A stretch of DNA of 30,043 bases from a virus, in IMG/VR virus record IMGVR_UViG_3300020215_000112, positions 1-30,043 of that record; one strand, given 5' to 3'. This document shows, one piece after another, positions 1 through 30,043 of the stretch; positions within the stretch are counted from its first letter, which is position 1; each line of letters opens with the position of its first letter. A program made the position numbers and the translations under genes. The notes under the pieces are model-generated. The model was not told the DNA's origin. It made no database searches and saw nothing but the letters and a program-made list of their open reading frames with translations.

Positions 1-77
1 GTCGCCGTGGGCTGTTGATCACGATGGTGGGGTGCCCCCCTACCCCTGCCCGCCTGTTTGTGCTGCTCAGTGCGGGG
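1..77. other. Left-edge non-coding DNA beyond the HNH gene
   Basis: No convincing gene is seen here. A short inverted repeat (GGGGT at 29-33, ACCCC at 42-46) lies 30 bases past the HNH stop codon and could be a weak terminator. In many cos-type actinophages the HNH gene lies close to the genome end and the terminase, so the physical genome end may be near. That is inference from gene order only. Confidence 0.3.
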
Positions 78-359
78 TTACCAAGCACGTGAGTGGACTG
101 TGGGTGTGTAGTCCATGCTGTTGCCTCGCGCGCTGTTGCACCTGCGTCCACAGGTGGGGCAACCCTGCACGCCGTGGGCAGGGGCCAGGTTGGTGGGGTC
201 GGCCACGTCCCGCGTGGGGTCGATGCTGCGGGGGATCAGGTGGTCGACTGTGTCAGCGCCAGGGTGTCCGCACAGGTGGCACAGGTCAGAGGCTCGAAGC
301 ACCGCCGTGCGCGCCTGCCGGTACCTGTGACCGATGGCCCGGGGGGTGCTCACCACCAC
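78..359 (-). CDS. HNH homing-type endonuclease (small, phage)
   Basis: Small nuclease of 93 aa with the HNH/ββα-metal layout. A CxxC pair (C27, C30) is followed by the catalytic-type D-H in TVDHLIP, an N in the NLAPAHG segment and a second CxxC with CNSARGN near the C-terminus. In HK97-like phages an HNH protein beside the terminase assists DNA packaging and cos cleavage, which fits its place at the edge of the early cluster. It starts at one of three consecutive GTG codons (359, 356 or 353), and no strong Shine-Dalgarno decides between them. It has its own 168-base upstream gap, so it is probably transcribed separately from the chain ending at 528. Confident on the family; the packaging role is inferred. 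Confidence 0.85.
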   Translation of the reverse strand: MVVSTPRAIGHRYRQARTAVLRASDLCHLCGHPGADTVDHLIPRSIDPTRDVADPTNLAPAHGVQGCPTCGRRCNSARGNSMDYTPTVHSRAW

Positions 360-527
360 CCCCGGAAACAGCGGTGGAGCCCACCCGATGGGCAGACTCC
401 TCTAACCGCAGATCTTCGCAGGCACCGTCACGTGACGTCAAGCCAGTGCAGGTCAGGGCGTGTCACAGAGCCGATGGAGGAGCGCGCCTCTCACCGTCCA
501 CCGTGGGCGCCGTCGGCGGCCGGCGGG
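360..527 (-). promoter_or_regulatory. Candidate control region of the HNH gene
   Basis: Gap between the end of the 38-gene early chain and the HNH gene. It contains the perfect 10-bp palindrome GTCACGTGAC (427-436), which on the minus strand overlaps a TTGACG box resembling a -35 element. No good -10 hexamer is visible. It could be the HNH promoter or a regulator site; support is weak. Confidence 0.25.
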
Positions 528-968
528 TCAGCCGATCGCCATCCACAGGCACCGAGCGTCGGTGGACTGGAAGTCTCCCGTCCGGGCCTGCTCCGCCAGC
601 TCGTCGAACATGAGCCCTAGCTCCGCCAGATGTCGCGCCACCCACGCATCCCACTCGGCAGGTGACAGGTCCCACACGTCCACGTCGGGTCCGGCGGCAG
701 CGTCGAGGCGGACGGTGACATGCCCGGTCCCTACGCGGGGGAGGCCGAGCACCAGGTCCCGCATGACCGCCTCGATGACGCGCATCGGTGAGCGCAGCCA
801 TGACCGCAGGATCACCACGGTGGTGTCGGGCGCCAGGCGAGCACCCCGCAGGCCGTAGTCATTGGTCGTAGACACCGTCCGTACGTCGCCCGCGGCGAGC
901 CCCTGCGACCGCCTCCACCGCTGCACGTCCGGTATGGCGCCGCACACCACGTATCGTCGTTTGTTCAC
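528..968 (-). CDS. Conserved phage protein of unknown function
   Basis: Encodes 146 aa. The N-terminus (RYVVCGAIPDVQRW then a Gly-rich turn) reads like a small α/β nucleotide-binding fold, but no P-loop is present and no function can be assigned. The GTG at 968 is preferred to the GTG at 977. It gives a GTGA overlap with the preceding stop and an 8-9 base spacing from a strong GGAGGA ribosome site. It is the last gene of the long minus-strand chain. Confidence 0.7.
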   Translation of the reverse strand: MNKRRYVVCGAIPDVQRWRRSQGLAAGDVRTVSTTNDYGLRGARLAPDTTVVILRSWLRSPMRVIEAVMRDLVLGLPRVGTGHVTVRLDAAAGPDVDVWDLSPAEWDAWVARHLAELGLMFDELAEQARTGDFQSTDARCLWMAIG

Positions 969-1321
969 CGCGCCCACTCCTCCATGATTCCATCGGACGC
1001 CTGTGCGCCGGCCGGTGGCGGCACCCGGACGTCGGTCAACCGTTGGCCAGGTACCCCGCTGCGCAACTCCGGCCCGTGCTCGCCGCGCAGCTCGACCCGC
1101 CGCATCTCAGCCAGCCGATCGGCCGCCCACAGCCGGAACTCCTCCGGGGTCTTGCCGAACGGGACCTCGTCCAGCCACTCCACCGTGAACCGGGCCCGCC
1201 GGCCCATCACGGTGCACGGTTCACGGGCGACGAGGGCGTACATCAGCTCCTGGTGGCGCTGGGCTTGGTCGTCGCGGTCGGCGGCGACAGCCCTGATGGC
1301 GGCGACGGCCTTGGCGCTCAT
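965..1321 (-). CDS. Small hypothetical phage protein
   Basis: Encodes 118 aa, mostly helical and charged, with a compact central part (PCTVMGRRARFTVEWLDEV) and a low-complexity C-terminus. Its ATG overlaps the stop of the upstream gene in ATGA and its TGA overlaps the next start in GTGA, so it is translationally coupled both ways. The same frame stays open far upstream, but that extension is an Arg/Pro-rich shadow of the neighbouring gene and is not included. No function recognised. Confidence 0.7.
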   Translation of the reverse strand: MSAKAVAAIRAVAADRDDQAQRHQELMYALVAREPCTVMGRRARFTVEWLDEVPFGKTPEEFRLWAADRLAEMRRVELRGEHGPELRSGVPGQRLTDVRVPPPAGAQASDGIMEEWAR

Positions 1322-1923
1322 GCTGCCTGTCCTTCCGTAGTGGTCTTGATGTGCTCCGCGAGCACGCCGATGGCGTCCTCGTCCCAGCCGGCCGCGCAGG
1401 AGGTGCAGAACGCCTCCCGGGTGGTGAGGTTGATCCGCAACGTGCCGACGGTCTCGCAGACCGGGCACGCCGCCCGCGGCACGTACACCTGCTCCCAGCC
1501 GGTCAGGACCACGCACCAGCGGCGCCACTGGCGCATCTCCGACAGCAGCGCCCGGGCGGTGTCGTCGTCCAACACCCCCGCGGCGCCGACGAGGGCGCGG
1601 ACGGTGGACTCCACCGTGTCCCGCTGCTCCAGGCGCAGCGACCAACACCAGCGGGTCACCGCGATGCCGATGGACGCGTACCGGCTCAGCGCCTCGGTCT
1701 GCACCGGGGGCCGGGAGGACGGGTGCGGGGCGCCGCCCTCGCGGTCGGCGGAGCCGGGCTCGACGGAGGCGTGGAGTTGCGCCAGCAGGCCCGGCTGGAC
1801 GGTGGTGTGGGCCCGGAACTTGCGGTGCCGGTTGTGGTCCCAGTACTCCACCCGCTCCGTGTGCTGGCGCGGGTCGCACAGCTCCTCCGCCACCAGCCCG
1901 ATCTGCTGAAGGACGTCACCCAT
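1318..1923 (-). CDS. Zinc-ribbon phage protein (201 aa)
   Basis: A largely helical N-terminal two thirds (LQQIGLVAEELCD, then conserved Trp-rich segments WCWSLRL and RQWRRWCVVLTGW) is followed by a C-terminal zinc ribbon, CPVC near residue 159 and CTSC near 178. This arrangement recurs in actinophage early regions, usually annotated as a domain of unknown function. It may bind nucleic acid through the ribbon. The ATG overlaps the stop of the upstream gene by 8 bases. Confidence 0.8.
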   Translation of the reverse strand: MGDVLQQIGLVAEELCDPRQHTERVEYWDHNRHRKFRAHTTVQPGLLAQLHASVEPGSADREGGAPHPSSRPPVQTEALSRYASIGIAVTRWCWSLRLEQRDTVESTVRALVGAAGVLDDDTARALLSEMRQWRRWCVVLTGWEQVYVPRAACPVCETVGTLRINLTTREAFCTSCAAGWDEDAIGVLAEHIKTTTEGQAA

Positions 1924-2125
1924 CCGCAGCCCCCTTGTCCGTTCGGTTGACTACCGGCGCAGCCCGCGCGGCGCACCGCACCTCCGCCGGAAGGGTGAAC
2001 CCGACCCCGTGACCCTCGGCGGTGTGGTCCCACACCGCGACCGCCGCCGCCGTGACCGCGTCCAGGTCGCCGTCGTGGATGACCAGCACGTGCCGGCCCC
2101 GGGCGTTGATCTCCACCCGGCTCAA
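1916..2125 (-). CDS. Small hypothetical protein with TTG start
   Basis: Encodes 69 aa with a β-rich N-terminus (VEINARGRHVLVIHDGDLD). The likely start is a TTG at 2125, forming TTGA with the upstream stop and preceded by GAGGAGG four bases away; a GTG at 2116 is the alternative but has no well-placed ribosome site. Function unknown. A TTG start is unusual in this otherwise GTG/ATG chain. Confidence 0.6.
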   Translation of the reverse strand: MSRVEINARGRHVLVIHDGDLDAVTAAAVAVWDHTAEGHGVGFTLPAEVRCAARAAPVVNRTDKGAADG

Positions 2126-2307
2126 CGGTCCTCCTCGGACGCGGCGCGGATCAGCGGCGACATGGCGTCGTACGCCGCGCGCGCCTGATGTCCCGCCAGC
2201 GCGATGCCGAGCCGGCGGGCGTACTCCAGTGCCGCCCGCACGCAGTCGTCTCGGAGCCGCACGGAGGCGCGGAGCCGGGCCAGATCCGCCTCGGTCAGCT
2301 CACCCAT
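2122..2307 (-). CDS. Small helical hypothetical protein
   Basis: Encodes 61 aa, predicted almost wholly α-helical and charged (TEADLARLRASVRLRDD and onwards), with no cysteines. It starts at ATG, overlapping the upstream gene by 8 bases, and ends overlapping the next start. It could be a small DNA- or protein-binding helix bundle; no family recognised. Confidence 0.65.
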   Translation of the reverse strand: MGELTEADLARLRASVRLRDDCVRAALEYARRLGIALAGHQARAAYDAMSPLIRAASEEDR

Positions 2308-2524
2308 TGGACGCCTCCCGGGCGGGCGCCGGCGCGCGGAGCTTCCCGCAGTAGCAGGCGCCGCACCGCGCAGCGTCCTCCCGGCACTCGGGCGCCTGTG
2401 GCGCCCACGAGAAGCGTCCGCCGTCGCCGGACGCCCACGAGCACAGGTCAGCCCAGCACCGGCCGGGTAGCCGGTCCAGCAGGCGGGCGATCCACCTCCG
2501 GACCGTCTCGGATGGGCTACGCAC
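2300..2524 (-). CDS. Small Cys-rich hypothetical protein
   Basis: Encodes 74 aa from the GTG at 2524, chosen because AAGGAGG lies 9 bases upstream and the codon overlaps the upstream stop. A longer reading to 2557 lacks a ribosome site. The N-terminal helix (VRRWIARLLDRL) is amphipathic. The C-terminal part has CREDAARCGACYCGK, a likely metal-binding knuckle. Function unknown. Confidence 0.6.
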   Translation of the reverse strand: MRSPSETVRRWIARLLDRLPGRCWADLCSWASGDGGRFSWAPQAPECREDAARCGACYCGKLRAPAPAREASNG

Positions 2525-2894
2525 GGTCGGTGTCCTCCTTGTCGGGGCCGGGCTCACCTGGCCGGTAGGTGGCGATCACCTCGTCGCGGGTCGTGTGCTT
2601 GAACCAGCGCCGCACCTCCCCGGTGCAGCCGCTCCGGGTGTACTGCGCGGCCAGGCGATGACCTTCCGCCAGGGTTCGGACGTTCGGGTTCCACTCCTGG
2701 GCGCCGTCCGCCCACTCCCAGCGGACGCCGTACCGCTCCTCGGTGCGGGTGCCGGCCGGCAGCAGCCGACCTGCCCGAGCTAGGGCGGCAAGCGCAGCGC
2801 GAGCGCGGGTGTCCGAGCGGGACCCGCCGGTCGCGTCGACCACGAGCGTGACGTCGGCCTCGGTGTAGCCGGGCACCGGCTGGTCGGTAGTCAC
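2517..2894 (-). CDS. Hypothetical phage protein
   Basis: Encodes 125 aa starting at a GTG that forms GTGA with the methyltransferase stop. A helical N-terminal region (TEADVTLVVDATGG, then an Ala-rich RAALAALARAG helix) resembles a small winged-helix fold. It is followed by a Trp-rich β segment (VRWEWADGAQEW) and a positively charged end with RRWFKHTTRDEV. No family recognised; position next to the methyltransferase may be incidental. Confidence 0.65.
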   Translation of the reverse strand: MTTDQPVPGYTEADVTLVVDATGGSRSDTRARAALAALARAGRLLPAGTRTEERYGVRWEWADGAQEWNPNVRTLAEGHRLAAQYTRSGCTGEVRRWFKHTTRDEVIATYRPGEPGPDKEDTDRA

Positions 2895-3907
2895 GACACC
2901 TCCGGAAGAAGAACGGCCTGGCGCAGCCGGGTACGCAGTGCCAGGTCCAGGTAGGGCTGGTGCAGGTCGATGCCGACGAACCGGCGCCCGAGGCGGCCGG
3001 CGACGGCGCCGGTGGTGCCGGAGCCGCAGAACGGGTCCAGCACGGTCCCGCCGGGCCGGCAGCCAGCCAGGACGGCCCGGCGGACCAGCTCGTCCGGCAT
3101 GACGGCGAAGTGCGCGCCGGGGAACCGGGCCGTGGCCACGTCCCACACGTCACCGGGGTTGCGTCCGGCCGGGTGCACGGCGGTGTGACGGCTGCCGGTG
3201 GCCACGCAGTTGGTCTGCCGCGGCTGCCCGCCGACGCCGTCGGTGTACTTCGCCGCCGCCGGCGGGCCGCCGGGGAGTGGGGGCGGGGTGGCTGGGCGCT
3301 CGCGGATCGGGCGCTCGCGGATCGGGTCCAGGTCGAACCAGTACCGCGGACCCTTGGTGAGCAAGAACATCGCCTCGTGCCGGGTGCTGAGCCGGTCGGT
3401 GACCGACTCCGGCATGGCGTCGGGCTTGTTCCACACGATCCGGTTGCGCAGCGTCCAGCCTGTCTGGATCAGCGACCAGGTGACCCGCTCGGGGATCATC
3501 AGCAGGCTCTTGTACGGCGCCTCCGACGTGGCGTTGACCCGCGGCGGGATCAGCTCAGCCCTGTCCGCGCGCCGGGTCTGGCCGACGCTCGCGCCGGCGT
3601 TGGCCTTCCCGGCGTACGTGTCTCCCAGGTTCAGCCACAGCGTGCCGTCGTCCGCGAGCACCCGCCGAACCTCGGCCAGGATGCCGACCAGCCGGTCGAT
3701 GTACATGCCGCTGGTCGGCTCCAGTCCCAACTGGCCGGGCTCGCCGCCGTAGTCCCGCACCGCCCAGTACGGCGGGGACGTGACGACGCAGTCGGCCGAG
3801 CCAGCCGGCAGCGCCCGGAGCACGTCGAGGGCCTGCCCGTGGTACAGCGTCACCGCGTCGTCGTCGTAGTACGGCGCCGAAGCGGTCACCGGCGGGTCGG
3901 AGGTCAC
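2891..3907 (-). CDS. DNA N4-cytosine/N6-adenine methyltransferase (β-type order)
   Basis: Encodes 338 aa. The catalytic motif IV TSPPYW (residues 43-48) comes before the SAM-binding motif I DPFCGSGTT (from D291), the order of β-class N4/N6 amino-methyltransferases (N6_N4_Mtase family). SPPY with Trp following occurs in both N4-cytosine and N6-adenine enzymes, so the methylated base is not decided. The target-recognition part would be the middle (about 110-250). No restriction partner is adjacent, so this is a solitary phage methyltransferase, probably protecting phage DNA from host restriction. It starts at GTG 3907 (GTGA overlap). An exact 15-bp in-frame duplication lies in the middle region. 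Confidence 0.93.
   Translation of the reverse strand: MTSDPPVTASAPYYDDDAVTLYHGQALDVLRALPAGSADCVVTSPPYWAVRDYGGEPGQLGLEPTSGMYIDRLVGILAEVRRVLADDGTLWLNLGDTYAGKANAGASVGQTRRADRAELIPPRVNATSEAPYKSLLMIPERVTWSLIQTGWTLRNRIVWNKPDAMPESVTDRLSTRHEAMFLLTKGPRYWFDLDPIRERPIRERPATPPPLPGGPPAAAKYTDGVGGQPRQTNCVATGSRHTAVHPAGRNPGDVWDVATARFPGAHFAVMPDELVRRAVLAGCRPGGTVLDPFCGSGTTGAVAGRLGRRFVGIDLHQPYLDLALRTRLRQAVLLPEVS
3294..3323. repeat. Exact 15-bp tandem duplication inside the methyltransferase
   Basis: GGGCGCTCGCGGATC occurs twice head to tail (3294-3308 and 3309-3323). It keeps frame and gives a doubled five-residue peptide, IRERP IRERP, in the methyltransferase between the catalytic motifs. It looks like a recent slippage or recombination event. 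Confidence 0.9.
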
Positions 3908-4113
3908 TCGGTCACCGCCTCGGTCTGAGCGGCGCGTACCTCGTCCTTGTGCTGGCGGTGCCAGCGGCGGCGGGCGTTGGCACTGTGGAGCACGCCGGAG
4001 GTCGCCCCGCAGGAGCAGCGGGCAGGACCGCAGGGCTGGGCGGTGCCGAGCCCGTTGGTGTTGATCCGTCCCTCGTTGGGCAGGATGTGGCCGGCGAGAC
4101 GGTTGGGCGTCAT
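3904..4113 (-). CDS. Small CxC zinc-knuckle-like protein
   Basis: Encodes 69 aa. The centre has CGPARCSCGATSG followed by a basic RRRWHRQHK stretch, the pattern of small Cys/His proteins common in actinophage early operons that may bind nucleic acid. The ATG is 5 bases after GAGGAG. Its stop and start are both coupled by 4-base overlaps. Function unknown. Confidence 0.65.
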   Translation of the reverse strand: MTPNRLAGHILPNEGRINTNGLGTAQPCGPARCSCGATSGVLHSANARRRWHRQHKDEVRAAQTEAVTE

Positions 4114-4175
4114 GGCTTCTCCTCAGTAGGGGCGGTGGCAGCGGGACTAGCTGTCCTTGGTTTCGGATCAGTCAT
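4110..4175 (-). CDS. Putative 21-aa coupling peptide
   Basis: A very short reading frame (MTDPKP to TEEKP), Pro/Ala/Thr rich. It fills the gap between two clear genes, overlapping the upstream one by 8 bases and the downstream start by 4, and has a GAGG ribosome site 9 bases before its ATG. It may exist mainly to couple translation across the junction. Too short to assign, and it could be non-coding. Confidence 0.4.
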   Translation of the reverse strand: MTDPKPRTASPAATAPTEEKP

Positions 4176-4554
4176 CGGTGGTCGCCTCACCCGCCAGTTC
4201 GCCCATGCGTTCCAGCACGGTCGCCGCGCCGCCGGGGAACGCCCCCGGGTCACGCCGCCACTGGGCGAGCAGATCGGTGAGGAGTGCCAGCCGGCTGGCC
4301 CGGCGCAGCAGGTCCGGCGCGGCTCGGACGGCCTCGACAGCGAGGCGCTGCGCCGCGTCCGGGTAGAGCCGACCGATCTCCTGCATGTCGTCGGCGCCGG
4401 CGGCGATCGCGACGGGCGTGGACCCCACGATGATTCCCACCGGGCAGGTGCGGGCTGCACCGCCATCGTCGTAGTCAGTCTGCTCATCCACCGCCCAGTC
4501 GGTGCGCGGGAACGCGCCGAGCGCCGAGCGCAGCATTTCGTCGTGACTAGGCAT
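4168..4554 (-). CDS. Hypothetical helical protein (128 aa)
   Basis: The start is placed at ATG 4554, which overlaps the upstream stop by 8 bases like its neighbours; a longer reading to 4623 is a shadow. The sequence is acidic and helical (DDMQEIGRLYPDAAQRLAVEAV, then RRASRLALLTDLLAQWRRD). No motifs or membrane segments. Function unknown. Confidence 0.65.
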   Translation of the reverse strand: MPSHDEMLRSALGAFPRTDWAVDEQTDYDDGGAARTCPVGIIVGSTPVAIAAGADDMQEIGRLYPDAAQRLAVEAVRAAPDLLRRASRLALLTDLLAQWRRDPGAFPGGAATVLERMGELAGEATTDD

Positions 4555-4897
4555 GGGTTTCCGCACCTTCCTGTTCGGCCAGCAACTGAACGACGCTGAG
4601 GTGGATGCCGATGAGCCGACCATCGATGGCCCGGTATCGGGTGCCGGCCGCGGTGGTCCACTCTGTGGATGCCTGGTCGTCCAAGACTGCGATCAAGTCG
4701 GCGGCCTTCTTCCGCTCCGACTGGCTAGTCAGGAAGCTGACGACGATGGCCACGTCGCTGTTGAACGGCGTGGGGATTGACGCGGTGCCCTCGCTCACCT
4801 CCGTGGCGAGGATGCGCAGCGCGCGGGCCAGCTTCTTGTCACCGCGCAGGCCAGTGCTCTCGGCGCGCTTAGTTGGCCTTAGCCGCTGCTCAGCCAT
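4547..4897 (-). CDS. Hypothetical protein (116 aa)
   Basis: A basic N-terminus (MAEQRLRPTKRAEST) is followed by a helical segment and an α/β-like body (SDVAIVVSFLTSQSERKKAADLIAVLDD). It starts at ATG and overlaps the flanking genes by 8 bases at both ends. Not recognised. The Lys content is higher than in its neighbours, possibly a separate acquisition. Confidence 0.65.
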   Translation of the reverse strand: MAEQRLRPTKRAESTGLRGDKKLARALRILATEVSEGTASIPTPFNSDVAIVVSFLTSQSERKKAADLIAVLDDQASTEWTTAAGTRYRAIDGRLIGIHLSVVQLLAEQEGAETHA

Positions 4898-5072
4898 CGG
4901 CGGGCACCTCGGGCATCGGCGCGTGGTCCATGTCCTTCCGGCAGCGCATAAACCCGTTGCGGTCCACGTACGCGCCGTTCTCCAGGAGCCGGATGTCCTG
5001 GGGGCAGTGCTGGCACCGGTGCGGGTACTCCGGCTCGGGCAGCAAGCCGCCGGTCAGGTAGTCGATCAGCAT
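4890..5072 (-). CDS. Small zinc-binding protein (60 aa)
   Basis: Starts at ATG 5072, 5 bases after a GGAAGGCGGGAG ribosome site. HRCQHCPQD supplies a CxxC pair and FMRCRKDMDHAPM a second Cys and His, so one zinc site is plausible. The LLPEPEYPHRCQHC opening resembles small phage Cys-finger proteins of unknown role. Located between two hypothetical genes of the early chain. Confidence 0.65.
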   Translation of the reverse strand: MLIDYLTGGLLPEPEYPHRCQHCPQDIRLLENGAYVDRNGFMRCRKDMDHAPMPEVPADG

Positions 5073-5074
5073 GG

Positions 5075-5704
5075 CTACTCCCGCCTTCCGAGGTCGAGCG
5101 GCGCGTCGGACGGCCCGGTGTACGTGGGGCAGCCGGGACCGACCGGGTGGCTGTCCTGCCACCAGGGGCACCCGCAGTCGCGCGGCTCGGGTCGTCCCGT
5201 GGCGTCCTGCCGGTAGTGGCGCAGCGCCAGCTCCAGCGGCACGTTGTCGTCGGTGAACTGGTGGCCGGGGAAGTCGACGTCGGGGTGCCCGTCGTCGTCC
5301 AGCTCCAGCGTCAGCCCGGCGCGCTCTGCGACGCCGAGCACCACCGAGCGGGGCGCAGCGACCGTGGCCACCCCCAAGCCGTACACGAACCGGGACGGGT
5401 CCTGGCCGTTCGGCCGCCGGTCCTCGGTGAGCAGCCACCAGCCGCGCTCCTCCTGCCAGCCGATCCACACCTCGTCGTGCCGCCAGATCGGCTGGCCACC
5501 GATGGTGCCCTGCCGGCCGAGGTCGAGCTTGATCGCGCCGTCGCGGGGGTCGTTCGGGTCGGCGTAGAAGTCGGCGGTCGGGAACCCGGCGGCGTCGAGC
5601 GCCGCGGCCACGGCGGCGATGTACGGCTCGTGCGCCTCGTGGTAGCCGCGGCCATCCGGGTACAGGTCGGCCATCGTGGGCATCGTGATGTCGGAACTAC
5701 ACAC
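5075..5704 (-). CDS. DUF6292-like protein (209 aa)
   Basis: N-terminal YIAAVAAALDAAGF, then DPRDGAIKLDLG, WIGWQEERGWWLLTED and LVL-type helices resemble the actinobacterial family DUF6292, recalled from its typical order rather than searched. The C-terminal third adds a Cys/Trp segment (DCGCPWWQDSH) typical of phage versions. It starts at GTG 5704, two bases after the preceding stop, with no clear ribosome site; ATG codons at 5680 and 5671 are alternatives. Role unknown. Confidence 0.7.
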   Translation of the reverse strand: MCSSDITMPTMADLYPDGRGYHEAHEPYIAAVAAALDAAGFPTADFYADPNDPRDGAIKLDLGRQGTIGGQPIWRHDEVWIGWQEERGWWLLTEDRRPNGQDPSRFVYGLGVATVAAPRSVVLGVAERAGLTLELDDDGHPDVDFPGHQFTDDNVPLELALRHYRQDATGRPEPRDCGCPWWQDSHPVGPGCPTYTGPSDAPLDLGRRE

Positions 5705-5706
5705 CG

Positions 5707-6018
5707 CTAGATCACCGTCCCGTCGGCAGCCGTGAACGGCGGCCTCTCGTGCTCCCAGAGGTGCCAGACCAGGCCGGTGCCCGGCGGAATCGCGGTGCCG
5801 ATGTGCTGGTCAGCGGCCGGTGGCAGCGGTTGCCCAGTGCCGAACACCCGGAACGCGCGGTCCGCCTCCGACTCGACCCCGACCAGGGCGCAGACCTCCA
5901 CCACGGAGGGCCGGCGGGTGTCGACGTGCAGGATGGGCCCCGACAGCCGCAGGACGTGCCAGCCGTCGTCGACCGGGACCTCGTACCGGAACACCGTCCG
6001 GTCGCCTGCACTACCCAC
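5707..6018 (-). CDS. Small conserved phage protein (VFGTGQPLP motif)
   Basis: Encodes 103 aa, β-rich: FRYEVPVDDGWHVLRL, then GPILHVDTRRPSVVEVCAL, then FRVFGTGQPLP and a final VWHLWEH. This pattern recurs as a short stand-alone protein in many actinophages (a DUF7352-like family, by recollection). Function unknown. GTG 6018 is chosen because GGAGG lies 6 bases upstream and it overlaps the previous stop by 8 bases. Confidence 0.75.
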   Translation of the reverse strand: MGSAGDRTVFRYEVPVDDGWHVLRLSGPILHVDTRRPSVVEVCALVGVESEADRAFRVFGTGQPLPPAADQHIGTAIPPGTGLVWHLWEHERPPFTAADGTVI

Positions 6019-6388
6019 GATTAGCCTCCACGTTCCCAAGATGCTGGGCATCCAGGGCAGACGCCGCCGACTCGGTGCTGGCCATGTTGAGGCCTGCGGC
6101 CATGGCCTGCGCCTGTACCCACCGGACCGCCGCTGACCGCCCGGGGTCTCCTTCGCCATCGATGTAGACCATGTCGTCGTGGTGAGCAATGTCGCCGGGC
6201 CGGACTTTGTCTTCGGGCAGGTAGCCGTCTTCGGGAAGCGCGGTTCCGCGCACCACGGCGATGTCCACGGCATCCGTGGAGGACAGGGCGGCAAGCGCCT
6301 CGTCCAGCGTTTTGTAGACCATGCCGCAGTAGGACAGCACGGCTTCCCACGGGCCGCGTAGGGCGTCGGTGGTGGTCTGGTCAGTCAT
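6011..6388 (-). CDS. Hypothetical protein (125 aa)
   Basis: Starts at ATG 6388 with an 8-base overlap. It shows alternating helix and strand (VLSYCGMVYKTLDEALAALS, then VDIAVVRGTALPEDGYLPEDKV, then a C-terminal helix of Ala and Ser). No catalytic or binding motif is visible. Function unknown. Confidence 0.65.
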   Translation of the reverse strand: MTDQTTTDALRGPWEAVLSYCGMVYKTLDEALAALSSTDAVDIAVVRGTALPEDGYLPEDKVRPGDIAHHDDMVYIDGEGDPGRSAAVRWVQAQAMAAGLNMASTESAASALDAQHLGNVEANRG

Positions 6389-6548
6389 CCGGGTCCTCCT
6401 CGGTGGGGTGGTGGATGGGGCACGGCCCTGCCTTGACGGGCTTCCCGCACCGCTGAGTCGGTCGCTGCCGGTCCGGTTCGGCGCACACCCACCCGAGGGC
6501 GGGCACCCATGTGACGAGCCGGCCGTCGACCGTCTCGACGGCGTTCAC
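6381..6548 (-). CDS. Small hypothetical protein (55 aa)
   Basis: GTG 6548 forms GTGA with the upstream stop. The body is a β-strand pair (VDGRLVTWVPALGWVCAE) and a Cys pair with His residues (RCGKPVKAGPCPIHHP), so it may bind one zinc. Function unknown. Confidence 0.6.
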   Translation of the reverse strand: MNAVETVDGRLVTWVPALGWVCAEPDRQRPTQRCGKPVKAGPCPIHHPTEEDPDD

Positions 6549-6796
6549 GCCGGCGCTCCGGTGGCGCGGGCCAGAACGGCGGGCATCGGCTGGACGAGCC
6601 GGTACTGGCGGGGCCGGGCCGGGTTGTCGACGCGTCGGGGCAGCGACCACACAGGAACGGTGATCGTGCCGCCGTCGACCTGGATCGTGTCGGCGATGGG
6701 TACGACGTTGGGGTCGATGCCGTTGCCGCGCAGCCACTCGGCGAGCTGGTTGCGGGTGGCGTGGTCCCGGGTGTCGGGCAAACGGTGGGTGCTCAT
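6545..6796 (-). CDS. Small hypothetical protein (83 aa)
   Basis: ATG 6796 forms ATGA with the replication-protein stop. The first half reads as a helix (TRNQLAEWLRGNGIDPNVVP), the second as β strands (DTIQVDGGTITVPVWSL, then RQYRLVQPM). This layout recurs in small phage proteins of unknown function that sit beside replication genes. Confidence 0.65.
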   Translation of the reverse strand: MSTHRLPDTRDHATRNQLAEWLRGNGIDPNVVPIADTIQVDGGTITVPVWSLPRRVDNPARPRQYRLVQPMPAVLARATGAPA

Positions 6797-7425
6797 GCGG
6801 TGTCTCCATCGGTGATGAGTCGAAGTTCGGTCATCGCGTCGCGGCGGGCAGGGGGGCGGCGGGCCGACGCCGCGGCGGTCCGCGCCGCCCGGCGCGCTGG
6901 TGTGTCCGGCGCCGGCGGCGCCTGCCCGTATGCGGGAAGGCTGCGCCAGTCGGGGTTGTCGGGGGGCGGGGCGGCTTGCCGGCCCCCCGCCCCGGAACCC
7001 CCCTTTAGGGGGTTCGGGTCGGGTCGGGTCGGGGTAGCGAACTTCCCCCGAACGTTCGCCTGTTGTTCGCCCGAACCATTCGACCGCTGACCTGCTGTCT
7101 TCCGCTGCTCGCGCAGGTTTCGCATGCGTTCTCGTGCTGCTCTTCTCTCCGCTTCGACCGCCTCTCGTTTCGGGTTGAACTCCGACCAGTCGTGGAACCG
7201 ATAGCCACCCCGCGCCCGCCTCCACAGCCCCACAGCCACCAGCTCACGCGCCAGCTCGACCGACCCCGGAAGCAGCCGCGGCAGCACGTGGTCAGGAACG
7301 AACCCATCCGAGAGGTTCGCCCCGGACCACGAGCCGGCGACCACCCACAGACCCAGCGCCGCCGCCGAAGCGGCCAGTACCTTCGGGTGGGAGTGGAACG
7401 AGTCGTCCACCTTGAACCACGTCAC
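6793..7425 (-). CDS. Phage replication initiator, DnaD-like N-terminus
   Basis: Encodes 210 aa from GTG 7425 (GTGA overlap). Residues 3-16, WFKVDDSFHSHPKV, and the following AALGLWVVAGSW, DGFVP and RELVAVGLWRR are typical of actinophage replication proteins with a winged-helix N-terminus. Residues 80-110 carry a basic FNPKREAVEAERRAARERMRN helix. The rest is a Gly/Pro-rich linker and a basic Ala/Arg tail. These proteins are thought to bind the origin and recruit the host helicase. No helicase, primase or polymerase gene is seen in the window, so host machinery must be used. An origin was not recognised. Confidence 0.75.
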   Translation of the reverse strand: MTWFKVDDSFHSHPKVLAASAAALGLWVVAGSWSGANLSDGFVPDHVLPRLLPGSVELARELVAVGLWRRARGGYRFHDWSEFNPKREAVEAERRAARERMRNLREQRKTAGQRSNGSGEQQANVRGKFATPTRPDPNPLKGGSGAGGRQAAPPPDNPDWRSLPAYGQAPPAPDTPARRAARTAAASARRPPARRDAMTELRLITDGDTA

Positions 7426-7538
7426 TCGCGCTCCATGTGCTTGTCTCTGTAGTGCCGGTAGAACTCGGCGAGCGCCCACACCCCGTCGTGGGATGCGCCC
7501 TTCGCGGGGCACAGGCAGCACCGCCATCGGGCCCTCAC
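7422..7538 (-). CDS. Tiny C2H2-like zinc-finger protein (38 aa)
   Basis: A gene of only 38 codons. GTG 7538 forms GTGA with the upstream stop, and its TGA forms GTGA with the replication protein start. The translation has CCLCPAKG near the N-terminus and FYRHYRDKHME near the end, so CxxC plus HxxxxH gives a classical single-finger layout. Single-finger proteins of this kind may bind DNA or a partner protein. Immediate coupling to the replication gene suggests a related role; that part is inference. Confidence 0.65.
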   Translation of the reverse strand: MRARWRCCLCPAKGASHDGVWALAEFYRHYRDKHMERE

Positions 7539-7774
7539 CCGCCGAACCGTTCACGAACGACCGCGGCAGCCGCATCGGCGAGAGGGAACGTCCACCCCAA
7601 CATCACCGACGGCGACACGTCCGGGTCGACCGTCGCCGCGAGGACGAACAGCAACTCCCACCGCGCCTCCTCCGACAGGCCGAGCAGCCACGAACGGTTG
7701 CGTTCCGGGTCCACCTCCCGCACCCGCATCACGAACTCCTGGGCCAGGCGCACCAGCTCGTCCGGGTCAGTCAC
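7535..7774 (-). CDS. Small helical hypothetical protein (79 aa)
   Basis: GTG 7774 gives an 8-base overlap with the upstream gene. Helical throughout (TDPDELVRLAQEFVMRVREVD, then SEEARWELLFVLAATV), with a hydrophobic C-terminal half (PSVMLGWTFPLADAAAAVV). It probably pairs with another protein; no family recognised. The ribosome site is weak, consistent with coupled translation. Confidence 0.6.
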   Translation of the reverse strand: MTDPDELVRLAQEFVMRVREVDPERNRSWLLGLSEEARWELLFVLAATVDPDVSPSVMLGWTFPLADAAAAVVRERFGG

Positions 7775-7949
7775 GGCCGAACACCGCCCGCCGGGCGCGC
7801 TCCACATCCCGATGCGTCGGCCGGTCCAGGCGCAGCAGCGCCTCCAACGCCACCCGCGCCCGCTCCAACTGCCGAGCCTGCCGGACCGCCTCCGCAGTCA
7901 GATCCCACCGGGCCCTGCCGTCCACGACCGGTGCGACGATCCACATCAC
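7767..7949 (-). CDS. Small helical hypothetical protein (60 aa)
   Basis: GTG 7949 is followed directly by ATG 7946; GTG is preferred because it forms GTGA with the WhiB-like stop and lies behind a G-rich site. The second half is a long charged helix (AEAVRQARQLERARVALEALL). Function unknown. Confidence 0.6.
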   Translation of the reverse strand: MMWIVAPVVDGRARWDLTAEAVRQARQLERARVALEALLRLDRPTHRDVERARRAVFGRD

Positions 7950-8215
7950 GACCGCCCCCCGCAGATGGCGCACCCGTCCGCCGTCGACTGCGTGCGCCTC
8001 ACCGGGCGCGAGTCCTGGCCGTAGTGAACCCCGCCCACCACGATTTGGAACCAGTCATGCCGGGAGGACCAGGCAGCGCACTCGGCGAGCACCGGACAGT
8101 GGGACAGGCAGACGTGCATGGCTCGTCCGGCCTTGTACTTCCCTGCCTGGCCGGTGGCGTCGGCCTCGAACCGGTCCAGGTCGCCGCCGCACGCGGCACG
8201 GTGACGCCACTCCAT
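7946..8215 (-). CDS. WhiB-like iron-sulfur transcription factor
   Basis: Encodes 89 aa. Cysteines at 9, 36, 40 and 46 match the WhiB pattern C-Xn-C-X3-C-X5-C that holds a [4Fe-4S] cluster. WRHRAACGG at the start and VVGGVHYGQDSR (normally G-[VI]-WGG-x-x-x-x-x-R) fit the cluster-binding domain and the β-turn before the basic DNA-binding tail. After RPVRR an extra short CAICGG knuckle is present, which most family members lack. WhiB proteins partner the principal sigma factor in actinobacteria. Phage versions such as mycobacteriophage TM4 WhiB can repress host whiB genes and cause superinfection exclusion. The exact target here is unknown. Confidence 0.88.
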   Translation of the reverse strand: MEWRHRAACGGDLDRFEADATGQAGKYKAGRAMHVCLSHCPVLAECAAWSSRHDWFQIVVGGVHYGQDSRPVRRTQSTADGCAICGGRS

Positions 8216-8403
8216 CAGCTCACCTCCGGCTCGTAGCGGCGGCACGGGCACTTCTCGCGCCGGCCGTGGACCGAGCACGATGTTCTGTACTTGCCGTCGC
8301 GGCTGATGTGGTGGGCGGTCTGCGCGTGCCCGCACAGGCACCCTGGCGGCCGGGTGTAGTCGATCAGGGAGCCTGTCATCGCCTGAGGGTCCCGGCGGGT
8401 CAC
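8215..8403 (-). CDS. Small Cys/His-rich protein (62 aa)
   Basis: GTG 8403 is preferred (GTGA overlap, GAGGCGG upstream) over the ATG at 8379. GCLCGHAQTAHH, then CSVHGRREKCPCRRYEP gives two CxC-type pairs plus histidines, probably one or two zinc sites. The ending CPCRRYEPE is a recurrent signature of short actinobacterial and phage proteins of unknown function. The stop overlaps the WhiB-like start by one base (TGATG), so the two may be co-produced. Confidence 0.65.
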   Translation of the reverse strand: MTRRDPQAMTGSLIDYTRPPGCLCGHAQTAHHISRDGKYRTSCSVHGRREKCPCRRYEPEVS

Positions 8404-9026
8404 GCCGCCACCGCCTCGGCGCTGAGCGCCTCCACGGCGGCACGCATCGTCGGCAGGCGCGACAGCGCATAGGTGGCCTGCTGCCAGACGACGCCGTTGC
8501 CGGCGATGCGGATCGCGTCCGTCCGGCCGACGTGCTCGGTGATCCAACCTCGGGGGAGGCCGAGCATCCACTCCGCGAACCCGGCCGTCAGGCGTGGTCT
8601 GCCCGTCCGGCCCGGCTCGGTGGGGTCCGGTGCGGCGAGACCGAACGCCGCCTCCTGGCGACGCACCGCCGCCTCGTAGCCGCCGAACCTCCCAGCCTGC
8701 ACGGCCGCCGGCAGCGCGAGATCCCCGGCCGAGCCACGCTGGTTCGGTCCACCCTTGACCGCGTCGGACGCGCGCGGTGTCGGCAGGAGGGCGATCACCT
8801 CAGACAGGGGGCGTCCTGTCTGGTCTCCCCACCCGGCTCCCCGGTTCGCGTCGTCGACCAGGTCCCGGGCGAGGAGCACTAGACCCGCCGCCCACGTTCC
8901 GGCGGTTGCGGTGAGGCCGAAGCCAGCCGGCACCAGTCCGTAGGTGGAGGTCAGGACGTTCGCAGCGACCACGAGGCCGAGGAACACCACAGCGGCGCCG
9001 AGCGCCCGTGTGTTGAGGGTAGGCAT
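8400..9026 (-). CDS. Chimera: VUT-type membrane N-terminus joined to C5-DNA-methyltransferase C-terminus
   Basis: Encodes 208 aa. Residues 1-60 read as the first two membrane helices of a VUT/YhhQ-type queuosine-precursor transporter (AANVLTSTYGLVPAGFG, then TAGTWAAGLVLLARDLVDD). From about residue 65 it changes to the C-terminal region of phage C5-cytosine methyltransferases: LLPTPRASD (80-88), GGPNQRG, FAEWMLGLPRGW (150-161), and motif X-like GNGVVWQQA (176-184, usually GNGVVPQQA). The catalytic parts (SAM motif I, PCQ motif IV, ENV motif VI) are absent here and next door, so it cannot methylate by itself. Codon use and coupling to both neighbours look normal, so it is a real translated frame, probably a deletion fusion. 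It could be decaying or have a new role. Confidence 0.75.
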   Translation of the reverse strand: MPTLNTRALGAAVVFLGLVVAANVLTSTYGLVPAGFGLTATAGTWAAGLVLLARDLVDDANRGAGWGDQTGRPLSEVIALLPTPRASDAVKGGPNQRGSAGDLALPAAVQAGRFGGYEAAVRRQEAAFGLAAPDPTEPGRTGRPRLTAGFAEWMLGLPRGWITEHVGRTDAIRIAGNGVVWQQATYALSRLPTMRAAVEALSAEAVAA

Positions 9027-9418
9027 CAGCTCTCCCGGGGTGGGTTGTCGGAGTAGGTGCCGTTGTCGGTGAGGTACACCCAGCGGTCCCGCTGGACGAG
9101 CACGGCCACCTCCGCCGGCCGCCCGGACTGCGGTACGAGCCAGCCCATCGTCTGCGCCTCGGCCCGGTGCGACTCGACGTCGGAGTGGCACGGCGGGCAC
9201 AGCAGCAGCAGGTTGGACGGCAGGTTCGTGTCCAGCCGCCGGGAGCCACCCGCCCCCCGCGGGCGTCGGTGGTGGAGGTGGTGGTCCTCGCCGCGCCGGT
9301 CCCCGACGGCGCCGGTGCAGATCTCGCAGGAGTACTGCGCCCGCTCGTACACCGCCTCCACGACGTCGGCGGACGGACCCGTGGCCCGGGGCCGGGAGCG
9401 CATCGGGGCGCGCTTCAC
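9026..9418 (-). CDS. HNH endonuclease (130 aa)
   Basis: CEIC at 31-34, then the catalytic-type EDHHLHHRRPRG, NLPSNLLLLCPPCHSDVESHR, giving the DH/HH pair, the Asn and the second CxxC-H of an HNH/ββα-metal nuclease. The C-terminal strand region (GWLVPQSGRPAEVAVLV, then RWVYLTDNG) recurs in phage HNH proteins associated with replication or recombination. GTG 9418 forms GTGA with the upstream stop. Distinct from the HNH gene at the left edge. Confidence 0.88.
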   Translation of the reverse strand: MKRAPMRSRPRATGPSADVVEAVYERAQYSCEICTGAVGDRRGEDHHLHHRRPRGAGGSRRLDTNLPSNLLLLCPPCHSDVESHRAEAQTMGWLVPQSGRPAEVAVLVQRDRWVYLTDNGTYSDNPPRES

Positions 9419-9648
9419 TGCCGCCTCCCGGCGTCGATGCCGGCCATGTACGCCATGTCCAGCGTCATACGGTCCCAGAAGTCGTCGTCCGTGCCGACGC
9501 ACTCCGGGCAGTACACGACCGGGTCGCGGGCGCAGTTCCGACCGAACCGCCACCCGGCCACCCGGGCGGCGTCGAGCGCAGGTCCCGCGAATCCGGACTC
9601 GTAGGTGTGGAACCGGCGGCACGCCTGGCACTCGTACCGCGACTTCAC
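9415..9648 (-). CDS. Zinc-ribbon hypothetical protein (77 aa)
   Basis: CQAC at the N-terminus and CPEC in the middle, separated by a Trp/Arg-rich segment (RVAGWRFGRNC), make a two-CxxC zinc ribbon. The C-terminal helix is acidic (DDDFWDRMTLDMAYMAG). GTG 9648 forms GTGA with the preceding stop. No enzyme motif; it may bind nucleic acid. Confidence 0.65.
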   Translation of the reverse strand: MKSRYECQACRRFHTYESGFAGPALDAARVAGWRFGRNCARDPVVYCPECVGTDDDFWDRMTLDMAYMAGIDAGRRQ

Positions 9649-10073
9649 AACGACACCGCCCGTCCGAGCACGACCGCCACACGGCGGCGGATCTCCGCCG
9701 GCGTCCACCGCTCGACCTCCGCCGAGTACTCCGCCTCGCACGCCGAGCACGTGCGGGTCGCCCGACCGCGGCCGTTGTGGCTCGGCCCGATCTCCTCGGT
9801 CATCGGGGCGGAGCAGCACACCGAGTCCCACATCACGCCCCCCCTCCGACTGCGCTTGTAGGTGCGGCTGGCCTCGTTCGCCGCTTCTGTGCACGGCCGG
9901 CACCGGCACTCCCAGTTCCGGTACGTCGACACCCGCCCATGAGGTGCGAGAGAGGGATCCCGACGGAGGCGAGCCGCGCGGATGTGGCGCTTCACCCGCT
10001 CCCGGAACCGTGTGGCGACGGTGCAAACCCGGCAGCGGCAGCCCTTGAGGTAGTGGGTACTGCCGTGCCTCAC
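9645..10073 (-). CDS. Tandem Cys-finger protein (142 aa)
   Basis: Two related units are seen: HGSTHYLKGCRCRVCTVATRF (from residue 3) and HGRVSTYRNWECRCRPCTEAA (about residues 47-67). Both have the form HG-x-x-x-Y-x-x-x-CRCxxC followed by a basic helix. A third metal site, CCSAP with CSACEAEY, lies in the C-terminal part, which ends with a helix of the form TPAEIRRRVAVVL. Single copies of the unit occur widely in actinophages. Duplication in one protein suggests DNA binding, but the role is unknown. GTG 10073 forms GTGA. Confidence 0.65.
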   Translation of the reverse strand: MRHGSTHYLKGCRCRVCTVATRFRERVKRHIRAARLRRDPSLAPHGRVSTYRNWECRCRPCTEAANEASRTYKRSRRGGVMWDSVCCSAPMTEEIGPSHNGRGRATRTCSACEAEYSAEVERWTPAEIRRRVAVVLGRAVSL

Positions 10074-10675
10074 GGGGCACCGTCCTGCGGGAAGTCGCGT
10101 CGCCGTTCCGTCGCCTGCTGGTTGAGCGTCCGGTACTGGCTCGGGGTGATCGCTCCGGACCCGCGGGCCTCGGCTGCGGCGGCGCCTACCAGCAGGACCC
10201 CGTCCCATGAGGTGGCGTCGCTGATGGACTTCGCCAGCTCGTCGAACGTGCCCACCTGCTGGATGGTGGCCGGGCGCGCCGACTCCCACTCGGCCTCCTG
10301 GTCGGCCTGCCGGTTGCGTACCTCCTCGGCCGACGCGATGCCCTTCCTCGTATCCGCCGCGAGGGCGGCGACAATCGCCCGCCCCCAAGCCGACGTCTCC
10401 GCGTTCTGCACCTCTGAGCCGCGGGTGTACGGGGTGCGGCCAGGGAAGCCCTCCTGGGCGACCCCGATGCCTGGCAGCGTGTCGTCGGATCCGCGGTAGG
10501 CGGCGGCGGTGTAGACGATGAACGTCTCCGAGCCGATGGTCTCCACCCGGTACGGATGCTCGGGGTTCACCGGCCGCAGCCGACCGTCGGGGTACTTGTC
10601 CCGGAACTCGGCAATCCGGGAGGCGACGTCGTTGTAGTCGCCCAACTCGAAGGAGCGATTCTGCTGCCGGCTCAC
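10070..10675 (-). CDS. Single-strand-annealing recombinase-like protein (ERF/Rad52-like superfamily)
   Basis: Encodes 201 aa. The core fits phage annealing proteins: a short FRDKYPDG opening, FIVYTAAAYRGSD strands, GIGVAQE and the hallmark NAETSAWGRAI at residues 91-101 (typically ENAETSAIGRAL), then a helical linker (KGIASAEEVRNRQ). The C-terminal part (TFDELAKSISDATSW) resembles tails seen in related phage proteins. Such proteins anneal complementary single strands during phage recombination and usually pair with an exonuclease, which is not identifiable here. GTG 10675 forms GTGA. Confidence is moderate because the family is divergent. Confidence 0.7.
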   Translation of the reverse strand: MSRQQNRSFELGDYNDVASRIAEFRDKYPDGRLRPVNPEHPYRVETIGSETFIVYTAAAYRGSDDTLPGIGVAQEGFPGRTPYTRGSEVQNAETSAWGRAIVAALAADTRKGIASAEEVRNRQADQEAEWESARPATIQQVGTFDELAKSISDATSWDGVLLVGAAAAEARGSGAITPSQYRTLNQQATERRRDFPQDGAP

Positions 10676-11070
10676 CTTGCACCAGCCCTCTCCGGTCGGA
10701 TGACCGAGTCCTCGAACATCCGCACGCCGGTGAACGGCTCGGCGGGGAACAGCGCCTCCTGCCCCGGCAGCGGCGGACTCGGCGGCAGCTCGTAGCCCGG
10801 TCCGGGGCTGTGCCGGTCGCGGAACTCCACGCAGTGGTAGGCGTCAGCCAGCGTGCGCCGGTTGGCGTCGTCCTGTTGCAGCCACTCCGACGGAGTCCTG
10901 CCCATCAGCGCGACCAAGACCAGAGGGCAGCCCTCGCCATCCACGCCGTCGGCGTCGACATCGTGGCGACACCGCTGACACCATGCATCCATCCAGGCGT
11001 CGCCGTCGGTGCTGTTGGAGAACGCCGGTTCAGCCCGGGCCGCGGCCAGCGCCTCGTCGAAGGGCCTCAC
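10672..11070 (-). CDS. Conserved phage protein with CxxC (132 aa)
   Basis: FDEALAAARAEPAFSNSTDG, WMDAWCQRCRHDVDADGVDG and CPLVLVALMGRTPSEW are characteristic blocks of a short actinophage early protein. They carry one CxxC plus downstream Cys and His residues that could bind zinc. The C-terminal third is Pro-rich. It starts at GTG 11070 in a GTGA overlap. Function unknown. It lies directly upstream of the annealing protein in transcription order and is probably co-translated. Confidence 0.7.
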   Translation of the reverse strand: MRPFDEALAAARAEPAFSNSTDGDAWMDAWCQRCRHDVDADGVDGEGCPLVLVALMGRTPSEWLQQDDANRRTLADAYHCVEFRDRHSPGPGYELPPSPPLPGQEALFPAEPFTGVRMFEDSVIRPERAGAR

Positions 11071-11243
11071 CGCAGCCCCGCCCACAAGGGGAACGCGACG
11101 CAGGCGAGAGCCAGCACGCCGGCGAACGCCAGACCGAGTGGGTAGCCGAGGGAGGTGCGGCGGCCGATGTGCGCGCACCGGCGCGCCGCGCACCAGAAGC
11201 ACCGCGGCCGGAGGCGGTCCGCGACAGCACGGAGCAGGGTCAC
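11067..11243 (-). CDS. Small membrane protein with N-terminal zinc-like motif (58 aa)
   Basis: GTG 11243 forms GTGA with the upstream stop and the TGA forms GTGA with the next gene. The N-terminal half is basic with CFWCAARRCAH. Residues 35-53 are one hydrophobic helix (PLGLAFAGVLALACVAFPLW). The N-terminus probably faces the cytoplasm by the positive-inside rule. Function unknown. Confidence 0.6.
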   Translation of the reverse strand: MTLLRAVADRLRPRCFWCAARRCAHIGRRTSLGYPLGLAFAGVLALACVAFPLWAGLR

Positions 11244-11434
11244 GGCACGTCCTCCGTCACCGGCCCAGCCGTGGCCACGACTTCCCAGAACCGGAACACG
11301 CGCTCCGGGGCGACCTCGTCACACGCCCAGGTGTCGGCCGTGCCGTGTCGCCGCCAGCGGCGCAGGTAGCGGTCCCATACCGCTCGGACGTCGCCCGGAA
11401 CCGACGGGCACGCCCACACGCGGGGGTGGCTCAT
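11240..11434 (-). CDS. Small hypothetical protein (64 aa)
   Basis: ATG 11434 forms ATGA. Basic, Trp-rich helix (VRAVWDRYLRRWRRHG) followed by an acidic segment (WACDEVAPERVFRFWEVV). It could bind DNA or RNA; no family recognised. Confidence 0.6.
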   Translation of the reverse strand: MSHPRVWACPSVPGDVRAVWDRYLRRWRRHGTADTWACDEVAPERVFRFWEVVATAGPVTEDVP

Positions 11435-11778
11435 GACTCCCTCCCAGGGATCACCGGCGGATCGAGGTACGGGTCGTAGTTGAAGAGGCCGCCGATGTGC
11501 CGGACCTCGTACATCCGCTGGATCGGGGACATGTCCAGCGCCTCCCGGTCCAGCAGCTCCAGGTCGGCGAGGTCCCGGTCGAGATCGGCGACGCCGGCGG
11601 CGACGACCACCTCGGTCAGGTCGACAGTCGGGGCGTCGTCCGGCAGGGCCGAGCTGTCGGGCGTGAGCGCCGCCTGGGCGACGAGCGCCCGCGCCGTGCG
11701 CACGTTGTGGCGGATCCGCAGCCACGCCCACACCCCCACCATCGCGGCGACGCCCAGGAGACCCAGCAGTTCACCCAT
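11431..11778 (-). CDS. Small membrane-anchored protein (115 aa)
   Basis: ATG 11778 lies inside the upstream stop region (8-base overlap); a TTG one codon earlier is less likely. Residues 3-20 form one hydrophobic helix (ELLGLLGVAAMVGVWAWL) followed by RIRH, so the long C-terminal part probably faces the cytoplasm. That part is acidic and Leu-rich (LDRDLADLELLDREALD), likely coiled. Function unknown. Confidence 0.65.
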   Translation of the reverse strand: MGELLGLLGVAAMVGVWAWLRIRHNVRTARALVAQAALTPDSSALPDDAPTVDLTEVVVAAGVADLDRDLADLELLDREALDMSPIQRMYEVRHIGGLFNYDPYLDPPVIPGRES

Positions 11779-12031
11779 CAACGCGGCCCCCCATGTGCCA
11801 GCCCTCGATGCCCGACGGCAGCGGTGCGCCCGTCTCCGGGTCCTCCCGCAGACCGGCCCACACCGACGACGTCACCTCGATGGGCACGACCTCACACGCC
11901 GTCCCCGTCGCGGCTTCCTCGGTGCGGCGCCACAACTCCGCTCGGTCCGGATCGCCGCACATGCCCAGCCGACGCGGCCGGTTCCCGTCGACCGGATCCA
12001 CGGTCTGGATGCGGTACACGGTGGCCATCAC
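11771..12031 (-). CDS. Small β-rich hypothetical protein (86 aa)
   Basis: GTG 12031 (GTGA overlap) is followed at once by ATG 12028, and either may be used. A strand opening (TVYRIQTVDPVDG) is followed by a helix (DRAELWRRTEEAATG) and a strand (CEVVPIEVTSSVW). It resembles short actinophage proteins of unknown function. Confidence 0.6.
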   Translation of the reverse strand: MMATVYRIQTVDPVDGNRPRRLGMCGDPDRAELWRRTEEAATGTACEVVPIEVTSSVWAGLREDPETGAPLPSGIEGWHMGGRVDG

Positions 12032-12198
12032 GACCCCCGCCGAAGCAGCGAGGACACCTCGGGCTGGAAGAACCGGAGCTGACCCCCCGGGGTTCGAAGG
12101 AAGGCCAACCTGCCGGCTCGCGCCCACCCGGCGACGGTCTTCGGGTCGACCCGGAACAGGCGGGCCACCTCGGCTGTGGTCAGGAGTTCGTTACTCAC
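12028..12198 (-). CDS. BldC-like MerR-type DNA-binding protein (56 aa)
   Basis: A minimal winged helix: LLTTAEVARLFRVDPKTV is the helix-turn-helix, AGWARAGRLAFLRTPGGQLRF is the wing and FQPEVSSLL is the closing helix. The order and wording closely follow BldC, the streptomycete developmental regulator, and the excisionase-type HTH_17 family, with no effector domain. BldC-type proteins bind DNA cooperatively as head-to-tail oligomers at direct repeats. A phage copy could act as excisionase, early regulator or interferer with host development. GTG 12198 overlaps the upstream stop by 8 bases. Confidence 0.8.
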   Translation of the reverse strand: MSNELLTTAEVARLFRVDPKTVAGWARAGRLAFLRTPGGQLRFFQPEVSSLLRRGS

Positions 12199-12394
12199 CG
12201 GACACCTCCGACCGGTGCCGGCCCACCCGGGCTTCCAGTTCCTCGACGCGGTCCAGCAGCGCCGGCACGTGCCGCAGCACGAGGTCCGCCGCCGATGCCA
12301 ACGCGTACGGGCGGACCGTCGCCTCGCCCGAGCAGAGTTGGCGCTCGTACTCCCGGTACCGCTCGCGCACGGCGGGAAGGTCGACCTCAGGCAC
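12191..12394 (-). CDS. Coiled-coil hypothetical protein (67 aa)
   Basis: Wholly helical; the C-terminal half (HVPALLDRVEELEARVGRH) has heptad spacing of Leu/Val suited to a dimeric coiled coil. The start GTG 12394 overlaps the upstream stop by 8 bases. It lies directly before the BldC-like gene in transcription order and could partner it, which is inference only. Confidence 0.6.
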   Translation of the reverse strand: MPEVDLPAVRERYREYERQLCSGEATVRPYALASAADLVLRHVPALLDRVEELEARVGRHRSEVSGE

Positions 12395-12752
12395 CGGACC
12401 CACCGCCCCCGTACAGGGCGCACCACACCTGGACGTTGTGCCAGCCGCGCCAGCAGCCCTCGGCCTTGTCGACGAAGTCGACCGCCTCGTAGATGAGGTA
12501 CGGCTGTGCGGTGTTCACCTTCCGGACGTCGGGTTCGCCGAGCACGAGGTACTTCGCCCACGCGTCCACGGCGGCGGTGTCATCGGCCGCGAACCGCAGA
12601 ATCAGGACCCGGAACCGCCCGTGCGAGGTCTCCACCGACACCGGGGCCGGGAGACCGTTCATCATGGACCGGGCGCCCAGCTCGGAGTACATGTCGATGC
12701 GGTGCTGCTGCGGGTCCGCCGCCACCGCGGGGGCGATCGTCTCCGTGGACAT
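12387..12752 (-). CDS. Hypothetical protein (121 aa)
   Basis: ATG 12752 is chosen because GGGGAGG lies 7 bases upstream; the GTG at 12758 would leave no spacing. β segments (GRFRVLILRFAADD, then AQPYLIYEAVDFVD) alternate with helices, and two Trp-rich stretches end the protein (WRGWHNVQVWCALYGG). Function unknown. Confidence 0.65.
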   Translation of the reverse strand: MSTETIAPAVAADPQQHRIDMYSELGARSMMNGLPAPVSVETSHGRFRVLILRFAADDTAAVDAWAKYLVLGEPDVRKVNTAQPYLIYEAVDFVDKAEGCWRGWHNVQVWCALYGGGGSGA

Positions 12753-12754
12753 GG

Positions 12755-13147
12755 TCACACCTCCCCGTCCTCGCCGGCCTCGGCCGGCTCGCGGTGGACG
12801 AGAGCCAGCGGCGCGCCCTGCCGGAGAAGCTGCTGTGGGTCGAGGGCCCCCTCGTGGTCCCGGTATGCCGGGCACATCTCCAGGTGGCGGGCGCCGACCA
12901 TCGACGCGAACCACAGATTGCCGACGGCGTCGCGCCACAGGTCGCCGGCGAAGGGCGGCCATTCGGGGGGTGCCACGCGCTCGACGGTGATCCCGTTCCG
13001 CGGCAATGGGATCTCCGTGCGGTCCGCGCAGTTCGGCGGAATCACGACGAAGAAGGCTGGATCGTCGTTCGCATGTTCGCGGCGCATGACCCGTGCGCCT
13101 CGGATTGTGATGTTGACAAGCTCGCCGGGGCGGAACTCCTCTGACAT
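12755..13147 (-). CDS. First gene of the early chain, hypothetical (130 aa)
   Basis: ATG 13147 with GAGAGGAAG 8 bases upstream, the clearest stand-alone ribosome site of the chain, as expected for the first gene of a polycistron. β-rich N-terminus (GELVNITIRGARVM), FFVVIPPNC, and a later LWRDAVGNLWFASMVGARH. No family recognised. The 120-base gap upstream should hold the early promoter unless transcription runs through from the antirepressor; no good hexamers are visible in it. Confidence 0.65.
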   Translation of the reverse strand: MSEEFRPGELVNITIRGARVMRREHANDDPAFFVVIPPNCADRTEIPLPRNGITVERVAPPEWPPFAGDLWRDAVGNLWFASMVGARHLEMCPAYRDHEGALDPQQLLRQGAPLALVHREPAEAGEDGEV

Positions 13148-13266
13148 CGGCTAGGCTTCCTCTCGTGTAGGGCGTCCCCGCCTCGCTTGCCGGCTGGATC
13201 GGGGGCGCTCTTGCTGTGTCGGGGTGCCGGGGCCCGAGCCGGGGGGAAGATGGGCCCGGACCCCGG

Positions 13267-13296
13267 CTTCCTGCCGCCCCCAGCGGCAGCAGGAAG
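13267..13296 (-). terminator. Hairpin after the antirepressor gene
   Basis: CTGCCGC (13271-13277) pairs perfectly with GCGGCAG (13283-13289) around a 5-base loop, with an outer CTTC/GAAG pairing. It lies two bases past the antirepressor stop codon. There is no U-run, but actinobacterial terminators often lack one. A further CCGGGG/CCCCGG pairing lies just downstream. It may only partly stop transcription into the early chain. Confidence 0.6.
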
Positions 13297-13298
13297 AC

Positions 13299-14195
13299 TC
13301 AGGCGGCCAGCGGCGCGGTGCCGCCGAGTCGGCGGTGCAGGTAAGCCAGACCCCGAGCGGTGATGCGCACCTGCTCCGAGGTGCGGTCCTCCCCGCTGAT
13401 GGGGTGCTGGTAGGTGCGGGCCCGCAGGCGCACGTGCTCGGCGTGCGACGCGTACGGGATCCCGCGGGAGTCGATGAGCTGCCACTGACGCAGCAGGGCA
13501 AATAGCCGCCTCTGGCCGGTGTCGATGGCGGGATCGCGGTTGAGGATGTACGCCGCCTCCCGCACCGAGAAGTCCCCGTGCGCCGAGGCCAAGACGTCCC
13601 AGGCTGCTGCTCGAGGTGCCGCCTGCTCGAGGGCGGCGCGCGTCTCGGCGTGCTGCTCGAGTTCAGCGGCGTACGCCCGCAGCGCCTCCGGCAGGGTTTG
13701 AGGCACCGCCTGGGCGTCGTAGCGCCCGGTCTCGCGGATCGCAGGCAGTACCTCGTGTGTGACCCACCGCCGGAACCGCTTGGAGTCGGGCATGTCGGAG
13801 CGCATCGTCAGGAGGTATAGCCCCGGCTCACTGACGACGGTCACCCGCTGCTGGCCTCCAGGGGTACTCAGCAGATGAGTACCCCTGTCGTCCTCGTCGA
13901 CGAGCCGAGCGGCGTTGTGCGCGTCTCGGTAGCCGAGGACGGCCGCGAGGTCGGCTGCGACGAACCACGGCTCCCCGTCGACCAGCACGGTGCGGACCGG
14001 AAGGTTGCCGGCGCCGTACCGGAAGGTCTCGAGGTCGCCCGGGGTGAGGGCGCCGGCCCCTTGCAGCAGCCCCCTGTCGAGGGGCCGGCGCTCCTCGGTG
14101 TCCCGTGCGCTCCCACCGATACGCACGGGAAGGTCGTCCCGGCGGGGGCCGGGGGGTGGAGTGGGGGTGTGGGGCCCCGACGGCGGGTGGGTCAT
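13299..14195 (-). CDS. Phage antirepressor, BRO-N plus KilA-C domains
   Basis: Encodes 298 aa. After a Pro-rich N-terminus (about 1-60) comes a BRO-N domain: RTVLVDGEPWFVAADLAAVLG, NAARLVDEDDRG, VTVVSEPGLYLLTMRSD, and FRRWVTHEVLPAIRETG. Then a KilA-C/ANT domain follows from about residue 170: YAAELEQHAETRAALEQ, FSVREAAYILNRD, RLFALLRQWQLID and ITARGLAYLHRRLGG. Antirepressors of this type bind and inactivate lytic repressors or DNA. It is co-transcribed with the excisionase-like gene (ATGA overlap) from the divergent operator region, so it is presumably silenced by the XRE protein in lysogeny. Confidence 0.92.
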   Translation of the reverse strand: MTHPPSGPHTPTPPPGPRRDDLPVRIGGSARDTEERRPLDRGLLQGAGALTPGDLETFRYGAGNLPVRTVLVDGEPWFVAADLAAVLGYRDAHNAARLVDEDDRGTHLLSTPGGQQRVTVVSEPGLYLLTMRSDMPDSKRFRRWVTHEVLPAIRETGRYDAQAVPQTLPEALRAYAAELEQHAETRAALEQAAPRAAAWDVLASAHGDFSVREAAYILNRDPAIDTGQRRLFALLRQWQLIDSRGIPYASHAEHVRLRARTYQHPISGEDRTSEQVRITARGLAYLHRRLGGTAPLAA

Positions 14196-14359
14196 GCCGC
14201 ACCACCGAGTCGTTCGAGGTACTGCTGGATCGCCGTACGGGTGACAAGGCGAGCCCGGCCGATCTTGACGGATTCCAGCTCCCCCGACTTGACGAGGGCC
14301 CACACGAACCGCTCACTGAGGTCCATCAGGCGTGCGGCGTTCGGGACCTTGAAGGCCAT
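14192..14359 (-). CDS. Excisionase-family HTH protein (55 aa)
   Basis: VPNAARLMDLSERFVWALVKSG is the helix-turn-helix, ELESVKIGRARLVTRTAIQQYL is the wing and closing helix of the HTH_17/excisionase family. It is the first gene transcribed leftward from the operator region, opposite the repressor. That is the place of a Cro or Xis-type early switch. ATG 14359 is used; upstream in-frame ATGs come from the palindromes and are ignored. The ribosome site is poor (GGGAG at 13 bases). Confidence 0.8.
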   Translation of the reverse strand: MAFKVPNAARLMDLSERFVWALVKSGELESVKIGRARLVTRTAIQQYLERLGGAA

Positions 14360-14403
14360 CTGTTCACCAGCACTCCCGAGCTTGGTATCGGGTCGCCTTG
14401 TAC

Positions 14404-14417
14404 TCCCATGCATGGGA
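14404..14417. promoter_or_regulatory. Operator palindrome O1
   Basis: Perfect 14-bp palindrome TCCCATGCATGGGA, one of two near-identical copies between the divergent excisionase-like and repressor genes. Its centre is 27 bp from that of the second copy. It is probably bound by the XRE repressor, with the HTH protein at 14192-14359 as the alternative ligand. Confidence 0.75.
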
Positions 14418-14429
14418 CTACGGTACGCA

Positions 14430-14445
14430 CTCCCATGCATGGGAG
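14430..14445. promoter_or_regulatory. Operator palindrome O2
   Basis: Perfect 16-bp palindrome CTCCCATGCATGGGAG, extending the same core by one base each side. Flanking half-sites (ACTCCC near 14370, GGGAGC near 14567 and 14584) suggest weaker additional sites. Confidence 0.75.
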
Positions 14446-14622
14446 CACTTCAGCCGTTCGGCTGATTTGCCTTGGCCGTGTCGCCACCCCACTATGTACT
14501 GCATGCAGCGTTATGCAGGGGCGCCACCGCCACGGCGGATCCGAGCGCGCAACCGCTCCCGACCCTGGGAGCAGCGCCAGCAACGGGAGCGCAGGCCCAC
14601 TAATGGCACTTACGGTGACACC
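14446..14622 (+). promoter_or_regulatory. Repressor leader region with a third palindrome
   Basis: A non-coding stretch before the repressor. CTGCATGCAG (14499-14508) is a perfect 10-bp palindrome that shares the TGCA core of the operators. TTGCCT (14467-14472) and TATGTA (14493-14498) look like promoter hexamers, but the 20-base spacer is too long, so this is only a candidate. The palindrome would then overlap the transcription start. Confidence 0.35.
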
Positions 14623-15039
14623 GTGGCACCCTCCCCCGACGTCAGCCGGGTCCGGTTCTCGCGCTTCGTAGCGCGAGTCCTTGCCGACGCCCGCAGTCAG
14701 GGAATGACGGACCAGGACATCGCTCGGGTCACCGGGGTCGGAGCGAGCACGTTCCACAGGTGGCAGCGAGGGCAGTTCACTAGGGCTCCCGAACTCGACC
14801 GGGTGAGGGCATTCTGTGCAGGGCTCGGCGTGCCGGCCACCGCTGCACTCCTCGCGCTAGGCATGACGGAAGGCCGGGACGAACCCGAACCGGAGCCCGT
14901 AGTGGACCCGGATGTGCGACGCATCCTCCGGGCGCTGGCAGACCCCAATGTGTCCGATCAGGACAAGCTGGTGATCCGCGAGATGTTGAAGATGATCGCC
15001 CGTCGTACACCTGGACGGGTCCAAGACACCAAGGCGTGA
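14623..15039 (+). CDS. XRE-type immunity repressor (138 aa)
   Basis: An N-terminal helix (SRVRFSRFVARVLADAR) precedes a lambda-repressor-like helix-turn-helix, MTDQDIARVTGVGASTFHRWQRGQF, then a helix bundle (LDRVRAFCAGLGVPATAALLAL). A Glu/Pro linker (about 84-95) leads to a C-terminal helical segment that may dimerise (VRRILRALADP, then DKLVIREMLKMIARR). The start is placed at GTG 14623, shortly before the first conserved helix; no strong ribosome site is visible. The frame is open further upstream through the palindromes but that part has no domain. Diverges from the antirepressor operon, as expected for the repressor. Confidence 0.8.
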   Translation: MAPSPDVSRVRFSRFVARVLADARSQGMTDQDIARVTGVGASTFHRWQRGQFTRAPELDRVRAFCAGLGVPATAALLALGMTEGRDEPEPEPVVDPDVRRILRALADPNVSDQDKLVIREMLKMIARRTPGRVQDTKA

Positions 15040-15190
15040 TCAGCCGATCATCCAGTGTTAGCCCGATGGGACTTTCGGCCTATCGGAACTGCATGACAGT
15101 GCAACTACCGTCAGAGTCCTTCATCGCCTTCCGCGCGTAGACGGGACGCCGGAAAGCGACACATCGAACGTGTCAGGAGGGCACTCAGCC

Positions 15191-15571
15191 ATGTCCGAAC
15201 CCGTCGCCCCCACCATCCGCACGCCCGGCAGCGCACGCATCGCCTACATCGGCGGGACCGCCGCGATCAGCTCCTTCCTCTGGATCGCCGCGCTCGGCGT
15301 GGCGGGCATCGTCGACAGCGGCGACGTCCCTATCGCCATCTTCCTACTGCTGCTCGCCGGATCTGTCACCACCACACAGGTCGCCGTCCTCCTCGGCATC
15401 TCCTACCTGTCCCAGCAGGCCAGCGCCACCAACCAGCGAACCGTCTTGGAGGCGATCGGACAACTCGCCCGGGAACAGGAACAGATCAACGCCAGGGTCA
15501 GCAAGCTCGACCCCTGGAGCATCTACAGCGCCGCCGCGTCGGACCTCCTGGGCCACGAGAAGAGGAACTAG
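15191..15571 (+). CDS. Two-helix membrane protein between repressor and integrase
   Basis: Encodes 126 aa. Hydrophobic helices at about 19-41 (IAYIGGTAAISSFLWIAALG) and 46-73 (PIAIFLLLLAGSVTTTQVAV), then a cytoplasmic-looking coiled coil (LEAIGQLAREQEQINARVSKL). ATG 15191 follows AGGAGG by 11 bases. It ends one base before the integrase start, so both share a message. A membrane protein sited in the lysogenic operon is a typical superinfection-exclusion candidate, but no family is recognised. The 150 bases before it hold an inverted repeat (CCGAT at about 15064, ATCGG at about 15083) and no clear promoter. Confidence 0.7.
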   Translation: MSEPVAPTIRTPGSARIAYIGGTAAISSFLWIAALGVAGIVDSGDVPIAIFLLLLAGSVTTTQVAVLLGISYLSQQASATNQRTVLEAIGQLAREQEQINARVSKLDPWSIYSAAASDLLGHEKRN

Positions 15572-15572
15572 C

Positions 15573-16799
15573 ATGCCTCGCCCCTACCCCACCATCAGCA
15601 AGGGCACCGACGGCAAGTGGCACGCCTGGGTCACGGTGGGCACCAAGCCAAACGGACGCCCGGACCAACGGCACATCAAACGCGCCAGCCGCGGGGACGT
15701 CGAGGTCGAAGTCGACAAGCTTCTCGCCCAGCGCCGGACCGGGAAGGTAACCAAGGCCGGTCGGAAGCCCACCGTCGAAGCGTGGCTCACCACCTACCTC
15801 GACACCATCGCCCCCCGCAAGTGTGACCCGTCCACGATCCAGGGCTACAGGTCGAAGGTCCGCAACTACGTCTACCCCGACCACGGCCGGACTCGGCTGG
15901 ACAGGTTGACAGCCGAAGACCTCGACGCCATCTACCTCGCCATGGCCCGAGCCGGCCGAGCGGACGCCACGATCCTCCAGACACACCGAATCCTGAGCCG
16001 CGCCTTGGAAATCGCATTCCGGCGCGGCCTCCTGCCCACCAACGTCGCCAAGCTCATCGACTCCCCCACCGCCAAGAAGCAGGAGATTGAACCGCTCACC
16101 GAGGACGAGGCTGTCGCTGTACTCGCCGCGGCGGAGGGACGCCGGAACGCTGCCCGTTGGTCCGTGGGACTCGCCCTTGGCCTCCGCCAGGGGGAGGCAC
16201 TCGGCCTACGCTGGGACTACGTGGACCTTCAGGCGGGAGAGCTGCGGGTCTGGTGGCAACTCCACCGGCGGGCGTGGGAACACGGATGCGGCCAACCCTG
16301 CGGGCGTCGCCGCGGTGGGAACTGTCCCGAGCGGCGAATGCCGATGCGCTCCGGGGAGACGTTGATCGAGGGACTCATCCTTAAAGCGCCAAAGGGGACG
16401 GGCAAGCGGACCATCCCGATCCCGGGCGAGCTGGTCGAGAAGCTGCAAGCGCATCGGGAGGTTCAGGCGTTGGAGCGTCAGTTCTTAGGGGCCGCGCACG
16501 ACCACGGATTCGTGTTCGCCCGCGCCGACGGGCGGCCGATCGATCCGGCTGATGACTGGTCGGAGTGGAAGAGCCTGCTGTCGCAGGCGGGGGTGCGGGA
16601 GGCGCGCGTCCACGATGGCCGGCACACCGCGGGAACGCTGATGATCGCACAAGGCGTACCGATCGAAGTGGTGCAGGAAATTCTCGGGCACTCGTCGGTC
16701 GTGGTCACTCGGGGATACACACATGTCGCGTCGAGGATGGCGCGTGAGGCTACAGAGCGTATGGGTGCGTCGCTGCTCAACAGGCGCAGTACACCCTGA
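15573..16799 (+). CDS. int: Tyrosine-recombinase integrase
   Basis: Encodes 408 aa. Residues 1-58 are the arm-binding AP2-like β domain (TISKGTDGKWHAWVTVG). Residues 66-165 are the SAM-like core-binding helices. Residues 172-400 are the catalytic domain with R205 (LGLRQGEAL), K274, H347 and R350 (HDGRH), H373 (LGHSS) and the nucleophile Y382 (RGYTHV). A Cys-rich insert, HGCGQPCG to NCPERR (238-255), sits in the catalytic domain and could bind zinc; it is common in actinomycete integrases. ATG 15573 follows AGAGGAA. The 3' end overlaps arm-type repeats of attP. It catalyses site-specific integration at the tRNA site beside it. Confidence 0.96.
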   Translation: MPRPYPTISKGTDGKWHAWVTVGTKPNGRPDQRHIKRASRGDVEVEVDKLLAQRRTGKVTKAGRKPTVEAWLTTYLDTIAPRKCDPSTIQGYRSKVRNYVYPDHGRTRLDRLTAEDLDAIYLAMARAGRADATILQTHRILSRALEIAFRRGLLPTNVAKLIDSPTAKKQEIEPLTEDEAVAVLAAAEGRRNAARWSVGLALGLRQGEALGLRWDYVDLQAGELRVWWQLHRRAWEHGCGQPCGRRRGGNCPERRMPMRSGETLIEGLILKAPKGTGKRTIPIPGELVEKLQAHREVQALERQFLGAAHDHGFVFARADGRPIDPADDWSEWKSLLSQAGVREARVHDGRHTAGTLMIAQGVPIEVVQEILGHSSVVVTRGYTHVASRMAREATERMGASLLNRRSTP

Positions 16800-16808
16800 A
16801 GTACACCC
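16788..16808 (+). repeat. Left attP arm: paired integrase arm sites
   Basis: AGTACACCC occurs at 16788-16796 and again at 16800-16808, a 12-bp repeat period. The first copy lies inside the integrase end. The identical pair with the same spacing occurs on the other side of the core. They are probably bound by the integrase N-terminal domain. Confidence 0.75.
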
Positions 16809-16831
16809 TTGATCTTGACACAGGCACGATG

Positions 16832-16873
16832 AAGGCCCCGTCGCCCGCCGGAGGCAGCACGTGGCGGGGCCTT
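16832..16873 (+). terminator. Strong terminator between integrase and core
   Basis: AAGGCCCCG (16832-16840) pairs perfectly with CGGGGCCTT (16865-16873), followed by TCGTATTTG. The loop can form a smaller hairpin. It would stop integrase transcription before the attachment core and can also act in the reverse direction. Confidence 0.8.
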
Positions 16874-16882
16874 TCGTATTTG

Positions 16883-16926
16883 TGGGGCGGGCGGGGCTCG
16901 AACCCGCGACCGAGGGATTATGAGCC
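16883..16926 (-). other. attP core: 3' half of a CAU-anticodon tRNA gene
   Basis: Read on the minus strand this is the anticodon loop CTCATAA (CAU), then the variable region, a complete T-arm (GCGGG TTCGAGC CCCGC), acceptor strand CCGCCCC and discriminator A; CCA is not encoded. The expected 5' half (acceptor strand GGGGCGG) is not present to the right, so it is not a working tRNA gene. On integration this fragment would restore the 3' half of a host tRNA-Met (or lysidine-modified tRNA-Ile). The homology appears to start at the anticodon loop. Confidence 0.88.
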
Positions 16927-17244
16927 TGTCGAAGTACGGTGCACGGCGCCGCACTCCCCAGCTCAAGCATGGCGATGCAGTGCTGTGCGGGACGGCGCAG
17001 TACACCCGCCAGTACACCCTCGGCCGGTGGCGCTCCGTGACAGTCACCGATCGCACATGAGATGGCACGCTATGCAATACAGTGATCGTGGTAAACATAG
17101 AGAACCCGCGCCGCCGATGGGACGGGGCCGCCATTGGCGGCACCACCGGACGGCGCGGGCCCCTGCCCGGTACATCTACCGGGGGCATGTGCGACAGCAC
17201 GCCTCAACCAGATGAACGACTCACCGTTTAGCCGAGTAACGCGG
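16927..17244. other. Right attP arm and gene-free spacer
   Basis: About 320 bases with no secure gene. It holds the right arm repeats (separate entry) and an AT-richer patch near 17071-17083 (TATGCA, TACAGT) that may be a promoter. A possible 49-codon plus-strand frame (GTG 17082 to TAG 17231) has reasonable codon use but no ribosome site or homology, so it is not called. Confidence 0.5.
16999..17019 (+). repeat. Right attP arm: paired integrase arm sites
   Basis: AGTACACCC at 16999-17007 and 17011-17019, in the same direction and 12-bp period as the left pair. Both pairs are preceded by GCGC or GGCGC. The two pairs flank the tRNA core, which is what attP of a bivalent integrase looks like. 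Confidence 0.75.
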
Positions 17245-17463
17245 TCATTCGCTCTCTTTCACGAAGACTCCAACGCCCGGCAACGTCTCGGTCAAGCCGT
17301 CCCGGCGAAGCAACATCATCGCCTTGTCCACCACCGTGTCTGAGACCTCGTACATCTGGCTCAGCTCCGTCCGGGACGGCAGTTTCGCTCCCGGCGGGTA
17401 CCGCCCTTCCTCGATCTGTCGCTTGAGGTCATCGGCGACCTGCTCGTACCGCTGCTTGGGCAT
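17245..17463 (-). CDS. Short GntR-family regulator (HTH only, 72 aa)
   Basis: A winged helix of the GntR family: YEQVADDLKRQIEEGRYPPG, then LPSRTELSQMYEVSDTVVDKA is the helix-turn-helix, MMLLRRDGLTETLPGVGVFV the wing. No effector domain follows, so it cannot bind a ligand like full-length members. Short forms are frequent in actinomycete mobile elements. ATG 17463 follows GGGGAG by 7 bases; the 12 extra upstream codons lack a site. The 9-bp element at 17475-17483 abuts its ribosome site, suggesting autoregulation. Divergent from the 50-aa gene at 17703. Confidence 0.88.
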   Translation of the reverse strand: MPKQRYEQVADDLKRQIEEGRYPPGAKLPSRTELSQMYEVSDTVVDKAMMLLRRDGLTETLPGVGVFVKESE

Positions 17464-17474
17464 GGTGATACTCC

Positions 17475-17483
17475 CCGGTTGGC
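17475..17483. promoter_or_regulatory. GntR-cassette element, copy 1A
   Basis: CCGGTTGGC, 12 bases upstream of the short GntR start and next to its ribosome site. With the following TAACCG it forms GGTT-N4-AACC, an imperfect inverted repeat. GATCAC lies 19 bases away. Probable autoregulatory operator. Confidence 0.55.
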
Positions 17484-17538
17484 TAACCGAGTAGATCACG
17501 CAACGCTCCCAACTATCAACGGCTAGCGGTCGCTAGGG

Positions 17539-17568
17539 TTGACCTGCCATCGCTAGCCATCGTACCTT
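17539..17568 (+). promoter_or_regulatory. Candidate promoter of the 50-aa gene
   Basis: TTGACC (17539-17544) and TACCTT (17563-17568) are 18 bases apart, a fair sigma-70-type match. Element 1B lies just after the expected start site. A GCTAGC-rich stretch surrounds the box. Confidence 0.5.
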
Positions 17569-17582
17569 GAGATCGGCCCTCC

Positions 17583-17591
17583 CCGGTTGGC
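17583..17591. promoter_or_regulatory. GntR-cassette element, copy 1B
   Basis: Second CCGGTTGGC, 108 bases from copy 1A and just downstream of the candidate plus-strand promoter. It could act as a roadblock operator. Confidence 0.5.
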
Positions 17592-17647
17592 ACTGTGGTG
17601 GGCCCGCCGATGACGACCCTTCCCCAGGAGCGGCATCGACGTCCCCC

Positions 17648-17679
17648 GGGGCGCGGCGGCCCTAGTGTCGCCGCGCCCC
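17648..17679 (+). promoter_or_regulatory. Leader hairpin before the 50-aa gene
   Basis: GGGGCGCGGCG (17648-17658) pairs perfectly over 11 bases with CGCCGCGCCCC (17669-17679) around a 10-base loop. It lies between the promoter and the ATG at 17703, so it is a 5' leader structure or an attenuator. Confidence 0.65.
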
Positions 17680-17702
17680 ACCTCCATCCGTCGGAGGGGC
17701 GC

Positions 17703-17855
17703 ATGACGTACGACAAGGGCTACAACCCGCCGTACGAGTTTCCTGCCGCACCCCGGTCCACCACTGGCGGCCTGCACTACCCGGTCGCGCGTCGGTGGTG
17801 GCAGTTCTGGCGACGCGGCAGGTGCTGGTGTCGACTCCCCCTGAGCAGGCACTGA
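17703..17855 (+). CDS. 50-aa basic Trp/Cys peptide of unknown function
   Basis: ATG 17703 follows GGAGG by 5-7 bases, an excellent ribosome site. The translation opens with Tyr/Pro (MTYDKGYNPPYEF) and ends in a short very basic, Trp- and Cys-rich stretch, RRWWQFWRRGRCWCRLPL, which resembles a membrane-active or RNA-binding tail. It stands alone: a leader hairpin precedes it and a perfect terminator starts at the base after its stop. Divergent from the short GntR gene. No family recognised; toxin, antirepressor peptide or small RNA with an incidental frame are alternatives. Confidence 0.5.
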   Translation: MTYDKGYNPPYEFPAAPRSTTGGLHYPVARRWWQFWRRGRCWCRLPLSRH

Positions 17856-17894
17856 AACCCGACTGTCCCGGACCCGAGCCGGGACAGTCGGGTT
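17856..17894 (+). terminator. Terminator of the 50-aa gene
   Basis: Sixteen perfect base pairs: 17856-17871 (AACCCGACTGTCCCGG) against 17879-17894, with a 7-base loop. It begins right after the stop codon and ends in a short TT. The strongest terminator in the window. Confidence 0.88.
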
Positions 17895-17980
17895 CCTGAC
17901 GGGATCGCCACCAGATCATCCGATGCTCGGCCGGCGCGGAGCGTGGACACTCGTGCCACCCCCTGTGAGGAGAAGCCCCG

Positions 17981-18712
17981 ATGACCGAGCCCGGCCTGTC
18001 CGTCTTCATGCCCACACCGCCCCGCCGGCGAAAGCGGTGGCCGTGGATCGCCGCCTGCGGACTGTTGGCTGCTGCTCTCGCGGCTGGCGCAGCCCTCGCC
18101 ATCGTCGGCGACGACAGCCCGCCCGCAACGGCTTCCACCCCGGGCACAGTGGCGACGGCGTTCGAGGTCACGGTCGGCGGGGCGTGCTCCACAATCGGGG
18201 TCCGGAAAGAGGCGACCTCAGGCGTCCAGGTTGAGTGTGACGGCGAAGCGTGGAGAGTGGCATCGACCTCCGCGGCGACCGAACCGCCTGCCGCGGCGAC
18301 GACGGCGCCCGACCTCACCGAGCGCGTCGGCGGGGTGTTCAGCCTGTCCAACGAGGAGGGGCTGAACGCGACCTACCGGCTCACCCGCACCGCCACCAGG
18401 ACCATCGACGAGTTCGGCGACCGGCCCGATCGCGGGCTCTACTTCCTCGTCCACATCCAGGTGCACGTCACCGGCGGCTCCGAGTTCGCCTGCTCCTGCT
18501 CGTTCCAGTTCGTCACCTCGACAGGAAAGGTGTACGAACCGACCTACCGCACGTTCAAGGGCGTGGAGGAGTTCGAGTCCGCGGATCTCGCCGCCGGGCA
18601 GAACCGGGACGGGTGGATTGCGTTCGACATACCGAAGGCCACGGTCAAGGGAGGCCGCGTTGGATTCAAGCCCAACGCCTTCGGCGGCGAGATCGCATAC
18701 TGGATGCTTTAG
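17981..18712 (+). CDS. Membrane-anchored DUF4352-like protein (243 aa)
   Basis: ATG 17981 follows GAGGAG. A basic start (PPRRRKRWPW) and one hydrophobic helix at about 21-42 (IAACGLLAAALAAGAALAIV) are followed by a Thr/Ala/Pro linker, so most of the protein is outside the membrane. Residues about 110-243 read as an Ig-like β sandwich of the DUF4352/telokin type: FSLSNEEGLNATYRLTRTAT, YFLVHIQVHVTGG, FQFVTSTGKVYEP, GQNRDGWIAFDIP. It is a probable lysogenic-conversion (moron) product. It converges with the GntR/UTRA gene; their stop codons overlap by four bases. Confidence 0.75.
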   Translation: MTEPGLSVFMPTPPRRRKRWPWIAACGLLAAALAAGAALAIVGDDSPPATASTPGTVATAFEVTVGGACSTIGVRKEATSGVQVECDGEAWRVASTSAATEPPAAATTAPDLTERVGGVFSLSNEEGLNATYRLTRTATRTIDEFGDRPDRGLYFLVHIQVHVTGGSEFACSCSFQFVTSTGKVYEPTYRTFKGVEEFESADLAAGQNRDGWIAFDIPKATVKGGRVGFKPNAFGGEIAYWML

Positions 18713-19458
18713 TCCACGGGCACGCGGTAGACCAGCTCGTACCTGTCACCGGGAAAGATGATGTCGGCAGTCTCCACGGGCATGCCGGCCGCGTAGTACG
18801 TGCGCTCAACGTGCAGCACGAAAGCTCCCCGCGCTGGCAGCTTCAGCGCCTCCCGTTCGTTGCTGGACGCCGGACGGGCGGTAACTCGCTCGACGAACTC
18901 GTCGATGCGAACTCCGATGTGATCCATGCGCGCCACCACGCCGACCGCTGCTCCGTCTTCCGGCCACTCCACATCCGTTCCTCCGGTGATCGCCAGCGGC
19001 TCCCACGAGGTAGAGAGCTGGATCGGCTCGCCGTCGGCGAGGAATCGGTAGCGAGTGACGGTGACCGAGTCGCCGGGGTCGATCCCCAGCCGCGCGGCGA
19101 TCCGCTCGTCGGCGGTACCACGGGTGGTGGTGTGCTCCCACCCTCCGGCGTGGCCAGCGCGGGCGGCGTCGCGGGCGAACGGCGAAGTGTGTCCCGGTGA
19201 GGTGCGCAGGTTCCGACCGTGCGATTCGCGCACCAGGCGGCGCAACGTGCGAACGTAAACGCCTGAGCCTCTGCGGCCCTCGACGAGGCCCTCGCCCTTG
19301 AGGACGCTGATCGCCCACTTCGCGACGGTGCGGGAGACACCGTAGTGCTGCATGAGCTGGGTTTCGGTTGGTACCTTGTCGCCCGGCGCGAGTTCGCCGG
19401 CAGCGATCCGTGCCCTCAGGTCGGCAGCGATGCGCAGGTAAGCGGGAGTCTCGGGCAC
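18709..19458 (-). CDS. GntR/HutC-type regulator with UTRA domain
   Basis: Encodes 249 aa. Residues 1-72 are the winged helix (YLRIAADLRARIAAGELAPG, VPTETQLMQHYGVSRTVAKWA, GEGLVEGRRGSGVYV). Residues about 95-245 are a UTRA ligand domain (ADERIAARLGIDPGDSVTVT, LADGEPIQLSTSWEP, VLHVERTYYAAGMPVETADI, DRYELVYRV). HutC-subfamily proteins lose DNA binding on meeting a small metabolite. GTG 19458 follows GGAGGGG by 7 bases. It is divergent from the acetyltransferase at 19752, so it probably controls that gene and itself. The ligand is unknown. Confidence 0.9.
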   Translation of the reverse strand: MPETPAYLRIAADLRARIAAGELAPGDKVPTETQLMQHYGVSRTVAKWAISVLKGEGLVEGRRGSGVYVRTLRRLVRESHGRNLRTSPGHTSPFARDAARAGHAGGWEHTTTRGTADERIAARLGIDPGDSVTVTRYRFLADGEPIQLSTSWEPLAITGGTDVEWPEDGAAVGVVARMDHIGVRIDEFVERVTARPASSNEREALKLPARGAFVLHVERTYYAAGMPVETADIIFPGDRYELVYRVPVD

Positions 19459-19470
19459 GCCTCACCCCCT

Positions 19471-19479
19471 CCGGTTGGC
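19471..19479. promoter_or_regulatory. GntR-cassette element, copy 2A
   Basis: CCGGTTGGC, 12 bases upstream of the GntR/UTRA start and next to its ribosome site, the same placement as copy 1A. GATCAC lies 20 bases away, again as in cassette 1. Confidence 0.55.
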
Positions 19480-19522
19480 GACCACCAGTCGATCACATCC
19501 CCACTTGGTGTGCCAACTCCTC

Positions 19523-19551
19523 TTGATGGGCCCGAGATAGTGTACTAACTT
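19523..19551 (+). promoter_or_regulatory. Candidate promoter of the acetyltransferase gene
   Basis: TTGATG (19523-19528) and TAACTT (19546-19551) with a 17-base spacer. An inverted repeat TTGG-N3-GCCAA (about 19505-19516) lies just upstream. Element 2B lies downstream of the expected start site, as in cassette 1. Confidence 0.5.
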
Positions 19552-19579
19552 GGAGTCGGGTCCGCCGTTGCCGCAGATT

Positions 19580-19588
19580 CCGGTTGGC
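19580..19588. promoter_or_regulatory. GntR-cassette element, copy 2B
   Basis: CCGGTTGGC 109 bases from copy 2A, in the leader of the acetyltransferase message. Mirrors copy 1B. Confidence 0.5.
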
Positions 19589-19690
19589 AAACAGGGGCAG
19601 TCGGCGACGGCGGGCCGTGGCCCGACGTGACGAAGCCGCTGCCCGGCGACCTCCCGTCAGCGCCTGGTGGCGTCCCGTCGCGTCATCCCG

Positions 19691-19730
19691 GGGGGCGGCG
19701 GTGCCGCCGCGAAAGCCGCCGCCGTCCCCC
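19691..19730 (+). promoter_or_regulatory. Leader hairpins before the acetyltransferase gene
   Basis: GGGGG (19691-19695) and GGCGG (19697-19701) can pair with CCGCC (19719-19723) and CCCCC (19726-19730). Alternatively GCGGCGG pairs with the adjacent CCGCCGC (19704-19710). The two structures exclude each other. The sequence precedes the ribosome site by about 10 bases. Confidence 0.45.
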
Positions 19731-19751
19731 TCCAGCCCCCAGGAGACGCCC

Positions 19752-20288
19752 ATGCCTGGTACCGGACTGCGCCGCGCGGCGGCTCATGACGGATTCGATG
19801 TAGCCAGCCTGCTCAGCGACGCCCTGTCCGACACGAGCGGCCAGTGGCTGTGCTCAAGTCCTGTCGAGCACGGCTACCTACTCGGGGCGGACTTCAACGC
19901 CGCCTTGGAGTACGCGCTCGCCTACGGCCATGTAGATGTCAGCGACGACCTGCGTGCGGTGGCGGTGTGGCAGCCGCACCCGACCGACGAGTCCGCCGGC
20001 GAGTTTCCGCTGTTGACCCGCTCCCGCCCGGACGAGCCGTACCACCAGCTCGTCGCCCTGGCGGTGCACCCGTCCCGGCGGGAGGACGGTCTAGCGACGG
20101 CGTTGCTGCGCCTGCACCACAACTATCTCGACACCGAGCGGCTGCCCGGGTACGTGGAGGCGACCAGCAAGCGGGTGTGTGAGATGTACGCGCTGCACGG
20201 CTACCAGTACCGGCCGCCGGTGCGGGTGCCGAACGGACCGTGGCTGTACCCGATGGTCCGTGCCCCGATGTTCCGGCCGCAGGAATGA
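19752..20288 (+). CDS. GNAT N-acetyltransferase (178 aa)
   Basis: A GNAT fold: an N-terminal region (GLRRAAAHDGFDVASLLSDAL), strands around RAVAVWQPHP, then YHQLVALAVHPSRREDGLATALL is the acetyl-CoA-binding core (V-x-P-x-x-R-x-x-G-x-A, with Asp in place of the usual Gly in one position). LPGYVEATSKRVCEMYALHGYQY is the closing motif. ATG 19752 follows AGGAG by 7 bases. The substrate is unknown; members act on antibiotics, proteins or small amines. It is divergent from the GntR/UTRA gene, so it is presumably induced by that regulator's ligand. Confidence 0.88.
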   Translation: MPGTGLRRAAAHDGFDVASLLSDALSDTSGQWLCSSPVEHGYLLGADFNAALEYALAYGHVDVSDDLRAVAVWQPHPTDESAGEFPLLTRSRPDEPYHQLVALAVHPSRREDGLATALLRLHHNYLDTERLPGYVEATSKRVCEMYALHGYQYRPPVRVPNGPWLYPMVRAPMFRPQE

Positions 20289-20294
20289 TGAAGC

Positions 20295-20327
20295 CGGCCC
20301 CGCCGGTCCGATGGACCGGCGGGGCCG
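20295..20327. terminator. Bidirectional terminator between GNAT and holin
   Basis: Fifteen perfect base pairs, 20295-20309 (CGGCCCCGCCGGTCC) against 20313-20327, with a 3-base loop, between the convergent ends of the acetyltransferase and lysis genes. Confidence 0.88.
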
Positions 20328-20341
20328 AAGTGTGTGGGGTG

Positions 20342-20551
20342 TCAGGCGGTCGGCTCGTCGACCGGCCCGGAGATCACGGACGTGAGGACGGATGCCAGGG
20401 TCGCGGCGGCGGCGACACCGGCGGCACCGGCCCAGTCGATCGTGACGACGCTGGCGCCCGGTTCGCCGAGTGCACCGGCGGCGAGGAACGCCTGAGCGAA
20501 CGTCTTGACCGCCCGCTCGGTCATGTTCTTGAAGAACTTCCTGGTGAACAT
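20342..20551 (-). CDS. Holin, r1t-like (69 aa)
   Basis: MFTRKFFKNMTERAVKTFAQ opens the protein, as in phage r1t-type holins, followed by a hydrophobic AFLAAGALGE segment and a second helix (AAGVAAAATLASVLTSVISG) ending in PVDEPTA. Two membrane helices with the basic N-terminus in the cytoplasm fit a class II holin that forms membrane holes to release the endolysin. It is the last gene of the lysis-tail operon and is followed by a terminator. Confidence 0.82.
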   Translation of the reverse strand: MFTRKFFKNMTERAVKTFAQAFLAAGALGEPGASVVTIDWAGAAGVAAAATLASVLTSVISGPVDEPTA

Positions 20552-20578
20552 GGGTAGCTCCTGATCTAGTGTCGGGTG

Positions 20579-20728
20579 ATGGTGCGGTTGATCCAGACCC
20601 CGGCGGGGTGGGTGGAGGAGCGGCCGGACGCCTGCCCGGACGGGCACACGGCGCTGATCCCGGGTTGGGGTCAGTGCCCGACGTGTCTGGTGGCGTGCCG
20701 GCACTGGCGGTGCCGGGAGTGCGACTAG
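20579..20728 (+). CDS. Lone plus-strand zinc-ribbon protein (49 aa)
   Basis: Lies on the strand opposite its neighbours. The translation has ACPDGHTALIPGWGQCPTC and CRHWRCRECD, so two Cys pairs plus His make a zinc ribbon like those of other small actinophage proteins (CPNGH to WxCRxCG type). Third codon positions are nearly all G or C, which supports coding. ATG 20579 or the GTG just before; no clear ribosome site and no promoter is evident. It fills the gap between the holin and the next gene. Confidence 0.5.
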   Translation: MVRLIQTPAGWVEERPDACPDGHTALIPGWGQCPTCLVACRHWRCRECD

Positions 20729-20754
20729 GTGGTGTACGACCCGGAGCACTCCTG

Positions 20755-21039
20755 CTAGGGGCCCGGGTGGTCGGCGCCGGTGACGTGGTGGATGCGGCGG
20801 ATCTCGTCGCGCATCGACGCGCCGCCGTTGGGGCGCAGCTCGGCCTCTATGTGGGCGAGCCGCGCCATCACCCCAGGTCGGCCGGGCACTCCATCCCTGG
20901 CGGGTTCGCCGTTCCAGTCCTCCAAGAAGCGGTCGACCTTGCGCAACGTGCGGATCATCCAACGCCCTCCCAGCGCGAGTCCGCTCACCGCGCCGGCCAG
21001 GACCCCGATCGCTCCGGCGATGGTGAGGATGAGGTCCAC
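20755..21039 (-). CDS. One-helix membrane protein, lysis-associated (94 aa)
   Basis: GTG 21039, two bases after the amidase stop. Residues 3-25 are hydrophobic (LILTIAGAIGVLAGAVSGLALG). The rest is charged with a RKVDRFLEDWNGEPARDGVP motif and a coiled-coil-like VMARLAHIEAELRPNGG segment. This type is found beside amidase and holin genes in many actinophages and may be a second holin or a holin regulator. Confidence 0.7.
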   Translation of the reverse strand: MDLILTIAGAIGVLAGAVSGLALGGRWMIRTLRKVDRFLEDWNGEPARDGVPGRPGVMARLAHIEAELRPNGGASMRDEIRRIHHVTGADHPGP

Positions 21040-21041
21040 GG

Positions 21042-21953
21042 TCAGTCGGCGATCTCCGCGACGGTCGCCTGCGCAACCGCGTCCACGGACTCCGGGGCGA
21101 GCTGCACCGGGGCGGCGGTGAGCACCGGCGCAAGCCGGTCGGCGAGGCGTGCGACCTGCTCGTCGGTGAGGGTGATGTCGTCGCTCGGGTCCTGCGACAC
21201 CGCGGCGAGCACCTTGGCGGCGCCGCTCTTCGCGGCCTCGACGGCGGCGGCCGAGTTGTAGGTGCCGTAGGTCAGGAAGTCCTCGGCCGGCAGCACCAGC
21301 TTCGTCCCGTCCTGCCGTAGGCCGCTGAGGTGGTAGCGCCAGGTCTCCGCCGCGGCGGCCTTGGCGACTGCGGCGATGTCAGCGGATGTGAGGGGCATGT
21401 CGTCGTCCTCTCCGGCGAGCACCGCCCGGACGGCGGCGCGGAAGTCGTCCATGTCGAAGCTCGGGTCGGTCTTGGCCCCGGGCTGGTGCTCCTTGTGCCC
21501 GGCCACCCGGGTCACGGTGACGTCGTAGCCGGACGCCTTGTGTCCGACGAGGGCGGCGACGCCGCGCACGTACGAGCGGTACTGGACGTCGGTCCAGGCT
21601 TCGCCGGCGCCGGAGTGCTGCGCCTCGATGCCGAGGAGAGCGTCATTGCCGTAGCCCTCGTTTGGCCCGCCCCAGCCGATCTTGTTGTGGAAGCACAGCC
21701 CGGACGCGACCACGTGCCAGTCGCCGGTGCGGCTGAGGTAGAGCTGGGCGATCGGTGGCGGCGCCGACGAAGACCCGTTGAGCAGGGTGTTGATCTCGCC
21801 CGCGTCGCTGGAGGTGCGGGAGCCGGCGGTGTGGTGGCAGGTGATCCCCCGCACCGGGCCGTAGCTGTCGGCGCCGCGGGTGCGCCAGCCGGACACCTCA
21901 TGAACCTTGAGGCCGGCGGCGCGAAGGACGTCGGCGAGCCACAGCAAGCGCAT
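21042..21953 (-). CDS. Endolysin, N-acetylmuramoyl-L-alanine amidase
   Basis: Encodes 303 aa. Amidase_2 fold: the GITCHHTAGSR strand (H40/H41, zinc), GDWHVVASGLCFHNKIGWGGP, LGIEAQHSGAGEAWT, and VAGHKEHQPGAKTDPSFDMDDF with the second zinc His and the K/D pair. Residues 1-190 are the enzyme. The C-terminal part (about 200-303) is a helical cell-wall-binding or spacer region (LTSADIAAVAKAAAAETWRYH, LTDEQVARLADRLAPV). It cuts the bond between muramic acid and the stem peptide. ATG 21953 overlaps the upstream stop by one base. No signal peptide, so it relies on the holin. Confidence 0.93.
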   Translation of the reverse strand: MRLLWLADVLRAAGLKVHEVSGWRTRGADSYGPVRGITCHHTAGSRTSSDAGEINTLLNGSSSAPPPIAQLYLSRTGDWHVVASGLCFHNKIGWGGPNEGYGNDALLGIEAQHSGAGEAWTDVQYRSYVRGVAALVGHKASGYDVTVTRVAGHKEHQPGAKTDPSFDMDDFRAAVRAVLAGEDDDMPLTSADIAAVAKAAAAETWRYHLSGLRQDGTKLVLPAEDFLTYGTYNSAAAVEAAKSGAAKVLAAVSQDPSDDITLTDEQVARLADRLAPVLTAAPVQLAPESVDAVAQATVAEIAD

Positions 21954-22174
21954 CAGGTCTCCTTCGGGGTGCCGTCGAGGTTGAACCCGAGCTGGACGTG
22001 TTCCTGCACCCACTGGTCCCAGGTGAGGCTTCGGGTGGGTGGGTCGTCGATGACGTCCTCGTCGGGGGCGAGGTCGGCGATGGTGTTGCGCAGGATCACA
22101 GGCCCGCCGGGTCCGCCGATGATGCGGGCATGCCAGGCGCGGGCCCGGCCGTGCTGGTAGTTCTCGCCGTACAC
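21953..22174 (-). CDS. Small tail-region hypothetical protein (73 aa)
   Basis: Starts at GTG 22174. Short β-rich opening (QHGRARAWHARIIGGPGGP), an acidic middle, and a helix with WDQWVQEHVQLGFNLDG at the end. Such proteins occur between minor tail and lysin genes in actinophages. Function unknown. Confidence 0.6.
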   Translation of the reverse strand: MYGENYQHGRARAWHARIIGGPGGPVILRNTIADLAPDEDVIDDPPTRSLTWDQWVQEHVQLGFNLDGTPKET

Positions 22175-22182
22175 GGGTGCTC

Positions 22183-22683
22183 CTACAGGTCGACGCCGGT
22201 GTCGGTCGGTGACGGGCCGAGGTCTTCGATGACGATGTCGATGGGGAAGCCGGTCGCCGCGATCAGCGAGGCGTTGCCGGTGCCGGATGCGCGTACCACG
22301 GTCAACAGAACGGACAGGGTTTCGTCGGAGGCTGGGTGGTAGTAGCGGACGATCGCCGACGCGCTCTGGGCGCCGTTGGCGGAGACGTGTTCGAGGATCC
22401 CGCCGAACAGGGTGCTGCTCGTCGTGGGCGTGGTGCCGTCGGTAGTGATCCGCAGCCGGGCGGTGATGGCGTCGCCGGCCACGGACGAGTCGACGATCAG
22501 GCAGGACGAGGACACCCGGTACGACCGGCCGCCGGTAAGGGGGATGTCGTCGACCCTCAGCGCCGCGAGTTCGGTGGTGGTGGTGGTGCTGGTGCCGGTG
22601 GTCCGTTCGCCGCGGCCGATGACTTTCTGGGTGGCGAGGTTGACGTCCGCGGCGTATGCGGTCATGCCGGCGGTGATGGCCAC
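22183..22683 (-). CDS. Tail-fibre-associated β protein (166 aa)
   Basis: N-terminal TAGMTAYAADVNLATQKVIGRG is a tail-fibre-type opening. It is followed by a β sandwich with Thr/Ser-rich strands (LAALRVDDIPLTGGRSYRVS, TARLRITTDGTTPTTSS, LSVLLTVVRASGTGNAS). This matches small actinophage proteins that follow the minor tail gene, probably part of the tail tip. GTG 22683 follows GAGGAG. Confidence 0.65.
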   Translation of the reverse strand: MAITAGMTAYAADVNLATQKVIGRGERTTGTSTTTTTELAALRVDDIPLTGGRSYRVSSSCLIVDSSVAGDAITARLRITTDGTTPTTSSTLFGGILEHVSANGAQSASAIVRYYHPASDETLSVLLTVVRASGTGNASLIAATGFPIDIVIEDLGPSPTDTGVDL

Positions 22684-22693
22684 AGCAGCTCCT

Positions 22694-25600
22694 CTACAGC
22701 GCCCAGCGCATCGGCCGGTACAGGGACACGTCGGTGCCGGCGGCGTGGGCCTTGGTGACGCCGTTGACCGAGCGGGTGACGGTGAAGGTCTGGACGTCGG
22801 AGCGGAGGGCGATGATGCCGCCGCGGGAGATCGCCGATGCCCCGCCGGTGACCGTGAAGACGCCGGAGCCGATGCCGGTGGCGGTGGTCTGGATCTGGTA
22901 GTTCCAGACGATGCCTTGGTCGTCGCCGGTGGTGGTGTCGGGTTCGCCGATCTCGGTGGCTCCGGAGATCGCGGCGACGGACGTCCAGTCGTCCTGCTTC
23001 CAGCCGAGGTACAGGATCAAGCAGTTGTCCTCGGGGACGTGCAGGCCCGGGTAGGTGATGTCCTGCGCCGACGCGTTCAGGCATTCGGCGGTGTAGCCCA
23101 CCGCCACGTTCTCGATGTTGTAGAACTTGCCGCGGAACGCGGCCGTCTGCGCCGACGTGTCCGCGTTCGCGGCGCCGCCGGTGAACGTCACCGTCGGCGC
23201 GGCCTCCGACGCGCCGGCGATCTTCCCGAACAGGCGGGCGTTCGAGGAGTCCAACAGCAGGGTGTAGCCGGTGGGGGTGTCCACGGTGCCGGTGCCGGAG
23301 TTGCGGATCGCCGCCCAGATCAGCAGCAGGTCCCCGGACTGGATCCCGGCCGGCAGGGACGCGGAAACCGAGGCGTTGTTGCCGTGCGCCACCGTGCCCG
23401 CGGCGACGTACGTGATCGCGGCCGGGGCAATGTCGGTGACGGTCATCCGTTCGCCGCCGGCGAGGATGTCGAACCCGTCCTCGGCGTTGTCTGCGGTCCA
23501 CAGCGGGCCGGAGGTGGTGGCCACGTCGAACGACGTCGCACCGGAGGTGACCGCGGAGGTTAGTTCGGAGCCGGCGGTGTCGTAGCGTCCGGTGTCCCAT
23601 ACCCCCACCTGGTAGGGGCCGGCGGGTACGCAGTTCCAGCGGATCCACCGCTCGAACTGGTCGACCGTCTCGACCGATCCCTGCACGAGGAGTTCCGCGA
23701 CGCCGGGTGGCATCCACGCGGGCAGGTTCTCCACGCTGATCAGGGCGCCGAGGTCCACCAGGGTCGCTGCGGTGGTGAGGCTGGCGCTGGCGGCGTACGC
23801 GTGCCCGTGGAGCGCGACCTCGACGGTGGGGTAGCGGACCTCGTCCCAGGTGCCCAGGCCAAGGCGCCAGCCGGCGAGGTTGTCGAGCTGCCCGTCTGTC
23901 TCGGCGTTCAGGGTCAAAGACGTCTCGTACACGCCCACCCCGCCGTCGGCGGGGTCGACCGCGGCCAGCGGCCCCGACTCCATGACCCGCCGTGTGGAGG
24001 ATCCGCTGTAGCGGGATACGGTGACGGCGTTGCGGGTGAGCTGGTCGTCATCGGCGGGCTCCAGCTCGCCGAACAGGTGCCCGGACTCGTAGTCGAGTTC
24101 GAGGGTGGCGGTCTGGTTGTACTGGCTTCGCAGGGTGCGGTAGCCGAGCCCGAACACCTGCCGCGGCTCGTACAGGATCCCGCCGTCCACGTCGGCGGCG
24201 TCCTGCACCAGGTCGAGGAGGGTGGCGATGCGCTGCGGTCCGCAGGTGTGGGTGTCAGCCAGGTCCCCGGCGGAGACGAACGCGATGCCTTCCTCGGCGC
24301 ACAGGCGCGCGATGCGCGCGCCCGCGGCCTCGCCGGTGAACCCCGACGCCGCGTACATGAGGCGGCCCTGGAAGTCGAGCGAGTTGGGGCCGTCGGACAC
24401 GAGGATGTGTCCGACATACGCGGAGTTGATGTTCGATGGAGTCGCGTTGCCCGGCGTCCGCCACCGCGCGATGTTGCCCAGCGTGTAGGTCGACGCGTTG
24501 GCCTGATCGAGGGTGGCGTCGATACACAGGTCAGCCTGCACGGTCGAGGCGCTGCTCTGCACCGCGGCGACGGTGACCAGGTGCCAGGCGTCGTCGAGGA
24601 AGTCCCCGGACAGGCTGTCGGTCATCACGGACGCGCCGGTGGCGTCGTACACGGTCAGGGTGACCGCGGCGTTGGAGACGACGACCCGCCAGATCGGCAG
24701 GTCCCCGTACGCGACGATCTCGATCGGCGAGAACGACGCCGTGGTCCCCGACGCCCGGAACCAGCACGCGACGTACCAGCCACGCCCGACACCGAGAGCG
24801 GTGCCGGCGGGATAGCCGATGATGCACGACGTCGCCGGCGACCCGTTCGTGCCGGCCACCGACGGAACCTGACCGGAGCCGGCCGGGCCGTCACCTGCCG
24901 CAAAGGTGATCTGCGTACCGACCACGACGCCGTACTTGTCCCCGACCGCTGGCGCGGCACGAGTAGACCCGGCTGCGTCCTCCAGCGGCCAGTAGCCGAG
25001 CGGGATCTCGTTGGCGTCGGTGAGGGTCGTGATGTAGCGGTACAGTGCCGACCTCAGCACCGCGGTCTGCCCGAGGCGGCGCACGATCCCGGCCGCGTCG
25101 ATCGGCGCCCACACGTCGCTGCCCGTGGTATCCCAGCGTTGCGGCCAGGCCGGCACCTCGCCGGAGAACCGCACGTCATCGACCCGGAAGTTGTCGACCT
25201 CGACGACCACCGGGGTGGTGTTGGAGTTCGACGTGTTCAGGATCGCCCGGACACCGACGGTGCCGGCGGCGGTGAACGTCGTGTCCGTGTCGGTGACCGT
25301 GGACGCGTTGGTGGGGGTGGCGAGATCACACACCCGCAGCGACAGGTACGAGCCGATCAGCACGAACTCGACCCCGACGTCCGTGGATGCCGTGTAGGCG
25401 AAGCTGTCGCCTGACAGGGCCAGCAGCGTGTTGGTCCCGGCTACCCGCTTGGCGATCATCGCGGTCACAGTGCCGTCGGTGCCGAACCGGGCGATGCCGA
25501 AGTAGTGGTTGTCGGCATCCACGCGCCGGGCGATGATCGCCATGTCGACGGCGGCGCCGGTCGCCACCACGCCCGGGGAGAACCGTGCCGCGATGGTGGT

Positions 25601-26023
25601 GTCCTTGCGGGACACGCCGGCCAGATACGCCGACCGGGCCGTGCCCACGGACCCGAGGCTGATCGTCCCCACGCCGGAGCCGGCGTTATAGTCCGACGCG
25701 GTCCCGACGACCGTCCACGCGTGTCCCGAGTCTGACGTGCCCCACCCCGACGAAGCCGTGCGCGCGAAACTGTCGGTCACCTCTGGTATGGCAATCCGCA
25801 CCGGGGTGTTCCGGCCGATCTGCCCGTAGTACGTCCCGGTCGGATTCCGGGGGCTGAAGAGCCCGTCCCGGTTGTTGATCACCATGGGGGCGCGGGACGG
25901 GCCGACCTTCGACTGCTCGTTCGCCCGGCCGCGCTCGATCGCAATCGCCGGTTCCTTGCGGACGCGAGACGTGGTGTCGACCCACTGCCCGCCGAGCCAC
26001 AGGTCGATCCGAGGGGTGGTCAC
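22694..26023 (-). CDS. Minor tail protein / tail-tip hub (1109 aa)
   Basis: The N-terminus (PRIDLWLGGQWVDTTSRV, then APMVINNRDGLFSPRNPTG) is typical of actinophage minor tail proteins that cap the tape measure. Residues about 80-270 form a β jelly-roll. About 340-555 is a LamG-like region (LGYWPLEDAAGSTRAAP, GWYVACWFRASGTTASF). About 600-740 is hub-like (AADVDGGILYEPRQVFG, TLELDYESGHLFGELEPADD). The last 32 residues (from QTFTVTRSVNGVTKAHAAGT) are the usual C-terminus. An extra 210-aa β domain (867-1077) splits the final module. It probably contributes to host-surface binding. GTG 26023 forms GTGA with the tape measure stop. Confidence 0.88.
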   Translation of the reverse strand: MTTPRIDLWLGGQWVDTTSRVRKEPAIAIERGRANEQSKVGPSRAPMVINNRDGLFSPRNPTGTYYGQIGRNTPVRIAIPEVTDSFARTASSGWGTSDSGHAWTVVGTASDYNAGSGVGTISLGSVGTARSAYLAGVSRKDTTIAARFSPGVVATGAAVDMAIIARRVDADNHYFGIARFGTDGTVTAMIAKRVAGTNTLLALSGDSFAYTASTDVGVEFVLIGSYLSLRVCDLATPTNASTVTDTDTTFTAAGTVGVRAILNTSNSNTTPVVVEVDNFRVDDVRFSGEVPAWPQRWDTTGSDVWAPIDAAGIVRRLGQTAVLRSALYRYITTLTDANEIPLGYWPLEDAAGSTRAAPAVGDKYGVVVGTQITFAAGDGPAGSGQVPSVAGTNGSPATSCIIGYPAGTALGVGRGWYVACWFRASGTTASFSPIEIVAYGDLPIWRVVVSNAAVTLTVYDATGASVMTDSLSGDFLDDAWHLVTVAAVQSSASTVQADLCIDATLDQANASTYTLGNIARWRTPGNATPSNINSAYVGHILVSDGPNSLDFQGRLMYAASGFTGEAAGARIARLCAEEGIAFVSAGDLADTHTCGPQRIATLLDLVQDAADVDGGILYEPRQVFGLGYRTLRSQYNQTATLELDYESGHLFGELEPADDDQLTRNAVTVSRYSGSSTRRVMESGPLAAVDPADGGVGVYETSLTLNAETDGQLDNLAGWRLGLGTWDEVRYPTVEVALHGHAYAASASLTTAATLVDLGALISVENLPAWMPPGVAELLVQGSVETVDQFERWIRWNCVPAGPYQVGVWDTGRYDTAGSELTSAVTSGATSFDVATTSGPLWTADNAEDGFDILAGGERMTVTDIAPAAITYVAAGTVAHGNNASVSASLPAGIQSGDLLLIWAAIRNSGTGTVDTPTGYTLLLDSSNARLFGKIAGASEAAPTVTFTGGAANADTSAQTAAFRGKFYNIENVAVGYTAECLNASAQDITYPGLHVPEDNCLILYLGWKQDDWTSVAAISGATEIGEPDTTTGDDQGIVWNYQIQTTATGIGSGVFTVTGGASAISRGGIIALRSDVQTFTVTRSVNGVTKAHAAGTDVSLYRPMRWAL

Positions 26024-28026
26024 GCCGCGCCCAGCAACGTCTGGACGGAGCCGCGCCCCGACACCCGGACCTCGTACCGCAGCGCCTCGACGAGGGCCCG
26101 CATCAGTCCGCGTTCCATCCCGGGCTTGGGCGTCACGACCACCTGCACCGGCCCACCGCCGGCCGCACCGGCACCGGGCGAGAAGCCCCGCTTGCCCAGC
26201 ATCTGCTTCGTCTTGCCTGCGTCGAACACGTGCCCCGGCGCCGAGAAGCGAACCAGCTCGGGGCCCTGCTCGCCGACGAGGTACGTGCGCCCGGCGGAGA
26301 CCGGCCCACCCGAGGCTCGGCCGTCGTAATGCCGCTGACCCTTGATCGCCGCGCCAGTGGACGCCGAGGTATGGATCGAACTCGGAATCCGGCCGATGGT
26401 CTGAATGTGGACCTTGACCGGGATGACGTGCGGGATCAGGCCGAGACTGCGGGCCAGCGCATCCGCTTGGGCGCGAGTCACCCCCATGGCCTTGGCGGAC
26501 GCCATGAACATGGTGTAGCCGCGCGCCATGATGGCGGCGGCGCGGCCCTGGGTGCCTGTCAAGGCAACCTGCTGGTGGTACAGCGCCGTCGTGGCGGTGG
26601 CCAGCCGGCTCAGTGCGTCGCGGTTGGATCGGCCGCGCTCGGAGTTCTTGTCCAGGCCCGCCGAGTTGCGGTGGGTCGCCGCGGTGGCCTGATCGATGGC
26701 CTCCTCGAACCGAGTCTCCGCGTCGAATGCACTGAGCACCTGCTGCTGGTGTTCACGCATCCGCTCGGTGAGGCTCTTCACCTCCGTTGCGGCGCTCTTC
26801 GCCCCACCGGCCGTCTCGCGCAAGGACCCGGCGAGCCTCTTCGCTTCCTCGGCGAACTCGGCGGCCTTGGCCTGTCCCATCGCGGCCTCGGCGGCGAACG
26901 TCGCCTTGTTCGGCGCTGCCGCGGCACGGACGAGGGCGTACGCCTTGGACAGGAATCCCACTACTTCGGCGGTCGCGCGCATGCCGAGCTGCACCGTGTT
27001 GAGGAGGTCGGCCACGAAGACGGCCGCGCCGGTCGCGCCATCGGCGATGGTGTCCAGCGCGTCACCGGCGGCCTCGCCGACGCCGGCGAGTCCGTGCTCC
27101 AGGGCTGCGACGACGGGAGCCGACTTCTGGAGCGCGGACGCGATGCCGGGTAGGGCGTTGCGGACGAGGGCGGACACGCCGCGGGTGAGGGGCATGACGA
27201 ACCCGGCGCTCACGTCGAAGGCGTCTTTGAGGTCGCCGCGCATCTGGCCGAACTCGGACCGAACGTGGCGAATAGCCGCGATGGCGGCGGGCCGGAACGC
27301 CGACGCTGCCTCGTTCAGCTCGGCTCCGACGTACTTGCCGAGGTCGCTCGCCTCGGCCTTGACGGCAGGGTCCTTGAACGCGATCGACAGCCCGGCCGCC
27401 ACGGCACCGCCGGACAGGCCGGCGAGGACGCCAGCGGACACGGCGGCGCCGAGCGCGGGAGCGGCGGCGCCGACGGCGAGCAACAGCGGGGGGCTGATCG
27501 GGGCCCGGGCGAGCAGTGGCCCGAGGCGGGCGGCGAACGACATGGAGAACTGCTCGGCGCCGGCAGACCCGGACTCGGACATGATCTTCTGGATCTTGGT
27601 AACTTCGCGGATCTGTCGTTCCTGGATCCGGATGTCCTTGAACAGCGTCTTGTCGCCGGTCTTGCTGAACTCCGCCGCGAGCCGGGTCATCTCCTCGCGG
27701 GCGTCGGCGAGCTGCTGCTCCAGCCGGGCGGCGTCGTGAGCGGCGTCGGCCATGTCGTCGCCGAGTTCTTCGACCGCCTCGCCGGCAGCCTCGGCGGCGG
27801 CGGCGAGTTCGGCGGCCTGCCGCGCGGCGTCCTTCAGCTCGCCGGACAGCTCGTCGGTGCTGGTCTCCGCCTTGGACGCGGCGGCGTCGAGTTCGCCGGC
27901 CTTTTTCGCCGCGGTGCCGAGGTCGTCGCCGAGTCCCTTGACCGCCTGCCCGGCCTTCTTCGCCGCAGGGCTGATCGTCTCCCGCCCGGACAGGACGGTG
28001 ACGATCTCATGCTGCGCCACCGTCAC
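26020..28026 (-). CDS. Tape measure protein (668 aa)
   Basis: Long, Ala-rich and helical. The N-terminal 150 residues are a coiled coil (AAKKAGQAVKGLGDDLGTAAKKAG, ARLEQQLADAREEMTRLAAEF). A hydrophobic Gly/Ala stretch (LLLAVGAAAPALGAAVSAGVL, about 180-215) is of the kind that inserts in the host membrane. The end (GPVSAGRTYLVGEQGPELVRFSAPG) is the conserved tape measure C-terminal motif. By the usual 0.15 nm per residue rule the tail would be about 100 nm. GTG 28026 overlaps the chaperone frame by 20 bases; GTG 28020 is an alternative with better spacing from AAGGA. Confidence 0.93.
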   Translation of the reverse strand: MTVAQHEIVTVLSGRETISPAAKKAGQAVKGLGDDLGTAAKKAGELDAAASKAETSTDELSGELKDAARQAAELAAAAEAAGEAVEELGDDMADAAHDAARLEQQLADAREEMTRLAAEFSKTGDKTLFKDIRIQERQIREVTKIQKIMSESGSAGAEQFSMSFAARLGPLLARAPISPPLLLAVGAAAPALGAAVSAGVLAGLSGGAVAAGLSIAFKDPAVKAEASDLGKYVGAELNEAASAFRPAAIAAIRHVRSEFGQMRGDLKDAFDVSAGFVMPLTRGVSALVRNALPGIASALQKSAPVVAALEHGLAGVGEAAGDALDTIADGATGAAVFVADLLNTVQLGMRATAEVVGFLSKAYALVRAAAAPNKATFAAEAAMGQAKAAEFAEEAKRLAGSLRETAGGAKSAATEVKSLTERMREHQQQVLSAFDAETRFEEAIDQATAATHRNSAGLDKNSERGRSNRDALSRLATATTALYHQQVALTGTQGRAAAIMARGYTMFMASAKAMGVTRAQADALARSLGLIPHVIPVKVHIQTIGRIPSSIHTSASTGAAIKGQRHYDGRASGGPVSAGRTYLVGEQGPELVRFSAPGHVFDAGKTKQMLGKRGFSPGAGAAGGGPVQVVVTPKPGMERGLMRALVEALRYEVRVSGRGSVQTLLGAA

Positions 28027-28515
28027 CGTCCTTCATGCTCTCGGCCCACCACATCAGGTGGTCGTGAATCTGGCGGATGGTGAGCAGGTGCAGCTCACGA
28101 ACCGGCAGGCGGGCGTTAAACGTCCACCACGGCTCTAGCTGCGTGGCGACTTCCGCGGCCGGGAGGAGCGTTTCCTTGGGGCCGGCGAAGAGGCCCCACT
28201 CGGGGCCGGGGGGTCGACATCAGCACCCTCAGGTTCGGGCAGCACGACGATGTCGAGGATGTTCGGCTCGAACTCCTCCCACGGTGGCGCGCAGTCGTTC
28301 TGCCACCGAGCCAGCCAGGCCGCGCCGCGCAGCCCCCACGCGCTGTAGGTGGGGATGCCGATGTTGACGATCAGTGCCACCGACGGCGCGCTTGTCATCT
28401 CGCGTTCGGCTTGGACGATCTGCCCGAAGGTCAGCGCGGCGGTGTCGAGTACGTGCCCGTCGGCGCCTGGCCACTTCTCAAGGTCCTGGTCGCCGAGGAC
28501 GACGCGGTACTTCAT
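28007..28515 (-). CDS. Tail-assembly chaperone, -1 frameshift product (169 aa)
   Basis: Extension of the shorter chaperone by slipping back one base at 28207-28213. The first 103 codons are shared, then 66 codons follow in the -1 frame (GPEWGLFAGPKETLLPAAEV, QLEPWWTFNARLPVRELHLL, QIHDHLMWWAESMKDG) to the TGA at 28007. The extension is clearly coding by composition but has no start of its own. It is the gpGT equivalent of lambda, expected directly upstream of the tape measure, where it chaperones tail length determination. Confidence 0.82.
28135..28515 (-). CDS. Tail-assembly chaperone, unshifted product (126 aa)
   Basis: ATG 28515 overlaps the upstream stop by one base. KYRVVLGDQDLEKWPGADGH, then a helix (FGQIVQAEREMTS) and ARWQNDCAPPWEEFEPNIL, ending in a disordered Pro/Ser/Arg tail. 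The position before the tape measure fits the gpG-type protein that is made in excess over the frameshift form. Confidence 0.82.
   Translation of the reverse strand: MKYRVVLGDQDLEKWPGADGHVLDTAALTFGQIVQAEREMTSAPSVALIVNIGIPTYSAWGLRGAAWLARWQNDCAPPWEEFEPNILDIVVLPEPEGADVDPPAPSGASSPAPRKRSSRPRKSPRS
28207..28213 (-). other. Programmed -1 frameshift site C CCC CCG
   Basis: Minus-strand heptamer C-CCC-CCG, where both tRNAs can re-pair with CCC after slipping back one base. In the -1 frame a TGA at 28222-28220 lies just upstream, and the 0 frame ends at 28135, so the shift must occur in this interval. A GC-rich sequence follows that could form a stimulating structure. Confidence 0.75.
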
Positions 28516-28979
28516 CAGGCTCCGATCTGGTCTGCGACGTAGGCGACGACGGAGTCCATCCGTCGGCGGATCTGCGGCTGGAGCCGGGCGACGGGCCGGT
28601 CGACGAACCCGGGCCGGGCGGGGGTGGTGTACCAGTGGGCGCGGTTGCCGTACAGCGGGTGCCGGACGATGCCCCGGTTCAGGGCGGTGACCCGCCTCGG
28701 TTCGGCCTTGCCGCGGGCGCGGGTGGTGAAGGTGACCGTGGCTTCCTGCCGGGCGGTACGGATGGCCTGCCGGAAGAGCAGGCTCTTCGAGAGGGTGGGC
28801 CCGTAGCCGGATGGCATGTGCTCGCCGGCGGCGGTGCGGATCGCGGGCCGCAGGGCGTCCGAGGCGGCCCGCAGTTCCCGGCCCATGACCCGGCCGAGGC
28901 CGGTGTCGCCGAGTTGCTTGAGGCGCTGCTGGACGCGGCGTAGGCGGTCGCCGCCGGCGACGTCGACCGCGAAGCCCAT
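28515..28979 (-). CDS. Tail completion protein, HK97 gp10-like (154 aa)
   Basis: N-terminal helix GGDRLRRVQQRLKQLGDTGL, then ALRPAIRTAAGEHMPSGYGPTLSKSL, VTFTTRARGKAEPRRV, and HPLYGNRAHWYTTPARPGFVDRPV followed by a terminal helix. This matches the gp10-like tail/neck completion family (ALRPAIRxxAxxxMP to NRxxWxxQxxxPGF). ATG 28979 overlaps the tube protein stop by one base. It usually sits near the major tail gene, as here. Confidence 0.7.
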   Translation of the reverse strand: MGFAVDVAGGDRLRRVQQRLKQLGDTGLGRVMGRELRAASDALRPAIRTAAGEHMPSGYGPTLSKSLLFRQAIRTARQEATVTFTTRARGKAEPRRVTALNRGIVRHPLYGNRAHWYTTPARPGFVDRPVARLQPQIRRRMDSVVAYVADQIGA

Positions 28980-29407
28980 CAGGAGTAGGTGCCGGAGGTG
29001 ACCGTGCCGTCGACCTTGAACGACGCCGAGAACGACACCTTGTCGGAGACGGTGGAGTCGACGGTGTACTCCTCCAGCCAGCACTCCCCGGAGAACTTGG
29101 CCTTCCCGGAGGCGGAACCCTCGGGGCCGTACTCGAACGACGCGGTCGACGACGCCGTGCGCAGCGAGTTCAGCACAGCGTTCGGGCCGGTCGTCGCCGT
29201 GCTGTCGAAGTGCCCGGCGATGGAGAACGACACCGACTGCAGGCCGGGGATGGACTTGGTGCCGGAGTCACCGAGCGCGGTCACCTCGGACAGCTCCCGT
29301 CCGCCGGGCAGGCCGTCGACCTTGTCGACGTAGGAGGAGATGGTGCGCAGTGTCCCGCCCGAGTCGTCGATCGAGAACACCGCGTTCTTGCCGTGAACGA
29401 ATGCCAC
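28979..29407 (-). CDS. Major tail (tube) protein (142 aa)
   Basis: Starts at GTG 29407 with GGAG 6 bases upstream. FVHGKNAVFSIDDSGGTLRTIS, YVDKVDGLPGGRELSEVTALGD, GLQSVSFSIAGHFDST and the C-terminal TVDSTVSDKVSFSASFKVDG are the β strands of a tail-tube subunit. It is highly soluble and Ser/Thr-rich like other siphovirus tube proteins. Confidence 0.83.
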   Translation of the reverse strand: MAFVHGKNAVFSIDDSGGTLRTISSYVDKVDGLPGGRELSEVTALGDSGTKSIPGLQSVSFSIAGHFDSTATTGPNAVLNSLRTASSTASFEYGPEGSASGKAKFSGECWLEEYTVDSTVSDKVSFSASFKVDGTVTSGTYS

Positions 29408-29474
29408 CGTGGACTCCTTCGGGCATGACGGTAGCCCGCACGCCCGGGGTGGGCGGCGGGTGAGTGGTTGAGGG

Positions 29475-30043
29475 CTAGCGGCGGGCGAACGCGACGACGA
29501 ACGTCGCAGACCCGGTGCCGGTGACGTCCCAGGTCGCGCGAACGTAACGGTTGACGGTGCCAGTGATCGTCTTGCGTTCTGCTGTGGCGTCGGTGGCGGT
29601 GGTGAACGTGATCAGATCCGCCCAGGTGGAGTCGTCGGCGGAGTGCTGCACCTTGACGACGATGTTCGTCAGCCCGGAGTAGGCGGTCAGGTGCAGCGAC
29701 GCCACCCCGCCGCCGGACGACGAGGCGGTGTTGTCGACCGATGTGCCGTTGCCGTCGGCGGTCTCCGCCGAGTGGGCGTGCAGGGACACGCCCAGGTCCA
29801 CGCCGTCGTCGGGGCGGGCGTCCACAGAGAGGCTGACCGCGTCGGACACCGAGGCGTCCACGGTGAACCCCTCGATGTCGGCGACGGTGATAAACGCCGG
29901 CTGGCCGAGGGTGAACCCGTCCGGCAGCACCGTGCAGAGCACGCTGTTGTCGGTGCCGACACAGGCGTTGATCTCCTCGTACAGGCCACCGGCCGCGGAG
30001 TCGAACAGGCCCTTCAGCGCGAGCGTGCCCGACTCGAGCCCGG
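29475..30043 (-). CDS. Tail protein with β-sandwich C-terminus, partial
   Basis: The frame runs off the right edge, so the N-terminus is missing; 188 codons are visible. It reads from the edge LESGTLALKGLFDSAAGGLYEEI, then VLCTVLPDGFTLGQPAFITVAD, VSLHAHSAETADGNGTSVDN and a jelly-roll ending (VKVQHSADDSTWADLITFTT, GTVNRYVRATWDVTGTG). It is a second tube-like or tail-decoration subunit beside the tube gene. The 67 bases before the next gene hold only a GC-rich stretch. Confidence 0.75.
   Translation of the reverse strand, partial: GLESGTLALKGLFDSAAGGLYEEINACVGTDNSVLCTVLPDGFTLGQPAFITVADIEGFTVDASVSDAVSLSVDARPDDGVDLGVSLHAHSAETADGNGTSVDNTASSSGGGVASLHLTAYSGLTNIVVKVQHSADDSTWADLITFTTATDATAERKTITGTVNRYVRATWDVTGTGSATFVVAFARR

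Follow-up and report, generated by a model that had tools for sequence, protein, structure and literature searches.

The segment at positions 16788-17019 of a linear IMG/VR contig raises the question of what short direct repeats are doing on either side of half a tRNA gene, at the 3' end of an integrase gene and among phage genes. We analyzed it together with the rest of the window, that is, the whole stretch of 30,043 nucleotides, and with related viral and bacterial sequences. The features that bear on the question are these:

14192..14440, minus strand: HTH_17 protein, 82 aa (PF12728, 1.3e-9)
15573..16799, plus strand: tyrosine integrase (int), 408 aa (PF00589, 3.9e-24)
16788..16796, plus strand: left (int-proximal) putative arm site 1, AGTACACCC, overlapping the int stop codon
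16800..16808, plus strand: left putative arm site 2, AGTACACCC, 12 bp after site 1
16809..16817, plus strand: TTGATCTTG extension, conserved behind the second proximal arm in most relatives (13 proximal arms aligned)
about 16832..16873: terminator-like hairpin (strong, z -2.7), between the left pair and the tRNA 3' end
16883..16924, minus strand: putative attP core, 3' half of a CAT-anticodon tRNA, 42 nt, matching Micromonosporaceae tRNA genes at 42/42 positions
16918..16924, minus strand: anticodon loop CTCATAA, putative crossover (overlap) region, where identity to the host stops
16943..16965: spaced TGCA element, degenerate copy, between the core and the distal arms; conserved in most relatives
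16999..17007, plus strand: right (distal) putative arm site 1, AGTACACCC, beginning 74 bp past the anticodon loop
17011..17019, plus strand: right putative arm site 2, AGTACACCC

The integrase has the catalytic residues R205, K274, H347, R350, H373, and Y382, which are invariant or nearly so in the alignment of its relatives. Its AlphaFold model (mean pLDDT 87, pTM 0.72) places three strands and a helix (residues 8-55) ahead of a helical core-binding domain and a catalytic domain, and the best PDB fold match by E-value is the core-DNA-bound lambda Int structure 1z1b; in this model, residues 8-55 would be expected to form the N-terminal arm-binding domain. The last codons of int, AGT ACA CCC TGA, coincide with the first putative arm site. 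Homologues of the HTH_17 protein adjoin int in G011, G012, and G198, and we consider this protein a candidate excisionase (directionality factor).

The preliminary description had reported repeat pairs of 12-bp period flanking a tRNA half, and this was borne out: the four plus-strand copies of AGTACACCC are exact and form two direct pairs of that period, the pairs lying 211 bp apart, beyond what chance would produce. A fifth, isolated copy lies at 2636 on the minus strand (expectation, 0.12 copies in the window). AGTACACCC is unique among the window's 9-mers in making two pairs of 12-bp period within 300 bp, and in 200 order-2 Markov simulations no 9-mer did so.

Between the repeats, the minus strand reads CTCATAATCCCTCGGTCGCGGGTTCGAGCCCCGCCCGCCCCA, which runs from the anticodon loop CTCATAA to the discriminator A73 and comprises the CAT anticodon loop, the 3' strand of the anticodon stem, the variable loop, the T arm, the 3' acceptor strand, and A73. 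As described previously, this is the 3' half of a CAU-anticodon tRNA, and no 5' half is present to its right. ARAGORN found no complete tRNA in the window, which probably represents an incomplete genome, and an Rfam search of the window returned no match, as expected for half a tRNA. In a species-level genome collection, the 42-nt half was found exactly in nine contigs: seven belong to Micromonospora, Hamadaea, or Virgisporangium and one to Kineosphaera limosa, each with a complete tRNA gene. A host tRNA-Met or tRNA-Ile2 gene with the same 3' end, which the preliminary description had proposed to look for, thus exists in Micromonosporaceae as complete genes identical at all 42 positions, and we infer that the phage's own host is of this type, among the soil actinobacteria. 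Four CAT tRNA genes are present in M. chokoriensis: two of initiator type, a 74-nt gene beside tRNA-Thr(GGT), and the target. Since we take the gene beside tRNA-Thr to be elongator tRNA-Met, the target is, by elimination, probably tRNA-Ile2. The ninth contig, from Micromonospora alfalfae (L006), carries the tRNA-CAT 3' half alone, without a 5' half, near a distant integrase match; GTACACC repeats are absent, and a different element seems to use this attB there.

Phage and host sequences are identical up to the end of the anticodon loop and diverge beyond it (AGGGGACTCATAA in the host, GACAGGCTCATAA in the phage; AGGGGA/CTCATAA against GACAGG/CTCATAA), and the crossover is therefore placed there. 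The junctions of relatives were counted as evidence for the same position, and location in the anticodon loop is common in mycobacteriophages (PMC10865867).

Relatives of the integrase (50-69% identity) were recovered from viral contigs and Micromonosporaceae genomes by an alignment search of the former and a family search of the latter; a single-protein integrase search of genome contigs returned no relative. An attP-like layout, with paired repeats around a tRNA half, is seen in L247, L251, L252, L260, L246, and L017/L020, and at least 11 attP or junction sites of relatives have kept the arm pairs. The arm consensus from these relatives is (A/G)GTACACCCT-nnn-GTACACCCT, followed by TGATCTTG on the int-proximal side; taken separately, the proximal consensus is (A/G)GTACACCCTgacGTACACCCTTGATCTTG and the distal consensus TGCAGTACACCCtnnnGTACACCCT. 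The preliminary description had taken the consensus as directly readable; set against the relatives, the consensus from this single window, AGTACACCC, is incomplete. In many of the relatives, the int stop codon context GTACACCCTGA forms the first proximal site, and the overlap of site 1 with the int stop recurs in L247, L248-L251, L258, L260, L023, L026, and L043. From the anticodon loop to the distal pair, the distance is 74-75 bp in eight of 11 relatives, 72 bp in one, and 84 bp in two. The proximal distance varies from 55 to 114 bp, with a terminator in the longer intervals; its helical phasing (period 11, chosen from three; R 0.77; p about 0.001) is suggestive only, as the relatives are not independent. 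The TGCA element, where we would guess that the directionality factor or a bending protein may bind, and the distal TTGATCTTG are degenerate or missing in the window, and this was counted against reading the segment as attP.

Beyond these relatives, the motif is less readily interpreted. Distant integrase relatives (38-44% identity, mostly at tRNA-Ser) have no GTACACCC pairs near int. The spaced pair AGTACACC-N4-AGTACACC occurred in 110 viral stretches, against 10 for the reversed control, most of them not beside a recognised integrase; within 600 bp of an integrase there were eight, against 1.9 expected, the eight including motif-selected seeds. We rejected the paired motif as a universal arm site: it recurs, but its raw enrichment does not count as evidence of arm sites. 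A literature search for the GTACACCC motif string together with integrase found nothing related. Pairs of AAGTACACCC also occur around a tRNA-Gly half (L018, 4424-4690) and beside a tRNA-Arg (L015, 1160-1180), where they adjoin an unrelated type of integrase, the same arm motif having arisen by descent or by convergence.

Three related Micromonosporaceae prophages have split junctions, with one repeat pair at each. In G218, which shares the CAT-tRNA target, copies of the tRNA 3' end lie at 1473427 and 1512584, 39.2 kb apart; the int end has a complete tRNA and one arm pair, and the far end a half tRNA and the other pair. The G198 prophage (about 52 kb) has the same target, and that of G002 (L117/L118; about 30 kb) lies at tRNA-Arg(TCT) with the same arms, the element carrying the tRNA 5' half instead of the 3' half. 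For these relatives, the junctions match the attL and attR that the model predicts; no lysogen of the window's own phage was found, and hence its own attL and attR were not seen. Taken together, the identity to host tRNA genes, the layouts of relatives, and the split junctions in their lysogens uphold the proposal of an intact attP with paired putative arms, and we are highly confident that 16788-17019 serves a temperate tailed phage of Micromonosporaceae-type actinobacteria as its attP.

At this attP, the N-terminal domain of the integrase would hold the two AGTACACCC pairs, while the core-binding and catalytic domains would act at the CTCATAA loop, swapping strands with the same loop of a single host CAT-tRNA gene. 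The phage tRNA 3' half and the terminator would then join the host 5' half, restoring the tRNA beside int and the left arms, and the displaced host 3' half would end up beside the right arms. The hairpin would act as a terminator for int and, once the phage is integrated, for the rebuilt tRNA.

Phage genes do continue on both sides, as had been noted: those for a methylase and an antirepressor on the left, and those for endolysin, tape-measure-like, and major tail proteins on the right. Two GntR-type regulator genes, one with a UTRA ligand domain, stand just right of attP (17245-17499 and 18709-19458), an unusual cargo beside such a site. From the flanking genes, the preliminary description had concluded that the assembly is of the un-integrated genome. 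Comparison with single prophages supports this: in G011, close to the distal end, the one bearing the arms, are homologues of the window's tail and neighboring genes (22694-26023 and 20755-21039), and homologues of the antirepressor and HTH genes lie beside int at the opposite end; in G198, the small GntR gene (17245-17499) has a homologue about 1 kb inward from the distal arms. As the right flank thus corresponds to the distal prophage end and the left flank to the int end, the contig represents the joined, un-integrated form, and the window would join both prophage ends through the core, as in excised or virion DNA.

That conclusion is not strictly forced, however, as the junction of two prophages integrated in tandem at one tRNA would look identical, with phage genes flanking a tRNA 3' half and arm sites; this is the sole serious alternative to the un-integrated form. 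A related isolate contig (L244) shows what such a look-alike may be: int, a GTACACCC pair, and a tRNA-Thr 3' half are followed by a different 12-bp repeat, TGTCCTCA, which is also found on the outer side of L019, making L244 a plausible tandem junction. In the window, by comparison, both pairs are of one type and spaced as usual, the flanking genes match opposite ends of single prophages, several independent contigs share the joined form, and neither a host gene nor a second integrase was recognised. We therefore consider a tandem junction very unlikely here. In L244 (about 5100-5500) and L019 (about 3860-3890), where the tRNA-Thr half is followed by TGTCCTCA repeats with a 12-bp period, these repeats are probably the arm site of another integrase and the contigs tandem-prophage junctions.

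Whether the AGTACACCC repeats might instead be sites of some other regulator, such as one of int transcription or a directionality factor, is suggested by the overlap of the first site with the int stop codon and by the arm-like repeats that Cluster J phages have at the int start too (PMC3706429). The presence of one pair on each side of the core, the nearly fixed distal distance, and the division of the pairs between both lysogen junctions argue for arm sites, as does a layout matching that of the sites described as arm-type in the AICEs pSAM2 and pACPL and in mycobacteriophages, so that we regard the regulator-site explanation as highly improbable. That the repeats arose by chance around a tRNA relic of past transduction, to which the extra copy at 2636 might point, is already refuted by the comparative data (conservation in the related sites) together with the simulations, and its probability is negligible.

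As an attP, the site resembles several known systems. The window integrase is 34-35% identical over 96% of its length to integrases of the Fionnbharth family, which likewise use attB sites in tRNA anticodon loops, have paired arms around the core, and include both reconstructing and tRNA-dependent members (PMC10865867). The arms of Fionnbharth itself read GGGTACA(CC); they flank its core as pairs and share the 12-bp period seen in the window. Fionnbharth has its attP upstream of int, a 10-bp core, and a phage tRNA (PMC10865867), whereas the window has attP downstream of int, a core of 42 nt, and no tRNA gene, and the host tRNA would be restored. Cluster J mycobacteriophages (Omega, BAKA) share with the window an attP 3' of int, a core (44 bp) in a tRNA 3' half, direct arm repeat pairs (P1/P2 and P3/P4), and an HTH candidate directionality factor, but differ in integrase phamily, arm consensus (TGCATAC), and target (tRNA-Leu) (PMC3706429). 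In pSAM2 and pACPL, a tRNA 3'-end core has a repeat on each side, consisting of two units 12 bp apart (GTCACCCAGTTAGTTACCCAG), and the pSAM2 integrase binds its flanking repeats (PMC3364876); unlike the window, these are conjugative elements, with a different arm sequence and target tRNA. Lambda Int (1z1b, 5j0n) is the best full-length fold match, with arm-binding, core-binding, and catalytic domains, at about 16% identity. The lambda core lies outside any tRNA, and its arm sites are arranged asymmetrically. With the catalytic set, a predicted arm-binding domain, repeats on both sides, and a core equal to the host attB sequence, the window holds an ordinary, well-formed attP of lambda type and anticodon-loop class, a kind already known.

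What the comparison adds concerns variation at the core. The CAT tRNA is the target in the window, L017, L247, G218, G198, and G185; tRNA-Thr(CGT) in L251, L252, L260, L261, G253, L019, and L244; tRNA-Thr(TGT) in G036; and tRNA-Arg(TCT) in G002. In L256, L257, L259, and G087 (L047/L122), the whole attP cassette is inverted relative to int, and the arms read GTGTACT. In G198 (L114 near 1351-1490; L113), the host CAT tRNA is split and not rebuilt, and the element has its own complete CAT tRNA beside int; in G036 (L123, 1240-1530), a short core with the tRNA-Thr anticodon loop lies between GTACACCC pairs, and a complete tRNA-Thr(TGT) stands directly 3' of int. Both are candidates for tRNA-dependent lysogeny in Micromonosporaceae-related elements, a mode described in mycobacteriophages and Gordonia phages (PMC10865867). 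Such systems have a core too short to restore the tRNA, whereas the window's 42 nt are the whole 3' half. Across the relatives, the arms and the core-to-distal-arm distance are thus nearly fixed, while the tRNA target, the half carried, and the cassette orientation vary.

It is an even call whether this integrase lineage has kept its arm recognition (paired GTACACC, 12-bp period) and its core-to-distal-arm geometry almost unchanged and left everything about the core free to vary: (i) the target tRNA (Ile2/Met CAT, Thr CGT, Thr TGT, or Arg TCT), (ii) the 3' or 5' tRNA half, (iii) the orientation to int, and (iv) restoring or replacing the tRNA. If true, arm recognition would be the conserved identity of the system, reaching the Fionnbharth integrases and perhaps some proteobacterial ones. 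Few integration systems are described for Micromonosporaceae, with one paper found on prophage, integrase, and attP in Micromonospora, and this clean, readable attP/int module could serve as an integration vector. What makes this attP valuable is that fixed arms can be compared with changing cores, a natural experiment on how integrases switch target tRNA, which also allows one to ask how restoring systems turn tRNA-dependent.
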